Shown: one piece after another, positions 1 through 61,221 of the stretch | Position numbering within the stretch: the first letter of the stretch is position 1 | How the letters are laid out: each line of letters opens with the position of its first letter | Translations under genes and position numbers: made by a program | Notes under the pieces: model-generated | Told to the model about the DNA's origin: nothing | Databases searched by the model: none | What the model saw: the letters and a program-made list of their open reading frames with translations, nothing else | Assembly (NCBI RefSeq): GCF_000415985.1 | Contig: NZ_KE356561.1 | Coordinates: forward strand, 699,347-760,567 | DNA: 61,221 bases | Origin: Haloquadratum walsbyi J07HQW2 | Lineage (GTDB): Archaea; Halobacteriota; Halobacteria; Halobacteriales; Haloferacaceae | Direction of reading: 5' to 3'

Positions 1-626
1 TGTCGGAGATAACAACGACGGTACAGTGCGGAATGCAACGGCTTCTGGGAGGTGACTGGCGGCATTTTGTTGGTGGACTTGTCGGTAATAATAAAGATGG
101 AATTATACTGGGTGCGAGTGCCTCTGGAAGTGTAACTGGAGATAACTCTGTAGGCGGACTCGTTGGAGTCAATGGAGTCATCAAAAATACATTCGCTGTT
201 GGACCTGTCACCGGCAATAGAAATGTGGGAGGACTTATTGGATTGACCGAGTCAGGACGCGGTTCTGAGTTAGTCGAGTCGTCGTACTTTGATACACAAA
301 CTACCGGTCAAGATACCTCTGCTAGTCCTGCAATTGGATTAACAACCAGCGAGATGCAAGGAGACGCAGCTATCGAGAATATGCCTGGACTGGAGTTTGG
401 TGAAATCTGGCGAACCGTTTCTGGCGACTATCCAAAGCTGGTCGCGTCATCCAACTCAGACGCAGGCGGAGGTTCGGAATCCCCGACATCGGTTGTAGAA
501 GAATTCGATGAGGATGGGAATGATAACATTGAGATCACTGAACTCGGACAAGCAGCTCAAGCCCTTGCTAGCGGTGAGTTGACGTTTTCTGAGTTCGGAC
601 AGATCGGGGTTGAATTCATCATGTAG
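1..626 (+). pseudogene. GLUG-repeat surface protein, 3' part, frameshifted
   Basis: The gene enters from the left edge. Bases 2-49 read a GLUG repeat (VGDNNDGTVRNATASG) in frame 2, which then meets a stop. From about base 60 the same repeat pattern (FVGGLVGNN, GGLVGVN, GGLIG) continues in frame 3 to the stop at 624-626. Adding one G to the GGG at 47-49 and one T to the TTTT at 65-68 restores a continuous repeat reading ASGEVTGGIFVGGLVG, so two homopolymer contractions separate the frames. The last 45 residues hold a calcium-loop-like DEDGNDNIE followed by ITELGQAAQALASGELTFSE, the dockerin-like tail common on haloarchaeal secreted proteins. Such proteins are usually extracellular and of unknown ligand. 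Either a pseudogene or a sequencing artefact. Confidence 0.7.
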
Positions 627-1297
627 CCGTCTGTGCATATTCATATTTTTATTGTATGCTATTGTGAGAATTCACGAGAAAATCAAAACACGTACATCCA
701 AGATCCCTATGACATGTCATCATCATATCCCAACTTACTGAAGATAGTCTAGATGTTCGGTCTAATAATCGACACGAATGACACGGCGCTGTCGAGCACA
801 GACCCACAAGTGAACTTCCTGAAATCGGACAGTGTAGTCTGTGACAAAGTCAGCGAGGTGGTGGAAGCGGATGTTGTATCTGCTATCGACGATCGCATAC
901 AGGCTACACTAACTTGGGTTATAGGTCCGTTTAGTATCTACAACTTGCCACATCCCGTCGCCTGGCTTACGTCACATGATAGGGGACAACACTGGATGAC
1001 TTTTGATTACAAATACACACTAGTTATATAGGGAAAATCATCAAGAATAGATTTAATTGCCGTTTCCCGTGTATCTACCCTGGAAATCATATGTGTCATC
1101 GTCTTCTTTGAGACAACCACTTACTTGAGATACTCTCTAAGATATCCGATAGCAGGAGGCTGTTCCATAGACGACTCAGTCGCTATGAGTACAGATATCT
1201 AATCGCAATTACGAAACTAACGCTCATTTCTAGAGAAAGTATCATATACCGATCTTCCGTAGTGCTTGAATACGAGCGGTGTATATCTGCATTCACT
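627..1297. other. Gap with one doubtful 92-codon ORF
   Basis: An open frame runs on the plus strand from 753 to 1031 (starts MFGLIIDTND). Its middle is acidic (VVCDKVSEVVEADVVSAIDD), which fits a halophile, but it matches no family I know and could be the remnant of a larger gene. Nothing else is supported in this stretch. Confidence 0.3.
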
Positions 1298-1642
1298 ATG
1301 GCGAACAGCAATGACGAGAAACTGTTCAGCATTGAGTGGCTCGGCATCGCTTTCGCTCTAGGGCTAATAGTGCAGACACTCGGGTGGATTATTGGCGTCG
1401 GACTCTTGACTGGGCTTCCAGCGTATTTCATCGTCGGAGCATTAACTGCGTGGGGCAGTCCGGGCGATACTCTCATTGAGCCTGCTGTCGCGGCATTTTT
1501 GATCGCAACACTTGGATTCATGATTGATCATCTGTTCCTTACCCTCCTTGTTGTCGGGATTCCCGTTGCGCTGCTGTATGGAGCCGCCGGATTCGGCATC
1601 TCGATTGGTGGCGCATACCTCGGCGAGCGAATACTCGATTAA
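1298..1642 (+). CDS. Small hydrophobic membrane protein
   Basis: A 114-residue protein with a short charged N terminus (MANSNDEKLFSIEW) followed by three to four hydrophobic segments: about residues 14-40, 45-62, 68-85 and 88-108. Glycine-rich membrane faces (GIPVALLYGAAGFGISIGG) suggest close helix packing. An in-frame GTG lies 36 nt upstream, but the ATG at 1298 gives the more natural start, with charge before the first membrane segment. Monocistronic and convergent with narK. I do not recognise the family and no function can be assigned. Confidence 0.6.
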   Translation: MANSNDEKLFSIEWLGIAFALGLIVQTLGWIIGVGLLTGLPAYFIVGALTAWGSPGDTLIEPAVAAFLIATLGFMIDHLFLTLLVVGIPVALLYGAAGFGISIGGAYLGERILD

Positions 1643-1898
1643 TTGAGTCGGTATAAAATCAGTATAAACAGATGAATCGATCTGAATACGACAATCGAGC
1701 ATAACCGGAATATCGCTGAATAAATGACCATGCAGATTCACCTGCTCAATCAGACCTTCTCCTAGTCTGGAGTGATAATCGGGTTGAACCTGTCAATCAT
1801 GTTAGCAAATTTTTACGATAGCTCCTGCGTGAGATTGCCAATGTTGATTTGAAATCCGTCACACGCTCAACTAAAAATACGATATATCTAATTTTAAT

Positions 1899-3215
1899 CT
1901 AATCGTCTGCGATTGAGACGCTCTCGTCGCTGCTGACGAACCCATCGTCCGTTGCTCGGGAAGCAACTGTTGGCTGGAATACCCAGGCTGTCAACAACAG
2001 AATCGGCACCATCGACAAAGCGACGACTGAGTAACCGATATGTAGATTTGGTAAGAACGGTGCCGCGTACACGAGAGGATATACAATCCCACCAACAGTT
2101 CCTACCCCTCCGACAACACCAGCGACCGCACCGGAACTGTCCGGGAACATTGCTGGCACCTGTGCGAAAATTGCTCCCTCGGCGAACGCACACCCCATCC
2201 CAACGAGGAACCCAACACCAACAGCGATCAGCACCTCTCCGCTCAAGCCTGCGACTGTCATACCGAACATTGCCACGACAACGAAACACAGCGACACGAA
2301 TGTCCACTGTTCACGGTACCGTCCTTTGAACACTGGGAGGATATTTCGCTCATTACGAGCTAGCACATCGCTAATATACCCCCCGAACGGTCGTAACAAC
2401 CCAGCCGCAATGGAGAACGTCGCTGCAAACGTTGAGGCTAACACGAGATTGCTGGTATTGAATCCTTCTCGATAATATGTCGCCAACCATCCGTTCATCG
2501 ATAATTCGAGACCGAACGTCATCACGTACGCGAACGCTAACACAACTGTTCCGTATCGTGTCGCGGTAAAGAGCCATTCCTTGATCGTTGCCTTGCTCTT
2601 CGTTGCAACCCGCTTTTCCTCGTTCTTTGCGGCTTCGCCGAAGGCGTAATAGACTCCAGCAAGCAGGATCGATACAATGCCAGTATAAAAGAACGCAGCA
2701 CGCCAGTTAGTGGAGAATATCGGTCCGCTCCACCCCGTGGTAAACACGCGTGGAAGTATGAGCGCCCCACCAGCTGCACCTGCGTTACCGATGCCAGCGT
2801 AGATTCCCTCCGCTGTACCCAACTCTTCGGCTTCAAACCACTCTGAGACATGCTGGATACCTATCACGAACGTGATACCAGCAGTTGCCACGATGAGCCG
2901 GGTGAAAAAGAACACCGAGTACGATTCAGCAAATGCACTCCAGATCGAGAACACGCCAACATACGCGAGTACGATAGCGAAGATTACTGGCGCACCAAAT
3001 CGATCAGATAGCCACCCGGTGAGGATTCGCCCAAATGGGGCAAGCCAGATTGCTGCGCTTGCTAGTACTCCAATTTCAGCGAGCGAGAGCCCAAATTCCT
3101 CAGCCATTGGACCGGTGAAGGGTGCAAACGAAAACCAGATGAGAAATGAAAAATTGAATCCAATCGTCGCGAGAAGGAGGGTTCGGTACTTCGTCATCTG
3201 TATCGGACTATTCAT
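1899..3215 (-). CDS. narK: Nitrate/nitrite transporter, MFS NarK type
   Basis: A 438-residue major facilitator with 12 predicted membrane helices. The N-terminal half carries the loop [10 protein letters not shown] (MFS motif A type) and the nitrate-porter-like sequence [14 protein letters not shown] at about residues 138-151; a second glycine-rich motif in the C half ([18 protein letters not shown]) matches the second nitrate signature of the NarK/NasA-type porters. It probably imports nitrate, or exchanges it for nitrite, across the cell membrane. It lies 515 bp downstream of nasA on the same strand, so it likely has its own promoter. A short ORF ends in an ATGA overlap with its start. Confidence 0.88.
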
Positions 3216-3298
3216 GCGATATGTGCCTCCATATCGTTTTGATCGTCTGTATCTACTGTTTTTGAGAGATATAATTCAATAGATAAGCGTTCACTCAT
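3212..3298 (-). CDS. Possible 28-residue ORF coupled to narK
   Basis: A 28-codon frame ([12 protein letters not shown]...NDMEAHIA) ends in TGA overlapping the narK start codon (ATGA at 3212-3215). The frame can be extended upstream to 3439, but the upstream part looks non-coding. The overlap and acidic tail hint at a coupled leader peptide; there is no family evidence. Confidence 0.22.
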
Positions 3299-3730
3299 AG
3301 GAGACAATTGGGCATGATTGCATAGATCATTCATCTGCACATGTGTATCGTTCCAATTGATGATCTGTGAGGACTGCACGTTTTCTCGATCAATAGTTTC
3401 GTATTTGCAGTTTTTCACAGTAAGACACAATATTGCCAAAGTTAATAAACAGTTCTATTGACAAATAGTTGACTATGACGAAAATATCCTTATCTTCAAA
3501 AGTAGTTATCGTCATCAATATAATTACACACTCGTAAGCATAAAAATAATAATATTCACACAATATTCCTGATTCTGAAAAATCGTGTTATTCAGCCGAT
3601 ATTAATTATTATATTCCGTCGAGAATGTCCACCTGATTCCCTGAGATGCTGGATATATAATAATCTGTAACTACTGATTTCCTCTGAAAGAATCAATCAA
3701 GAATAACGAAAGTAGAGGATTATCGAACTC
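3299..3730. other. AT-rich narK/nasA gap
   Basis: About 430 bp of AT-rich sequence between nasA and narK. It should contain the nasA terminator and the narK promoter. I see no convincing gene or strong hairpin. Confidence 0.4.
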
Positions 3731-5803
3731 TCAGCTACCCTTCGGCGGCGACAGTCGCACCGCACACTGTTTGAGATTTGGCTCTGCGGAATCCGGGTCT
3801 ACGGCTGCAAGTGTTAGTTCGTTGATTGCGGAATGATGGATCGGGAGCCATACCATACCTGGTGGGACATTATCACTTGGGCTGACATCGACAGTGACGC
3901 CACCACGGCGAGATTCAATCTTGGCTTGTCCACGGTTGAGCGCGGTGAGTGACTCCAAAATTGTATCTGGATTGATCCGGGCTCTCGGGACGGTTTCTGT
4001 ATTCCCCGATCGCATACCAGTGTTGTACATACCACCAACACGACCGGTTGTCAGTGTAAGCGGGTAAGATTCATCGGCGGGCTCTGGCACGCGGCTGTGC
4101 GTGACTGTTGAGAACTGAGCCTTGTCGGAATCTGTGTGGAATGCCCACTCGCCGTCGTTGTAATATCGGTATCCACCCTGTGTTTCGGCGTTCGGTGCAG
4201 GCCAACGAACTGCCAGTTCACGATCCAGTCGTTCATAGCTTATTCCTGAGAGATCAGCACTCGTTCCTGCAGTCATTGTTCGTATCTCATCAAACACTGA
4301 TTTAGGATTAACCGATGGTGCATCGAATACTCTTGAGTCGAGTTGATTTCCGATTGCTGCAATAATATCGAGATCTTGCCGTGCTTTTCCAGGAGGGTCA
4401 GTCGCAGCCGTAACGCGGGAAACACGACGCTCCATGTTTGTTGTCGTTCCCTGTGACTCTCCCCATGTTGCTGCCGGCAGAACGACATCAGCACATGCTA
4501 CCGTATCTGAATGAAATGCGTCTTGGACGATAACGAAAGCATCTTTCAGCGCTCGCTTCACGTGGCTTGCATCTGGCATCCCCGCAACAGGATTTGTCGC
4601 CACTGTCCAGCAAATATCGATATTATCACGTGCAAGTTCATCAACGATACGAATAAATCCTGGACCAGACGACGTGGGAAGTCGGGTTAATGGAACTTCC
4701 CACGTGTCTGCTACTATGCGTCTGCTCGCTGCATCATCGAACGGTCGGTGACCAGGCCATGTATTTTTCGAGGCGCATACTCGATTACCCATGGAATTGG
4801 CTTGACCAGTCAGCGAGAACGGACCGCTGCCCGGTCCCATATTTCCCGTTGCTAAACACAGGTCAATGAGTGCTCTGGCAGTCTCCGTTCCCTGGATGCT
4901 CTGATTAACTCCCATTCCCCAGTAAATGAGCGTCTTATCGGTGAGCGCTGTTGCGATCTTATGAACTGTCTCAAGTGAAACTCCGGCTGTCGATGCGGCG
5001 GTGGTAAGCTCTGGTAGCGACGCACACATCTCCTCATAGCCGTCGGTATGTTCCTTAACGAATTCAGTGTCGACATCACCTGATGAAAGGACCGAACGCA
5101 ACACAGCCCGTGCGAGCGCGAGATCAGTGCCAGGTTCGGGTCGTGCGTGTACATCGGCATTGCCCGCTGTTTGCGTCTCAACTGGGTCTATGACATATAA
5201 TGAGCTATCATCTTTATCCGCACTTGTTTCGATCCAGCGCGATAAGACTGGATGTGCAACTGCTGGATTAGCACCCCATACAATGTGGGTCTGTGCATCT
5301 GGTACATCATCATAAGTCGGCGGGGGTGCATCACTGGCAAACGCTTGATGATATGCCGAGACGGCACTTGCCATACACAGCGTGGTATTAGCGTCATAAT
5401 GTTGGGTTCCAATAACGCCTCGCGCCATCTTGCCGAGCGCGTACGCTGCTTCATTTGTCTGTTGACCACTCCCTAAAATCGCAACACTGTCAGGATCAGT
5501 GCGGATAGTATCGATAAGACGCGTCGTGATGGCGCCAAGCGCAGTATCCCAATCAGTTGGTTGTAATGTGTTTCCGTGACGAATCAGTGGTTGTGTTAAT
5601 CGATTCCCACTTGGTCGTGCTGTTTCGTTCATTCCTCGCTGACATGCCTCCCCACCGGTTGCTGGATGTGCTGGGTTCTCCGTTACCGCAACGAGTTCTG
5701 AATCGACTTCACTAGATTGTTGTAGATAACCGCATCCGACCGCACACCGCATACATGTCGTTGGTTGTTCGTTAGTCGTATCTTGTTGATCTGACCTACT
5801 CAT
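3731..5803 (-). CDS. nasA: Assimilatory nitrate reductase, first copy
   Basis: A 690-residue molybdopterin oxidoreductase that reduces nitrate to nitrite in the cytoplasm, probably with ferredoxin as donor. The N terminus carries a [4Fe-4S] site: Cys17, Cys20, Cys24 and Cys54 (C-x2-C-x3-C-x29-C). Then follow the bis-MGD domains (GSGQQTNEAAYALGK, WGANPAVAHPV, YWGMGVNQS, GPGSGPFSLTGQANSMG) and a C-terminal molydopterin-dinucleotide-binding domain (PLTLTTGRVGGMYNTG, PNLKQCAV). Length is normal for haloarchaeal NasA. It is divergent from nirA over a 398-bp spacer and paralogous, over its full length, to the gene at 8113-10227. No regulator or mobA-like gene is next to it. Confidence 0.92.
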   Translation of the reverse strand: MSRSDQQDTTNEQPTTCMRCAVGCGYLQQSSEVDSELVAVTENPAHPATGGEACQRGMNETARPSGNRLTQPLIRHGNTLQPTDWDTALGAITTRLIDTIRTDPDSVAILGSGQQTNEAAYALGKMARGVIGTQHYDANTTLCMASAVSAYHQAFASDAPPPTYDDVPDAQTHIVWGANPAVAHPVLSRWIETSADKDDSSLYVIDPVETQTAGNADVHARPEPGTDLALARAVLRSVLSSGDVDTEFVKEHTDGYEEMCASLPELTTAASTAGVSLETVHKIATALTDKTLIYWGMGVNQSIQGTETARALIDLCLATGNMGPGSGPFSLTGQANSMGNRVCASKNTWPGHRPFDDAASRRIVADTWEVPLTRLPTSSGPGFIRIVDELARDNIDICWTVATNPVAGMPDASHVKRALKDAFVIVQDAFHSDTVACADVVLPAATWGESQGTTTNMERRVSRVTAATDPPGKARQDLDIIAAIGNQLDSRVFDAPSVNPKSVFDEIRTMTAGTSADLSGISYERLDRELAVRWPAPNAETQGGYRYYNDGEWAFHTDSDKAQFSTVTHSRVPEPADESYPLTLTTGRVGGMYNTGMRSGNTETVPRARINPDTILESLTALNRGQAKIESRRGGVTVDVSPSDNVPPGMVWLPIHHSAINELTLAAVDPDSAEPNLKQCAVRLSPPKGS

Positions 5804-6201
5804 CTCATTTGTTCAGTCACATCAAACTGACTCAGCGTTATAATAGTTGTTTATCATTAATATTGTGATTAATGTGTTATTTTTCAGTAGTAATAACCCA
5901 GAACAGTGTACATATGATATTTGTATAAACACATTATAGAGATATTGTGGATTTTTACTACTAATTGTGATTTTACAGTGATTCAATAATAAAAATATAA
6001 GAAATAATATTCACTGTCATAAACGAGAAATTATCCGTCGGCAGACCCGGTAGTACTATCTTTTCCATACAAAGTCAATATTTCTTTATTTGTTAAATAG
6101 CCAGCATTTTATGCCAGTATATCAATTTGTAACTGAAACAATGACATATCTCAAAGCAAAATACCGGAATCGATTGCGATATACAATTATGAGGTTTAAG
6201 C
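5804..6201. promoter_or_regulatory. Divergent nasA / nirA promoter region
   Basis: 398 bp of AT-rich DNA between two oppositely transcribed nitrate genes. On the nasA side a TATA-like box (CTATTATAAC on the minus strand, 5837-5846) sits about 38 nt before the ATG. An inverted repeat lies directly upstream of that box (5855-5874). On the nirA side GCATTTTATGC at 6107-6117 is a candidate TATA element with dyad symmetry, and GAGG at 6191-6194 is a weak ribosome-binding site before the ATG at 6202. Assignments are by eye. Confidence 0.4.
5855..5874. promoter_or_regulatory. Inverted repeat upstream of nasA TATA box
   Basis: CATTAAT, six-base spacer, ATTAATG: a perfect 7-bp dyad placed immediately upstream of the putative nasA TATA box. 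Position fits an activator or repressor site for nitrogen control. AT-rich dyads arise easily by chance in this DNA. Confidence 0.3.
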
Positions 6202-7980
6202 ATGGCAAATAAGAAAGAGCAATGGAAAGACGAGTTGTATGGTGACGAGGTACGTCAGAAGATCCTTGAATTCGCAGATCAAGGATGGGAGTCAATTCCT
6301 GAAGACGAGCGGGATGCTTGGTTTTCGCGATTCAAATTCTGGGGTGTCTTTCATCAGCGTTCTGGTCAAGAAAGCTACTTTATGATGCGATTGGCGAACA
6401 CAAACGGTGTGCTTACTGCCTCTCAGTTGCGTGCTATTGGTGAAGTAGCAGCGGAGTACGCGGTTGGACCTGTCGAAAATCCAGAATTCGGTGATTCGTG
6501 GATTGACTTCACTACAAGACAATCCGTCCAACTTCACTGGATTAAACTTGAAGATGTCCCAGCTATTTGGGACCGACTCGAAGCTGTTGGTCTCTCCTCT
6601 CGGTCATCAGGCGGCGATACAATGCGAAATATCGCTGGGTGCCCGGTTGCTGGTCGGGACAAACACGAATTTGTTGACGCCCAACCAGTGCTCGATGAAA
6701 TCGCTGAGACAATCCGAGCAGATGATGATCTCGCCAACATGCCTCGGAAGTTCAACATCAGCGTCACTGGCTGTCGTGAGGGTTGCGCACAGGATTCAAT
6801 CAACGGGATTGGGCTTGAACCTGCAGAGAAGCTCATCGACGACAAACCTACACGGGGGTTTAATGTGCGTGTCGGCGGGGGGCTCGGGGGACGGGAGCCA
6901 CGCCGAGCACGGAGTCTCGATGTCTTTGTCAAACCTGAGAATGCCTGTGCGGTAGTCAGAGGGTTCGTTGAACTTTACTTCGAACATGGCGACCGTTCAA
7001 ATCGGCAAAAGAACCGAAGTCGATTCTTTATCGATGAGTGGGGCACAGAAGAGGTCCGAGATCTGCTTGAATCGTCATACGTGGACTTCCCGCTTCATCA
7101 TGAGGGTGCGAATCTGCGCGATGAATACACATACAATGCCGGAAAAACCCCAGCAGAGGGCAAACACGATCACATCGGTGTCCATGAGCAATCTGATGGA
7201 CGCCACTACGTTGGACTTTCCGTGCCAATCGGTCGGTTAACTGCCACGGAGACAGTTGAATTGGCAGACCTTGCGGATACATACGGCTCAGGGGCAATTC
7301 GGCTTACACGGCGACAAAATCCGCTTATTATGGATATTCCAGAGTCAGCGCTTGATGATATCCTTGCAGCTGACCTCCTTGAGACACACAGCCCTACTCC
7401 GAACGTATTCACTCGAGGCTCGATGGCATGCACGGGAAGTGAATTCTGTTCGCTGGCGCTTACTGAGACAAAGGCTCGGATGGCTACATTACTCCGGTGG
7501 CTCCGCACAAACGTTGACGTCCCTGCTGACGTTGAACAACTCAAAATTCATTACTCAGGCTGTACGGCAGACTGTGGTCAAGCAACGACCGCTGACATCG
7601 GACTGCAAGGAATGCGTGCACGTAAGAATGGTGAGATGGTTGAGGCAATTGACGTTGGTGTTGGTGGAGGAGTTGGTCCTGACCCGAGCTTTGTTGAGTG
7701 GATCCGTCAGCGTGTTCCCGCCGATGAGATACCTGGATTGCTGGGGAACCTTCTTACCGCGTTCAGTGAACAGCGTGATGAGGGACAGACATTCCGAGAG
7801 TGGGTCGCCGCGACCGAGCAGTCCTCGCTGACTGAGTTTGCAGAGCCTGAAGAAGTCGATGATTACACTGACCCATGTCTCAACGACGCAAAACAGTCGT
7901 GGTATCCGTTTGCAGATGGAGAGAGCCCAGCACCAACGACAGCTAACGGTACGCCTATTACGAGTCAGAGTGATGACTGA
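6202..7980 (+). CDS. nirA: Ferredoxin--nitrite reductase
   Basis: A 592-residue siroheme/[4Fe-4S] enzyme that reduces nitrite to ammonium with six electrons from ferredoxin, in the cytoplasm. It has the usual two-fold repeat of ferredoxin-like (NIR_SIR_ferr) and siroheme-binding domains. The cluster ligands are visible in the second half: ACTGSEFC at about 411-418 and SGCTADCG at about 453-460. The first half has the degenerate copy VTGCREGCAQD. Sulfite and nitrite reductases share this fold, but the nitrate-gene context argues for nitrite. First gene of an operon; its stop overlaps the start of the next small ORF. Confidence 0.92.
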   Translation: MANKKEQWKDELYGDEVRQKILEFADQGWESIPEDERDAWFSRFKFWGVFHQRSGQESYFMMRLANTNGVLTASQLRAIGEVAAEYAVGPVENPEFGDSWIDFTTRQSVQLHWIKLEDVPAIWDRLEAVGLSSRSSGGDTMRNIAGCPVAGRDKHEFVDAQPVLDEIAETIRADDDLANMPRKFNISVTGCREGCAQDSINGIGLEPAEKLIDDKPTRGFNVRVGGGLGGREPRRARSLDVFVKPENACAVVRGFVELYFEHGDRSNRQKNRSRFFIDEWGTEEVRDLLESSYVDFPLHHEGANLRDEYTYNAGKTPAEGKHDHIGVHEQSDGRHYVGLSVPIGRLTATETVELADLADTYGSGAIRLTRRQNPLIMDIPESALDDILAADLLETHSPTPNVFTRGSMACTGSEFCSLALTETKARMATLLRWLRTNVDVPADVEQLKIHYSGCTADCGQATTADIGLQGMRARKNGEMVEAIDVGVGGGVGPDPSFVEWIRQRVPADEIPGLLGNLLTAFSEQRDEGQTFREWVAATEQSSLTEFAEPEEVDDYTDPCLNDAKQSWYPFADGESPAPTTANGTPITSQSDD

Positions 7981-8113
7981 TCAGCACACTGCCGACGTTG
8001 ATACCAGGTCAGAGGACGTATCAGTACCTGACTCAGTCGCTCCGATAGATGTTGCACCGGAACTAGTCGCAGCATTTGAATCGCATGATAATCTAACTTC
8101 AGTAAGTAAATAA
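7973..8113 (+). CDS. Small acidic protein coupled between nirA and nasA
   Basis: A 46-residue frame (MTDQHTADVDTRSEDVSVPD...) whose ATG lies inside the end of nirA (8-nt overlap) and whose TAA shares its last base with the ATG of the following nasA (TAATG). Composition is very acidic and lacks Cys, so it is not a ferredoxin. The double overlap would couple translation from nirA through to nasA. It may be a small accessory protein, or simply a reading bridge. I recognise no family. Confidence 0.5.
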   Translation: MTDQHTADVDTRSEDVSVPDSVAPIDVAPELVAAFESHDNLTSVSK

Positions 8114-10227
8114 TGAACGACTCCGTCCCAACCACATGTATGCGATGTGCAGTCGGCTGTGGTCACATTACCGAGCGCACCGACTCTGGGTACGGTATCG
8201 ATAGTGTTCGTGGTGATATTGCACACCCAGCAAGTCGAGGACAGGCATGTGCTCGCGGTATCAACGAAACACAGAATCCAGATGGAGATCGACTAACGCA
8301 GCCGCATGTTCGGCGGAATGGCAGCCTCCAGTCAACCACCTGGGATGTTGCACTTTCGGAAGCAGTCTCCGCATTCTCAGAGACGCTGTCGCGTACACGT
8401 GATGGCGTCGCCGTGCTGGGTAGTGGTCAACAGACAAATGAAGCGGCATACGCGCTCGGCAAGGTCGCCCGTGGTGGGTTTGGTACCCAGTATTATGATG
8501 CTAACACCACTTTATGTATGGCGAGTGCGGTCACTGCATACTTTGATGCATTTGGTAATGATGCACCCCCGCCAACGTACGACGACATTGATGATGCGAA
8601 AACACATCTCGTCTGGGGAGCGAATCCTGCCGTCGCACATCCGGTGATGTTCCGCTGGATCAACTCGAGTGCCGACGTCGATGATAGTCGTCTCATTGTC
8701 GTTGACCCGGTGAAGACCCAGACCGCTGCCAAGGGTGACGAGCACATCTCTCCTGCGCCTGGCACTGACCTCGCACTTGCACGAGCTGTGATTGCACGTG
8801 TTATTGAGCGTGGTGACATCGACGACACGTTCATTCAACAGGCAACGACTGGATTTGAGACGCTTACAGAGGCACTTCCTGATGTCGGCGATGCAGCCGC
8901 TACCGCGGGTGTTTCGGTATCAACAGTCGACCGTCTCGCTGCTGCACTCGCCGATAAGACGCTTCTTTACTGGGGAATGGGTGTTAATCAGAGCACTCAA
9001 GGAACCGCCACCGCTGGTGCGCTCATTGACCTATGCTTAGCAACGGGGAATATGGGGCCGGGTAGTGGTCCATTCTCCTTAACTGGGCAGGCTAACTCTA
9101 TGGGAGCGCGCGTTTGTTCTTCGAAAGGAACATGGCCTGGAATGCGGTCATTCACTGATCCAATAGAGCGTCAAACGATTGCGGACGCCTGGGATATCCC
9201 TCCCGAGCGGCTTCCGGATACTTCTGGTCCCGGTCCAGTCGAGACCATCACAGCAATAGCAGATGGTCCGGTAGAGACGGTGTGGACCGTCGCAACGAAT
9301 CCGGCAGCTGGACTCCCGAATGCTTCGACCGCCAAATCCCGCCTTTCGGATGCATTTCTCATCGTTCAAGATGCCTTTCATACGGAGACGACTGAGTTAG
9401 CGGATATCGTCCTCCCGGCTGCGACATGGGGCGAAACAGATGGGACAGCAACTAACATGGAACGACGTGTCTCTCGAGTACGTTCGGCGTCAGCACTCAA
9501 ACCGATGGTCCGCACAGATCTCGACATCATTACCACAATCGGTGGGTCGATTGCTCCTGGTTTGTTTGAAACGACCACTCCATCAGCTATCTTCGACGAA
9601 CTTGCCGCGCTCACCGCGGGAACACCAGCTGATCTCTCGGGAATCAGTTACGAACGGCTTGATGATGAACGGGCTGTGCGGTGGCCAGCACCTTCGGCTG
9701 TTTCACAGGGAAGCTATCAGTACTATGCAGATGGGACGTGGGATTTCGAAACCCCCTCAGGTCGGGCTCGCTTCTCAACGGCAACACATGCTGGCGTTCC
9801 AGAGCCTATTGATGAATCATACCCACTCACACTTACGACTGGACGCGAACCAGACGGGTACAACACCGGTATCCGATCGCGAGACGTAGACGCGGAATCG
9901 CACCCGGTCGCCAGAGTCAATCCACGCACAGCCGACACTCTCTCAGCAAACAGCGCATCGCATGAATCACAGGAGCTTGAACCGGGAGCACTGGCACAGA
10001 TTTCCTCACGGCGTGCAACGGTAACCGTTGAACTTGCCCTTGATACTGACATTCCGACGGGAATGGTGTGGCTCTCGATTCACCACCCTGAGACGAACAC
10101 GCTCACACTTCCGGCAACAGACCCGCGCTCAAACGAGCCAAACCTCAAACAATGTGCGGTTGCGATCAAACCAGTCATGAGTGAGTACGCTGAACACCCT
10201 CCGACATCTTCGGCTTTAGACGATTAA
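8113..10227 (+). CDS. nasA: Assimilatory nitrate reductase, second copy
   Basis: A 704-residue bis-MGD nitrate reductase, clearly paralogous along its whole length to the 690-residue NasA at 3731-5803. The [4Fe-4S] ligands are Cys9, Cys12, Cys16 and Cys46. The motifs TTCMRCAVGCG, GSGQQTNEAAYALGK, YDANTTLCMASAV, MGPGSGPFSLTGQANSMG and PNLKQCAV are shared by both. Divergence is spread through the protein and the N and C termini differ, so this is not a recent duplication. It is transcribed with nirA, so nitrate reduction and nitrite reduction would be co-expressed from this unit, while the other copy has its own promoter. Confidence 0.92.
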   Translation: MNDSVPTTCMRCAVGCGHITERTDSGYGIDSVRGDIAHPASRGQACARGINETQNPDGDRLTQPHVRRNGSLQSTTWDVALSEAVSAFSETLSRTRDGVAVLGSGQQTNEAAYALGKVARGGFGTQYYDANTTLCMASAVTAYFDAFGNDAPPPTYDDIDDAKTHLVWGANPAVAHPVMFRWINSSADVDDSRLIVVDPVKTQTAAKGDEHISPAPGTDLALARAVIARVIERGDIDDTFIQQATTGFETLTEALPDVGDAAATAGVSVSTVDRLAAALADKTLLYWGMGVNQSTQGTATAGALIDLCLATGNMGPGSGPFSLTGQANSMGARVCSSKGTWPGMRSFTDPIERQTIADAWDIPPERLPDTSGPGPVETITAIADGPVETVWTVATNPAAGLPNASTAKSRLSDAFLIVQDAFHTETTELADIVLPAATWGETDGTATNMERRVSRVRSASALKPMVRTDLDIITTIGGSIAPGLFETTTPSAIFDELAALTAGTPADLSGISYERLDDERAVRWPAPSAVSQGSYQYYADGTWDFETPSGRARFSTATHAGVPEPIDESYPLTLTTGREPDGYNTGIRSRDVDAESHPVARVNPRTADTLSANSASHESQELEPGALAQISSRRATVTVELALDTDIPTGMVWLSIHHPETNTLTLPATDPRSNEPNLKQCAVAIKPVMSEYAEHPPTSSALDD

Positions 10228-10232
10228 TACCA

Positions 10233-10508
10233 ATGTCACATCGAATTCTTTCTGTCACTGCATATACGACACTTGATTTGGTCACAGCAGACATTGAGAC
10301 GGCTGAAAAATCACTCCGTACAGACGGCGTAGTGAACGTTTCTGTCGCGGATGACCATCCAGATCAGGTCACGCTTGGCGTCGAACTCGATCTTGTCGAA
10401 ACCAATGAGGTAGCCACGCACGCCGACCGCGTTCGGTTATCGCCTACTCAGGCTCGTTCGCTTGCAGATGATCTTCAGCAATACGCAGATGAGGCGGATA
10501 CGGACTGA
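10233..10508 (+). CDS. DUF6360-type haloarchaeal protein
   Basis: A 91-residue soluble acidic protein beginning 5 nt after the second nasA stop, so it is the last gene of the nirA operon. The layout (HRILSVTAYTTLDL near the start, HADRVRLSPTQARSLADDLQQYADEAD at the end) matches the small haloarchaeal family I know as DUF6360. No cofactor motif is visible. Its repeated link with nitrogen or redox operons suggests an accessory role, but the biochemical function is unknown. Confidence 0.7.
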   Translation: MSHRILSVTAYTTLDLVTADIETAEKSLRTDGVVNVSVADDHPDQVTLGVELDLVETNEVATHADRVRLSPTQARSLADDLQQYADEADTD

Positions 10509-10732
10509 TGCTTGCTGACAACATAATAAAAAGTGATCAAATTAACACGGAACGTGGAACGCAGAGATGGTGATTTAATATCATATTTTGATGATATCTC
10601 ATAGTTGGATTAAGCACTGAGTCGTTTCCGTGGAAAATCAAATTCATAAGACACTCACCCTGTATCTGTAGAAGTTAACCACAGTAACTACCAAATGTGA
10701 TAAGTCCTTACCTCCCTAATAAGGGACTATTG

Positions 10733-11245
10733 ATGCATAAGAAGGGTCATTATGGGGCTGCGTTAACGGCGTATGCCCCCATTGGAATGGGTGCGCTTAT
10801 TCTTGGATTTGACGTAGCCGCCATCAGTGGTGGGGTCGTTGCCATCGGGTTAGCGATGTTCCCAGATATAGATATGAACCTTCCAAATCTATCCCACCGT
10901 GGACTGACACACACTGTTCACTTTATGCTGGGTGTCGCTGCCGCAGCAGGCATCTTTGGGGGGATACTCGGACTTATTTTCGGCTCACAGTTACTTCTTG
11001 CTGTTGGATCTAGTCTATATCTTGCTCTTGTCAGCGGTCTCACTATCGGCTCACACATTGCTGCGGATGCACTCACACCGATGGGAGTCACACCGTTCGG
11101 TGATGAGCGACATTACTCCTATGACCTCTGGAACGCTGATAGTGTGATTGGAAACTATGGATTACTCGGGCTTGGGGTCCTTTCGACGATGGCGGCACTC
11201 GTTATCGGTGCTAAAATTAGCGAGTTTTTGTCCATTTATTTATAG
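10733..11245 (+). CDS. Membrane-bound metal-dependent hydrolase, YdjM type
   Basis: A 170-residue integral membrane protein with four to five helices. It has the conserved histidine/aspartate pattern of the LexA-regulated YdjM-like hydrolase family: HKKGHYG at the N terminus, FPDIDMNLPNLSHRGLTHT at about 44-62 and GSHIAADALTPMGVTPF at about 105-121. These residues likely bind metal at the membrane surface; the substrate is not known. A GTG 36 nt upstream is in frame, but the ATG at 10733 puts the conserved HKKGH at the expected place. Stands alone between AT-rich gaps. Confidence 0.8.
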   Translation: MHKKGHYGAALTAYAPIGMGALILGFDVAAISGGVVAIGLAMFPDIDMNLPNLSHRGLTHTVHFMLGVAAAAGIFGGILGLIFGSQLLLAVGSSLYLALVSGLTIGSHIAADALTPMGVTPFGDERHYSYDLWNADSVIGNYGLLGLGVLSTMAALVIGAKISEFLSIYL

Positions 11246-11502
11246 CAGACTGATGAGTCATCTGCAGATAGCGAGGCGAGGCGAGTGCCTCGGGGTCGGG
11301 GCTTTGATACTGTACTGATGTGACTCAAAAGGGTGAAGCCGACATACACTGTTATGATGTCGTCTGATAGATAGACACAGACAGCCAGAGACCCTCACAG
11401 ACGAATTCCCACTCTTCAGTCAATGCTGGCTACGAGAGCGTGGGCTTGGAAATGCGACTCCTCTCACAATGGTCACTGGCAGTGCGACGGGGACGGGAGT
11501 TG

Positions 11503-11524
11503 TCGGGGTCGGGGTCGGGGTCGG
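11503..11524 (+). repeat. TCGGGG tandem tract, G-quadruplex-capable
   Basis: Three and a half copies of a TCGGGG hexamer on the plus strand, giving three runs of four G and one of two. This could form a G-quadruplex-like structure, and is unusual in this low-GC chromosome. Confidence 0.6.
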
Positions 11525-11735
11525 AGTTGTAGTCATAGTCATGATGATGGAGCGACCGACTTCGACTCCCATTCCCACGGACACAGCACAGCGGCTGTTC
11601 GGGTGTCAAGTCAACTTACTTCCAGCCGACTCCTCACCGAAAAGCGAAAGAAAAATTAAAACGACAAGGTCGGGAGGACTGAAACTCGCCCACGCCTGCG
11701 GGTGTGGTGTGAAATGGTGTTGACCCCAAAACGGT

Positions 11736-11771
11736 GAAGCCTCGGCTTGGGGCTTGTCCCCGAGGCACTTC
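11736..11771. terminator. GC-rich hairpin, probable IS end
   Basis: GAAGCCTCGG pairs with CCGAGGCACTTC (one bulge) around a 14-nt loop. It resembles the palindromic right end of IS1341-type elements more than a gene terminator, since no intact gene ends here. Confidence 0.4.
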
Positions 11772-11775
11772 ACAA

Positions 11776-12001
11776 TTCAACTAGCAATATTTGGTATATC
11801 GCCCTAATACTGATACAATGCCTGATATCACTTAGAGGATTGATTACGATCGCGAATCGTCGAGACTGCTCTTTGAACCCTGACAATTATACTTCTGTGA
11901 TGAGGCAACTGTTGAGGAGTAACCTGTCTGATAGCATCACACAGTTTAATCCAGTATTGGCGTCGTAAGTTTATTCTAATACAAATATCGTATTAATTTT
12001 C
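11776..12001. other. Gap before sensor kinase
   Basis: AT-rich sequence containing the promoter of the kinase gene; no gene seen. The short open frame here has no coding character. Confidence 0.3.
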
Positions 12002-14650
12002 GTGTTAACTGCCCTTCAAGAGACGATTCAGGTTCTCCACGTTGATGATGAGCCGGAGTTCGCAGATCTCACCGCCACGTTTCTTGAGCGCGAAAATAAT
12101 CACTTCGCCGTCGAGACCGAGACTAAGCCCAGTAGGGGATTAGAGAGAATCATCAATCGCCCACCTGATTGTGTGGTTTCGGACTACAATATGCCCAACA
12201 TGGACGGCATCGAGTTTCTTGAGGCTGTCCGAGACGACTACTCGGAGTTACCATTCATTCTATTCACTGGCAAGGGTAGCGAGGATGTTGCCAGCGACGC
12301 GCTTAGGGCAGATGCAACCGATTATATTCAGAAGCAATCTGGGTCTGAACGATACGAATTACTTGCGAACCGTATTGAAAACGCTGTCACGCAGTATCGG
12401 TCACAGCAACGACTCCGCGAAACACGTGAAGAGTATGCTGCTGTCTTCGAGAACGCCCAAAATGCTCTGATACTGGTTCAGGTCGAAGACAATGGGTTCC
12501 GTTATCAGCAGTGTAATCCACAGACAATCGAACTTATTGGTCAGAATAAAGCCGAAATCGTTGGCAGTACTCCATGCGAACTGTTTGGACCTGAGGACGC
12601 AAAGAAGTTGATTGGCGCATACCGCACATGCGTTGCCCAACGCGAACCTGTTGCATACACAGTCACACTTGATCTTCCGACAGGAGAAGTTATTCGAGAA
12701 TGTGAGGTTGCACCCGTATCTCCGGAGGGTGAGATAAATCAGCTTGTCGTTGAATTTCGGGACATCACCGAGCAATGTCACCGCCAGCGGGAATTTCAAC
12801 AGCACGGAAGTATCATCGATGTGCTGAGTGATGCGGTATATGTGCTCAATGAGGACGGGCAGTTCACATACGTCAACGACGAGTTCATTGAGTTGGTCGG
12901 TTACGACCGAAAAACAGTTCTCGGGAGCACGCAATCGCTGATCAAGGACGAACCGACAATCGAACAAGCAGAACAACAGTTGAGGCGATTATTGTCAGAT
13001 GACGGTCCGGAGACTGTCTCCTCTGAGATAACAGTATACCCCCGCGAGGGTGACCCAGTCGTTTGTGAGGATCATATGGGCGTCCTTGATGAAGGAAATC
13101 AACTCAACGGCTCGGTTGGGACACTTCGAGATATTACTGATCAGAAAGAAAACGAGCAGGAGCTTCGGGAGGAACGCACATTTGTTAAACAAGCCCTAAA
13201 TACACTTACAGATATCTTCTATGTTGCGAGCCCGGATGGTGAGTTACGTCGGTGGAATGACCGACTCAGGAGAGTTAGCGGGTATACTGATGAAACAATA
13301 ACGGAAATGAACGTTGCCGAGTTCTTTTCTAGTGACGATCAAGGGCAGATCGCTGATGCAATTGAGGATACATTAACAACCGGCAAAGCGACCGTCGAAG
13401 CCGGGTTGGTGACAACTGATGGTGAGCATATTCCATACGAGTTTACAGGAGCGCGGCTGACAGATGCTGATAATAACGTCACCGGATTCGCTGGGGTTGG
13501 GCGTGACATCACTGACCGGAGACGGCGAGTGAACACTCTCCGGAAACTTCACGAAAGGACACAGACATTTATAACAGCACCGGACAGACAAGCGGTTGCT
13601 GACCACGCAGTTGAGACAGCACGAACTGTATTGAATCATACACTCAATACAATCTGGTTCTATGACGAGACTGAAAAGACACTCTGTCCAGTCGCTGCAA
13701 CAGACGAAGCTCGTAATCTGTTTGGTGAACTCCCGACATACACCGGTGGTGAAAGCCTCTCATGGCAAGCATTTGAGACTGGTGAAGTCCGTGTAGACAA
13801 TAATCTTCAGACTACTCCAGGACGATACAATCCGGATACACCGGTCGAAAGCGAGATTTTACTTCCGTTGGGTGAACATGGCGTGATGAACTTTGGTGCG
13901 ACAGAGCCAAACGCGTTCGATGAGTTCGACACCTACTTAGCGCATATTCTCGGCGACGTAGTTCATGCCGCGCTGGTTCGTGCTGATCGTGAACAGAATC
14001 TTCAGAGTCAACGAGAACAGCTCAAACATCAAAATGAACGACTTGATGAGTTTGTCAGTGTTGTTTCTCACGACTTGCAGAGTCCACTTCAGGTGGCAAA
14101 TGGACGGTTGGAGCTTGTTCAGGATGATTGTGACAGTGAGCATCTCGACAATGTCGCACGAGCACTTGATCGGATGGATGCGTTAATTGAAGATGTTCTA
14201 ACACTAGCACGAGAGGGCGATCGGATTGGGGAAGTAGAGCCAGTTATGTTTGCTAATATTGTCGATGATTGTTGGCAGACCGTCGCAGCACCCGAGGCTG
14301 AGATCATGATTGATGATGAGTGGACGATCCAAGCTGACCGGAGTCGTCTTCGGCAACTCCTTGAGAATCTACTACGAAATGCTGTTGAACACGGTGGTGA
14401 AAATGTAAGTGTTAAAACCGGAAAATTAGAGACGGGATTTTATCTAGAAGACGATGGACCCGGCATTTCAGAGGGGAATCGCGACGATGTCTTTGAGGCA
14501 GGATACACAACAACCAGGCAAGGAACCGGATTCGGTTTGCGGATTGTCAAACAAGTTGTTGACGCGCATGGATGGGAGATCGTCATAACCAATAGCGAAC
14601 AGGGTGGGGCACGATTCGAGATTACCGGGATCAATGTCATCGAAGATTAG
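12002..14650 (+). CDS. Hybrid sensor kinase: REC-PAS-PAS-PAS-GAF-HisKA-HATPase
   Basis: An 882-residue soluble signalling kinase without membrane segments. The order is receiver domain 8-125 (VLHVDDEP, phospho-acceptor Asp61 in VVSDYNMPNMDG, Lys in LFTGKG), PAS about 143-257, PAS about 265-385, PAS about 395-500, GAF about 520-660, HisKA with His690 in VVSHDLQSPL, and a GHKL ATPase (NLLRNAVEHGG, DDGPGIS, GTGFGLRIVK). It starts at GTG 12002. Domain order with an N-terminal receiver is typical of haloarchaeal orphan kinases. It probably senses a cytoplasmic redox or small-molecule cue; the partner regulator is not nearby. Confidence 0.9.
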   Translation: MLTALQETIQVLHVDDEPEFADLTATFLERENNHFAVETETKPSRGLERIINRPPDCVVSDYNMPNMDGIEFLEAVRDDYSELPFILFTGKGSEDVASDALRADATDYIQKQSGSERYELLANRIENAVTQYRSQQRLRETREEYAAVFENAQNALILVQVEDNGFRYQQCNPQTIELIGQNKAEIVGSTPCELFGPEDAKKLIGAYRTCVAQREPVAYTVTLDLPTGEVIRECEVAPVSPEGEINQLVVEFRDITEQCHRQREFQQHGSIIDVLSDAVYVLNEDGQFTYVNDEFIELVGYDRKTVLGSTQSLIKDEPTIEQAEQQLRRLLSDDGPETVSSEITVYPREGDPVVCEDHMGVLDEGNQLNGSVGTLRDITDQKENEQELREERTFVKQALNTLTDIFYVASPDGELRRWNDRLRRVSGYTDETITEMNVAEFFSSDDQGQIADAIEDTLTTGKATVEAGLVTTDGEHIPYEFTGARLTDADNNVTGFAGVGRDITDRRRRVNTLRKLHERTQTFITAPDRQAVADHAVETARTVLNHTLNTIWFYDETEKTLCPVAATDEARNLFGELPTYTGGESLSWQAFETGEVRVDNNLQTTPGRYNPDTPVESEILLPLGEHGVMNFGATEPNAFDEFDTYLAHILGDVVHAALVRADREQNLQSQREQLKHQNERLDEFVSVVSHDLQSPLQVANGRLELVQDDCDSEHLDNVARALDRMDALIEDVLTLAREGDRIGEVEPVMFANIVDDCWQTVAAPEAEIMIDDEWTIQADRSRLRQLLENLLRNAVEHGGENVSVKTGKLETGFYLEDDGPGISEGNRDDVFEAGYTTTRQGTGFGLRIVKQVVDAHGWEIVITNSEQGGARFEITGINVIED

Positions 14651-14890
14651 CTGACTCTCACTAGGCAGGTGACCACAGACACGCTGTCAGAATCTGGGGT
14701 GACACATGTCGGTAGTTCTCAGCTCTTTAGCAAAACTGCAATAATCATATTACTCCGTGACTTCTCAGTTATAAAGTATCAGATAAGTGTGCATCGTTGT
14801 TTCCGTTCAGTCAATACATGCGCATAAAACGAGCGTAGCGCCTCAATTAACTGAGCGCAGCAGGGTATCATTACTGAGAGTCGAGGAGAA

Positions 14891-14920
14891 AGCCCCGTGC
14901 TTTAGCGCGGGGAGGATGTC
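14891..14920 (+). repeat. Orphan IS1341 right-end palindrome, copy 1
   Basis: CCCCGTGC-TTTA-GCGCGGGG followed by AGGATGTCA. On the minus strand it reads TGACATCCTCC then stem, CTAAAG, stem: the same terminal signature found beside the two TnpB elements here. No tnpB remnant is attached on the side where one would be expected (the upstream side is the kinase gene), so it is a solo end or a MITE-like remnant. Confidence 0.65.
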
Positions 14921-15089
14921 AAATAGCACCGTTCTCTTCGAGTTTCTTATTAACGAATCATTCTAATAAGTGAGTTTTTGAAATCACATAAAAAGTATCA
15001 GAATGTCCGGAATCAATCTAATTAGCCATCTATTAATTCGTCAATGCTGAATCTGAAGTCTGAGTGTTTCAGAGAGTGTCACAGCACAG

Positions 15090-15098
15090 TATAAATAA
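15090..15098 (+). promoter_or_regulatory. TATA box of lipoprotein gene
   Basis: TATAAATAA centred 29 nt before the ATG at 15123, the spacing expected for a leaderless haloarchaeal transcript. Confidence 0.5.
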
Positions 15099-15122
15099 AC
15101 TATAGAAAACTCAATCACGGAT

Positions 15123-16028
15123 ATGCATCGTCGTGAGGTGCTTTCGCTCATCAGTACAGCTGGTCTCTGCACAGTCGGTGGCGGGTGTCTTAGCAACGAC
15201 AATGGAGATTCGCACTCTGATAAAAACGACTCTGTCTCAAGCTCATCGCCTCCGGATGCGCCCGATAACTCAGCACAGATAGTCTCACAGTCTCCCTCTT
15301 CGAACCCTGACGCAACAGAGCAACAACGGCGACATCAACTTTCTATCGGGGAAACAGCGTACCTATCAACTGGGACAGTCTCTGTGAATAACCTAACCAT
15401 TCAGGGCTCAGTCATTTATTCGAATAATGTTTTCTACTCGTTAATGGGGTCAGGTGAACCTACTCAGCAGTTCATCGTTGTCGGGATCGAGGGAACATTT
15501 GAGGTGGACACAACTGAGTTTGCTTTCAGACGGAACGGACGAGTAATTGATCCAAATCCTCGTCCGCAGGAGATTGTCTCAATCACCCGAAACTGCTCTA
15601 CACCGTGCATTGGAATTCCTGTCGACACTCGCGCAGCCGACACTGCTGCAGTGGTGTATCAACCATCTTACTCTAGCTCTGATAGCGTTCGTGCAGCATG
15701 GAATTTGGACGAAAACACACTGAAACTATTGAGTATACAACCTAACTGCCAACTCCAGAAAGCGGAAATAACTAATTTCGATAATAAACTCGCTCTCGAA
15801 CTGACTGTAGCAAATGCTAGCCCCAGAGACGCTGGATTTCGAGCACTTATTAAACCCGATTACGCCTCTGACGTGAGTGAACCAGTTGGGTTTCTCGTAC
15901 CTGAGGGACAAACCGTAACACGAACAATTGTGCCGTCTGAAATCCAAGTGTACGATACTGAAGAGGCGACATTCACACGCCCTATCAATGAAGACACGCG
16001 ATTTTTTACGATAGGAAGAGAAAATTGA
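15123..16028 (+). CDS. Haloarchaeal Tat-type lipoprotein
   Basis: A 301-residue secreted protein. The signal MHRREVLSLISTAGLCTVGGGC has twin arginines at 3-4, a short hydrophobic stretch and a lipobox (GGGC, Cys22), so it should be exported by Tat and lipid-anchored outside the membrane. A Ser/Asp/Pro-rich linker covers about 24-75. The rest (residues 80-300) looks like a beta-rich domain with three further Cys (NCSTPC, NCQ). No family recognised. Flanked by IS remnants. Confidence 0.75.
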   Translation: MHRREVLSLISTAGLCTVGGGCLSNDNGDSHSDKNDSVSSSSPPDAPDNSAQIVSQSPSSNPDATEQQRRHQLSIGETAYLSTGTVSVNNLTIQGSVIYSNNVFYSLMGSGEPTQQFIVVGIEGTFEVDTTEFAFRRNGRVIDPNPRPQEIVSITRNCSTPCIGIPVDTRAADTAAVVYQPSYSSSDSVRAAWNLDENTLKLLSIQPNCQLQKAEITNFDNKLALELTVANASPRDAGFRALIKPDYASDVSEPVGFLVPEGQTVTRTIVPSEIQVYDTEEATFTRPINEDTRFFTIGREN

Positions 16029-16223
16029 TTTTACTCTTGAGATCTTATCAATGGTCTGCACAATAGAGCAAATATTGAGCTATTCCGTGTGATCAAATGA
16101 AGTGATGCCAAGACGCTCCTAGATTGAATTGTGAATCATCACGATACTCACGGACTATAGAAAGAGGGAGATGTCTAAAGACAGAATCAACAATAGTTTG
16201 TCCGGTAAATACCTAACTTAGTC

Positions 16224-16373
16224 ATGAGTGAGAATGAGTGCGTCTACTGCGGTGCTGTTGACGAGCAAGAACAAATCTATTATGATGTTCACGTCCGGGT
16301 TGTGACACACTCTGATGGATCCCAAAAATCAGTCTGCAATATCTGCGTTCCTGACCTAGAAACGGTTCAGTGA
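16224..16373 (+). CDS. 49-residue zinc-ribbon mini-protein
   Basis: A short frame, MSENECVYCGAVDEQEQ..., with two CxxC knuckles: Cys6/Cys9 (CVYCG) and Cys38/Cys41 (CNIC). Spacing of about 28 residues between the pairs suits a single zinc ribbon. The protein is acidic like its genomic neighbours. Haloarchaea encode many such zinc-finger mini-proteins, some acting in regulation; this one has no known role. An IS end follows 7 nt after the stop. Confidence 0.6.
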   Translation: MSENECVYCGAVDEQEQIYYDVHVRVVTHSDGSQKSVCNICVPDLETVQ

Positions 16374-16380
16374 CTCATAG

Positions 16381-16433
16381 GTGACATCCTCCCACGGCTA
16401 AAGTCGTGGGTTCTCTGCTACAATCTCTATAAT
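16381..16433 (-). repeat. Orphan IS1341 right-end palindrome, copy 2
   Basis: GTGACATCCTCCCACG-GCTAAAGT-CGTGGG then TTCTCTGC. It is almost identical over 53 bp to the copy at 27136-27188, and identity stops sharply at GTGAC on the outer side. The orientation fits an element whose tnpB would lie at higher coordinates on the minus strand; a minus-strand TnpB fragment does occur at 16998-17415, beyond the RNase H gene. Confidence 0.7.
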
Positions 16434-16604
16434 AGCACTGTCCACCGTTGCAGCGGAGGATCGCTTTCCGAATTCATCATGTGCCATATCCCATATCTGA
16501 CATCGTTGCAACGATAACAAAACCTCGTGAGTCACGTCTAAAAAGGTCCAGATGATTATGTTATCGTTGAAAATTCTTTACGTTTGAATCCAATATAATA
16601 TAGT

Positions 16605-16997
16605 ATGTTAACCGTTCACACTGATGCAAGTGTTGACCCAGCTGAGCAGGAGGCAGGCATCGGATGGATACTCACAGATAACACAGGCGAAGAGATAACA
16701 CACAACTCACGGATTGGGTATAGAGAGTCAACAAGTGCTGAGTGGGTTGGAGTGATACACGCCCTCTCATGGATTGCCACAAACAAAGACACTGATGCGG
16801 TCATGATTAACACAGATAGTAACAGTGTTGCGGAAGTGGCAGACGGGAAAAGTACACCAACAGCAAAGAGCACACAAAGATGGTACGCGAGATTCCGAAA
16901 ATTGACAACATATTTTGAAACAGTAATAGTAAATTATATTCCAAGCGCCAGAAATGGGAAGGCAGATAGACTTGCAAGAACGGCATACAGGAAGTGA
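16605..16997 (+). CDS. rnhA: RNase HI-like ribonuclease
   Basis: A 130-residue single-domain RNase H fold (RVT_3/RNase HI type) that would cleave the RNA strand of RNA-DNA hybrids. The four acidic metal ligands are all present: Asp7 (TDAS), Glu46 (SAEW), Asp71 (TDSN) and Asp121 (NGKADRLA). Length is at the short end for RNase HI and there is no N-terminal hybrid-binding domain. Its stop directly abuts a minus-strand TnpB fragment, and an orphan IS end lies 170 bp upstream, so the gene sits inside transposon debris and may have travelled with it. The symbol is by fold, not orthology. Confidence 0.78.
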   Translation: MLTVHTDASVDPAEQEAGIGWILTDNTGEEITHNSRIGYRESTSAEWVGVIHALSWIATNKDTDAVMINTDSNSVAEVADGKSTPTAKSTQRWYARFRKLTTYFETVIVNYIPSARNGKADRLARTAYRK

Positions 16998-17415
16998 ACT
17001 TTGAGGTCAAGCGAGCCGATAGCACGCCCGTCTGTGTCATGAACGTGCTTGAGGATACCAATATCAGTGCCGACATGACGGTCAGAATTAGCTGGGTTTG
17101 CTGGTTCTTTTTTATCCTCAACGGCGAACGAAGCGTACCACTCACCGGTCCGTTCTTTCTTGATACAGACTTCTTTGACGGTGACATTCTTGGGAATCTC
17201 ACGATGGTAACTAATTGGAATATCTGCGAGTTTCGAAAGTGAGAGAACGGTCTGACTGTTCTTGTTGACAAACTCGAAGCCAGACTGCACGCAGGTGAGA
17301 CTCCGAAACTCGCTGGGTGCTTTCCGGTTAAGATTCCCGACGTTGTAGCCGTTCTGTTTGAGCCCCGAGGGGCTTTGATACTCTCTGCAATGCGCATCAC
17401 GGCGGCTTGAATTCT
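16998..17415 (-). pseudogene. TnpB (IS1341-type) N-terminal/central fragment
   Basis: On the minus strand a frame from about 17415 reads REYQSPSGLKQNGYNVGNLNRKAPSEFRS..., and runs on through QSGFEFVNKNSQ, LADIPISYHREIP, RTGEWYASFAVED and HVGTDIGILKHVHDTDG. This is the WED/RuvC-I part of a haloarchaeal TnpB, including the first catalytic Asp (TDIGI). It breaks after IGSLDL at the boundary with the RNase H gene; the HTH N terminus, the rest of RuvC and the zinc ribbon are missing. It belongs to a different TnpB subfamily from the two longer elements in this window. The inner palindrome AGCCCCGAGGGGCT (17361-17374) lies within it. Confidence 0.8.
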
Positions 17416-17534
17416 CTATAATGACGGCTCTGCATCCCCTACTGCGCTACTCGCTTCGCTTCGCCTCGCCGCGTTGCTCCTTGAGGACGGGGGCGGGGGA
17501 TTAGCGCCCACAAACTGCTAAATCCGCAATTTCC

Positions 17535-18305
17535 ATGGCTGGTGATGAGTCCCATCTGACTGTCTCGCTGATGACGACCGATTTATCTCTCAGGCAAGTA
17601 TTCAAATTATGTGTTGATATGAACTCCTTCGGTTCAACATTACCCTCCAATCTCCCGGTCATTGGCGTCCTCGTCGACATCCGAACGTACAAACACCTAT
17701 TATATCTCGTGATCGCGCTCCCGGCTATATTCGTTTACTCAGCGCTATTCTCAATGATCGTCTTGGGGATTATACTCAGTGTGGTGGGAATCGGATTCAT
17801 CATTCTGTTAGCGGCACTGTTTGCCACTCGGGTTGTGGTCAGATTTGAGCGATGGCTTGCAAACCGACTACTAGACACGGATCTTGAGGAGTACGGTGAC
17901 GTGGCTGGGGATACCGATGGCATGCTCGGAAGTGTCAAGAAATATATCGAAGCAGGTTCAACGTGGCGCGGTGTTGGTTTTCTCTCGTTGAAATCTTTCA
18001 TTGCCGGGTTTGCGTTCGTCCCATTGTTCGTGCTTGCAAACGGACTCCCGCTGCTCACTGCTCCACTCCGATATCCACTTTCGACAGGTTTTGGCGAGGT
18101 CAACGGCGAGCCGGTACGGTGGTCAATCGAAACGCTCCCTGAGGCGTTTTTCGCGGTCGCAATCGGTGTTGCCGGTATTGTTATTACGCTCCACATGGCG
18201 AATCTCAGTGCCTACGTCACTCAGCAGATGACGACTGCGCTGCTTGGAGTTGGGAAGTCGACCGAAGACGACGGGAATAAAAATCACTCAGAGATTTCTG
18301 AGTAA
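17535..18305 (+). CDS. Membrane sensor-domain protein
   Basis: A 256-residue membrane protein. Hydrophobic segments lie at about 57-76, 80-105, 160-180 and 216-238, with a cytoplasmic acidic loop between. Layout and the phrases YKHLLYLVIALPAIFVYSALF and RFERWLANRLLD resemble the putative sensor domain (PF13796-like) that is also present in the gene at 36489-37208. No kinase or DNA-binding domain is attached. The start is uncertain: Met1 (17535) or Met29 (17619) are both possible. Ligand and partner unknown. Confidence 0.65.
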   Translation: MAGDESHLTVSLMTTDLSLRQVFKLCVDMNSFGSTLPSNLPVIGVLVDIRTYKHLLYLVIALPAIFVYSALFSMIVLGIILSVVGIGFIILLAALFATRVVVRFERWLANRLLDTDLEEYGDVAGDTDGMLGSVKKYIEAGSTWRGVGFLSLKSFIAGFAFVPLFVLANGLPLLTAPLRYPLSTGFGEVNGEPVRWSIETLPEAFFAVAIGVAGIVITLHMANLSAYVTQQMTTALLGVGKSTEDDGNKNHSEISE

Positions 18306-19405
18306 TCTTAGCTAATAGTCGACTCATCACCGTTGGATAAGATTGAGAGAAAGCATCGTACGTACATGATCAAGATCAATAATCTGTATGGGTACAGCAT
18401 GAACTTTTGACTCCGAATCTCACCCGCCTGGAAGGTTAGCACCGGTGAGATCTGCATCAGAGAGATTGATACTTTGATGAATATTTGTTGATAAGACTGT
18501 GTGGCTATTGGGAATCAAGAATTCGGTGTCAGTCATTATTTGATGGATGTGGCTATATTGTCGGTTGAGCTCGTGATTATGCTGTTGGACTCAATGCGGA
18601 TCGCAGTGTGTTTGGATTAAGTCTACAAGAAGGGTAAAAAATCTTCATTAGGTTATGAAGCAGTTGACACTCACACTGTGTCTGTGATCCAAACTCACAA
18701 ACTATATATCTCGGCTTCATACTAAAATATACGTTTTCTGTACGGCTTCGACAGAAGCCCAACACAGCATCTATCTCAATTCACTGCCTGATATCATATT
18801 TAGATGAGATCTCGACTCATCTAGGCAAAATATCAAATTAGATGTTAAGTCGGACTTACATGATAATATAATTTTATGGATTGAGCGAATATTGGGAGAA
18901 AGGATTAATATCCAGAGAAAAGTTAATTAATTAGGTTGTAAGGGTAAGTCTCAGAATTACTCGAGAGACACAACAGCTCCTGAGCGAGTTTCGGATGATT
19001 CTGAGGAAATAAGGTAGCCGCCTCTGACATCTCAGTGTTCCCTTGCTCTTCAACCATTTCTCAGATATCACACTAACGAAAATGTAGCTGGATGGCAACT
19101 ACGATGCAGTCTATATATCTCATGTCATGTCTCAGTGATCCACACAAAGGGCGCTTCAGTGCAGTCTCGTCCTCAATATTTGCTTGTGAACGAATGGTCA
19201 TTTAATATTTCAGTGTATTACTTTCCACGGGTGACATCTCCAATAGTGAGCAACTCATTTGATGCTCTGTCCATGACTTCGTCATAGCGTCTCGTTCAAT
19301 ATCGGTAATGAGTGTATCCCACTGACTAGGGATTATTATGATGACGCAGCGGGTGTGGACTGTGTTTTGTCGGATGATAATTCACAGAGTTAATCAACAC
19401 CTGAT
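18306..19405. other. 1.1-kb gap with gene remnants
   Basis: AT-rich and mostly non-coding. It contains a pentapeptide-type mini-ORF (18420-18536, minus), a hairpin TAGATGAG-ATCTCGA-CTCATCTA at 18801-18823, and a minus-strand open stretch without a start codon between about 19390 and 19200 (reads QNTVHTRCVIIIPSQWDTL, ends SNTLKY) that may be an eroded gene behind the helicase operon. Confidence 0.4.
18420..18536 (-). CDS. Pentapeptide-repeat mini-ORF or remnant
   Basis: A 38-residue frame starting MTDTEFLIPNS and ending in SINLSDADLTGANLPGG, which holds two to three A(D/N)Lxx pentapeptide repeats. Full pentapeptide-repeat proteins form a right-handed beta helix and need many more repeats, so this is probably the tail of a decayed gene. 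Confidence 0.35.
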   Translation of the reverse strand: MTDTEFLIPNSHTVLSTNIHQSINLSDADLTGANLPGG

Positions 19406-22300
19406 TTAATTAATTTCCTCAGCTATGCCACGAACTGTTCCGCGGTCAAGTGGTTCGATTGTAACTTGCTCATCATCTGCAGTATAGAAAACAGTGGGTC
19501 TAATATCTTTGTCTGGGTACCACTCATCGGCGATATGGTAATACACACTCAGTTGCTTTCGATACTCCGGTTCAGCATGGCGACTACGATCGGTCTTGTA
19601 GTCGATGATTTCGATACGATTCTCTGTTTCAACGAGTAGATCCACAATCCCAACGAGCGTGATCTGTGACGGTCCACTGAGTGGGAGGATCGCGGTGATC
19701 TCGGTGATGAACTCTCCGGACAATGAGTCCAACAACGCAGCCACATGGTCTTCATCGGCTGACTGTGGCGTGACTGATTGACCGTTGGCGTATTCCTCGG
19801 CAAAATCGTGGACCTGATTACCGAACTCGGTCCCGCGACCGTCCTCGACATCCTGATAGATACTGTCATCCATGATATTATGAACAGATAAACGAACTGA
19901 ACGGTCTTCTTCCGGTAGTGTAATCGAAAACTCGTCAGTCGCTGCTGTGGAAGCAGTTTTGGGTTGGATATTCGGTTTGATCTCCTCTGGTTCAAGCGAA
20001 AATTCCGTAAAGAACTGACTCGGTGTCTCTCCGGCGGTCAACAGCAGATGTCGCTTGGCTCGAGTCACAGCAACATAGAACAATCGACGTTCCTCATCAT
20101 ACTCGGAGGGCAGGCAGCCCGAGAGTACATCATATGGCCAGTGTGAATAAACATGTGCTTGACCGCTTGCTGTACTGTATTTGTTGCGCTGTCGAAGCCC
20201 AAGTAGGTCTGAATACTGTATGTCACTCGAGGATGGGTTACTCGCGTTAGGGAATCCATGGCGATTTATATTCCCCAGGATCACAATTGGATACTCCAGT
20301 CCCTTTGCGGAATGAATCGTTTGAAGAGTGACTGAATCTTCCCCAGATTCAGTGTCGATCTCAACCGTAGTTTCAGCCTCCAGACTGTCCTCAATAAACG
20401 TGATTGCCTCACCTCGGGTGTTCAGTGTCGTCTCGTGCATTCCGGTGAGTTCTGCGAGCAACCCATCGGCGTAAGCTCCATCGTATCCATAGGCATCAAA
20501 TACATGGCGTCCAAATCCACCGAGTGTGTCGTACTCACCGAGTTCGTCGTGAAAACTCACCATTTCAGGTGGAAAATTACCGCTCTCAAGAGTCGCCTTG
20601 GCTTCGGGGAGGGTATACCCAGCTTCCTCTAGAACGGTCGCCCAGCCACGATCACTATCGGTCTCAACGATACGAAGCCATGCCAACAGAAGTTTAGCCT
20701 GGTCAGTATCGAATAGTTCGACGCCACCTTCGTAGGTAACCGGGATATTATAATCCCTGGCGGTTTCAAGCAGGTCTCTGGCAAACGCTCGCGTGCGTGT
20801 GAAGACGGCGATATCATCGTATGAGGGCTTGCCAAGTCGCTCTTGTTCGGCGGCTTCAGCCGCCAAGTCGGTCATCCCAGGATCTTCTGCGGGTTCATCA
20901 GCTACTTCAACGCTATATTCGGGGTTTTCGACGATGTGTTCAATCCGATCAAGGATCAATTCGAGTTCGTCCTCGTGAGTGTAGGCATGGCATTCGCTAT
21001 TATCGACATGATTTGTTGCTTCCAGTTGGGTAAGATCGCTCCTAATCGCATCGCTATCAATGTCTTCTTTCTGTGTCCCTGCAATAGTCAGCGTTTCCCT
21101 GGCGAGTGATAGAATCGAAGCTGTCGAACGGTAGTTCTTCTGGAGCGGAATCTTATTTATATCGTCAACTGAATAAGAAATACGCTGTCGGTCAGTGTTA
21201 AGTTCGGTTTTGAACCGTTCCAGTCGCCGGTCAAAAAATTGGATATTCTCCACCTCGGTATACTGGAAGCCATAGATACTCTGTTTCCAGTCACCAACCG
21301 CACAGAAATTATTCTTGCTGGTCAATAAGAGACTCAGTTTGAACTGCAGTTCGTTGGTATCCTGAAATTCATCAACCATCACGTACTGATGGGTGAGTTG
21401 TTGTCTGATCGACTCCTCTTCACAGAGCATCACGAAAGCCATCGCCAGCATTAGACTCTGGGTCAGGTAGTTGCGTCCAATGGCATACTCTAGATACTCA
21501 AAATACAGATCATGGACAAACCCAACCAGTTGTGTTCGATCCTCATCAAAGGCGGCTGTGATGACGGCGGGATCAACAGTGTGCTCATCTAAAAATGAGT
21601 CACTAACTGGGGCATCGGGAACATATTCCGCATCTTTCCAGTCACCAAGTGAACTCCTGGCATCCGACTGTGTGGGACCATATACACCTTCATTAGGTTG
21701 ATTTTGGATCTCGAAAACTTCGAAAAAATCCTCTCGGTCTCCCTGTAACACAGCTCCGGTGTCTCGATACCAGCCTTCTTTATTCGGGATAACACCCTTC
21801 GAGGCCAATTCGGCGATCAAAGTACGGAGAGCCGCTGGATCATTCAGTGCCGTTAAGAGCTCTTTATACTCCGGGTGAGCGTCCTCGAACCGTGACATAA
21901 ACCCTCGAAAAAGCGCCTGTTCGCGGATATCGTCTTCGATGAGGTCTAATGACTCCGGCAGCTGTTCATCAATGCCCAACTTCGAGGGCGAGTCATAGCC
22001 GTACCGCTGCAACAAATGATGACAGTACGAATGAAAGGTACTAATCGGAGCATCCTGTAACTGGACCGGGTCATACTCGGAGTATCGGGAGACGCGGTCA
22101 GCCATTTCTGCGGCGGCGTTCCGGGTGAAGGTGAGTAAAAGAATATCGTTGGGCTTGATGGCTCGCTGATCAAGGATTTCGACATACCGCCGAGTGATAG
22201 TGAACGTCTTGCCTGTCCCAGCCCCGGCGTTGACGAGATAAATGCCATCTATGCTAGTGATGAGTCGTTCTTGATTGTCGTTTGGGTCAAATGTAGTCAT
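19406..22300 (-). CDS. UvrD/AddA-like helicase-nuclease
   Basis: A 964-residue superfamily 1A helicase with a C-terminal RecB-type nuclease. Visible motifs: Walker A NAGAGTGKT (24-32), Walker B VDEFQDT (309-315), motif III GDWKQSIYGF (336-345), motif VI RRLFYVAVTRAKRH, and the nuclease motif IDYKTD with Asp900 and Lys902. The arrangement is that of AddA. It should process double-strand breaks for recombination, together with the upstream gene, with which it overlaps by four bases (ATGA, 22297-22300). True orthology to bacterial addA is not claimed. Confidence 0.85.
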   Translation of the reverse strand: MTTFDPNDNQERLITSIDGIYLVNAGAGTGKTFTITRRYVEILDQRAIKPNDILLLTFTRNAAAEMADRVSRYSEYDPVQLQDAPISTFHSYCHHLLQRYGYDSPSKLGIDEQLPESLDLIEDDIREQALFRGFMSRFEDAHPEYKELLTALNDPAALRTLIAELASKGVIPNKEGWYRDTGAVLQGDREDFFEVFEIQNQPNEGVYGPTQSDARSSLGDWKDAEYVPDAPVSDSFLDEHTVDPAVITAAFDEDRTQLVGFVHDLYFEYLEYAIGRNYLTQSLMLAMAFVMLCEEESIRQQLTHQYVMVDEFQDTNELQFKLSLLLTSKNNFCAVGDWKQSIYGFQYTEVENIQFFDRRLERFKTELNTDRQRISYSVDDINKIPLQKNYRSTASILSLARETLTIAGTQKEDIDSDAIRSDLTQLEATNHVDNSECHAYTHEDELELILDRIEHIVENPEYSVEVADEPAEDPGMTDLAAEAAEQERLGKPSYDDIAVFTRTRAFARDLLETARDYNIPVTYEGGVELFDTDQAKLLLAWLRIVETDSDRGWATVLEEAGYTLPEAKATLESGNFPPEMVSFHDELGEYDTLGGFGRHVFDAYGYDGAYADGLLAELTGMHETTLNTRGEAITFIEDSLEAETTVEIDTESGEDSVTLQTIHSAKGLEYPIVILGNINRHGFPNASNPSSSDIQYSDLLGLRQRNKYSTASGQAHVYSHWPYDVLSGCLPSEYDEERRLFYVAVTRAKRHLLLTAGETPSQFFTEFSLEPEEIKPNIQPKTASTAATDEFSITLPEEDRSVRLSVHNIMDDSIYQDVEDGRGTEFGNQVHDFAEEYANGQSVTPQSADEDHVAALLDSLSGEFITEITAILPLSGPSQITLVGIVDLLVETENRIEIIDYKTDRSRHAEPEYRKQLSVYYHIADEWYPDKDIRPTVFYTADDEQVTIEPLDRGTVRGIAEEIN

Positions 22301-24906
22301 CGGTCTGTGAGAATGAGGTCGCGATGGTCAACACGATTCCATGTCGGACCATCTTCGCGGAATTTGATTGGGAATCGATCAGTACGATACTCGTTGAGCT
22401 TGGTTAATTGCTCATCGACGAAGTCCTCGAAGGTATCCAAATCAGATTTGAGAACATAGCCGGTTGGCGTCGTCTCCAGATCATCGAAAATCTTCTGACA
22501 TCCTTTGATCACGTATTTATATTCCCCAACGACCGACTCTGCAAGGGTTCTAAAACCCTTGATGATAGTTGTTCGCTGTGTTGGATCCTCGTCTACTGGG
22601 GGGAGTTCGTGATTTTTGAAAAACTCCCGGTAGCGCTCATAGCCAAGTGAGTTCAAAACCTTACAACGGTCATTCGAGTCAGCATAGTCTGTGAGTTGTC
22701 TGAAAGTATCCTCACTGGCGACAAACTCAGGGAAGGTTAATGGGACGTAGGTGATTGTCGAAACAAGATCAGCCGGCGTTGGTGGCTCACCAGCGATTGC
22801 AGCATCAATATCGTGTAATAGATGAACAAACCGGATTTCGAGACGTTCGTTTGGTCGTTCCTCGCGGTGTTTACTTAGATATGCTAGTGGCTGAAAATTG
22901 GGCTTCTCGGCGACCGGATCGATCGCGGCGGCATCAAGTAGTTTTGATGGGCTATTTTTATCACCAGTTTTGTAGTCGACGACGGTCTCGGGATGCTGGA
23001 GGAGATCGACATACCCACGCAGACCGACAGCCTCCGAGGCAAACCAGCGTTCGGTAAGCTCTGAATCGTAGGGGAGATTAACTAAGGCTGCGAGACTATT
23101 GTCACGGTCACGATTAGCGTATGTGCTGTGGGTAGCAGGCTGTGGAGGGTACGCCTCAAGATAACGAGTGATGGCAGTCAGTCCTACATTGAGTTTTGTT
23201 CGTTCAATAGTCCGTTTGGTATCACTGAGATAAGGGTCAAGTAACTCACACATTCCGTCTAATACAGATTGGCGATTAGATTCGAATACCAAAGGGTCAG
23301 CCTCGTAGATCTCGGCAGCTTCATGCAGTAGATTGCCTCTAGCCATAGCGAGGTTGGATGGGCTCTCAACCAGTTGGTGAAAATATGTATCGCGCGGACA
23401 GTTGGTCAGTCGGTTGAGTCCGGATTGGCTGATGGTCATTTCGGGTGACGACAGTGACGATGATGATGATGATGCAGTAGCGGGAGCAGAAAATGGAGAT
23501 TCAAGACTCGTCTCTCTATTAGTACGATACTTGCTATGTGGGAGGTCCTCGAAAGATTCAATCGAGTCATCATATAATTGCCTGAGATACACACAAGGTG
23601 GTACCTCGCTTCCAGCGTGTGTTTCTTGCACGAAGTAGTGCCGTTGCTCACCGTTCTGCAGAAGCCGTTCAAATCGATCTAGATCTTTTTTGAGGTACTC
23701 CTCTTTGTCGACCCACGGATACTCGGGTGGACTGTTGGCCCATTCAGGACCAAGCCCGGCGTAGAACACCACCGGTCGATCAACATACGCAGTTGAGGTC
23801 GCTCCGGCTAGCAAGACGCCATCGTTGGTGTCAGTGTCGCTTGGAACATTAATAGTATCCAGATAGTACTGAAATCGGGTAAGACGCGATTCAGTGACAG
23901 CTTTATCAAGAAGATTCAACTGCTCGAATTCATTTCGTAGATCCGAGAGCTCGACAGTTTCAATCTCTTCATATACGGCAACTAGATCTCGAAACGTGCC
24001 CGATTCTACTGTCTCTCGGACCCGACTATATGGTCCAAGCTGTGATGAGGAAAGCGAGTCCACACGTTGTTCGGCAAGGTCACTCGGAACGTCGATTCCA
24101 ATCGCAGAGAGCACCCCCTCGATTTCACCAAGTCGTTGATTTGAGCCTCCGAAACTCACGTCGAGTAGTCGAAGAAACGACCGAATGTCACGGTCGTCTT
24201 CAAATCCTGGTCCACCGCTGAAGGGGATACCTTGAGCTTCAAGTGCGGATTCGACCAATGTGCTGTAGTGACTGTTTTCGACAAGAACGATCCCAAACTG
24301 GTCGGCTATTTCGGGGTCTATTTGATCGACGATGGTAGAAACGATAGCCGTCGCCGACGGGAATATATCGATCTCTGGGAAAGGAATCTCCTCAGAATCG
24401 AATGAACTGACCGAGTTATACGCTCCTGAAGCGGGGAGCATGGTCTCAGCAAGTGCGGAGAGCTGGTGTTCGTCAATGACAGCAATATCATCGTCTGGCG
24501 AGGGTGTCATCGTCATCTCTTTGACAGCTCGATATGAGCTATCGAGTTCACCGAGCAGTTCAATTATCGTCCGGATGGCTTCGGTATCGAACTCCTCATA
24601 TTCAACAATGGCTTCACAATCGCCGGTGGCTGTCCAGCAATCGATGGCGCGTTCGAGGGCTCTGACCACCTGCTTCCATGGGAGGTCAGTGGCTTCGAGA
24701 ATATCAAAAAACAGCGGACGAACGTCCTCAGGAAACATCTCGTTGGCAGCGTGACTCCGTGGAGTTGCTGCGAGACGACCGATGCGAGGCGAGCGAACAC
24801 GATTGTCAAGAGCGAGCGCAAGTGGTGCTTCATCGGTGAGTGCGATGTCGCAGCCGGTGACTTCCGAATGAAGGGCATCAATTGATTTTGCCTTTCGCAG
24901 TGGCAC
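22297..24906 (-). CDS. AddB-like PD-(D/E)XK nuclease subunit
   Basis: An 869-residue partner of the helicase encoded downstream. The C-terminal third has a RecB-family nuclease motif, VVDYKTGDK (Asp644, Lys646), preceded by NRLTNCPRDTYFHQLV, the usual entry helix of the AddB/Cas4-like nuclease domain. The N-terminal two thirds resemble an inactivated helicase; I see no Walker A. The Cys set needed for the AddB iron-sulfur staple is not evident. Starts at GTG 24906. The ATGA overlap with the next gene implies stoichiometric synthesis of a two-nuclease complex. Confidence 0.75.
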   Translation of the reverse strand: MPLRKAKSIDALHSEVTGCDIALTDEAPLALALDNRVRSPRIGRLAATPRSHAANEMFPEDVRPLFFDILEATDLPWKQVVRALERAIDCWTATGDCEAIVEYEEFDTEAIRTIIELLGELDSSYRAVKEMTMTPSPDDDIAVIDEHQLSALAETMLPASGAYNSVSSFDSEEIPFPEIDIFPSATAIVSTIVDQIDPEIADQFGIVLVENSHYSTLVESALEAQGIPFSGGPGFEDDRDIRSFLRLLDVSFGGSNQRLGEIEGVLSAIGIDVPSDLAEQRVDSLSSSQLGPYSRVRETVESGTFRDLVAVYEEIETVELSDLRNEFEQLNLLDKAVTESRLTRFQYYLDTINVPSDTDTNDGVLLAGATSTAYVDRPVVFYAGLGPEWANSPPEYPWVDKEEYLKKDLDRFERLLQNGEQRHYFVQETHAGSEVPPCVYLRQLYDDSIESFEDLPHSKYRTNRETSLESPFSAPATASSSSSSLSSPEMTISQSGLNRLTNCPRDTYFHQLVESPSNLAMARGNLLHEAAEIYEADPLVFESNRQSVLDGMCELLDPYLSDTKRTIERTKLNVGLTAITRYLEAYPPQPATHSTYANRDRDNSLAALVNLPYDSELTERWFASEAVGLRGYVDLLQHPETVVDYKTGDKNSPSKLLDAAAIDPVAEKPNFQPLAYLSKHREERPNERLEIRFVHLLHDIDAAIAGEPPTPADLVSTITYVPLTFPEFVASEDTFRQLTDYADSNDRCKVLNSLGYERYREFFKNHELPPVDEDPTQRTTIIKGFRTLAESVVGEYKYVIKGCQKIFDDLETTPTGYVLKSDLDTFEDFVDEQLTKLNEYRTDRFPIKFREDGPTWNRVDHRDLILTDR

Positions 24907-25253
24907 ATTTGTGAGAGCAACGGGAATGACTTGAAGCTATTGCTAGTCAAAATTTCATCAAAGTATAAACTCACTGTGAATAAACTGATCCCACGTGAAA
25001 CTGAAGGTTGAATCCAGTTATCGACAGGTTCCGTATCGACACTTCTGAGCTAGTCGAAAAAATGGATCGCGCGGCTATTGTATGTGTATATATTTGGTAT
25101 TATTTCAGCTCTAGCTACTATATGCCTCATATTAGGATTCTTACAGTATTGATATACACTCATATCAGCGGTATTTCAAAATATTTGATAGATTATTCCA
25201 GGAGGGTGACTGTTATCAGTTCTAAGACAAGCACAATATCAGGAGGGTCACAA
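24907..25253. other. Gap, nothing seen
   Basis: AT-rich spacer between tenA and the helicase operon; promoter of the latter presumably lies here. No gene or notable repeat. Confidence 0.4.
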
Positions 25254-25997
25254 TCACGAAACACCAATCAGGGATTCTGCGGAGTCATAAGCGTCGTCAA
25301 AGAAAGCAATCTCATGTGTAACCGTACGCTCAAACAAGCGAGCGACACGGCGTTGTCGACGAGATGAGAGCGTCGGACCAACTGTGTCAAGTTGTTCTCG
25401 TAGCCACATCACAAACGTATTGAATCTCTCATTGGCGTGGAGGTCAATCCACTCAGTAAAATAAAACGCCTCTGGTGGGTTCTCAGACTCACGAGTCGCC
25501 CACGAGAGATAGACCCACTCTGCGGGCACCAACACAGCGAGCGTCTCAGCGTATCCACCCTGTTGTTTTGCGAGTTCAAGAAAATCGATGAAAGACTCAG
25601 TTGTCTCCGTTCGCACTGGGTCATCTCGGTGTCTCTCGGAGATACCGAGAGCTTCAAACGAACGTTCGAAGTAATCGTTTTCATCGTCAGTGACAAGATC
25701 AAGAAACTCAACAAACTGCCGTTTTTCAGTCATCGTCGGTGCCTGTCCAACCGCGTAACCGAAGACGCCTACCAGCGTGTCAAGGAAGACATAATCCTGA
25801 ACAAGATACTGTGCCATCACGGCTTCTTCCAGTATGCCCGCACCCAACTCTTGTGTCATTTGATGATTTGTCGCCTCGGTCCAGGCTGGTTCGGCTTGCT
25901 TGCGAAGCCAACTGGTGAACCGCGGATTATCGCACTTCTCGGCATATGCAGTGAAACTATCAGCAACCTCGCCAGTCGTATGTGAATCGCTGTTCAT
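25254..25997 (-). CDS. tenA: TenA/thiaminase II family protein
   Basis: A 247-residue all-helical protein of the TenA/PqqC family, which salvages thiamin pyrimidine (aminopyrimidine hydrolysis). Family features: AQYLVQDYVFLDTL (62-75), EWVYLSWA (160-167) and the helix with Glu229 (THEIAFFDDAY). At the position of the catalytic Cys of TenA_C enzymes (LLPCxW) this protein reads VLVPAEW, so Ala159 replaces Cys and it belongs to the TenA_E-like branch. No thiamin genes or TPP riboswitch are adjacent, so the substrate may differ from classical TenA. Confidence 0.82.
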   Translation of the reverse strand: MNSDSHTTGEVADSFTAYAEKCDNPRFTSWLRKQAEPAWTEATNHQMTQELGAGILEEAVMAQYLVQDYVFLDTLVGVFGYAVGQAPTMTEKRQFVEFLDLVTDDENDYFERSFEALGISERHRDDPVRTETTESFIDFLELAKQQGGYAETLAVLVPAEWVYLSWATRESENPPEAFYFTEWIDLHANERFNTFVMWLREQLDTVGPTLSSRRQRRVARLFERTVTHEIAFFDDAYDSAESLIGVS

Positions 25998-26458
25998 ATC
26001 TCATATTGCTCGTTGTGGTTATTATATGATGCGTATGCTCGTACTAGCGAGTGATCACAACTGAGTATACTCCTGCGAACGATAGTCCTAATTTACCCAG
26101 CATTTAGATTCTCTGCGATTGAGCGTGCCGCCGACGTTTTTATTGACGAGCGGGTATTGTTTTGAGGCTGCTAAATTAATGTGCCTAAATTGAGGGCGTG
26201 ATCACTACTATCGAGCCTATCAAACATTGTTGCTAGTAGTGTGCAAACGACTAATGTAATCAAATTCGCTCTCACTTTGTCTATGTGAGATTCATCAGAT
26301 AGCACTTTGTGACACTTCTCTCAGAAATCAAGTCCAGTCAACTTGCTCCTACATAATTATGCTGAACTGATAACTGAGAGTATGCGTTACCTGTCGTCTG
26401 TTGCAGTGTAAGAAACACCACAGCCACATTGATATTCCAATCATGTTTTAGAGAAGGT
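25998..26458. other. Gap, nothing coding
   Basis: AT-rich, divergent spacer between tenA and the AIM24 gene. An 8-bp dyad (CACTACTA at 26203-26210, TAGTAGTG at 26234-26241) is the only structure noticed. Confidence 0.35.
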
Positions 26459-27115
26459 ATGGATATGAATCAGTTCGCTTCCGAGCATAGCTCAACCGAT
26501 ACGATTGAGATGTTTGAGTTGGAAAATTCATATACACTTGATATCGATGTTGACGGGACCATCATGGCGAAAGCCGGTTCGATGGTCGCTTACAACGGAG
26601 ATATCTCATTTACCGGTCAGGCTTCGGCTGAGGGTGGGATTACCGGATTCCTCAAAGAGGCGGCAAGTAGCGAGGAGGCTCCGGTGATGCGGGTCGAAGG
26701 CAACGGACACGTGTATCTTGCTGATCAGCAAAAGAAGGTCCAACTACTGAACCTTGATGCGGATGAATCAATTACCGTCAACGGTGAGGATATTCTCGCC
26801 TTTGAGAACCGCGTATCATTCGAGATTAGCACAATCGATAGCCTTGCCGGCTCCTTTGCCGGGGGTCTTACTAATGTATACCTCCAGGGTCCAGGTTATA
26901 TCGCAATCACCACCTATGGCGATCCACTTGTGTTAGATCGACCCGTTTCAACTGACCCGAGCGCAACGGTAGCCTGGAGCGGTACCGACCCGACCGTCGA
27001 AGTGAACAAGAATCTCTCGGATATGGTTGGTCAAGAATCAGGAGAGCGCTTACAGATGGACTTTGACAATTCCGATGGCTTCGTTATCGTCCAGCCATAC
27101 GAGGAACTTGCATAG
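26459..27115 (+). CDS. AIM24 family protein
   Basis: A 218-residue beta-rich protein (TIGR00266/AIM24). Characteristic strings are MAKAGSMVAYNGDISF, GHVYLADQQKKVQLLNLD, ENRVSFEISTIDSLAG and LQGPGYIAITTYGDPLVL. The family forms trimeric beta-prism folds; in yeast mitochondria Aim24 affects membrane organisation, while in prokaryotes the role is not established. The two Met codons at 26459 and 26465 are both possible starts. It is monocistronic, and an orphan IS end begins 20 bp after the stop. Confidence 0.85.
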   Translation: MDMNQFASEHSSTDTIEMFELENSYTLDIDVDGTIMAKAGSMVAYNGDISFTGQASAEGGITGFLKEAASSEEAPVMRVEGNGHVYLADQQKKVQLLNLDADESITVNGEDILAFENRVSFEISTIDSLAGSFAGGLTNVYLQGPGYIAITTYGDPLVLDRPVSTDPSATVAWSGTDPTVEVNKNLSDMVGQESGERLQMDFDNSDGFVIVQPYEELA

Positions 27116-27687
27116 ACGGGGTCATTATTATCAATGTGACATCCTCCCACGGCTAAAGTCGTGGGTTTTCTGCCACAATCTCTATAATCCATAAGTTCCG
27201 CTACATTGCTATAGCTGATGAAACAGCTTTGAAACCATCTTAAGAGAGATATCTCAATCACTGACAAAAATATCTAGCTAAGGAGTAACAGCCATATCAA
27301 TCATATGGCTAATACCGAATTTGATGATGGCAAGAACACAGCTAATGTTCGCATCTAGCTGCAAAATATCACATATATCCTATCAATTCTCAGTAGTGCT
27401 TGAATTTGTTAGTATTTATAAAGATGTTATAACAACCGTACTTCTATTATAATCTCAACCATCTTATTTATATTAGAAAATAATATCTAGTACTCAGCTA
27501 CGATTTATCGAATTAAATAAATTTGTCACGTGTTGAGTGTGGCGGGCTGATAATAATGAAGTTGCCACAAAGTGAAGCATACAGCAACACCAGTTTTCTA
27601 TCAGTAAATAGTGAACTGCGTCGGGATCAAGTCCCGAAGCACTCTGCCTCGCTATCTGTAGATTTATTCAATCGAATTGAGTCGCAA
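27116..27687. other. Gap with orphan IS end
   Basis: Holds the palindrome at 27136-27188. A plus-strand frame from 27556 to 27717 (MKLPQSEAYSNTSF...) overlaps the end of the TauE gene and has no recognisable family; I do not call it a gene. Confidence 0.4.
27136..27188 (-). repeat. Orphan IS1341 right-end palindrome, copy 3
   Basis: GTGACATCCTCCCACG-GCTAAAGT-CGTGGG followed by TTTTCTGCCACAATCTCTAT. Near-identical to the copy at 16381-16433, differing by two transitions within 53 bp. No TnpB sequence on either side. Confidence 0.7.
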
Positions 27688-28473
27688 TTAAATCAGTCCC
27701 AATCCACCGCTAACTAGACGAATTCCAACGATAGTGAGGAGCCCTAAAACGACGAGTCTGCGAGAACGCTCACTAGCAGTAACTCGGAGGCGCTTCCCGA
27801 CAGCGACACCAATTACGGCTGGGACAGCAGCGACAATAGACACAAACAAGATTCCCCAATTTGGATACAGTCCAAGCAGACCCGCCACAATAACCCGAAT
27901 TCCATTAACTCCTAAGAATACAAGCGCAACGACACCGACAAATAGCCCATGAGAGAGCTGAAAGCTCCGAAGATACGCAACAAGTTGAATACCAACGTTC
28001 GTCCCACCGAATAATAGTCCTGAGATACCACCCACACCAAGCATACCAATTTGCGTTCGTGCAAACGTTCCAGTCCCTCCGGTCGACCACTCTGGGATGG
28101 AAATGCGTTGTTGAGCAGTCGCAACGAATCCAAGAGTCAATAATCCAAGGCCAACACGCAGTGGGGCAGTTGGAATTCTATTGAGGATTACCATCCCAAT
28201 AACCGTACCAATCAGCGCTGCAGTAATAAGTGGTCCAAATCGTCTACTACAACTTCGAAGTTCCTCTTGAGAGAGATCACGGACCAATGAGACATTCACT
28301 GCGAGAATTGGGATTATCATGAAAACGACTGCTGTCGCTGGGTTGATTGTTGTTGCAAGTGCCATCGTCCCGACAAGGGCAAACCCGAAACCAGCGAGTC
28401 CATTGGTCGTCCCGGCAATCAAGATAACAATTGTCATTCCCACGATTACTGGTCCCTCAAACGCTAAGGTCAT
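27688..28473 (-). CDS. TauE/SafE sulfite-exporter family permease
   Basis: A 261-residue membrane protein with about eight helices in two repeated halves. The N-terminal half has GTTNGLAGFGFALVG and the second half GLLFGGTNVGIQLVAYL, the paired glycine-rich motifs of the TauE/SafE (DUF81) family. Members move sulfite, sulfoacetate or other organic anions. Its start overlaps the stop of the small gene upstream (ATGA at 28470-28473). Substrate is not inferable. Confidence 0.85.
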   Translation of the reverse strand: MTLAFEGPVIVGMTIVILIAGTTNGLAGFGFALVGTMALATTINPATAVVFMIIPILAVNVSLVRDLSQEELRSCSRRFGPLITAALIGTVIGMVILNRIPTAPLRVGLGLLTLGFVATAQQRISIPEWSTGGTGTFARTQIGMLGVGGISGLLFGGTNVGIQLVAYLRSFQLSHGLFVGVVALVFLGVNGIRVIVAGLLGLYPNWGILFVSIVAAVPAVIGVAVGKRLRVTASERSRRLVVLGLLTIVGIRLVSGGLGLI

Positions 28474-28799
28474 CTATTAGCACTCGTCAATTCTTCATCA
28501 TAATCTATATCCATGCTGTAATTGATACCGACTTGAATCAGATCTTCAAGTGCTGGAGACTCCTTATTCGCATACATCAACTGGATAGGAAAGCCAGAAT
28601 TGATCACTAAACTCATACCATATCGAAGCATTTCGTCGTCACTACTAGTTGATTTCTCTCCGTACGTCCGCTCGTCGGCATCATTGTTTTGAGCCGGGCT
28701 ATTCTGTGTATTGTAACTAATAAGTATCTTAACAAATTCGAATAGCTCACTGCGGCTGGACCTGAGGTATTTGATGACGGTCATGGAGAAATTAGACAT
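28470..28799 (-). CDS. Small soluble protein coupled to TauE permease
   Basis: A 109-residue protein whose TGA overlaps the ATG of the TauE-type permease. It has no membrane segment. The N-terminal 30 residues are basic to neutral (MTVIKYLRSSRSELFEFVKILISY), the middle is acidic and disordered (QNNDADERTYGEKSTSSDDE), and the end reads MDIDYDEELTSANR. No family recognised. Tight coupling suggests that it works with, or regulates, the transporter. Confidence 0.55.
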   Translation of the reverse strand: MSNFSMTVIKYLRSSRSELFEFVKILISYNTQNSPAQNNDADERTYGEKSTSSDDEMLRYGMSLVINSGFPIQLMYANKESPALEDLIQVGINYSMDIDYDEELTSANR

Positions 28800-28927
28800 G
28801 TATATTATGATATCGGGCGTTGATTAATTCCGCCCTTACACCTCCCTCAGCGTGAATTCACCGTGGAGTGCAGTCGATAGCGACCCTTATGATCGTATCT
28901 TATCGCTGAAAGTAGCGAAAAGTCACC

Positions 28928-30292
28928 TCAGACGTAAGCTTCAAATTCTTCGCCGGAAGCGAGAAAATAACCAGTCCCGGCAACACCGATCACCGCCGCG
29001 ATTGTAAACGCGATTTCTGGACTCACAAACTCCCAGAGATAGCCACCAAGTGCAGCACTTGGAATAACGATGGTGTTTCGAAGTAAATAGTACGTACCGG
29101 TTACACGCCCTCCAGTACCTTTCTCTGCAGGACCAACGATCAACGCCTTATGAGAGGGTAAGCCAGCGAACCGAAGCCCAGAAAACGCAAAGATGAGTAT
29201 CAGCGTCAACGATAGTGGCATCACCGGAGCAAGAACCGCGGGACCACTAATAAGTACGACGGGAAAGATGGCATACACCGCAAATCCAAGAGCAACAATT
29301 GGTTTAAGCCCGACGCGCTCAGCAACCTTTGCAGCTGGAGCCATGAAAACAAGCGCAATAAACATCTCGACACCAAGCAGATACCCGAAGAACGCCTCCG
29401 GCGAGAGATCGACGCCGTATGAAAAGCCTGCCAGTGAAATTGTTGTTTCGAATCCAACTTGATAGAGCTGCGTGATTACCAGCACAAAAAACACATACAC
29501 CATCCCATTCGCGAATCGGACAAGCGTATCACCCACAAGCAATGGACGAAGCGGTTTTGGCATCTCACGTAGGTCGTCTTTAATTTGTTCAATTCCTTCG
29601 AATGAGTCGCCCATAGAGTCCTCACTGGCGTCATAAAGAATATGTTGGGCAACAGTTCCGATGACTCCAAAGACGATCGCCATCAACAGAACATACCGGA
29701 AGCTCACCGTGAATTCCGGGTGAAAGCCAATAAGAACAGCCGCAAGCACCGGACCAATAAGAAATGCAGTGCGGCGAAATGTTTCGGTGCTAGCGAAGCC
29801 GGCGGCTAATCGTGAGGGATCAGTTGCCTGTTTCACGATCGCAAATGTCGCCCCCAGACCAAACGACTTCCAGCCCTGTGCGAGCAACAGACCAACGAAA
29901 ATCCAGATCCACGGCTGAATCGTGATACCGACAACAGTAATCGCACCGAGATCCGGTGCAATCAGCCAAACCCCGAAGCCAAGTGTTGAGACTACTCCGA
30001 ATACGGTTAGGGCATATCGCGACCCAATCCGGTCTGAAATCGCACCACCAGGATATGGAAACACCGCCGATATGATGTTGCCGACAGTTCCGAAGATACC
30101 GACGACGAATCCTGACGCTCCGAGTGCGACGATATACTCTGGGAGGAATCGATTTGTCATCTGGAAACCAAGACTGAACGCGAACATCGACAGCGAGAGT
30201 ACCAACACATCCTGCTCTAGCGCAAAAAACTGGCGGAATGTGTCCAGTGGTCCTGACTCCTCCGACTCAATAGTGATTTGTTCCTGACTCAT
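28928..30292 (-). CDS. MFS transporter
   Basis: A 454-residue major facilitator with 12 predicted helices and a 25-residue acidic cytoplasmic N terminus. MFS motif A appears as GAISDRIGSRYAL at about residues 83-95, and a related loop after helix 8. The central loop is long (residues 205-245, DASEDSMGDSFEGIEQIKDDL). It belongs to the broad drug/sugar exporter-like group; no substrate residue pattern is clear. Transcribed alone. Confidence 0.8.
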   Translation of the reverse strand: MSQEQITIESEESGPLDTFRQFFALEQDVLVLSLSMFAFSLGFQMTNRFLPEYIVALGASGFVVGIFGTVGNIISAVFPYPGGAISDRIGSRYALTVFGVVSTLGFGVWLIAPDLGAITVVGITIQPWIWIFVGLLLAQGWKSFGLGATFAIVKQATDPSRLAAGFASTETFRRTAFLIGPVLAAVLIGFHPEFTVSFRYVLLMAIVFGVIGTVAQHILYDASEDSMGDSFEGIEQIKDDLREMPKPLRPLLVGDTLVRFANGMVYVFFVLVITQLYQVGFETTISLAGFSYGVDLSPEAFFGYLLGVEMFIALVFMAPAAKVAERVGLKPIVALGFAVYAIFPVVLISGPAVLAPVMPLSLTLILIFAFSGLRFAGLPSHKALIVGPAEKGTGGRVTGTYYLLRNTIVIPSAALGGYLWEFVSPEIAFTIAAVIGVAGTGYFLASGEEFEAYV

Positions 30293-30710
30293 TGGTGAGG
30301 TGAGAAAATTCCCATGCCGGTCGCAATATGTTCCACTTGGTCATTTGCCATCATATCGATTGGTCCTATAGACTGCTCTGGTGGCGGTGTTGGCATTGAT
30401 TTCAAGTATGGAATCACAAATGATGCACATATGATTCTCTCAGCACGTAATAAATAATATTTCTATACCTGTACGAACAACTCTCCTTATCTTTGCAGTA
30501 ACAGACACGACATAAGGGATCTTAGTTATGATCCAAAGTTGAAGCATACCAGATGGGTTCAAGAATAATCACCACCACTCCCCCCACGACAGCTAAAGAG
30601 TGCGATCATAAGATGGTGACAGCTCACACATAATATCACGGTAGATTGTGATGAACCACATCGAAAATGGTGAAACAGGTAAATATCATATCATTATCGC
30701 AGACCTTGCT
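30293..30710. other. Gap, nothing seen
   Basis: AT-rich region between the MFS gene start and the end of the TnpB element. No gene or repeat recognised. Confidence 0.4.
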
Positions 30711-30719
30711 GTGACATCC

Positions 30720-32085
30720 TCCTCGCCGGAAACGGCGAGGCTTCCCGTACCGCAACCGCAGGTGGGATATTTGCCGGTGCCGGTCTCCGACACGACCTGC
30801 CCTCTCGTGTGAAACATCCCGCTCTCGCGGTCACACAGGTATGTCGATGGCTGTGCCACACAGCCGTTACTCCTATCCTCTCCATGAGGACTCGGAGTTA
30901 TCTTCTGGCGCATATTCTCCGCCCCGTTACAGTCCGCGTTGGCTATCAACTCGCACGACGAGCAGACGTCCAAGCCACGTTCGACACGGTTCGATTTCGT
31001 GTCGTCTCCACATCGTGACCACGTTTTCGAGGTGAGGTGTTCCACTCGTTTGCTTTCAGTACCTCGACACCGCGCATCTCGCCTTTGTAGTCGAGGGACT
31101 GGTAGATGCGGTCGAACGCCCACGAGTGGAGTTTCTTATTCCCGGGTTTGCCCCAGTCTGACTCGCGCACGTCTTCAGGCCAACTCACCGCGAGCGTGCC
31201 GACACCACGTTCAACACATTCTGTGATGATGGCGTCCGTTAGCGTGTGGTAGTGGTAGTACTGTGTCTCACGGTCGGAGAGGGAGAGTTTCCGACGCGCC
31301 CACATCGACCGCTCTGACGGGTCGTTCTCTCCCGCAGTGTCGTACTCAACTCAGCTCTGGTGACATAGTGTTTGTCTTCTTCTTCTTTGAGCGAGTTGCC
31401 GGGGTACAACACGTATTGATCCGGGAACGCGACCGTGGCGATATTTGTCATTCCGAGGTCGATTCCTGCCACGCCGTCGCCTGGTGGGTCGGCAGATTCG
31501 ATCTCGAGTTTACAAACGAAGACGAAGTGGAGTTCCCATTCGTCACCGTTCCAGACGGCACGAACGTTCTGTACGCTGGTGACTTGCAAGAGGTCACCGT
31601 CTGGCCGAGTCTGGTACTCCCAAAGCAGGAACTCCGAGAAGTGTTCTGTCAGATGTGAGCCTTTTGAGAGTCGGACGCGGTTGTTCTCGGGATCGTGTCT
31701 GAACCCGTCTTCTGTGAACGTCACCGTGGAACGTGGCCGGGTGTCACCGTGTTTGCGGTAACCGGGAGGATTGGCCTCATCGAAGTTGTGTCGCAGATCG
31801 ACCCACGACTGGAAAGCGTCAGAAAGTGCTTCAATGACTGTCTGAGTTGATTGTGCGTTCAGTTCAGGTCTTTCCAGCACGGCTGGTTCTTCATATACGA
31901 TTTGAGCACACTCCCGTTCGGGATCTCACCGGTTGCGTCCCAGATACGGTCGGCTGTCCATCGTGCGACGTTCCAGATTTTGATTGTCGAGGCGGAGTCT
32001 CCGAGCGAATCAAGACCATCACAGACCTGTTCTGTTGGTGGTTCTGGATGGAACCAACGTAGGTACGTGTGGTCTTAGTCGCCAT
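30720..32085 (-). pseudogene. tnpB: TnpB RNA-guided nuclease gene, multiply frameshifted
   Basis: Reading the minus strand from ATG 32085 (MATKTTRTYVGSIQNHQQ) the TnpB sequence continues only by changing frame at four places: near 32030 (1 bp), at 31858-31867 (TTCAG duplicated in tandem, +5), near 31348 (1 bp) and near 31032 (1 bp). Recognisable parts are NVARWTADRIWD, ANPPGYRKHGD, GIDLGMTNIATVAF (RuvC-I Asp), KKLHSWAFDRIYQSLDYKGE and the zinc ribbon CSSC with NADCNGAENMRQK. The first Cys pair reads KTWSRCG, so one zinc ligand is Trp. The stop is also lost compared with the second copy. Certainly inactive as protein. Confidence 0.85.
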
Positions 32086-32194
32086 ATAGAGACTCTGTAG
32101 ACAAACTAATTTAATTGACTAGTGTTGATGTGCGTGGGCGTGGAATATCCAACCTACCATCTGTAAGGGATTGGGTCAGCGTTGTCGGATTCAC

Positions 32195-32212
32195 TCCCGC
32201 CGTGAACGGCGG
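32195..32212. repeat. Left-end hairpin of TnpB element 1
   Basis: CCCGCCGT-GA-ACGGCGGG, a perfect 8-bp stem, 110 bp upstream of the tnpB start. It corresponds in position to CCTGACCC-TACA-GGGTCAGG at 47633-47652 in the other element; flanks GATTCA and GATTC are shared. Confidence 0.65.
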
Positions 32213-32394
32213 GATTCTCTCCTTGTTACAGATAGAACATATCAGTCCCCACAGTAATTTCTCTACATATCTCTATTTGTATGTGATGTTCCAGTGAATC
32301 TTCAGTCAAAGTCTGTTCACTGTATTATATTCGATTCATTTGGTTTACGTGAAGAGAATTATTCTATGAAGCGAGAATAAAACAAAATATATCA

Positions 32395-32406
32395 ACAAGT
32401 ACTTGT
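32395..32406. promoter_or_regulatory. 12-bp palindrome before ABC operon
   Basis: ACAAGTACTTGT, a perfect palindrome 27 bp before the ATG of the substrate-binding protein and directly downstream of an AAAATATAT stretch that could be the TATA box. Position suits a repressor operator. Confidence 0.4.
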
Positions 32407-32432
32407 CTCTGTGCTTATTTATAATAATATCA

Positions 32433-33482
32433 ATGGATAAGTCACGGCGTGAGTTACTTCGGCGGACTGGCGCTATTGCTGCGGGTGGTGGAATAGCGAC
32501 GCTCGCGGGTTGTTCGGGGCAGCGCAGTTCAGGCGAAACAGAGACTACAGACGATCCTCTGCGCCTTGCTTTCCAGGCACCAGCTGAGACAACGGATGTA
32601 AACACATGGGTAGGTGCACAAGAATTTGCCTCTGATCAGGGTATATCCGTTGAAATTGATGTATTCGAGGGTGTTGACCTCGCGGTACAGTCTGTACTAT
32701 CTGGTGAGGCAGACATCGCACGGGGATCAGTGACCGCTGTTGCCTCAGTTATCGAGGCTGGACGACCATTCGAATTTATTATTACGCCTATCAGAAGCAC
32801 GGATTATGTACTCACAACTCAGCCAGGCATCGAGTCGCTTGCAGATATTGTCGAGCAGGATGCCGCTATTGGCATGTCTGCACCAACTGGACTCGATGCT
32901 GTGCAGGTTGCAGCTGTAATGTTTCAGGCAGGTGTTATCGACAGTGTTGATGAGCTCAATTACCAGCGTATTGGATACTCTGGTGCGCGTCGAGAGGCAA
33001 TTCTCAGTGGAGGTATCGATGTCTCACCCCAGCATTACGCTCAATGGCTCGATATGCGCGAGCAAAACAGTGATTTGAATAATATCCTCCGGTTTGGGGA
33101 GACGCTGGATAACTGGATTCAGGAGGTATTTATGATTCCGACTGACGTATTGGAGGCAAGACGGGCAGATGTTGTATCATTTGTCGCAGCACAGCTGCAG
33201 GGCTATCGTGCACTATACGATGGATATGACCGCTATGAACAGGCTATCCGAGAGTATGTCCCTGGAGGTGGACCAGATAGCAACATCCTGTCACCAACAT
33301 ATGATTTCCTCACCGATATCGGGATCTGGCCGCAGAACGGCGATCTTCAGCAACAAAATGTAGATTATATGCTTGACCTTTCGGAGCGCGTTGGATTGAC
33401 TGATGAGCGAATCCCGACTGACGACCCGCTCAACCGCGGTCCGCTTGAGGACGCCATTGCGAGTGTTGGTGATGATGGATGA
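32433..33482 (+). CDS. ABC importer substrate-binding lipoprotein, NrtA/SsuA type
   Basis: A 349-residue exported receptor. The signal has twin arginines twice (SRRELLRRTGAIAAGGG) and a lipobox LAGC (Cys29), so it is Tat-exported and lipid-anchored. The mature part is a type-2 periplasmic-binding fold of the nitrate/sulfonate/taurine/ThiY group (VDLAVQSVLSGEADIARGS, IGMSAPTGLDAVQVAAVMF, YSGARREAILSGGIDVS). The ATG at 32433 places the signal correctly; an upstream in-frame start would add 10 unlikely residues. First of four overlapping genes. The ligand is uncertain: nitrate, sulfonate and pyrimidine precursors are all possible. Confidence 0.85.
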   Translation: MDKSRRELLRRTGAIAAGGGIATLAGCSGQRSSGETETTDDPLRLAFQAPAETTDVNTWVGAQEFASDQGISVEIDVFEGVDLAVQSVLSGEADIARGSVTAVASVIEAGRPFEFIITPIRSTDYVLTTQPGIESLADIVEQDAAIGMSAPTGLDAVQVAAVMFQAGVIDSVDELNYQRIGYSGARREAILSGGIDVSPQHYAQWLDMREQNSDLNNILRFGETLDNWIQEVFMIPTDVLEARRADVVSFVAAQLQGYRALYDGYDRYEQAIREYVPGGGPDSNILSPTYDFLTDIGIWPQNGDLQQQNVDYMLDLSERVGLTDERIPTDDPLNRGPLEDAIASVGDDG

Positions 33483-34249
33483 GTGCCCTCACCGCGGTTG
33501 ATGTTGTTAAACAATACGGCGAGGCGCGTGATGTTCGCGCCCTCGATCAAATATCGTTTACTGTCGATGATAGTGAGTTCGTCGTTATTGTTGGACCCTC
33601 TGGATGTGGAAAATCAACACTTTTACGCCTGTTTGCGGGACTTATTGAGCCAACATCCGGTGATGTGTTGTACGACAATGAGTCAGTTACGGGTCCAAGT
33701 CGTGAACGTGCAATGGTTTTTCAAGAATTCAATCTCTTTCCATGGCGAACCGTAATAAAAAATGTCACATTTGGGTTAGAGATGGCTGGTGTTGACCATT
33801 CTGAGTGTCATGAACGCGCTGATGAGGCACTTAGTTTAGTCGGGTTGACTGATGATGCTGAGCGTTATCCAGATGCGCTTTCTGGTGGAATGCGTCAGCG
33901 TGTTGGGTTAGCTCGAGCACTTGCTGTTGAACCCGGTGTGTTGCTCATGGACGAACCCTTCGGTGCTCTTGATGCACGCACACGTGCAACACTTCAGCGT
34001 GAGCTACTTTCTATCCATTCTCGTGAACAGACAACCGTACTATTTGTCACCCACGACATTGATGAAGCATTACTTCTTGCCGACCGTGTGTTGGTGATGG
34101 TCGATGATCCAAATCGAATCGCTGACCAAATCAATATTCCGTTCGACCGACCGCGCGATAGTCACACACTTGAAACATCATCAACATTCATCGAACTCAA
34201 ACGTCGTGTTCGGACCACTTTCGAAGACAGCACTGCTGCAATATCATAA
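33479..34249 (+). CDS. ABC importer ATPase, SsuB/TauB/NrtD type
   Basis: A 256-residue nucleotide-binding subunit. Walker A GPSGCGKST (39-47), Q-loop FQEFNLFPW, signature LSGGMRQRVGLARALAV (about 138-154), Walker B LLMDEPFGALD (about 158-168) and the switch His in FVTHDIDEA are all intact. Its ATG overlaps the stop of the binding protein by four bases. FPWRTV after the Q-loop is typical of the nitrate/sulfonate/taurine subfamily. Only one ATPase is encoded, so it should serve as homodimer for both permeases. Confidence 0.9.
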   Translation: MSALTAVDVVKQYGEARDVRALDQISFTVDDSEFVVIVGPSGCGKSTLLRLFAGLIEPTSGDVLYDNESVTGPSRERAMVFQEFNLFPWRTVIKNVTFGLEMAGVDHSECHERADEALSLVGLTDDAERYPDALSGGMRQRVGLARALAVEPGVLLMDEPFGALDARTRATLQRELLSIHSREQTTVLFVTHDIDEALLLADRVLVMVDDPNRIADQINIPFDRPRDSHTLETSSTFIELKRRVRTTFEDSTAAIS

Positions 34250-34998
34250 TGAGGCTGTCGGCACGACGTCAACACCAGTTGGCTGGCCTGGTCTTTGGAG
34301 TTGTTATTTGGAGTCTTTTCGCACGATGGACCGGTCCGACGCTGCCACGCCCTGTTGTGCTTGGATCTGCTACCGTTGAGCTCTATCGCTCGGGGGCGCT
34401 TGTGGATGCACTCGCAGAAACACTTCTTCGGGTAATGTTTGGGTATGGATTAGCAATAGTTATTGCCTTTCCAGTCGGCGCGGTAATGGGGCTATCGTCG
34501 TTTCTTAATATCTTTATTGGAACATATGTAACCGCACTGTTCGTCACGAGCGTGGCAAGTTTACTTCCGTTTCTCATTCTTGTTGCTGGAACTGATATCA
34601 ATTTTTATACAGCGGTCGTGTTTCTCTTTGCCGTTTTTCATATGATACTGATCGTTCGAGCAGGCGTTGCGACTGTTGAGCAGGGCATACGTGACGCTGG
34701 ATACGTGTTTGGTGCGACTGGATGGCGAGCATATCGGTATATTCTCTTGCCAGCAGCACTTCCACACGTCGTTGCTGCTCTCCGCATCGGATATAACCGT
34801 GCGGTCAAAGGAGCAGTCGTTGCTGAGTTATGGATTTATGCGGGCATTGGAGAGCTCTTGCACAGCTATCAACGATTTTCACAGACTCCAGAAGTACTTG
34901 CTGTCGTTTTACACGTTATGTTACTTGCTGTTTTTGGCGTTCGGCTGCTTCGAGTGATTGAACGACGGTATACAGGTTGGCGTGAGGTGTCGGTCTGA
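34249..34998 (+). CDS. ABC importer permease 1, SsuC-like
   Basis: A 249-residue membrane protein with about six helices. The EAA-like coupling loop is DAGYVFGATGWRAYRYILLPAALPHVVAALRIG (about residues 146-178). It shares one base with the end of the ATPase gene (TAATG) and one with the next permease. Homologous to the following permease, so the pair likely forms a heterodimeric channel, less common for this subfamily, which normally has one SsuC-type permease. Confidence 0.85.
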   Translation: MRLSARRQHQLAGLVFGVVIWSLFARWTGPTLPRPVVLGSATVELYRSGALVDALAETLLRVMFGYGLAIVIAFPVGAVMGLSSFLNIFIGTYVTALFVTSVASLLPFLILVAGTDINFYTAVVFLFAVFHMILIVRAGVATVEQGIRDAGYVFGATGWRAYRYILLPAALPHVVAALRIGYNRAVKGAVVAELWIYAGIGELLHSYQRFSQTPEVLAVVLHVMLLAVFGVRLLRVIERRYTGWREVSV

Positions 34999-35777
34999 TG
35001 GCTATACTTGGAGACAAACACTCGACTCCGTCGCTCAAACCCGTTGTGCGATGGGTAGTTCGGATACTCGCAGCATCACTTGCGATAGCTGGCTGGCACG
35101 GTCTTGTTCTTACACAGAATATACTTCTTGCATCGCCAGGCGCTGTTGCAGAAGCCTTTGTGACTGATATGTTCCTGACTCGCGTCTTATCTGAAGCAAT
35201 TCTTATTGCCTTACGAAATGCAATCGCGGGATATGCTATTGCACTCGTTATTGGTATTCCAACCGGAGTGCTCATAGGACTGTCATCACCGGTTCGGCAT
35301 GTGCTTGACCCAGCATTGGATGCGCTTTACTCAACGCCCATGGTTGCGCTTGCACCGTTATTTATAATTTTATTTGGGCTCTCGCCAATCGGTAAGATCA
35401 CGCTTGTCGTTACCTTTGCGGTGTTCGTTATTATTATTAATACAAAGGCAGGGCTAGCCGACACACCGCAAGGACTACTAGACGCTGCTGCTGTTTACAG
35501 CGGAAATAGTCAGTTTACCGGGATTCGTGTCCGAATAAGATATGCACTTCCAAGCATACTGACCGGTGCCCGACTGGGTGCGGGAAGAGCCATCAGAGGT
35601 GCAGTTGCCGCAGAACTGTTTTTATATGCAGATGCGCTTGGACAGTATCTCATCGACAGTGGGGCAGCATTTGAGACTGACCGACTCCTTGCAGGCGTTA
35701 TTGCTCTCATGCTTGTCGGCATTCTTGCGGTTGAGAGTGTTAGAGCTGTTGAGGCGCGCGTCCGTTATTCTAGCTGA
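34998..35777 (+). CDS. ABC importer permease 2, SsuC-like
   Basis: A 259-residue membrane protein with six predicted helices. The coupling loop reads DAAAVYSGNSQFTGIRVRIRYALPSILTGARLGAGRAIRGAV, matching the SsuC/TauC EAA region, followed by the conserved ALGQYLIDSG. Starts by a one-base overlap (TGATG) with permease 1. Last gene of the operon. Confidence 0.85.
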   Translation: MAILGDKHSTPSLKPVVRWVVRILAASLAIAGWHGLVLTQNILLASPGAVAEAFVTDMFLTRVLSEAILIALRNAIAGYAIALVIGIPTGVLIGLSSPVRHVLDPALDALYSTPMVALAPLFIILFGLSPIGKITLVVTFAVFVIIINTKAGLADTPQGLLDAAAVYSGNSQFTGIRVRIRYALPSILTGARLGAGRAIRGAVAAELFLYADALGQYLIDSGAAFETDRLLAGVIALMLVGILAVESVRAVEARVRYSS

Positions 35778-36144
35778 CGCTATCCAGCAAGATCTGGGTG
35801 TTGCATGAGAGTAAGTCCTCAAACACTAACCATGCGACCTCTCAGAGAAACTAATATGTTGTCGTCCTGATTGATTTCTGCAAATGTATTCGCCGGGTTG
35901 ATATCATTCGCGCCTCCGAGAATAAATCTATATCACAAGTTTCTATTGATAATCAGCTTTACTAGATAACTTCATGACCGGCAGAATGTCGCCATGCGTG
36001 TGTCATCATAATAGTCATCGCAGTGGTTAGCCGCTTCATCGACATTGTTGGTATTGCCAGAACCCAAGCGAGCGTGCAAATCAATCCATGTCGAAACATA
36101 ATATGGTTTCTATCTTAATACTGCAATTATAAAGCGGGTAAATA
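35778..36144. other. Gap, nothing seen
   Basis: AT-rich spacer after the ABC operon. No gene, hairpin or repeat noted. Confidence 0.4.
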
Positions 36145-36318
36145 GTGAGTCCATGCATCAGAGTGTGCAATATTGATAAGTTGAAAGAAGCATGCGCTAA
36201 CTGCGGTCGGACACTTGATCAAATCGCAACCCGGTCGGGGGTGACTTCATCTAATCGGCAGAAGATCATGGAGAGATTAGAAGAGATGGGCTACCCGAAG
36301 CGGATGTGTAAGAAGTGA
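36145..36318 (+). CDS. DUF1289-type iron/zinc mini-protein
   Basis: A 57-residue frame from GTG 36145: MSPCIRVCNIDKLKEACANC... The four Cys (4, 8, 17, 20), the SPC-x3-C start, CGRTLDQIA and the helix NRQKIMERLEEMG match the DUF1289 family (typical consensus PCxxxC...CxGCxRTxxEI...R). Such proteins are common in proteobacteria as small metal-binding proteins without established function. The GTG start is required to include the first Cys; a later GTG at 36163 would lose it. The family is unexpected in this genome. Confidence 0.6.
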   Translation: MSPCIRVCNIDKLKEACANCGRTLDQIATRSGVTSSNRQKIMERLEEMGYPKRMCKK

Positions 36319-36488
36319 TCCAGATTATACTCACACTGGAGTCATGCCAGAGTATACATACCAAAATACCGGATTGAGCATCGTACACGTCAACGATAAC
36401 CACATAATCGGGAAGCGTTCATACTCATTGTTTCTCATCGCGTAACAGTGAGTTGGAACTCATATACTATTATCCGGATTCATATAGC

Positions 36489-37208
36489 ATGGCTCAAAGC
36501 CAACATACCCAGACAGACGCCACAGACGGGCGATCACTCATCAGTCGCGTTCTCGGTGTCGGGACTCGCCAGCAAACATATCTGAATGTTGTGTATCTAC
36601 TTGCTAGATTCCCACTCGGGATGGTATATTTTACTATATTCGTGACTGGACTCGCTCTTGGAGTCAGTTTAGTTCCAGTGGTGGTCGGACTCCCGATACT
36701 CGCTGGTGTCATCGGACTAGCCGGCTACGTCGGGGTCATCGAGACTAAACTGTTAAATAAACTCTATGGACGGGATATGTCTCATACCATTGCGGATCCT
36801 CAAGCGTTATCGATTACAGAGTATCTGAAAGCTATCGTGACTGCACCGTGTAACTACCTGCTAATTCTGTTCGCGTTTGGGTCATTTGTGATTGGTCTCC
36901 AGATGTTCGTTGCTATCATCGTGGTGTTCACGTTAGCACTGACGCTCGCTGTAGCCCCGCTTGTTTATTGGATACCTGGAATTGAATACGAGCTGACACA
37001 GGCGAGCGGGACGGTCGATGTCGGATCAGTGGCAATTGATCTCGGTTCGATGACTGGTGCCAGCATTAACACGCTTCCAGAGGCACTGGTCGTTTCGGCA
37101 CTGGGCATCATCTGTTGTTTTGTCGGTCTGCACGTCATCAACCTGATTGCATGGGCATTCAGGACGCTAACACTGCGACTCCTCAAATTCGGGACTACAC
37201 CGGAGTGA
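36489..37208 (+). CDS. Membrane sensor-domain protein (PF13796-like)
   Basis: A 239-residue protein with a 25-residue polar N terminus and then paired membrane helices: about 42-62, 64-92, 129-150, 152-170 and 206-232. The start LISRVLGVGTRQQTYLNVVYLLARFPLGMVYF is typical of the putative sensor domain, which in haloarchaea often stands alone. It is related to the product of 17535-18305. The ATG at 36489 is preferred to one 36 nt upstream, because the polar N terminus then begins MAQSQHTQ. Role unknown; signal detection at the membrane is a family-based guess. Confidence 0.7.
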   Translation: MAQSQHTQTDATDGRSLISRVLGVGTRQQTYLNVVYLLARFPLGMVYFTIFVTGLALGVSLVPVVVGLPILAGVIGLAGYVGVIETKLLNKLYGRDMSHTIADPQALSITEYLKAIVTAPCNYLLILFAFGSFVIGLQMFVAIIVVFTLALTLAVAPLVYWIPGIEYELTQASGTVDVGSVAIDLGSMTGASINTLPEALVVSALGIICCFVGLHVINLIAWAFRTLTLRLLKFGTTPE

Positions 37209-37221
37209 TATTCATACATAG

Positions 37222-38436
37222 TTAGTTTGGGTTACTGACGGGGCGGATAATAAATATAGAGAGTCCAGCCAGTCCCATCAGTATCGCACCCAATAAAAAA
37301 GCGGTTGACCACCCGACTCTCGTAATGAGGATGCTAGCAATTGAACCGGCAAACAAGCTCCCCCAGAGCTTTGCCGTATAGAGAGTCGCATAGTTCCCTG
37401 ATGAGTACCTACGCCCGTAATACTCCCCAATTAGTGTCGGAAAAATGGCAAACACTGGACTTCTGAAGAACCCAGCTACTGCAACACAGATAATAAAAAC
37501 TGAGACAGTACCTTCTGCCCCACTGATAACAGCACCGGCAATTCCAACCGCACTGAGCAATAAAGAACTCCCGGCTGTTCGGATCGGTCCGAATCGATCT
37601 GAGAGCCCTCCAACAATGAGAACTCCGGAGCCGTCCGCGATAGCAATAATAGATGCAGCAGCGGTTGCAATACCAGTTGATAATCCCATCGCATCACTGA
37701 ATGCAATGAGCTTGCCGATCAACATGAGACCAACACCATTCACGATTACAAAGGCACCATAGAGGACCCAAAACTGCCACGTCTGAACTACATCAGTCCA
37801 ATTGTACTCCTTTGTCACTGTAGTTGTCTCTTCGATCAGTTTAGTTGTGTTATGATCGCTTTGTGGATCACGAAGAACAATCACAGCGAGTAAGCAGGTC
37901 AGCGCTGCGAGAACGCCAAAAAACAGTAATGTTCGCTGGAAGGTCCCAAGAATACTTCCACGTGTGACTGGAATAAGTCCAAAGCTCAGAACTGCATATG
38001 ACATTGTAATAACACCAGTTGCAAGACCACGATACTCATCAAACCATTTGACTGGCGTATTCACCGCAACTGTATAGATTGCCCCGGCACCACTCCCGCC
38101 TGCAATGACTGCAATACCAGCAGTAATCGGCGATGAAGCGACTGAGAGTCCAATGTATCCACTCGTGATGAGAATCGTCCCAACAAGTGCTGGGATCCGT
38201 GGACCATATCGATCTCGGACCCATCCTGCTGGGAACTGAACGATTGTCTGGACTGCAATCACCAGTGTAAATAATGTGCCCAATGTCGCCTCCGTCGTGC
38301 CGATTTGTACCCCAAGTGGTCCACGGATGGATGACCACACAAACTGGAAAGTACCTGCCATTCCCATTGCTAGCGCAGCGGCTGCGATGAGCCACCACCG
38401 GGAAAATGGAAGCGACCGTCGTTGCTCACTCATCAT
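37222..38436 (-). CDS. MFS transporter, oxalate/formate antiporter-like
   Basis: A 404-residue major facilitator with 12 helices. Motif A is GWVRDRYGPRIPAL (about 71-84), repeated in the C half as GGLSDRFGPIRTAG. The strings VNTPVKWFDEYRGLATG and GEYYGRRYSSGNYATLYTAKLWGS are characteristic of the OFA (oxalate:formate antiporter) family, which exchanges small organic acids. It ends 13 bp from the convergent sensor gene. Confidence 0.8.
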   Translation of the reverse strand: MMSEQRRSLPFSRWWLIAAAALAMGMAGTFQFVWSSIRGPLGVQIGTTEATLGTLFTLVIAVQTIVQFPAGWVRDRYGPRIPALVGTILITSGYIGLSVASSPITAGIAVIAGGSGAGAIYTVAVNTPVKWFDEYRGLATGVITMSYAVLSFGLIPVTRGSILGTFQRTLLFFGVLAALTCLLAVIVLRDPQSDHNTTKLIEETTTVTKEYNWTDVVQTWQFWVLYGAFVIVNGVGLMLIGKLIAFSDAMGLSTGIATAAASIIAIADGSGVLIVGGLSDRFGPIRTAGSSLLLSAVGIAGAVISGAEGTVSVFIICVAVAGFFRSPVFAIFPTLIGEYYGRRYSSGNYATLYTAKLWGSLFAGSIASILITRVGWSTAFLLGAILMGLAGLSIFIIRPVSNPN

Positions 38437-38853
38437 CTCGGGACACCAAATGATATTGATCTTTTATCAAGTGTGAGAATTGCTTCGTCGTGCTAATGTT
38501 GGTATTACTCGGGCAGTTCCTGTTCACTAAATTCAATGTATGATTTGATTGTCTTGATATGCACAAATCCATCCACCATGTTTCAAGAAGATTAGACTGC
38601 ACAGTCCGGGCTCACAAATCTGGACAATTTTGTTTCTTCAGAGACGAGGAATTGATACAGTTTGATACCGCTGGCATGAAGTTGTATTTAATGTATGTCG
38701 GGTTCTCGCCATTCAAATCCGTATATTTTCAATCTGATTCAGTTAGTGTATACTTCTCTTGGACACGTATACACAAATCGAATTATCCAATATACTATCA
38801 GCTGTATATAACCAACTCAAATAAATCTCGTTGTGAGTATCGAGTCTAGCGTC
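38437..38853. other. Gap, nothing convincing
   Basis: AT-rich. A 96-codon plus-strand frame at 38559-38849 is rich in Lys, Tyr, Ser and Phe, unlike the acidic proteins of this genome, so I regard it as non-coding. Confidence 0.4.
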
Positions 38854-39159
38854 TCAGTATCCGAATTCGAGTATGACTTCGGGAACAAACAAGCTCATTA
38901 CTGCAAGTGACAAAAACATGAATATTGCCCCGAGACGGAGCACACCAGCGATTTGTCGGTGATCTGCTGGAAGTGACTCTGCAATACCGGTAATGGTGAC
39001 CCCAATCAGCATCACAACGCTTCCTCCGCTGATCGAATGTCCTGTGATCCATGTATATATTATGAGTGCAGAGAGAGTAACCGAACCACCAAAGTGGATA
39101 AGTGATATTGGATACCCACGTGGTTCGTCAAATAATATATCAACAACAACAGAATACAT
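38854..39159 (-). CDS. Small membrane protein
   Basis: A 101-residue protein with three predicted helices: about 23-37, 44-60 and 70-95. It begins MYSVVVDILFDEPRG and has a cytoplasmic or external loop AESLPADHRQ between helices 2 and 3. No family recognised. Stands alone between two AT-rich gaps. Confidence 0.5.
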   Translation of the reverse strand: MYSVVVDILFDEPRGYPISLIHFGGSVTLSALIIYTWITGHSISGGSVVMLIGVTITGIAESLPADHRQIAGVLRLGAIFMFLSLAVMSLFVPEVILEFGY

Positions 39160-39296
39160 GACATGTGGATATGATTCAAAAGATAAATACTACTGTTACG
39201 GTATGCAGTGTCTGAAACATATCAACAACTGTTGACACACTCAAATAAAGATAATTTACTCGGGGTATTATATATCTTTAATCTCATCACCAATTT

Positions 39297-39683
39297 ATGA
39301 CCTTAGTATTGGATAAATTTGTCTTACTGCAGAGTGACTTATTAACTCAGAATCCGGTTTTAAGCTTCCAATTAATCCTGTATGTCGGAATTGCTGCAGG
39401 AATGTGGGGAGCATTTAGCAAGGCTGGTGAACCCGCTTGGGCTGCCATTATTCCGATATACAATGTCTATGTGGTTCTCAAAATTAGTGAGAATGCTTGG
39501 TGGTGGTTACTGCTGATTACTTTTATCCCGGTAATCAACCTCATTGCTCTTGCGAAGGTAAGTGTTGATTTCGCCAATAAATTCAATAAGGGGATGTTGT
39601 TCGGTCTTGGACTTGCGTTTATACCGTTCGTATTTTATCCAATTCTTGGCTTCGGAGGATATCGGTATCAAGGATCAGTCTAA
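39297..39683 (+). CDS. DUF5684 family membrane protein
   Basis: A 128-residue membrane protein with four helices. The order GMWGAFSKAGEPAWAAIIPIYNVYVVLKIS, WWWLLLITFIPVINLIALAKVSVDFANKF and LFGLGLAFIPFVFYPILGFG is the DUF5684 pattern found in many archaea and bacteria, sometimes fused to signal peptidase-like proteins. Function unknown. Confidence 0.8.
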   Translation: MTLVLDKFVLLQSDLLTQNPVLSFQLILYVGIAAGMWGAFSKAGEPAWAAIIPIYNVYVVLKISENAWWWLLLITFIPVINLIALAKVSVDFANKFNKGMLFGLGLAFIPFVFYPILGFGGYRYQGSV

Positions 39684-39851
39684 GAATTGATATTTGATTG
39701 ACTGATCTCTTTGGAATTATTTTTCATTCTCACGCTCAAGTTCACATTTAAATTTAGGCTCACTGTGAGAGCTAACACCAGATTCCGTCTCAATTAATCT
39801 TTAAACCTAAGTGTCAAGGTCTTTATTTTTCAAGTCCACGTTTAGGTATCT

Positions 39852-40022
39852 CTATCGAAACGTAATCATTGGGTCTCCATTTTGTGTTTGATTACTCACG
39901 TCATCACTTTTTGGATAGAAGTACGCGACCCCGACCCCGATCATCAATGCGAGCACTCCGACAAACCTCGGTGGGAAGACAACCCGAAGATAGAATTCTG
40001 AACAGAGGGTGTGGTTACTCAC
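39852..40022 (-). CDS. Single-helix mini-protein coupled to histidine kinase
   Basis: A 56-residue frame starting at GTG 40022. This GTG overlaps the kinase stop as GTGA (40019-40022), a coupling geometry like the ATGA overlaps elsewhere in the window. It has one membrane helix (FVGVLALMIGVGVAYFY, about residues 20-36) and a polar, acidic C-terminal tail (KSDDVSNQTQNGD). Too short for a family call; it could be a kinase-associated membrane peptide. Confidence 0.5.
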   Translation of the reverse strand: MSNHTLCSEFYLRVVFPPRFVGVLALMIGVGVAYFYPKSDDVSNQTQNGDPMITFR

Positions 40023-41158
40023 TGTGGAATCGACGGTTGCTGTTCAGGAGACGGTACTGTGGCTCGAGTAAGCCTAAGTTCAAAAACAGTTCCATCAGAA
40101 TCTGTTTCAGCTATTTTGATTGAGCCATCATAGCTATTGATGATCGTCTGGGTAAGTGCAAGCCCTAATCCATGATTACTATCATGTCGAACATTCTGGT
40201 CAAAGACCGTATCCAATCTATCATCGGGAATTCCTGGTCCATTGTCCGAAATTTCTATAATAATATCATTTGGTTCCATCTCGACCGCCACCGAAATCTG
40301 CGGCGTCTCTGCATTGTTGTGCTCGACGGCATTATGAAACAAATTGGCGAATACTCGCCGGAGAGGTTGGTCCGCTTCTGCGACTGCGTGCTCTGGGAGT
40401 GAAGTCTCAATTACCACTTCAGAATACGTGTTTTGGATCGTTTCAATCTCTTCAGTTAATAATTCGATGAGGTCAATCGGTTGTGTATCAGCTTCGTTCT
40501 TCGATGCCTCTAATAGTAAACGCACGTCTTCGATCACACCTTCCATCTCTTGAGTATGCGATTTGATTATTGATAATTTATTAGAGATTGATTCATTCGT
40601 GTCTTGCTCGGAGAGGGCAAGATCTGCATAACCAGTGATGATGCTGGTGGAATTAAGAATCTCGTGACGAAGTGTCGCATTAAGATACTTGAGCATCTCA
40701 TTTTTATTCTCCGCTTCTTCAGCGCGAACACGCTCTCGTTCTGCTTCAATCGCCTTTTTGACACTGCGGGCTTCAAACACCCCAATCAAAAGTCCGATTC
40801 CTGCACCGATTGTCATTGCCCACCGTCCCCACGAGAGGAACTCAAATCCGCTGTCAGGCGTAATTGTGACCATGATAATGAGGTTGATGATCAAAAAGAT
40901 ACTCAGACCTCCCACGTACCATAATCCAACACGCTGATATCGACGGGGGGAGACGAAACTTGTTGGAAGCCAGACTCCCTGATAAATAACAATAAAAATA
41001 AATGGTACACTTGTGACGAGACCTGCTATCCACGCATCTCCAAGCGGATTTGAGACAAATAAGACATATACCATCTCGATGACGACTATACAAAGATACA
41101 GTATTCCTGATCCGAGGATAATAGGAGGGATTAATCTCCGATTCCACTTCTGCGTCAT
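40019..41158 (-). CDS. Membrane histidine kinase
   Basis: A 379-residue sensor kinase. Four membrane helices (about 13-35, 42-62, 82-100, 112-128) form the sensing part; a coiled coil (130-158) leads to the HisKA domain with His165 in LRHEILNS, and the GHKL ATPase has N box FHNAVEHNN, G1 DNGPGIPDD and G2 HGLGLAL. It is not fused to a receiver, and no response regulator is adjacent. It autophosphorylates at His165 in response to an unknown membrane or extracellular cue. Confidence 0.88.
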   Translation of the reverse strand: MTQKWNRRLIPPIILGSGILYLCIVVIEMVYVLFVSNPLGDAWIAGLVTSVPFIFIVIYQGVWLPTSFVSPRRYQRVGLWYVGGLSIFLIINLIIMVTITPDSGFEFLSWGRWAMTIGAGIGLLIGVFEARSVKKAIEAERERVRAEEAENKNEMLKYLNATLRHEILNSTSIITGYADLALSEQDTNESISNKLSIIKSHTQEMEGVIEDVRLLLEASKNEADTQPIDLIELLTEEIETIQNTYSEVVIETSLPEHAVAEADQPLRRVFANLFHNAVEHNNAETPQISVAVEMEPNDIIIEISDNGPGIPDDRLDTVFDQNVRHDSNHGLGLALTQTIINSYDGSIKIAETDSDGTVFELRLTRATVPSPEQQPSIPQ

Positions 41159-41542
41159 GGCTCTTTCTGTTTTGTCACTGATCTGATATGCGGTATTCTG
41201 TATTCAATACACTGATACTCCTTACACATGACAGCAGACGGTAATATTAAAAATTTGGAAATTTTTTACTTTGCATATATTGACATCTTCAGTAGTTACT
41301 AAATCAATCAGTTTACTTAGTATGGTTGGTGATGTATCTAAGACCGTTAATTTAAGAAATTTTATCACTGCACTTCACAGTGCACATTTTTATAATCTAA
41401 TGAAATATTACTGTCAGTAGGAGTTAGCATAATTTGTTCATATTGTTGATTATCTCTTAATTTTCCATTCTCGTACGTGCTCATGAATAATGATAATTGA
41501 ATTGTCTCATGAGGGTATCTGCCTGTTCTGAATAGATTATGT
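41159..41542. other. Gap with doubtful 39-codon ORF
   Basis: Divergent promoter region for the kinase and GH31 genes. A minus-strand frame 41365-41484 (MSTYENGKLRDNQQYEQIM...) is acidic to neutral and might be a small protein; its end includes a perfect dyad TGCACT-TCAC-AGTGCA. Evidence is too weak to call it. Confidence 0.3.
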
Positions 41543-43957
41543 ATGCAAACAACCAGAGACACAGGGAGTTCTCACACATCAATGCATATTTACTCGCCAT
41601 CTTCATGTGTGCTGACAATGTGGCTGGAACTCACCGATATCATCACGACGGATTTCGATGACACATTTACATTTCAATGTGGGGTTAGCTCCGTTTCAAA
41701 TGAACACACAACTCCCAACCGTGAGTTTCCACTCACGATCCGGTTTCTAGACGATCAGACACTCAAAATCCTTTTTCGACCGAATCCTGAAGCATCTCCA
41801 ACAGATTGCTCCCCACTTTCCCTCCCATATGATGTATATGACCAACATCCAGATGTAAGCGTCAATTTAGATGATAGCGTTATCGAACTTGCTACTGGTG
41901 AAATGTCATTCAGTATCAATACAAAGACAGCTAGCTTTAGCGTTACCCACGATAATAAACAACTCATCGATACAGATGTTGATGTCACGAACAATCGCGG
42001 TGAGTTGAACGTTCCTTCAATTGGATATGAAGAGACGGTCGTCGAAAATTATCCATTGGAAGTGACTCGGACAGGGTTCACAACACGGTCATATCCCACG
42101 GAATCGTTCTTTGGACTTGGCGAGCAGTTTAGTCGATTTGAAAAGCGCGGTCAGCGGATAACAACCTCAGTAACACAGGCACATGGTGTGAACAGCAGTG
42201 ATACGTATGCCCCGATTCCATTCTTTATTTCTGATCGGGGATATGGAATGCTCGTCGAAACAGCAGCAGATACTACCTTTGATTTTGGGCATACAACGCC
42301 TGACGTAACAGCCATCGATGTTGAGTCGCCAGTGCTTTCGATTGTTCTCTTTGTTGGGTCGTCATTCAAGGATATTATCTCATCATACACTCGATTGAGT
42401 GGACGAGCGCCTTCGCTTCCCGCATGGACATACGGTGTCTGGATGTCGCGTAATTCGTATCAAACACAAACTGAAGTGCTCGACACTGCAGCCAAACTTC
42501 GAGAGCGCTCAGTGCCATGTGATGTCATTCATATTGACCCAGAATGGATGGATATTGACTCTCCAGAGATGACCTTTGATTCAGAGTCATTCCCAGACCC
42601 TGAGGAGATGTGTACACGTCTTGATGAGGACGGGTTCAAACTCTCGCTATGGGAGTATCCATATATTAATACGGATACAGACTTGTTCCAGACGGCTCAG
42701 CAAAATGGATATTTGATGCGTAATCATGAGGGTCGGACGTATATTTTCAGACGACCGAGTCACGCACAGACACGCGCTGGAATTATTGATTTTTCAAATC
42801 CCGAAGCAGTCGAGTGGTGGCAAGATCTTCACCGCGAATTGATCGACACTGGTGTTGATGTGTTCAAAACCGATTTTGGTGAATATCTTCCACCGCAGAC
42901 AACAACAGACGGTCGACGCACAGGAACAGGCGCGAAGAATGCATATCCACTTGTGTACCAACAGGCTGTTGCAGGAGGCTTTGAGAAAACAGATAAACCA
43001 CCGGTGCTGTGGTCTCGATCTGCGTGGGCTGGTGCTCAACAGTATCCAGTCCATTGGGGTGGTGACGCACGGTCGACATTCGATGGGTTTCGGGCAAGTG
43101 TTCGTGGCGGATTGAGTTTAGTTATGTCAGGATTCCAGTTTTGGAGTTGTGATATTGGGGGCTACAAGCCTACTCCATCGAAGATACTATACATCCGGTG
43201 GGCACAGTGGGGACTACTTGCCCTTTCACATCCCCGATTTCACGGAAAGAGTCCGCGGGAACCATGGGAATTTGGCGACACGGCAGCTGAAATCGTTACA
43301 AAGTTTGCCAATCTTCGGTATCGGTTACTTCCGTATTATATTAGCTATGGATGTGAGGCTGCTTCGAGCGGCATCCCGGTGATGCGACCGATGGCAGTTG
43401 AATTCGAAGACTGGATAGATTCATCAATGTCAGCGACACAGCATATGGTGGGTGAAGAGTTTCTTCTTGCACCGGTTCTCTCAGAAGATGGGTCTGTGAG
43501 TATCACCCTCCCACCTGGCGAGTGGATTGATTATTGGAGTAAGACATATTATACCGGTCCAGATCATCAGAAACGCACCGTTGATGCGTCGAAACTTCCA
43601 TTCTTCATTCGAGCTGGTAGCATCATCCCAGAATATCCATCAACACGGTCACATACTGATGGGCTACCAACAGAACTCCAGTATCACATATATCCAAGAC
43701 AAAATACACAGACATCCGCTCAGTTCACATTCCAACATCCCGAAATTCCTGAAGCCGAAACTATCACCGCGGTTATTGATGATTCACACAATGAGGTTAC
43801 GATCAAGTGTTCAGAGGGTCTGCCATCGGGAAGTGTGATCATTGAAGAGATATACTCACTCCCAGAGCGTATCACGGTCAACGAAACGATGATTGAACCA
43901 GCTGCGGTGGCTCATAATAGCGATACTGAGACACTCCAGTTCGATCTTGAGCGGTGA
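41543..43957 (+). CDS. GH31 glycosidase, alpha-xylosidase/alpha-glucosidase type
   Basis: An 804-residue glycoside hydrolase of family 31. The nucleophile is Asp444 in FKTDFGEYLP and the acid/base Asp508 in HWGGDARSTF, numbered from the first ATG. Other family strings are FFGLGEQF, GVWMSRNSY, GLSLVMSGFQFWSCDIGGY and IPVMRPMAVEF. KTDFGE resembles the YicI-type alpha-xylosidase signature more than the WLDMNE of alpha-glucosidases. There is no signal peptide, so it acts in the cytoplasm. Met14 (41582) or Met26 (41618) may be the true start, since the first residues look unlike family members. No sugar transporter lies beside it. Confidence 0.85.
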   Translation: MQTTRDTGSSHTSMHIYSPSSCVLTMWLELTDIITTDFDDTFTFQCGVSSVSNEHTTPNREFPLTIRFLDDQTLKILFRPNPEASPTDCSPLSLPYDVYDQHPDVSVNLDDSVIELATGEMSFSINTKTASFSVTHDNKQLIDTDVDVTNNRGELNVPSIGYEETVVENYPLEVTRTGFTTRSYPTESFFGLGEQFSRFEKRGQRITTSVTQAHGVNSSDTYAPIPFFISDRGYGMLVETAADTTFDFGHTTPDVTAIDVESPVLSIVLFVGSSFKDIISSYTRLSGRAPSLPAWTYGVWMSRNSYQTQTEVLDTAAKLRERSVPCDVIHIDPEWMDIDSPEMTFDSESFPDPEEMCTRLDEDGFKLSLWEYPYINTDTDLFQTAQQNGYLMRNHEGRTYIFRRPSHAQTRAGIIDFSNPEAVEWWQDLHRELIDTGVDVFKTDFGEYLPPQTTTDGRRTGTGAKNAYPLVYQQAVAGGFEKTDKPPVLWSRSAWAGAQQYPVHWGGDARSTFDGFRASVRGGLSLVMSGFQFWSCDIGGYKPTPSKILYIRWAQWGLLALSHPRFHGKSPREPWEFGDTAAEIVTKFANLRYRLLPYYISYGCEAASSGIPVMRPMAVEFEDWIDSSMSATQHMVGEEFLLAPVLSEDGSVSITLPPGEWIDYWSKTYYTGPDHQKRTVDASKLPFFIRAGSIIPEYPSTRSHTDGLPTELQYHIYPRQNTQTSAQFTFQHPEIPEAETITAVIDDSHNEVTIKCSEGLPSGSVIIEEIYSLPERITVNETMIEPAAVAHNSDTETLQFDLER

Positions 43958-44205
43958 AGTCAATCGATTATGCTGTGAAATCAAAATAGTTTCACTGTAT
44001 CATCATAAACTATCTTGATTTTGATTTCCGATATTTGATAACACAATCTCTGTGTATGGTATTATAGAATACGAGGAGAATACCCACGTCTTCAGGCGCG
44101 GGAGGATGTCAAACATGCTCATACAGTAGCTAAATTCAGCAACACAATGCAACAACTCGTTAAATCAATGCGTGTCTTCTACGTGCCACCGTAATCGCTA
44201 CCGAA
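43958..44205. other. Gap with orphan IS end
   Basis: AT-rich convergent spacer that contains the palindrome at 44082-44111 and no coding sequence. Confidence 0.4.
44082..44111 (+). repeat. Orphan IS1341 right-end palindrome, copy 4
   Basis: CCCACGTC-TTCA-GGCGCGGG (one mismatch) followed by AGGATGTCA. Minus-strand reading is TGACATCCTCCCGCGCC, loop, stem, then TATTCTCCTCG; the last part is shared with the copy near 14885. No tnpB remnant is attached. Confidence 0.6.
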
Positions 44206-44532
44206 TTAATTATTCGATCCTTTTGCAGGTGCGTAAAGGACTGACATGACTAGCTCATCCTCAAATTCGAGGAACTGATGATCGGTGCCCGGTTCGAGAT
44301 GGATCACATCACCTTGGGAGACCGGACTGACATCTCCTTCAACATTGATTTTTCCGGCACCAGATGTGACATGGTAGATTTCTTCTTCTGCGTGTGCGTG
44401 CAATGGATCCTCATCGCCTGGTTCAAATCGCATCACTTCAAGACTGAATGAGTCTGTCCGAATAGATTCGACAGACTCCTCGCTTTCTTCTTCCAGTTCA
44501 GCAGCTTGCTCGGCGACTTCAATTGCGTTCAT
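44206..44532 (-). CDS. Cupin-domain protein
   Basis: A 108-residue single cupin_2 domain. Motif 1 is GDEDPLHAHAEEEIYHVTSGAG with His and Glu metal ligands (about 40-60), and motif 2 is GDVIHLEPGTDHQF (about 74-87). The N-terminal 25 residues are very acidic and helical (EVAEQAAELEEESEESVES). Small cupins are metal-binding isomerases, dioxygenases or ligand sensors; the substrate cannot be told. The strong match to both motifs makes the fold secure. Confidence 0.85.
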   Translation of the reverse strand: MNAIEVAEQAAELEEESEESVESIRTDSFSLEVMRFEPGDEDPLHAHAEEEIYHVTSGAGKINVEGDVSPVSQGDVIHLEPGTDHQFLEFEDELVMSVLYAPAKGSNN

Positions 44533-45063
44533 TTACATCCTAATATAGGAGTGCGAGTAGTTTGTATGTTTTGGTAACTCCAATTTAGGTAGTACCATAT
44601 TGGGTATATATGAGAGTAAAGGCTACCTACAATCAGATGCTGCGCGGCGAGTAGCAATGAATATGCTAACTTCTGATGTGTATAATCGCGAATTTATGAT
44701 TGATCTATTTGCATAGAGTGCGTTCCTGAGTGCAATGTGTATTTTTTGTCTAATAAATAGTTTAATTAACTGTCAAACATCGAAACTCAATCATTAACTC
44801 GACAAGATGAAAATGATACGTTTGTATTCATATCTGAATGGTAAACTGTCACATACTATAGACATGCAGTTATCGAATCGAAGACTCACGTTCAATATTA
44901 CTAACTATTGCTGTATTATTTTTGAAGCTGAGACAGTATCAGGGCAGGCACGTAGGGTGAATTGACATCTGTAGTAAGCGTACTTGATACGTAATTAATT
45001 ATTAGACCCTGACTTGTTTCATAAGCGAAAAGATTAGGTGAGTACTAGACTGACGCCCGTTTG
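44533..45063. other. Gap, nothing seen
   Basis: 531 bp of AT-rich DNA holding divergent promoters for the cupin and dehydrogenase genes. No other feature recognised. Confidence 0.4.
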
Positions 45064-45927
45064 ATGACACGTGATATTGAATCTGTCGAGCAGGTCGGCG
45101 TCGTTGGAGCAGGAACAATGGGTAGTGGGATCGCACAGGTTGCAGCAGCGACAGGATATGACGTGATCCTGCGAGATATTGAAACTAAATACGTTGAAGA
45201 TGGACTTGCAGCAATCGCTGATCGAGTTGACCGGGATGTCGAAGCTGAGCGCCGGAGCGAAAATGAGGCAGCAATGATACAAGAGCGCATCAGTGGGACG
45301 ACGACACTCGATGATCTTACAGCATGTGATCTCATTGTTGAGGCAGCCGTCGAAGATATGGATATTAAACAGGATATCTTCAGTGATCTTGATGCAATGA
45401 CAAGTGAGGATGCCATTCTTGCGACAAATACAAGCACGCTATCGATTACCAGTATCGCGAGTGTGACGAAATACCCTGAGCGTGTTATTGGTATTCATTT
45501 TATGAATCCCGTTCCTGTGATGGATGGTGTTGAACTCGTTGCAGGGGAGAAGACTGCTGATGATGTTTTGACACTCGCTCGCTCATTTACGGAAACGCTT
45601 GGAAAAGAAGCATGGGTTTCTGATGATAAGCCAGGTTTCGTGACAAATCGAATTCTCATGCCATGGATCAATGAGGGGATTCGTGCGTATAATGAAGATG
45701 TTGCCACGAAAGAAGACATAGATAAGGGGATGACACTCGGAACGAACGCCCCGATGGGACCGCTGACGCTCGCAGATCACATCGGATTGGATGTCTGTTT
45801 GCATGCAACAGAAACGCTATATAACGAATTTGGTGACCGATATAAACCAGCATACCTGCTTAAGCGGAAGGTCGAAGCTGGTGACCTTGGAAAGAAGACT
45901 GGTAAAGGCTTCTATGAGTATGAATGA
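45064..45927 (+). CDS. hbd: 3-hydroxyacyl-CoA (3-hydroxybutyryl-CoA) dehydrogenase
   Basis: A 287-residue NAD-dependent enzyme oxidising (S)-3-hydroxyacyl-CoA to 3-ketoacyl-CoA. The Rossmann motif is VGVVGAGTMGSGIAQ (about 11-25) and the catalytic region is IGIHFMNPVPVMDGVELV with the conserved His; the C-terminal helical domain starts near PGFVTNRILMPWINEG and ends with KTGKGFYEYE. The length is that of the short, single-function form. ATG 45064 is preferred over the TTG before it. Together with the downstream PHA genes it links fatty-acid/butyrate metabolism to polymer precursors, although PhaB makes the opposite stereoisomer. Confidence 0.9.
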   Translation: MTRDIESVEQVGVVGAGTMGSGIAQVAAATGYDVILRDIETKYVEDGLAAIADRVDRDVEAERRSENEAAMIQERISGTTTLDDLTACDLIVEAAVEDMDIKQDIFSDLDAMTSEDAILATNTSTLSITSIASVTKYPERVIGIHFMNPVPVMDGVELVAGEKTADDVLTLARSFTETLGKEAWVSDDKPGFVTNRILMPWINEGIRAYNEDVATKEDIDKGMTLGTNAPMGPLTLADHIGLDVCLHATETLYNEFGDRYKPAYLLKRKVEAGDLGKKTGKGFYEYE

Positions 45928-46172
45928 TTGGACCGAAGATATGAAAAATAGCCTATCTGGCTGGAAAGTATCCTGTTTGTGTTGAGTTCGTGATAATTGA
46001 TTTTCAGATATCATAAGTAATATGATAGGTGGAAGCCTGTGATACATTTCATATACTTGACTGGATTGACTAGCTTATATTATGTCATATCCACCGTCAG
46101 ATTCTGTTTCAATAGCTCACGATCATCTTCGTCCACACAAGCAGTAACGGTGCATGGGACAGGAAAGATGTC

Positions 46173-47660
46173 GATATTGACATCCTCCCGCACCTGAAAA
46201 TGCGGGAATCCCACGGCACCACACCGCTAGGTTAGGATATTGTGGTTTACGACGTGACCTGTCCTTGAGGTGCGAACACACCAGTTTCGGTCTCAAACAA
46301 GAACGTCGAAGGCTGTGCCAACCAGCCGTTACTTCTATTCACCGACAGACTCGGTGAACTCGAAGATACTTTCTGCCGAATGTTCTCAGCACCATTCACG
46401 TCTGCGTTCGCTACTGTGTCACAGTCATCACACATGTACAGACCGCGTTCCACACGGTTCGCGTCACGCTTGCGACCACAACATGAACACGACTTTGATG
46501 TATCACGTTCAGACACTTTTGTGACCGTGATTCCTTCCATTTCAGCCTTATATTCGAGCAAGTCGGTGAAACGGTCGAACGCCCATGAGTGAAGGTCGAG
46601 ATTACCGTGTTTACCCCAGTTTTTCGACTCACCATTCTCTTCATCCTCACGGATGCCGGAGAGATTACCCACCACAATTGTTCCAATACCTTCCTCAACG
46701 CATCGCTGAACGATGTGTTTCGAGAGGGTAGTGGAAGTAGTGGGTGCGACGACCCGATTTCGTTTGATTCAACCGGGTAGCTTGCTTGGAGTTTGAGTCG
46801 TCGCACTGGGCAATGCACTTGCTAAAGTAGTAGTCATCTTGTTTCAGACAGTTCAGTGGGTAGAGTTCGCTATGCCCATCTTCGTAAGCGAGTGCGGCGA
46901 AGTTCTTGATGCCAAGGTCAACGCCCACAGTCTTCTCACCGGGTGCTTCAGCAGCTTCGATTGCGACTTTACAGACGATGTGTAGTTTCCACTCGTCATC
47001 AGTCCAGACGGCTCTAACTTGTTGGACGCTCTCCACGGTCGAGAGGTCAACATCGGGACAACTTTTGTACTTGCAAAGGATGAAGTCCGACCGGTAGTCC
47101 TTGGTGTTGTCACCTTGTGAGAGGCGAACACGCTGGTACTCCGTGTCGAGTTTAAAACCAGCAGCTTTGAACGTGACCGTACTTCGTAGGTGTTTGTCAC
47201 CGCGTTTGCGGTAGCCAGGTGGGTTAGCTCTCATATCTCCGTTTCGTCGTTTACCGTACCAACCGTTGAACGCTTCAGCGAGTTCTTGAAGGACTCGCTG
47301 ACTTGACTTGACTGAGAGTGTAGGTCACCATAGCGTTCGTGATTCTTGAGGTAGGCGGTGAGTTCGTCATGTTTTGGAATGTAGTTGATTTCATCCCAGA
47401 CGCGACTGCACGTCCACCGTCCGACGTTCCAGAGTGTTGAAGCGGCGAACCCGAGCGAATCAAGGTCGTCTTGCACCTGTTGCTGATTCCGTATGGAAGC
47501 AGTATAGGTACGGGTAACGACCTGTTTCACCATACATAAACTACGTTGATAAGGCTAATTACTAATTTGCATTAATTTGGAATATCCGAACCTGCTATCG
47601 GTGACTGACTGCAAAAATAATGTCGAATTCATCCTGACCCTACAGGGTCAGGCATTCTTC
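46173..47660 (-). mobile_element. IS1341-type (TnpB-only) element, second copy
   Basis: About 1.5 kb. The right end is TTGACATCCTCCCGCACC with a hairpin to TGCGGG (46174-46200); the left end is the hairpin CCTGACCC-TACA-GGGTCAGG (47633-47652). GGAATATCC near 47579 and TnpB sequence are shared with the element at 30.7 kb, so both descend from one family. No tnpA. It separates the 3-hydroxyacyl-CoA dehydrogenase from the cbi operon. Confidence 0.75.
46247..47533 (-). pseudogene. tnpB: TnpB gene with two frameshifts
   Basis: From ATG 47533 the protein reads MVKQVVTRTYTASIRNQQQ... and needs a frame change near 47278 (then EAFNGWYGKRRNGDMRANPPGYRK) and another at the GGG of 46726-46728 (then LSKHIVQRCVEEGIGTIVVGNLSG). 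The RuvC-I Asp (GVDLGIKNFAAL), the zinc ribbon (CSCC ... CDDC) and the RuvC-III region NADVNGAENI are all intact. The first copy shares its tail (RSNGWLAQPSTF). Only two indels make this a recently inactivated gene, or one that would need recoding. Confidence 0.85.
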
Positions 47661-47743
47661 TTGAATATGTGTAAATTCACTCACAGCAATTAAACGCCTT
47701 TGATACTACACAACATATCGGAAGAAAACAGTATACGAAGCGG

Positions 47744-48634
47744 TCAGTCGATACTGGTATTATCCAGTGATTCTGTGTGAGTCGTCTCAGACGGGCGAGT
47801 GCGATCAGAAAATACTGTAACAAGATCAGCCTCTGTGACCGGCTGAACAGCGGAATCAACGCCAACATCACGCGCTACACGGACCGCTGTTGGTGGACGA
47901 AGATTTGCTCGTTCTAATAGCTCATCATCATAGAACGCTGTCTGTGGTGTGCCACTCCCGATGATATTACCATCAGCCATCACACAGACACGATTGGCAA
48001 TTTCGGCGGCGAACTCTAAGTCATGAGTTGATACTACAACACTGATTCCCTCCTCATGGATCTGGTGGATTCGCTCAGCAACTAACCGTGACCGCTCAGG
48101 ATCAAGACCAGCCAGCGGTTCATCAAGTACGACCACACTAGGATCTAAGACCAATACGCCGGCAAGACCGATGAGTCGCTTCTCACCGCCGCTGAGATAA
48201 TGTGGAACACGGTCTTCAAGATGTGATGCATCAACCGTCGCCAGTGCTTCCCGAGCCCGGCGCTCAGCTTCCTTTCCGGTTATTCCGTAGTTTTGGAGAC
48301 CGAACACGACATCATCTAATACTGTGGGCGCCACTAACTGTGTATCGGCATTTTGGAAGACGAATCCGACTGCCTTCCGGGCATATCCTTTGTTATCTTC
48401 GGTGATTTCGGTACCATCAACGACCAACTCGCCATCATCTGGAACGAGGGTAGCGTTCAAGTGCTCTAATAATGTCGATTTGCCGGCTCCATTACCGCCA
48501 ACGAACGCAACGACCTCATCAGGATACACTGAGAAGTCGACATCATGCATCCCAACAGTCCCGTCGGGGTATGTGTGAGCTCCACACTGGAGGTCAATCA
48601 GTGGTGTCTGCCTCTCAGAACGGTCCGTACTCAT
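47744..48634 (-). CDS. cbiO: Cobalt/nickel ECF transporter ATPase
   Basis: A 296-residue ABC ATPase. Walker A GGNGAGKST (about 45-53), Q-loop VFQNADTQLVAPTV, signature YLSGGEKRLIGLAGVL, Walker B VVVLDEPLAGLD and switch His STHDLEF are intact. FQNADTQL and the sequence context identify the ECF/CbiO group. It overlaps cbiQ by four bases (ATGA) and is the last gene of cbiMNQO. It powers uptake of cobalt, or nickel, across the cell membrane. Confidence 0.9.
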   Translation of the reverse strand: MSTDRSERQTPLIDLQCGAHTYPDGTVGMHDVDFSVYPDEVVAFVGGNGAGKSTLLEHLNATLVPDDGELVVDGTEITEDNKGYARKAVGFVFQNADTQLVAPTVLDDVVFGLQNYGITGKEAERRAREALATVDASHLEDRVPHYLSGGEKRLIGLAGVLVLDPSVVVLDEPLAGLDPERSRLVAERIHQIHEEGISVVVSTHDLEFAAEIANRVCVMADGNIIGSGTPQTAFYDDELLERANLRPPTAVRVARDVGVDSAVQPVTEADLVTVFSDRTRPSETTHTESLDNTSID

Positions 48635-49446
48635 ATTGAGACCACCTCATAAACGGCAGTCAGCGCGTAAACGACGACACTAATATAACAGACACCAACG
48701 CCGATAATTTCACGAGCAGGCGGTCGTGAGACATCACCGTACAGCGTGATATCACCATTATATCCGCGAGCCTCCATCGACTTGACTAGCCGTTCAGATC
48801 GCTCAATAGCGGTCAACAATGTCATTCCAAGTATTCGGGCATAGATCCGGCGGTTCGCCCAGAACTCAGAAAGAGATGCCCCACGAGCGAGGACACCTTT
48901 CACCAAATCCTCAAGTGTCTCAATCATGACAAATGTGAATCGATAGGTGAGTAATGCGACTTGGTCGATTGGTCGGGGCAGCAAGCGACCAAGCAAATAA
49001 GCGATATCAGCGTATCGAGTGCTCATTGTTGCGGTCAGTGTGAACGTTACGACACTGAGTGACCGACAAGTTAATTCGCCGAACAGCGAGGCACCTGCCC
49101 AGGTTACCGAGAGTTCACCAACGGGAGTGTCGAGTGCTCCACCGACTGCTACCCCTGGTTCAAGAAAGGCTAGCGGTCCCGCCACTGAAACGACAAATAA
49201 CAGTGGTAGCGTATACCAATACATAAGTCGACCATATGGGAATCCGGCGACACCATATGTCAATAGTGTCGCAGCATAGAGCCCTGCAAGAATAAAGAGG
49301 CTGTCAATAACGGTCACTGCGAGGACGAGGGCGCCTACTACGCCGACCTTTGTCCAGGGATTCACGCGGTGTAGGGGTCCTTCTTGATGTTCGGCATACG
49401 CAGTAATGAGCCGTGGGTCTGGAACGTGGTTTGAAAGCGTTGTCAC
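48631..49446 (-). CDS. cbiQ: ECF transporter transmembrane protein CbiQ
   Basis: A 271-residue membrane protein with about five helices and the two cytoplasmic coupling motifs of ECF T-proteins; the second, RSERLVKSMEARGY (about 217-230), is clear. It couples CbiO ATP hydrolysis to CbiM. It ends in an ATGA overlap with cbiO and begins 2 nt after the gene upstream. Confidence 0.88.
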   Translation of the reverse strand: MTTLSNHVPDPRLITAYAEHQEGPLHRVNPWTKVGVVGALVLAVTVIDSLFILAGLYAATLLTYGVAGFPYGRLMYWYTLPLLFVVSVAGPLAFLEPGVAVGGALDTPVGELSVTWAGASLFGELTCRSLSVVTFTLTATMSTRYADIAYLLGRLLPRPIDQVALLTYRFTFVMIETLEDLVKGVLARGASLSEFWANRRIYARILGMTLLTAIERSERLVKSMEARGYNGDITLYGDVSRPPAREIIGVGVCYISVVVYALTAVYEVVSI

Positions 49447-49448
49447 GA

Positions 49449-49772
49449 TTACTGAGCTGTGCGTTCAGAGTCCTCGAGTTCACGATACCGACTCGCATAT
49501 ACATATAACCCAATAGCAAAGACAATCATCAACACAACAACGCCGAAGAACTCGAGCATCATACCACCTTTGCGGATCGGACCAGCGACAAGTACTCCCC
49601 GACTAAGATCAATGAGTGCACCGCTGCCCTCTCGTGCACCGCGTTGGAGTGCCTGTGCAGAGCGTTTAGCCCACGGAAGTGAGCCACCAGTTGAAGTAAA
49701 CCCCCACAGACCAGCAACAAGGCAAAATGCACATAATCCAGCAAGCCCACCATACTGTTTCCAGCGGTTCAT
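49449..49772 (-). CDS. cbiN: CbiN-like (PDGLE-type) subunit
   Basis: A 107-residue protein with two membrane helices, about 9-25 and 72-92, and an external loop between them (TSTGGSLPWAKRSAQALQRG). Two helices around a loop is the CbiN/PDGLE layout. In cobalt ECF systems CbiN helps CbiM load the metal. Position between cbiM and cbiQ supports the call, though sequence similarity to bacterial CbiN is slight. It shares one base with cbiM. Confidence 0.72.
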   Translation of the reverse strand: MNRWKQYGGLAGLCAFCLVAGLWGFTSTGGSLPWAKRSAQALQRGAREGSGALIDLSRGVLVAGPIRKGGMMLEFFGVVVLMIVFAIGLYVYASRYRELEDSERTAQ

Positions 49773-50452
49773 TAGGCTGTCACCCCAGCGGATTCCTCAG
49801 TCGTAGTGCGGTCGGCAAGACCAATGAGATCAGGTCGGACCGAGGCAAGAAATTGGATAATAAATCCTGTTAAAACCCCTTCGACGACTGCCACACCAAG
49901 ATTGAGACCGACCAGCCCACCGACTGCGATTGTTAGGTCACTGCGCGGTAATGTACTCCCGTTGACGCCGCTAATAATAATAATTACGCCCATCAGGATT
50001 GCTCCAGCTGAAAGACCGATAGTTGCTGCGCTGGCACTGGCAGGGAAGCTATCCCAATCCATCCGAAGCAACGTCCTGAATATGTAGTATGCAACGATAG
50101 CCTCAGAAGCGTTGATCAGCGTATTTGCTCCGAGCAGGCCGACAGCACCGTGACCCAACGCTGCCGAGAAAATATTGACGACAAGAGCAATGAGTGTGCC
50201 AAGCAGTGGTCCGGCAAGAATACCGACGAGACCGGTGAGGTTCATATGGATACCACCCCATACAGGGATGTTCAGTTGAAAAATTGCGAAACTTGCTGCT
50301 GCTCCAATTCCAGCAAGAGCAATCTGATGAGTCTTTATTCCACCCTTACGAATCCGATAGACAACTAGACTGACTAATGTTACGCCAAGTGTTGTCCATA
50401 CGATTAGTGCCCACAGGGGGAATGAGCCCTCGCCAAGATGGATATGTGCCAT
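49772..50452 (-). CDS. cbiM: Cobalt/nickel substrate-specific component CbiM
   Basis: A 226-residue membrane protein with six to seven helices. It starts MAHIHLGEGSFPLW. In CbiM/NikM proteins an N-terminal His at position 2 and the free amino group bind the metal; if the initiator Met is removed here, His becomes residue 2 and is followed by another His. Further family strings are AAASFAIFQLNIPVWGGIHMNLTG and LGHGAVGLLGANTLINA. An upstream in-frame start would bury the N-terminal His, so ATG 50452 is preferred. A TATA-like box 32 nt upstream suggests a leaderless transcript. Confidence 0.87.
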   Translation of the reverse strand: MAHIHLGEGSFPLWALIVWTTLGVTLVSLVVYRIRKGGIKTHQIALAGIGAAASFAIFQLNIPVWGGIHMNLTGLVGILAGPLLGTLIALVVNIFSAALGHGAVGLLGANTLINASEAIVAYYIFRTLLRMDWDSFPASASAATIGLSAGAILMGVIIIISGVNGSTLPRSDLTIAVGGLVGLNLGVAVVEGVLTGFIIQFLASVRPDLIGLADRTTTEESAGVTA

Positions 50453-50782
50453 ATCTGATTTAGTAATCTTGTGCTTGGATATAATAATTTTACCATTTTT
50501 GAGGAAGTAAACTAACAACTATTCAATAGCAACGGAGTCTCGTTGATAATGCATTTTGTCTGTGATATGGAATCAAGCGGCTAACTTCTACTTTCTGTGA
50601 TTTATTAGCATGTATCGATATGAATCGAAACAATCGCAGAATAATTAATCAAGGAGCAGCAAATAAAATGTATTATATGTATCAAATGTCACTAAATTAA
50701 AGCTATTCATATCTCACCGATAGCATCATTCAGATAATAAAGAAGTAAAATTTACGCAGTCTTTTTATCGAATCTCAATAAT
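50453..50782. other. Divergent cbiM / thiolase spacer
   Basis: AT-rich. Holds the cbiM promoter; I see no cobalamin riboswitch-like structure or other gene. Confidence 0.4.
50479..50490 (-). promoter_or_regulatory. TATA-like box of cbiM
   Basis: AAATTATTATAT on the minus strand, centred about 32 nt upstream of the cbiM ATG. The spacing is consistent with a leaderless or near-leaderless mRNA. Confidence 0.35.
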
Positions 50783-51958
50783 ATGTTTATTATGGGTCAT
50801 CCACAGGTCGCAGGCGTCGGACTCACACACTTTGGGAAGCATCCTGAACGCACAACTCGAGACATGTTTGCAGAAGCCGGTCTCACGGCTCTTGATGACG
50901 CCGGAGTTGACTCGGACGATATTGAAAGTGTTTTTTATGGGAATTTCATCGGTGAGGTCTCTGAGGATCAAGGTCATATGGGACCAATCTCAGCAGAGGC
51001 GCTCGGTATTGATGCCCCTGCAACACGGATTGAAAGTGCGTGTGCATCTTCAGGTGTTGCTGTGCGTGAAGCTGTCAAGAACGTTCGCTCTGGTGAGTCC
51101 GACGCAGTGATCGTCGGAGGTGCCGAGCGAATGAATAATCTTGGGACTGCCGAGACGACGGCATCACTCGCGCTCGCCGCGGATGATCTGTATGAGGTTC
51201 GTGTTGGAATGACTTTCCCTGGTGCGTATGCCCTGATGGCAGATGCGTATTTTGAGGAATATGGTGGGTCAAGAGAAGATCTAGCGTATATCGCACAGAA
51301 GAATCACGCAAATGCCGTTGATAATGAATTTGCACAGTTCCAATATGAAATTGATATTGATGACGCTCTCGATGCGCCACCGGTAGCAGAACCGTTACAT
51401 CTCTATGATGCGTGTCCAGTGACCGATGGAGCCGCGGCAGCGGTCATTGTCAGTGAGGAGTATGCTGCAAATAATAATCTCGATATTGACGTCCGCGTGA
51501 CAGGATCCGGGCAGGGTTCAGATAATCTCGCACTCCAGGACCGCGAGTATCTTACACAGACGCCAGCGGCAACGAACGCCGCAAATGAAGCCTTTGACGA
51601 TGCAACGATTGGACCTGCTGATGTTGATCTCGCAGAGGTACATGATTGCTTCACAATTGCAGAGGTCCTCGCACTCGAATCAATGGGAATCTTTGATCAC
51701 GGCGATGGGATCAACGCTGCACGTCGTGGTGATACGCTTCCTGAGGGCGACATCCCAGTCAACCTCTCTGGTGGGCTTAAAGCAAAAGGACATCCTGTCG
51801 GAGCAACAGGTGCCGCACAGATTGCAGAAATGACACGACTGTTACGCGGTGACCATCATAACAGCGAGTATGTCTCAGATTCCTCTGTCGGAATAACACA
51901 TAATGCTGGTGGAACCGTAGCAAGTACTGTTGTTCATGTCTTGGAGGTGGACCAATGA
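50783..51958 (+). CDS. bktB: Beta-ketothiolase, catalytic (alpha) subunit
   Basis: A 391-residue archaeal-type thiolase that condenses acyl-CoA with acetyl-CoA to 3-ketoacyl-CoA. The nucleophile is Cys87 (IESACASSG); the second active-site block is HDCFTIAEVLALESMG, then LKAKGHPVGATGAAQ and THNAGGTVAS. As in other archaeal/SCP-type thiolases the C-terminal Cys loop is replaced by HNAGG. It overlaps by four bases with a DUF35 partner, as in the BktB alpha/beta pair described for Haloferax PHBV synthesis. A start at Met4 (50792) is equally good. Confidence 0.85.
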   Translation: MFIMGHPQVAGVGLTHFGKHPERTTRDMFAEAGLTALDDAGVDSDDIESVFYGNFIGEVSEDQGHMGPISAEALGIDAPATRIESACASSGVAVREAVKNVRSGESDAVIVGGAERMNNLGTAETTASLALAADDLYEVRVGMTFPGAYALMADAYFEEYGGSREDLAYIAQKNHANAVDNEFAQFQYEIDIDDALDAPPVAEPLHLYDACPVTDGAAAAVIVSEEYAANNNLDIDVRVTGSGQGSDNLALQDREYLTQTPAATNAANEAFDDATIGPADVDLAEVHDCFTIAEVLALESMGIFDHGDGINAARRGDTLPEGDIPVNLSGGLKAKGHPVGATGAAQIAEMTRLLRGDHHNSEYVSDSSVGITHNAGGTVASTVVHVLEVDQ

Positions 51959-52344
51959 GTGATGTTGGCGATGCTGGATACGATGAATTACTCGAGGCAA
52001 TTGATGCGGGTGATGGCTACTATCTCGAGTGCGAAAATGAGCATGGGTCATTGCCACCACGACGTGTATGCCCACACTGTGGTTCAACTGATATTGAAGA
52101 AGTGTCACTCCCCGATGCAGGGGAAGTCGTTGCACACACAAAGGTCCATGTCCCGACTCCACGGTTCAGCGAAGACGCTCCGTATAATGTCGTGATCGTC
52201 GATTATGGACAGGTGCAGTTGACAGGACAACTCGTTGGTATTGATGATAATGATATCACGCACGGGCTTGATGTTACAGTCCAACTCGGTGACGCGACAA
52301 AAACAGGCGAACCGGTCGTGACGTTCGTTCCGGCTGGAAAATAA
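51955..52344 (+). CDS. Thiolase-associated Zn-ribbon/OB-fold (DUF35) subunit
   Basis: A 129-residue protein. The N-terminal rubredoxin-like ribbon is YLECENEHGSLPPRRVCPHCGS (about 23-44); only the second knuckle is a clean CxxC, the first being C-x3-H. The OB fold follows (GEVVAHTKVHVP, YNVVIVDYGQVQLTGQLVG). DUF35 proteins bridge thiolases and HMG-CoA synthase or act as the beta subunit of haloarchaeal BktB. The ATGA overlap with the thiolase supports a two-subunit enzyme. Confidence 0.85.
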   Translation: MSDVGDAGYDELLEAIDAGDGYYLECENEHGSLPPRRVCPHCGSTDIEEVSLPDAGEVVAHTKVHVPTPRFSEDAPYNVVIVDYGQVQLTGQLVGIDDNDITHGLDVTVQLGDATKTGEPVVTFVPAGK

Positions 52345-52565
52345 TACGTCATCATTACTTGCAGGAATTGTTTCATTTTCATCTTTTAAGATTTGAGACG
52401 AACGGTTAAATACGTGATATTAGGAATCAAGACGGCAGGCAGAAATACGGAATAATGAATCACCTCTGGATCAAAACCCGTGGTATTCGCCGTCACCGCT
52501 GGTGAATAAAGTATATTTATTCAGTTAATGCTCATCATCAAGAGGAGCGTATGGTGTCAATTGAA
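52345..52565. terminator. Convergent spacer with AT-rich hairpin
   Basis: Between the DUF35 gene and phaB, TGAATAAA-GTATA-TTTATTCA (52503-52523) forms a perfect 8-bp stem. It could terminate transcription from both sides, but it is AT-only and weak. Confidence 0.3.
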
Positions 52566-53309
52566 CTAAAGATCCATAGCACCGTTCACATCGATAACCT
52601 CACCTGAGATATATGATGCTTCTCCACTTGCGAGGAACTTCACCACGTGCGAGATATCTTGAACATCACCAAACCGACTCATTGGGATATCATCTCGAAT
52701 TGAATCTTTGACAGTATCAGGCACATCTGCAAGCATATCGGTTTTGGTAAACCCTGGTGCAACTGAATTTGCTGTTGACCCTGATGGCGCAAGTTCAAGT
52801 GCGAGCGTGCGCGTGAATCCAAAAATGCCTGACTTTGAGGTTGCATAGTTTGCCTGCCCAAAGTTACCCTGTTTTCCGACGATTGAAGAGATATTGATTA
52901 ATCGTCCTTGGTCTGATGATTTGATATCGCTGAAGAAAGCTTTTGTTGCATTAAACGTCCCGTTGAGGTTCACATCAATGACCGACTTCCACTGATCGGG
53001 CGTCATCTTCTCAAATGTCGTGTCCTTGGTAATGCCGGCATTATTAATCAAAATATCAATTGACCCAAATTCATCATGGACATGGTCCCGCATAGATTTG
53101 ATTGCTGAAAAATCGGTGACATCTGCCTGAGCGGTAATCGCAGTACCACCGGCATCACGAATCGTCTCAACGACATCATTTGCTTCTGCCTGTGATGATC
53201 GGTAGTTAACCGCTACATTGACCTCCTCACCAGCCAGTTCCTCAGCAATGCCACGACCAATGCCCCGCGATGCACCCGTAATAACGCAGGTTCTATTTTC
53301 GAGGTTCAT
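52566..53309 (-). CDS. phaB: Acetoacetyl-CoA reductase (PhaB/FabG type SDR)
   Basis: A 247-residue short-chain dehydrogenase producing (R)-3-hydroxyacyl-CoA with NADPH. Cofactor motif GASRGIGRGIAEE (about 11-23), NNAGI, catalytic Ser in NISSIVG, and Tyr/Lys in YATSK. The Arg/Tyr-Arg-Ser in NYRSS suits NADPH. Sequence alone does not separate PhaB from FabG, but the adjacent phaCE, phaP and thiolase genes favour PhaB. Starts at one of two consecutive ATG codons (53309 or 53312). Confidence 0.85.
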   Translation of the reverse strand: MNLENRTCVITGASRGIGRGIAEELAGEEVNVAVNYRSSQAEANDVVETIRDAGGTAITAQADVTDFSAIKSMRDHVHDEFGSIDILINNAGITKDTTFEKMTPDQWKSVIDVNLNGTFNATKAFFSDIKSSDQGRLINISSIVGKQGNFGQANYATSKSGIFGFTRTLALELAPSGSTANSVAPGFTKTDMLADVPDTVKDSIRDDIPMSRFGDVQDISHVVKFLASGEASYISGEVIDVNGAMDL

Positions 53310-53495
53310 CATTATGATAGTCCTGCTGTTCAGTGATCTGCCCAGCAGATAATCCATATTATGATACTACATTGATAATATTTTGGTAGGTATAGAAGGA
53401 TTTGCTGATAATCACATATCGATATATTATACCATATTAGGATTATTTTCCACTCATACAGATGCTCGAGTAGTTAGTATCTATCGTGATTGAGA

Positions 53496-54923
53496 TTATT
53501 GCTCGGTCACCTCACTCGCACGCTCACTCCACTCACGAAGCCGTGATGCACTAACCTCGATTGTCTCAGCGAGCGTGTCAGGATCAGCTGCGGCAAGACC
53601 GGCAACCGTCTCAATGCCTGCATCCTCCAACTGCTCACTGTATGCCGGTCCAATGCCCTGAATTGATTCTAATTCAGGTTTTTCTGCAGACTCAGTCGTC
53701 GTGTCTGCTTGCTCTGTGCTCCTCTCACCCTCATTAGAGTCGGTATCGTCACCAACAGGAATCTCAACAGCAGTATCATCAACAACTTCCGTTGCCCCAT
53801 CTGTTGAGAGACTTGAAGCTGACTCAACGGCTGAACGCTCAGCAAACCATCCAGCAACATCTGGCCAAAGTTCGGCGTGTGAGCTACTTGAGACAGATAA
53901 TCCGATATGTCCGGTTGATGCCTCCATAATTTCGGTATCCGAACTCGGAATGACGTCATTAAACGGTCGAGACGCTTCCGGTGGGATGAGATGGTCATAC
54001 TCGCCCATCACTTGCAACACTGGCATATCCAATTCAGATAATTCGACTGACTCGCCACCGAGTTCAAGTGTATCACGATAGAGTTGATTTTCCTGGTAGA
54101 TCTTTTCAAGAAACTCGACATATGCCGTTCCTGCAACATCAATTCCATCAGAGAGCCACCGTTCCATTCGTGAGAAATTCTCAACGAAGTCCTGATCATC
54201 GAGTTTGTCGTACAGCGTCGTGTATTTTGTAATATAATTATTAACAGGATCCATCAGAGCAAATCCAGTATCAAGGAACTCTGCGGGGACATTCCCGAAG
54301 GCATCAGTGACGTCCTGTGGGGAATAATACTCATCATCGCCCCATTCTTCAAGAATGCCACCAGTTCCAGCAAAGCAAAGTCCTGCTGCCATCAATCCAA
54401 GATTGCGAACTTTCTCGGGATTAATGGCACTGTACATGACACTCATTGTCCCGCCCATACAGTATCCCAGTAGATTAATTGAATCTACGTTTGATTGATC
54501 AGTGACTGCGTCAACACAGTTGTCGATATATCGGTTGACATAATCATCAAGAGATAATGCCTGATCAAGTAGCGATGGCTCACCCCAATCAATCAGATAC
54601 ACATCAAAACCTGCTTCAAGTAGCCGCCGAACAACAGATCGATCAGCTTGAAGATCGAGAATATATGGTCGATTGATCAACGCATAAACAATAAGAATTG
54701 GTACGTCGTGGTTTTCTTCTGCGTCGATGCCTGCTGCTTCAGCATCATATCGAAGTAATTCAAGCTTATTTTCCTCATAGACGACGTTACTTGGCGTTTC
54801 ACCAACCTCGATAGTTGCCATCGTCTCCAGGCTTTCTGGAAGTGCTTGCATCGACTCAGTTGTCTCAGTCATTGAGTTGATGAAGTTTCGTTGTGCGTCA
54901 AGTGGGTATGTGAACGGATTCAT
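53496..54923 (-). CDS. phaC: Class III PHA synthase catalytic subunit with HhH tail
   Basis: A 475-residue alpha/beta hydrolase that polymerises (R)-3-hydroxyacyl-CoA at the granule surface. The catalytic triad is Cys155 (GYCMGG), Asp310 (GEYDHLIP) and His339 (STGHIGL). The synthase core ends near 364. After an acidic, disordered linker (about 365-416) comes a helix-hairpin-helix-like domain, residues 417-468 ([19 protein letters not shown], then [15 protein letters not shown]). Such DUF4332-like domains bind DNA or proteins. Starts in an ATGA overlap with phaE (54920-54923), consistent with an equimolar PhaEC complex. Confidence 0.92.
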
Positions 54924-55474
54924 GTCTGATCAATAAGCTGATCTAGTTTTGATTCAATTGATTGCTGTCGTCGTTCAACCTCCACAAGTCGTTCACCGAC
55001 CTCACGAATATCGCCGGTTGTCGCAAATCCCATCCCGTGAAGCGTGTCCTCAGCCGTGTCATTCATCTGTTGTTGGAAATCAAGAACGCTATCGAGATTT
55101 TGACCGGTCATTGCTGCAAATGCGGTTGTTGACATCGACTCTTTGAACGCCTCATTTGCGGTATTCAGCCAAATATCACGGAATTCTGTCGGGTCGACGT
55201 CTTCACCCTCAATTATATCTCCCATCCGTTCATATGAGGATTCTGCAGCCTCCATCCAGGACTCATACGCTTGTGCAGCACCTTCTGAGGCATCATCGAA
55301 TTGCTCCTCAGAAAACATCTCATCGGCTGAATCCAACATCATGTCCGCAAACTCAGACTGTGCGTCCATGTTACGTTTGAGTGTGTCGGTGTATGCTTCT
55401 GAAAACTGTTCGAACATCGATTCCATCATTTCGGTCCCCATCATCTCTGCGGGATCTCCTGTATTATTGCTCAT
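54920..55474 (-). CDS. phaE: PHA synthase subunit PhaE
   Basis: A 184-residue acidic helical protein. It has the haloarchaeal PhaE layout: a Met-rich start ([14 protein letters not shown]), [13 protein letters not shown] near 107-119 and a C-terminal amphipathic helix [25 protein letters not shown]. It is required with PhaC for synthase activity in haloarchaea. No catalytic residues. Begins 172 bp after phaP, so it may be read from the phaRP promoter or its own. Confidence 0.9.
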
Positions 55475-55646
55475 TGTTATTTATGTATGTTATCGTACCC
55501 ACGTAGTGTCAGTGTTTGGGTTTCGTTTCGGATCTCCATAATAGATTGAAAAATAGCGTTATAAAATATATAATAATTTTCGCACTATCTACATGAGTCG
55601 TATTATCACATAGACAGTGTAGTAGTAATGAATATAAATCCGAGTC

Positions 55647-56111
55647 TTACTCGTCCATGGAGATCGGCACCGGTGTGCCGTCACTCATTGACTCTGCGTT
55701 TGTCATCGCCTGAGACATCATCTCATACATCTCATCGACCATCTCCGCCTGTGTCTCAGCGAGTTCATCATAGCCGTCAATTGCGTCTTCTGCCGAATCC
55801 TCGAGTGACTCCCACGTTTCACCGTGCACATCAACTAATGCATCGTATTGATCATCGATAGCACTTCGAAGTTCCTCAGTGGTGTCGTCTGGAAGTCCAG
55901 GCTCCATTCCATCAATAGCAGTGTGAAATGCACGACGAGTCATCTCAACACTATCTTGCTGAGCACTTGCAGTTGGTTCAAAACTTTCAATAACTGCCTC
56001 GGCAGCTTCTTTCTGAAATTCAATCGACTGGGTTACCGCTTCGCGACTTGCTTCCATGTACGTGCGTTGCATCTCGAACATACTGCTGAGTGGATTTTGA
56101 TCTGTATTCAT
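55647..56111 (-). CDS. phaP: Phasin PhaP
   Basis: A 154-residue acidic all-helical protein (MQRTYMEASREAVTQSIEFQKEAAEAV, EMTRRAFHTAIDGME). It should coat PHA granules. It begins 6 nt after the AbrB-type gene, as in the phaRP pair of Haloferax mediterranei. Confidence 0.85.
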   Translation of the reverse strand: MNTDQNPLSSMFEMQRTYMEASREAVTQSIEFQKEAAEAVIESFEPTASAQQDSVEMTRRAFHTAIDGMEPGLPDDTTEELRSAIDDQYDALVDVHGETWESLEDSAEDAIDGYDELAETQAEMVDEMYEMMSQAMTNAESMSDGTPVPISMDE

Positions 56112-56117
56112 TGTAAA

Positions 56118-56432
56118 TCACCGATTTCGTTTGATTGGGATGACAACCGTTTGGACAATGTCGCCCTCCTCAATGTCAAGTGCTTCTCGCTCCGCATCGG
56201 GGATCGAAATACGCCCACCGCTTTGGACGCGTGTTTTGAACATCGCTGTTCCCATACTCATGGCACTCAACTGTGAGAAATCACCGAGTCCGCCAGCGTT
56301 CATATTACTCTGCATGAACTGCTCGAATAGTTCCTGCTGGCTCTGTGTCGCATTCTGTGTTGCTTCCTGAAACTGTTTTGCAACAGCCGCCGGCGACCAG
56401 ATGGGCGTCTCATCATCCGAATCGTCTGTCAT
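56118..56432 (-). CDS. phaR: AbrB-family regulator PhaR
   Basis: A 104-residue protein with an N-terminal acidic, Gln-rich helical part (1-60) and a C-terminal SpoVT/AbrB swapped hairpin (FKTRVQSGGRISIPDAER, then LDIEEGDIVQTVVIP). In Haloferax mediterranei the equivalent PhaR binds the phaRP promoter and links granule state to transcription. The start at 56432 is preferred; the upstream 17-residue extension is non-haloarchaeal in composition and would cover a putative TATA box. Confidence 0.82.
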   Translation of the reverse strand: MTDDSDDETPIWSPAAVAKQFQEATQNATQSQQELFEQFMQSNMNAGGLGDFSQLSAMSMGTAMFKTRVQSGGRISIPDAEREALDIEEGDIVQTVVIPIKRNR

Positions 56433-56457
56433 CTCAGTTTTACATACTCGGCTTGAG

Positions 56458-56468
56458 ATGATAAATCT
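56458..56468 (-). promoter_or_regulatory. TATA-like box of phaR
   Basis: GATTTATCATC on the minus strand, about 31 nt before the phaR ATG, suiting a leaderless transcript. A direct repeat lies just upstream. Confidence 0.35.
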
Positions 56469-56477
56469 TGTTATTAT

Positions 56478-56509
56478 TACCATTTGTTACCACTGAGTAC
56501 CATTTGTTG
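56478..56509. promoter_or_regulatory. Direct repeat TACCATTTGTT, 20-bp period
   Basis: TACCATTTGTT occurs at 56478-56488 and again at 56498-56508, so corresponding bases are exactly 20 bp (two helical turns) apart. It lies directly upstream of the putative phaR TATA box and in the spacer shared with the divergent MaoC gene. Candidate PhaR operator. Confidence 0.45.
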
Positions 56510-56603
56510 GTTTTGTATGTTTCAGATATACTTTCAGTTCCGTCGATTGGCATTTTATGATTAATTCACAACTGCTATCAATGATGATTACATCTAGCCT
56601 GAT

Positions 56604-57269
56604 ATGGCATCTGATCAGTCATCAATGACTGACTCATTCGAAGGAATAGCGACTGCGTGGTTAGAGTCATCAACAGCTGTTTCAAAGAATATGGCTCAAA
56701 TGTACTCAAATATTGCTGAAGCCAATCGTGAGTTGTGGTCACAATCGATGGATCCAGCAGAATCGACTGATCGAGAGTCCGGTGATGACTCAATCGCTTA
56801 CAGTAAGTCTTCATGGACAACGGTTCAATCAGTTGACACAGTTGAAGAACTCGGCGTTGGTAGTGAGGTAGTATTCAGAAAAGAATTGACTGATAGTGAT
56901 GTTCACGCATTTGCAGATATCAGTGGTGACACGAATCGACTTCATCTTGATGATGAATTCGCCTCAGATACCCGGTTTGGTCGCCGAATTGTCCATGGCA
57001 CATTGGCGTCTGGATTAATTAGCTCTGCACTTGCGCGTCTCCCCGGGATGATCGTATACCTGTCACAGGATCTTGATTTTGAGCGCCCTGTCGATATTGG
57101 AACGACTGTTGAGGCAACTGTTAGTATTATTGAAACGCTTGACGGTGATCGATATCGACTCAACACGACAGTGCAAACAGCGGAGGGGACTACTGTCATT
57201 GATGGTGAGGCGGTTGTCCTTATCGATTCACCACCAGCAACCGAGACAGACACAGACACGAGTGAGTAA
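56604..57269 (+). CDS. phaJ: MaoC-type (R)-enoyl-CoA hydratase with phasin-like N terminus
   Basis: A 221-residue two-part protein. Residues 75-210 form a hot-dog MaoC hydratase with the catalytic motif DISGDTNRLHLDD (Asp109 and His114), FGRRIVHGTLASGL and an acidic end. It would hydrate enoyl-CoA to (R)-3-hydroxyacyl-CoA for PhaC. Residues 8-50 (MTDSFEGIATAWLESSTAV...) are amphipathic helix resembling the phasin/PhaE start, followed by an acidic linker (51-68). Simple PhaJ proteins lack this part, so it may tether the enzyme to granules. Divergent from phaR. The symbol is by function, not orthology. Confidence 0.8.
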   Translation: MASDQSSMTDSFEGIATAWLESSTAVSKNMAQMYSNIAEANRELWSQSMDPAESTDRESGDDSIAYSKSSWTTVQSVDTVEELGVGSEVVFRKELTDSDVHAFADISGDTNRLHLDDEFASDTRFGRRIVHGTLASGLISSALARLPGMIVYLSQDLDFERPVDIGTTVEATVSIIETLDGDRYRLNTTVQTAEGTTVIDGEAVVLIDSPPATETDTDTSE

Positions 57270-57355
57270 GTTTAGTTACTATCGTTATTATGATCCCAGA
57301 TAATGACGAGCGGTCGCATCAACTATTGCGCTCGTCTCTAAACATATAGATAGCT

Positions 57356-58114
57356 ATGCATGTTGGTGTCTCGATTGGTCCATATCTTGACCGCATCGAA
57401 ACTATTCCAGACGCTTTTGAGTACGTCGAAATCGGACTTGGTGAGGGTGAACAACCGATTGGAGAAATTAATGTTAATTCGGTTTCAGAACGGCTTCACA
57501 AACGAAATCTTGATGTCACCGTACATCTCCCATATTATCAGCCGCTCGCAACCGCCGTAGATACAATCGACTCTGCGACACTCTCATATATTGATTCTGT
57601 GTTAGAGACAGCAAGTGCTCTTGGCGCAACAACCGCTGTAGCACATCCGACACGTCGTGGAATTGCTCCGAGCTCGGAGCAATTTCATGAGCAACTACGT
57701 AGCCTCGTTGAAATTGGACATACGCATGATGTCACCGTCTGTTTTGAAACAACTGGGTATGCTGGTGACCTCGCACTTGACCGCGTGGGAGCGACAATTG
57801 ATGATGTCGATGGTGCAATTTGTCTTGATATTGGGTACGCATATCTCGAAGCAGGGGTAAGTGGCATACGAACACTGCTCACACAGTATGGTGATATTGT
57901 TGAACACCTCCACGTTCACGATGGTCGACATCGTGGCGATACACATATTCCAGTCGGTAGCGGTGACGTTGCAATGGCTGACATTGGGTCGCTTCTGCAG
58001 GAGTTCGTTCCTGAAGCAACGGCAACAATTGAAGTGTTCACTGATGACGCCGCACATCTCACAGACTCACGACAACGATTTATTGAGCTGATTGAAGATG
58101 TCGACAGTCAGTAA
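57356..58114 (+). CDS. Sugar phosphate isomerase/epimerase-like TIM barrel
   Basis: A 252-residue protein of the xylose isomerase/endonuclease IV barrel superfamily. Metal-site elements are spaced along the barrel: VHLPYYQPLA, AVAHPTRRG, CFETTGYAGDLAL, CLDIGYAYLE, EHLHVHDGRHRGDTHIPVGSGDV and ATIEVFTD. HxHDxxxxxDxHxPxGxGxxD is typical of this group. The superfamily includes isomerases, epimerases and AP endonucleases; substrate is not inferable. It follows the MaoC gene by 86 bp on the same strand. Confidence 0.82.
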   Translation: MHVGVSIGPYLDRIETIPDAFEYVEIGLGEGEQPIGEINVNSVSERLHKRNLDVTVHLPYYQPLATAVDTIDSATLSYIDSVLETASALGATTAVAHPTRRGIAPSSEQFHEQLRSLVEIGHTHDVTVCFETTGYAGDLALDRVGATIDDVDGAICLDIGYAYLEAGVSGIRTLLTQYGDIVEHLHVHDGRHRGDTHIPVGSGDVAMADIGSLLQEFVPEATATIEVFTDDAAHLTDSRQRFIELIEDVDSQ

Positions 58115-58183
58115 CATGCCCTAGGGTACGGCTGTGCACTACCACATAGGCAGATAGAAATACAGGATAAGGACATACTAATA

Positions 58184-60934
58184 CTACTCATCGATATCGA
58201 TCGCTGGACGACCAGGTTCAGCTTGTCGTGCGACATCTGCCGGGGCATCTTCGGCATGGACGACAGTAACAGGGGCCTCAAACTCGCGCTCAATGAGCCA
58301 TGTTGCCGCATGGAGTGTTTCATACTCACGCTCTGGTGGGAGCGTTGTCGCCAATGCCTCACGCTCATTTTGTAACTGCTGTCCATACTCAGCAGCTGCA
58401 TCACCCTGTTCACGCATAGTTGGATTTTGCATCAATTCCGATATGAGATTTTCAGCATCGCTTTCGATTGCGGTTGTCAGTGCGGTGTATTTCCATGCTG
58501 GTGAAACAACGATTGTGATTGCCTCTGGATCATCGATATCAGCAACGGTGATGATTTGACGAACATCCTCTCGGGTATCCTCAACAAGTGCACGTCGTTT
58601 TGTAACGACGTCATACTCAACATCCGTCTGTGGCCATGATGCATCGGTAATAAATTCATCATGATCAAGTGCTGAATACAGTTCTTCGGTTAGATGTGGT
58701 GCGACCGGGGCGAGCAGTCGAATAACAGTCTCAATGCCACGGCGATATGTGTCAGCATGTGGTGTCGTATAATTACGGTACTGTCTCAGGGTTTGTACAA
58801 GATCCCGTGCCTCCCGCAGAGCAACACTAAAAGATAGCTCATCATACTCTTGAGTCGTAATCGCAATAGCGGCATCAATTTCAGCGTCAATGTATGATGC
58901 AATCGGTGTGCGTTCATCCGCAAATGCGGTTTCAGTGTTCAATGTCGACAACTGAGTGGACGTATCGTCGCGCGCAAGCACTGCTCTGTCGGGTTTTGTC
59001 TCAGCGATTGCATCAACAAGCTCAATAAGTCGTGTCAACAGCTGATTGGTCGAACGAACACCCTCTTCTGACCAATCAAAATCACGCTCAGGTTGTGCTG
59101 CTTGCATCATGAATAATCGAGCGGTGTCAGCACCGTATTCTTCAACGATTCGCTGTGGTGAGACAGTATTACCCTTTGATTTTGACATTTTCTCACCATT
59201 TAATTGAACCATTCCCTGAGCTAATAAGTTATCAAACGGTTCGGTGGCTTCGAGACAATCGTTCTCAGCTAACACCTTCGTAAAGAATCGTGAGTACAAC
59301 AGATGCATGACCGCATGTTCAATCCCACCAACGTACTGATCGACCGGCATCCATTGATTCGCTCGCTCGAGATCGAAGGGTTCAGTCTCGACATCTGGTG
59401 AAATATATCGGAGGAAATACCATGAAGAGTCAACGAAGGTGTCCATCGTATCTGTTTCTCGAGTCGCTGCAGCATCACACTCAGGACAGGTTGTCTCCTT
59501 CCAGTCAGTTGCAGCCTCAAGTGGGTTTCCAGTTGTATTAATAAACGATGGAAGCTCAACAGGAAGATTCTCTTCGGGAACAAGCACTGGACCGCACTCA
59601 TCACAGTAGACAACCGGAATCGGCGTCCCCCAGTATCGTTGTCGAGAGATACCCCAATCACGAAGTCGATACTGTGTATCTAATTCAGCTCCAGTGGTGT
59701 CGGTTGTAATCTCTTCGCGTGCGGTCTCACTGTCGAGTCCTGTGTACTGCCCAGAATTAATAACGACGCCGTCGTCGGTATATGCCGTTTCAGAAATATC
59801 CGGAGTACTTGGAGTATTATCATCAGTTGTGTCGGGAGCGACAACGGGTGTGATATCAATGTCCATCGCTGTTGCAAACGCATGATCGCGTTCATCATGT
59901 GCTGGAACACCCATCAATGCGCCCGTTCCAACATCGGAAAGAACAAAATCAGCAATATACACTGGAATTTCATCACCAGTAACGGGGTTTGTGGCGGTCA
60001 ATCCGGTTGCAACACCGTTTGGCTCATCACCATCAGGATCAGCCTCATCTGTGATGAATGTCTCAATAGATGGGTCCTCTGCCCGTAGATCATCTGCAAT
60101 CGGGTGATCGGTCGCAACTGCAAAGAATGTCGCACCATGAATCGTGTCTGCACGCGTGGTAAATGCCTCGATCGTGCCGTACCCATCGATTTCAAACGGC
60201 AGCAACGTCCCGTATTGTCGACCGATCCAATTTCGTTGCATCTGTTTTACATTGTTCGGCCACCCCTCAAGCCGGTCAATGTCATCAATAAGCTCATCAG
60301 CCCACTCAGTGATTTTTAGAAACCACTGTGCCAACTCACGCTGTTCAACCGCGGTATCACATCGCCAGCACAACTCAGCCTCGCCTTCGACTTGTTCATC
60401 GGCAAGGACGGTTTCACACGATGGACACCAATTGACATCGGCATCTCGTCGCTCAACGATTCCAGCGTCATAGAACTCACGGAAGAAATATTGATTCCAC
60501 TGGTAGTACTCTGGATCACAGGTCGTGATTTCGCGATCCCAGTCATATCCAAATCCCATGGAGTCCATCTGCTCACGCATCGTCTCAATACAATCATACG
60601 TCCAATCACGAGGGTTGGTATCGCGCTCTTTTGCAGCGTTTTCTGCAGGAAGACCAAATGCGTCCCATCCCATCGGGTGAAGAACATCATCTCCACGCAT
60701 CCGGCGATATCGAGCGTATGCATCGGTAATGGTGTAATTTCGGACATGCCCCATATGTAATTTTCCGGAAGGATATGGATACATACCCAAGACGTAGGTG
60801 AGGTCTGATGGATCATCTGGTGTCCGGTAGGTGTCTGCGTCATCCCACGCGGCTTGCCAGTGTGTTTCAACGGCAGCGTGATCGTAGTTTCCCTTCGTCA
60901 TCAGTTGATACTGAATATCTTTTAGCGACGCCAT
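58184..60934 (-). CDS. leuS: Leucyl-tRNA synthetase
   Basis: A class Ia synthetase charging tRNA-Leu. HIGH-like motif [12 protein letters not shown], editing domain with [14 protein letters not shown], zinc region [13 protein letters not shown]...CWRCD, second zinc-like CPECDAA, and KMSKS ([10 protein letters not shown]) are all intact; the C-terminal anticodon-binding domain is complete. [12 protein letters not shown] and the order of domains are of the bacterial-like type found in haloarchaea. The frame stays open up to 61111. Met60 of that long frame (60934) and Met71 (60901) are the plausible starts; the longer extension is Ser/Tyr/Cys-rich and not halophilic. Confidence 0.93.
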
Positions 60935-61221
60935 ATTTTCAACTTGGCGCAACAAACTCAGTAGACGCGATTCATATGATTCATTATTGATAGAAATCTG
61001 AAGACAATAGCTATCAGATACAACCGGGCATCGAGAATAACGGAATGAAGTGAAGTGTTGATTCATTTTGACTTCAATGGTATAATCCAGATAATCAATA
61101 TACGTGCTCAATCACATGGTGTATCAGCTTAGCTATATCTGCCTAGACCTCATTTGCCGGTCTACGAGTCTGAAATAAACCCTCATCTCTCATCTGCTTC
61201 AATTGCTGCACACAGCGAGTT
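60935..61221. other. Region upstream of leuS
   Basis: Contains the leuS promoter and an open but non-coding-looking extension of its frame. No other gene reaches the right edge in a recognisable way. Confidence 0.4.

Follow-up and report, generated by a model that had tools for sequence, protein, structure and literature searches.

The helix-hairpin-helix tail of haloarchaeal PHA synthases: a class-wide domain and candidate docking module, examined from a Haloquadratum phaC gene

The stretch of DNA analysed here (the window, 61,221 nucleotides of Haloquadratum walsbyi J07HQW2) carries a phaC gene whose product is a standard haloarchaeal class III PHA synthase subunit, an ordinary member of its family, and ends in a helix-hairpin-helix (HhH) domain. 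Comparison of haloarchaeal sequences shows this tail to be a class-wide feature of PhaC, not the peculiarity of one strain. We tentatively read it as a protein-docking or self-association module that would hold the enzyme and its partners together at the surface of the granule, a reading to which we give a little under an even chance. Both the tail domain and the idea of a link between granule and nucleoid are already known and in print: a 2025 paper describes an HhH domain in the AlphaFold model of Haloferax mediterranei PhaC, states its function as unknown and draws the PhaH/nucleoid parallel for this enzyme (PMC12028471). The gene, its parts and its neighbours in the window are as follows.

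53496..54923, reverse strand: phaC, catalytic subunit of class III PHA synthase, 475 aa (TIGR01836 above cut-off)
53832..54923, reverse strand: catalytic alpha/beta-hydrolase part of PhaC, residues 1-364, with the triad C155/D310/H339 (alignment, model, matches to solved PhaC folds)
53682..53831, reverse strand: acidic, Ser/Thr-rich disordered linker, residues 365-414 (pLDDT, composition)
53499..53681, reverse strand: C-terminal HhH domain, residues 415-475, with an HHH_5 core at 417-469 (PF14520, models, fold match, conservation)
54920..55474, reverse strand: phaE, small subunit of class III PHA synthase, 184 aa (PF09712 PHA_synth_III_E above cut-off)
55647..56111, reverse strand: probable phasin phaP, 154 aa (place in the published cluster; Phasin_2 weak, E 0.26)
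56118..56483, reverse strand: probable phaR, AbrB-like regulator, 121 aa by ORF call (TIGR01439 E 4.3e-5, below cut-off; cluster position)
56604..57269, forward strand: maoC-like (R)-enoyl-CoA hydratase (PF01575 E 3.8e-19)
52566..53357, reverse strand: SDR reductase, probable acetoacetyl-CoA reductase, PhaB/FabG-like (PF00106 E 6.8e-59; FabG/PhaB models)
50783-52344, forward strand: thiolase and zinc-ribbon/OB protein

The NCBIfam model for class III PhaC, TIGR01836, matched residues 14-363 of the window PhaC with 389.3 bits against a cut-off of 365.3, and the adjoining phaE ends in a stop codon that shares a 4-base overlap with the phaC ATG. The identification as a PHA synthase made in a preliminary description of this DNA is thus confirmed, and its numbering of the triad (Cys155, Asp310, His339) is correct: in an alignment of 68 sequences D310 and H339 are invariant and C155 nearly so. 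AlphaFold2, run with the 68-row alignment, gave mostly high confidence for the catalytic part, and the full-length model matches solved structures of PhaC from Aeromonas, Cupriavidus and Chromobacterium. The labels PhaP and PhaR are based on gene order because the family matches are weak; the order maoC-phaR-phaP-phaE-phaC has been published, Haloquadratum walsbyi included (PMC7137286). The closest named relative in the contig scan was H. walsbyi J07HQW1 (88% identity in the best segment, L036).

Downstream of the catalytic part, the 50-residue linker contains 15 D/E, 15 S/T and a single K/R. Its residues 369-414 have pLDDT below 50 in the AlphaFold2 model, and the tail that follows is helical with pLDDT of 91-98. 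HHH_5 (PF14520) matched residues 417-469 with an E value of 2e-10 (41.4 bits, cut-off 27) and DUF4332 matched residues 419-457 just above its threshold (24.3 against 23.2), so that an HhH/DUF4332-like domain behind an acidic linker, as had been proposed from the letters, is indeed present. Landmarks of the domain in the window PhaC are the hairpin G423-I-G425, Y428 and W465. Modelled alone, the tail reached a mean pLDDT of 92.4; the ten best matches in the PDB were mostly RadA/Rad51 N-terminal domains (query-normalised TM 0.71-0.85, rmsd 1.1-1.7 A), and the HhH of Y-family DNA polymerases was also among the closest solved structures. The Foldseek E values of these matches are weak (0.01-0.05) because the domain is small (64 aa), and the best TM is high. 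Structure prediction, which had been put forward as a check, therefore returned an HhH fold. Chance or a frame artefact was considered as an origin of the tail and is ruled out by the curated family scores, the models and conservation.

PhaC matches at 1e-20 were found in 222 of the 391 genomes of the class Halobacteria; for all the matches listed, the open frame was 448 aa or longer. In the alignment A1, HHH_5 was matched in 53 of 68 members, which are all 53 tail-bearing haloarchaeal PhaCs; in this alignment, the survey of haloarchaeal C termini suggested earlier found the domain wherever there was a tail. Judged from tail lengths, the 15 A1 members that lack HHH_5 would be the tailless haloarchaeal L096 and L106, one Thermoplasmata sequence and 12 bacterial ones. 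HHH_5 was also matched in 42 of the 48 members of the alignment A2, the six others apparently being L096, L106, L135, L137, L101 and the frameshifted L129. A rare fusion peculiar to this organism can be dismissed on the basis of the haloarchaeal survey, and the word ‘added’ in the preliminary description is apt with respect to bacterial PhaC, though within the haloarchaea the tail is standard.

Conservation within the tail is sharp. Across 109 distinct haloarchaeal PhaC tails, G423, G425, L432, L443 and W465 never vary; Y428 is kept in 107 of these tails and R461 in 98. Linkers are between about 5 and 128 aa long (median 54; median 40% acidic) and three PhaCs (L074, L080 and L092) carry the domain almost without linker. 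Among Haloquadratum relatives identity is 93% in the catalytic part, 76-85% in the HhH domain and 59-68% in the linker. A tree of the HhH domain, built on 57 columns only, leaves 47 of its 106 inner branches open and unites the topoisomerase tails in one group (99/91); it is compatible with a single origin of the PhaC tail as well as with several, and so does not date the fusion. Adjacency of PhaE was considered as a correlate of the tail and is not a clean one: 96 tailed loci have PhaE nearby and 15 do not, and PhaE also lies near 8 tailless loci, most of which are bacterial and one of which is truncated by the end of its contig.

Several haloarchaeal paralogues depart from this architecture. 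A tailless PhaC of Halogranum amylolyticum (L096, 2486-3574) keeps the GYCMGG box and the GHIG motif, has phaE adjoining and occurs in the same genome as a tailed PhaC (L211); if this intact phaEC pair is active, the tail is not universally needed. L106, L135 and L137 are further tailless haloarchaeal paralogues; truncated PhaC2-like homologues have been stated not to be found outside H. mediterranei (PMC12863089). Five sequences (L130, L131, L132, L136 and L214) carry an extra domain of ~100 aa (LADVIGEG...LGVDVETDV) between the catalytic part and the HhH, and the HhH is present twice in L130. Short-linker PhaC-HhH proteins of ~440 aa that closely resemble one another (L054, L069, L070, L078 and the plasmid matches H2-H4) occur in several haloarchaeal families, are partly plasmid-borne and have probably spread horizontally; no PhaE was recognised upstream of their genes. 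On a Salinigranum rubrum plasmid (L129, NZ_CP026311.1 114338-115658), PhaC and HhH lie in different frames, the HhH being annotated as a separate protein, which reflects a frameshift or a sequencing error. A haloarchaeal-type PhaC with HhH was also found on a 3239-base contig of a Bradymonadaceae MAG (L080), probably a case of mis-binning.

The domain also has relatives outside PhaC. A profile of the PhaC tail gave at least one strong match in each of 59 genomes of the class (59/59), and the non-PhaC matches were of two kinds. The first consists of long frames of ~830-960 aa; its representative in the window's genome is the C terminus of topoisomerase I (L002). The second is a protein of ~160-350 aa whose N terminus looks amphipathic and which has an acidic linker and a C-terminal HhH of the PhaC subtype. 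This protein is present in nearly all 59 sampled haloarchaeal genomes, including those devoid of PhaC; examples are G000:C1:2599759-2599923 (L003/L148), L161, L165 and L169, among others, and aroE was adjoining in both loci read. On plasmids, the same subtype ends a haloarchaeal DUF87 (ATPase) protein (H52, H54 and H56). A search of plasmid proteins with the tail returned only haloarchaeal records and no PhaH-like phasin, among the matches listed. For the family HHH_5 itself, the window's genome has 19 matches at E 0.01, of which 14 exceed the cut-off. Most of the other proteins concerned look like nucleic-acid proteins, to judge from a reading of their sequences and not from family scans; examples are RadA, a PolX-like polymerase, UvrC, topoisomerase I, DNA ligase, DinB and ribosomal eL32.

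Would the ligand of the tail be DNA or protein? The window PhaC lacks the basic residues that flank the hairpin in DNA enzymes: position +4 is Ala and position +8 is Gln, and inspection of the 14 residues of its hairpin and following helix found no basic residue. Nor are they conserved across PhaC tails. At +4, K/R occurs in 1% of PhaC tails, 0% of the aroE-linked proteins and 86% of the topoisomerase I group; at +8 the figures are 56% (R), 100% (R) and 100% (K), respectively. Position +5 is Tyr in PhaC and the aroE-linked protein and Thr in the topoisomerase I group. These counts speak against a conserved phosphate clamp of the kind expected for the topoisomerase. The PhaC tails are acidic as well, with a mean net charge of -10.1 and 3.1 K+R per domain; charge alone proved uninformative as a test of DNA binding, since the RadA domain of the window's genome (-10) is as acidic as the PhaC tail. 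The glycines of an HhH can contact phosphate through the backbone alone. The PhaC tail may therefore bind DNA, given this mode of contact and the equally acidic RadA domain. Sequence comparison, the sole ground for the ranking, puts protein docking or self-association slightly ahead of a tether to DNA.

How such a module could act may be sketched as follows. PhaC and PhaE would polymerise hydroxyacyl-CoA while the HhH domain, held on its disordered acidic linker, docks on a protein or self-associates, and this docking would keep PhaC with its partners at the granule surface and so support full activity at high salt. The ligand, we infer, would be a protein (PhaE, PhaP, a second such domain or a different HhH protein) instead of DNA. 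This docking role is favoured because the domain is strictly conserved while the linker varies from ~5 to 128 residues, because the basic residues of the hairpin are not kept and because the Y/W subtype is common to the acidic-linker protein of nearly all sampled haloarchaea. It is also favoured over pure positioning because loss of the longer haloarchaeal PhaC C terminus is reported, in reviews and one primary paper, to lower or abolish PHA synthesis (PMC6631277, PMC2939530, PMC7137286). A caution is that the PhaC3 C terminus, grafted onto the tailless PhaC2, conferred no activity (PMC2939530). What counts against docking is that nucleic-acid binding is the default for this fold, as judged from the HHH_5 relatives and from RadA/Rad51 as nearest folds; the tailless phaEC pair of Halogranum amylolyticum also counts against it, should that pair be active.

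A rival proposal is that the HhH binds DNA non-specifically, so that the synthase at the granule surface attaches granules to the nucleoid and spreads them between daughter cells, as has been suggested for Caulobacter PhaH and Haloferax PhaC; a tie between granules and nucleoid was also envisaged in the preliminary description. We regard the proposal as possible, with a probability nearer one in three than one in two. The GxG hairpin is intact in every tail, the fold is that of the RadA/Rad51 N-terminal domain and most of its relatives within this genome belong to nucleic-acid enzymes. There are precedents among granule proteins, since PhaM, PhaF and PhaH have been reviewed as granule-nucleoid tethers, PhaH acting through an HhH (PMC13052382), and non-specific DNA binding is reported in this review for the HhH end of Caulobacter PhaH. 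H. mediterranei granules have been seen with DNA spots (PMC8156647), although in a staining study without a localisation test. The proposal is weakened by the window hairpin, devoid of basic residues, and by the lack of conserved +4/+8 basic residues across PhaC tails; the acidity of the tail points the same way, though RadA is equally acidic. Moreover, the drop in activity reported for enzymes that have lost the C terminus is not a positioning phenotype.

A doubtful alternative is that linker and domain bind no particular ligand and serve mainly to maintain the solubility and folding of the enzyme on the granule when salt is high. The strongly acidic linker would suit such a role, but a sharply conserved hairpin, Tyr and Trp beside a drifting linker indicate selection on a binding surface, and halophilic paralogues exist that have no tail. 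Less probable again is a role of the Tyr/Trp HhH subtype as a common haloarchaeal docking tag, through which PhaC, the aroE-linked protein and some plasmid proteins would reach one shared hub, either a protein or the nucleoid; if true, this would put PHA granules on a scaffold of other cell structures. A neutral history, in which a mobile domain became attached to PhaC in the distant past and has persisted although it does nothing, appears very improbable: the subtype does occur on unrelated haloarchaeal proteins, plasmid ones included, but residues invariant in 109 tails over the class, and a domain better kept than the linker among Haloquadratum relatives, speak against neutrality. Mutation of Y428, W465 or the hairpin GxG would separate docking, DNA binding and stability. 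The PhaC C terminus offers a handle for bioplastic engineering and may bear on how archaeal granules are positioned and shared.

Compared with known systems, the window enzyme is closest to the PhaEC of Haloferax mediterranei, Haloarcula marismortui and H. hispanica, which belong to the same family, share the maoC-phaR-phaP-phaE-phaC order and have a long C terminus; no substantial difference from them was found, linker length and sequence varying by species. Bacterial class III-like PhaCs (planctomycete and cyanobacterial, L102-L114) are ~41-45% identical in the catalytic part over aligned rows and, in contrast, stop ~1-16 residues past it, without linker or HhH. PhaH of Caulobacter crescentus resembles the haloarchaeal enzyme in having an HhH and in belonging to the granule, and it is reported to bind DNA and thereby to organise the granules, but it is a phasin and not a synthase, and the likeness is one of description, not of compared sequence. 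The RadA/Rad51 HhH has the same fold by model and is acidic too in the window's genome, yet it is N-terminal and has neither the Tyr nor the Trp that mark the PhaC subtype. The HhH of haloarchaeal topoisomerase I is closely related, C-terminal and endowed with the Trp; it differs in carrying K at both +4 and +8 and in having Thr, not the Tyr of PhaC, at +5.

Follow-up and report, generated by a model that had tools for sequence, protein, structure and literature searches.

A conserved N-terminal amphipathic helix on haloarchaeal PhaJ1 as a granule-docking candidate

PhaJ1 of Haloquadratum walsbyi J07HQW2, a MaoC-type hydratase encoded beside the pha gene cluster, carries a conserved N-terminal amphipathic helix. 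This helix is most likely a granule-docking candidate that resembles phasins in its physics, while descent from a phasin is unsupported. We assign a probability of roughly 0.58 to a mechanism in which the helix docks the enzyme on the PHA granule, the acidic linker that follows it serves as a tether and released monomer is dehydrated. The amphipathic helix would lie on the polymer surface, or would pack against the helical coat proteins PhaP and PhaE, and the acidic linker would be a flexible tether that lets the hydratase work at the granule surface. Docked in this way, PhaJ1 would dehydrate (R)-3-hydroxyacyl-CoA released from the polymer, yielding enoyl-CoA for beta-oxidation; because the reaction is reversible, some monomer feeding would be expected too. 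The enzyme and its cluster have been described before; for the conserved docking-candidate helix, no description of a PhaJ1 N-terminal helix or of a role for it was found in the available portions of the literature searched. We infer the docking function from conservation, physics, distribution and natural dissociations.

The window, by which we mean the whole 61,221-nucleotide stretch of DNA that was analysed, contains the gene as a single open frame of 221 codons that occupies exactly 56604-57269 on the forward strand (Table 1). It is phaJ1 and is predicted from its fold and its Asp-His dyad to encode an (R)-enoyl-CoA hydratase. Pfam places the MaoC domain PF01575 at residues 92-184 (E 3.8e-19), so the MaoC hydratase proposed in the initial annotation stands. 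The AlphaFold2 model runs from a helix at residues 13-46 through coil into a hot-dog domain with pLDDT mostly >93, which matches PhaJ of A. caviae (1iq6_B) with a Z of 18.3 and an rmsd of 1.2 over 128 residues; the matches in this fold search span residues from about 36-83 onward. The two proteins share the catalytic fold at 38% identity, and D109 and H114 have the spacing of 5 that also separates Asp31 and His36, the dyad of A. caviae PhaJ as quoted in the available text of PMC4823750. Both residues are kept in 53/53 cluster copies and 47/47 other homologs. The A. caviae enzyme, a monomer supplier, has 134 aa and no N-terminal helix, whereas the window's PhaJ1 has 221 aa and bears one. Between helix and catalytic domain, residues 47-70 hold 6 D/E and 2 K/R among 24 positions, in agreement with the acidic linker annotated initially. 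The closest named relative is the protein of Haloquadratum walsbyi J07HQW1 (89%).

Table 1. Coordinates of phaJ1, its parts and the neighbouring pha genes within the window
Feature	Position	Strand	Basis
phaJ1 ortholog, predicted MaoC-type (R)-enoyl-CoA hydratase, 221 aa	56604..57269	+	ORF; PF01575; structure match
N-terminal amphipathic helix module, residues 13-46	56640..56741	+	AlphaFold, conservation, hydrophobic moment, dN/dS
Acidic linker, residues 47-70	56742..56813	+	Charge count; coil in model; least constrained
Hot-dog catalytic domain, residues 71-208	56814..57227	+	Pfam, AlphaFold2, structure match
Catalytic dyad D109...H114	56928..56945	+	Conservation; spacing of PhaJ dyad, A. caviae
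Divergent phaR/phaJ1 intergenic region	56433..56603	.	11-nt direct repeat inside
phaR, AbrB-type regulator	56118..56432	-	TIGR01439 E 4.3e-5, under curated cut-off
phaP, haloarchaeal phasin, all helical	55647..56111	-	Cluster position; AlphaFold
phaE, class III synthase subunit	54920..55474	-	PF09712 E 1.6e-7
phaC, class III PHA synthase, C-terminal HHH domain	53496..54923	-	TIGR01836 389 bits; PF14520 E 2e-10
fabG/phaB-type 3-oxoacyl reductase	52566..53357	-	PF00106 E 6.8e-59

In the window, phaJ1 adjoins and diverges from phaR-phaP-phaE-phaC, and the available text of a review (PMC7137286) already lists H. walsbyi among the species with maoC-phaR-phaP-phaE-phaC. Among 100 homolog loci, hand-picked among the matches listed, 53 adjoin phaE plus phaR or phaP, and most of those 53 again have phaJ divergent from phaR-phaP-phaE-phaC. 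For phaR we took the family start given by alignment, the ATG at 56432, rather than the 56483 of the ORF listing. Between phaR and phaJ1, the 11-nt sequence TACCATTTGTT occurs twice as a direct repeat (56478-56488 and 56498-56508, 20 nt apart), which may be a PhaR operator. AlphaFold models PhaP as three helices (7-42, 44-72 and 75-145), and the score of PhaC lies above the TIGR01836 cut-off of 365 bits. At residues 417-469, after an acidic linker, PhaC also carries a helix-hairpin-helix domain; this C-terminal domain was found by motif in 47/58 sampled PhaC and by eye in 9 further, and the available text of PMC12028471 already notes it for H. mediterranei PhaC. A TIM-barrel AP_endonuc_2 protein also adjoins phaJ1 (57356-58114, +), with a weak CbiR-like match of 64 bits against a cut-off of 105.

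The window's phaJ1 is the ortholog of PhaJ1 from Haloferax mediterranei (HFX_5217), which the available text of PMC4823750 describes as a 219-aa protein encoded by the first gene of the pha cluster. The same source establishes R-specific hydratase activity for that protein and reports it as the sole PHA-granule-associated member of the five R-hydratases of the species, hence its name. A position on the granule surface, proposed in the initial annotation, was thus already known for an ortholog. The likeness between the two proteins rests on length (219 versus 221 aa), the MaoC domain and the pha cluster; function was assayed in the H. mediterranei protein, and the Haloquadratum protein is known here from its sequence. 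The helix was seen in a second Haloferax ortholog, L061, which comes from the same genus as genome G027 and is likewise 219 aa long; its N-terminus continues like the Haloferax larsenii plasmid copy. In the H. larsenii MaoC (NZ_CP078064.1 84711-85316), the annotated start lies ~18 residues later than the start chosen for L061, where we took the earlier start in a longer open frame, near-identical to the H. larsenii copy. The helix of the H. larsenii protein is retained with either start.

The direction of flux is where the initial annotation, which assigned the hydratase to monomer supply, needs revision. According to the available text of PMC4823750, deletion of phaJ1 in H. mediterranei kept PHBV content (58.3% versus 58.8%) and cut PHA mobilization from 25.71% to 5.66%, which indicates that the main in vivo job of PhaJ1 in that species is draining the granule. 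The same text reports that PHBV content and 3HV did not fall when phaJ1 was deleted, nor when the whole set of five phaJ genes was, and that complementation with phaJ1 in a strain without five phaJ and two phaB brought back little PHV (0.07 g/L). From these reports, the flux that matters for H. mediterranei PhaJ1 would be degradation, accompanied by a small supply capacity.

The helix module follows the cluster closely, being present in 51/53 cluster copies versus 15/47 other homologs. In a scan of 40 genomes, we obtained 14 module matches at E <= 1e-5, spread over 12 genomes; the 12 checked, all but G187:C3 and G173:C2, are on MaoC proteins. Matches in G007 and G430 were rejected as chance, as they lie in a frame without MaoC and a stop falls inside the G007 match. 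A weak match was seen in G426 (E 0.08). PhaE is present in 12/12 module genomes and absent from 27/28 genomes without the module; the sole module-less genome with PhaE is G430, which is 76% complete. Fisher tests, in which related genomes are not independent, gave p 2.3e-9 for module versus PhaE and p 2.0e-12 for module versus cluster. A tree-based test of the association found only 1-2 supported independent pairs, and because the counts are confounded by descent, we do not take the ties to the cluster and to PhaE as proof. In 26 genomes chosen mainly for orphan or unusual copies, PhaC was present in 26/26 and PhaE in 25/26. Of the module copies outside the cluster, one (L120) adjoins phaR close to the end of a contig, and at two orphan module-gene loci neither the ORF list nor a similarity search revealed adjacent granule genes.

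A special case of docking would have the helix bind PhaE specifically, making the granule link wholly indirect. This suits the 12/12 module genomes with PhaE, as well as genome G063, which has PhaC but neither PhaE nor the module and whose MaoC is of the YHS type. However, PhaE is separated from PhaC in one genome only, and PhaP and PhaR, which travel with PhaE in the cluster, would suit as partners equally well. We regard a dedicated PhaE partner as somewhat unlikely.

Outside the cluster, the N-terminus of this enzyme family varies: the 47 non-cluster homologs comprise 15 with the helix, 8 with YHS, 7 with CBS and 17 with none, types that were labelled from motifs and that Pfam bore out for YHS in one protein and for CBS in two. 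Haloarchaeal YHS-MaoC and CBS-MaoC proteins belong to the catalytic family of PhaJ1 and fall in one tree with it, YHS or CBS replacing the helix. The catalytic-domain tree, which has few columns and unsettled bootstrap values, requires five changes of N-terminal type and places the YHS types in one supported group. YHS-MaoC adjoins phaC without phaE in 5/8 loci, standing beside a second phaC at L070, L073, L074, L134 and L138 and alone at L071, L072 and L136. Three YHS-MaoC copies, from genomes that belong to different genera and families, have the same sequence in the catalytic part, a pattern suggestive of recent transfer. One or more CBS domains are fused to MaoC at L076, L116, L122, L125, L146-L148 and L159 (2087-2980). 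The CBS-type homolog on a plasmid of H. mediterranei is probably PhaJ5, reported in the available literature as not granule-bound. It has CBS domains where PhaJ1 has its helix, a contrast that fits the docking reading.

Helix and enzyme also come apart in nature. Two copies from genus g49 (L124 and L133) have lost the module and kept the enzyme, and they still lie inside a pha cluster. Genome G171 has phaR, phaP, phaE and phaC together with a divergent 182-aa MaoC frame without a stop (L152 2477-3022), in which E, T, Q and P replace H114, N111, H131 and Y152, respectively. Those four positions are unchanged in 53/53 and 47/47 other copies, a count free of the built-in motif invariance of 19 added loci, which were located by the motif GDTN..H. 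The G171 protein keeps 4/4 invariant module columns but only 26/50 catalytic columns, with invariance defined on 28 family members. In 146 genomes belonging to the same family no close relative turned up, and, as a single case, this copy may be a decaying gene; taken at face value, it points to a helix that is useful apart from catalysis.

With G171 retaining the helix after losing its catalytic residues, and g49 retaining a helix-less enzyme, the helix of ~30 residues can also be read as an autonomous granule-docking module, born in MaoC hydratases apart from phasins, with a coat function of its own and with the N-terminus as a swappable address slot. The helix would then address the granule, and YHS or CBS domains would place the same reaction under other control. 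We put this forward tentatively, as an idea more apt to fail than to hold.

The N-terminal segment is a constrained amphipathic helix, beyond chance. In a conservation alignment of 40 of 54 rows, from which rows without the module were excluded, Trp19 is invariant in 40/40 copies and columns A40, N41 and A43 are at least 90% conserved, within a consensus that reads roughly AW....S......S...ANRAA..A. The PhaJ1 N-terminus shows a hydrophobic 3-4 spacing (F12, I15, W19, V26, M30, M33, I37, A40 and L44), and its hydrophobic moment peaks at 100 degrees with a value of 0.335. The moment lies above that of shuffled sequences (z > 1.64) in 49/52 sequences, compared with 0/52 linkers and 0/54 catalytic-domain helices; the W...ANR motif was the anchor for excising these 52 segments, and two module-less cluster copies were omitted. 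Mean charge per residue across the family is +0.007 for the helix, -0.181 for the linker, -0.112 for the catalytic part and -0.107 for the whole protein. The dN/dS of the helix (0.034-0.071) is similar to that of the catalytic part (0.038-0.055), and the linker (0.037-0.40) is the least constrained part of PhaJ1; these are rough values from three Haloquadratum-type sequences (the window and two close relatives) with few changes per segment. AlphaFold2 gives the helix low confidence, with pLDDT of 49-57 per block over residues 13-46, and predicts no partner for it. Nine of the 52 rows, window included, have exactly 7 additional residues in the module, an insertion of a length that keeps the helical phase.

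The main rival to docking takes the same helix as a coiled-coil oligomerisation element that would make PhaJ1 a tetramer or a higher assembly, with granule association coming from elsewhere or from a partner bound by the hot-dog domain. The 3-4 hydrophobic spacing and the 7-residue indel suit a coiled coil as well as they suit a surface helix, and coiled coils are reported to be common in phasins too in the available text of PMC5658603. The tie between module and PhaE and the near-neutral charge of the helix are compatible with oligomerisation but not predicted by it, and we judge this explanation unlikely.

The initial annotation likened the N-terminus to a phasin or PhaE helix; the constrained amphipathic helix at residues 13-46 was borne out, albeit at low pLDDT, and sequence similarity to phasins or to PhaE was not. 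Residues 1-60 had no phasin match in Pfam and NCBIfam, where only a stray AcrF31 appeared at E 0.09, and phasin profiles matched 0/12 N-termini and 0/40 full proteins. This test is weak because true haloarchaeal PhaP score poorly as well: Phasin_2 reaches E 0.1 in just 12/32 PhaP orthologs (best E 3.6e-4). We therefore rejected the missing Pfam and NCBIfam match as a disproof of phasin kinship. In a profile-profile comparison with the cluster's own protein families, a 33-column helix core gave E 0.032 for PhaE (6/100 column shuffles as good), 0.084 for PhaP (3/100), 0.12 for PhaR (9/100) and 0.48 for PhaC (58/100). A helix-PhaR match obtained from whole alignments (score 16.2, against up to 10.1 in 20 shuffles) was discarded, as the initiator Met opens both alignments; once that residue is removed the score drops to 10.2, and 9/100 shuffles are as good.

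As a positive control for the same method (hhalign), the N-termini of PhaC and PhaP matched at E 4.9e-7, with 0/60 shuffles as good. PhaC and PhaP (54 aligned each) have in common an N-terminal segment NPF...D.QR...E, and a phasin-like segment on the synthase is better supported than one on the hydratase. The likeness between PhaJ1 and phasins is one of physics: PhaP residues 4-42 have a moment of 0.353, nearly equal to that of the PhaJ1 helix, and haloarchaeal PhaP and bacterial phasins (Phasin_2 and PhaF) are built of amphipathic helices, as is the PhaJ1 N-terminus. PhaP shares the gene cluster with PhaJ1 and is entirely helical, without detectable sequence relation to the PhaJ1 helix. That a phasin-derived tail puts the hydratase on the granule and channels monomer into PhaEC during synthesis is highly doubtful: the granule location of the ortholog and the PHV regained on phaJ1 complementation would suit it, but PHBV and 3HV were unharmed by phaJ1 or all-phaJ deletion in H. 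mediterranei (all in the available text of PMC4823750), and phasin homology was undetected in profile searches and in the profile-profile comparison.

Taken together, we count for docking the orthology within the cluster, the invariant W19, the hydrophobic moment, the neutral charge, the low dN/dS, the co-occurrence with PhaE and the G171 copy, and we count against it the missing phasin similarity, the low pLDDT of the helix and its lack of a predicted partner, the module on 15 non-cluster MaoC proteins, the shared descent behind the ties to the cluster and to PhaE, the g49 copies and the standing of G171 as a single, perhaps decaying, case. The interest of the finding rests mainly on the two natural dissociations and on the swapped N-terminal domains; were the helix no more than an oligomerisation element, this would be a PhaJ1 like any other. 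The helix lends itself to a clean and inexpensive test in a haloarchaeon amenable to genetic manipulation. Should the docking reading be true, this short helix could serve as a small tag with which to decorate bioplastic granules in near-saturated salt, and docking through it would account for granule draining by only one of the several hydratases.
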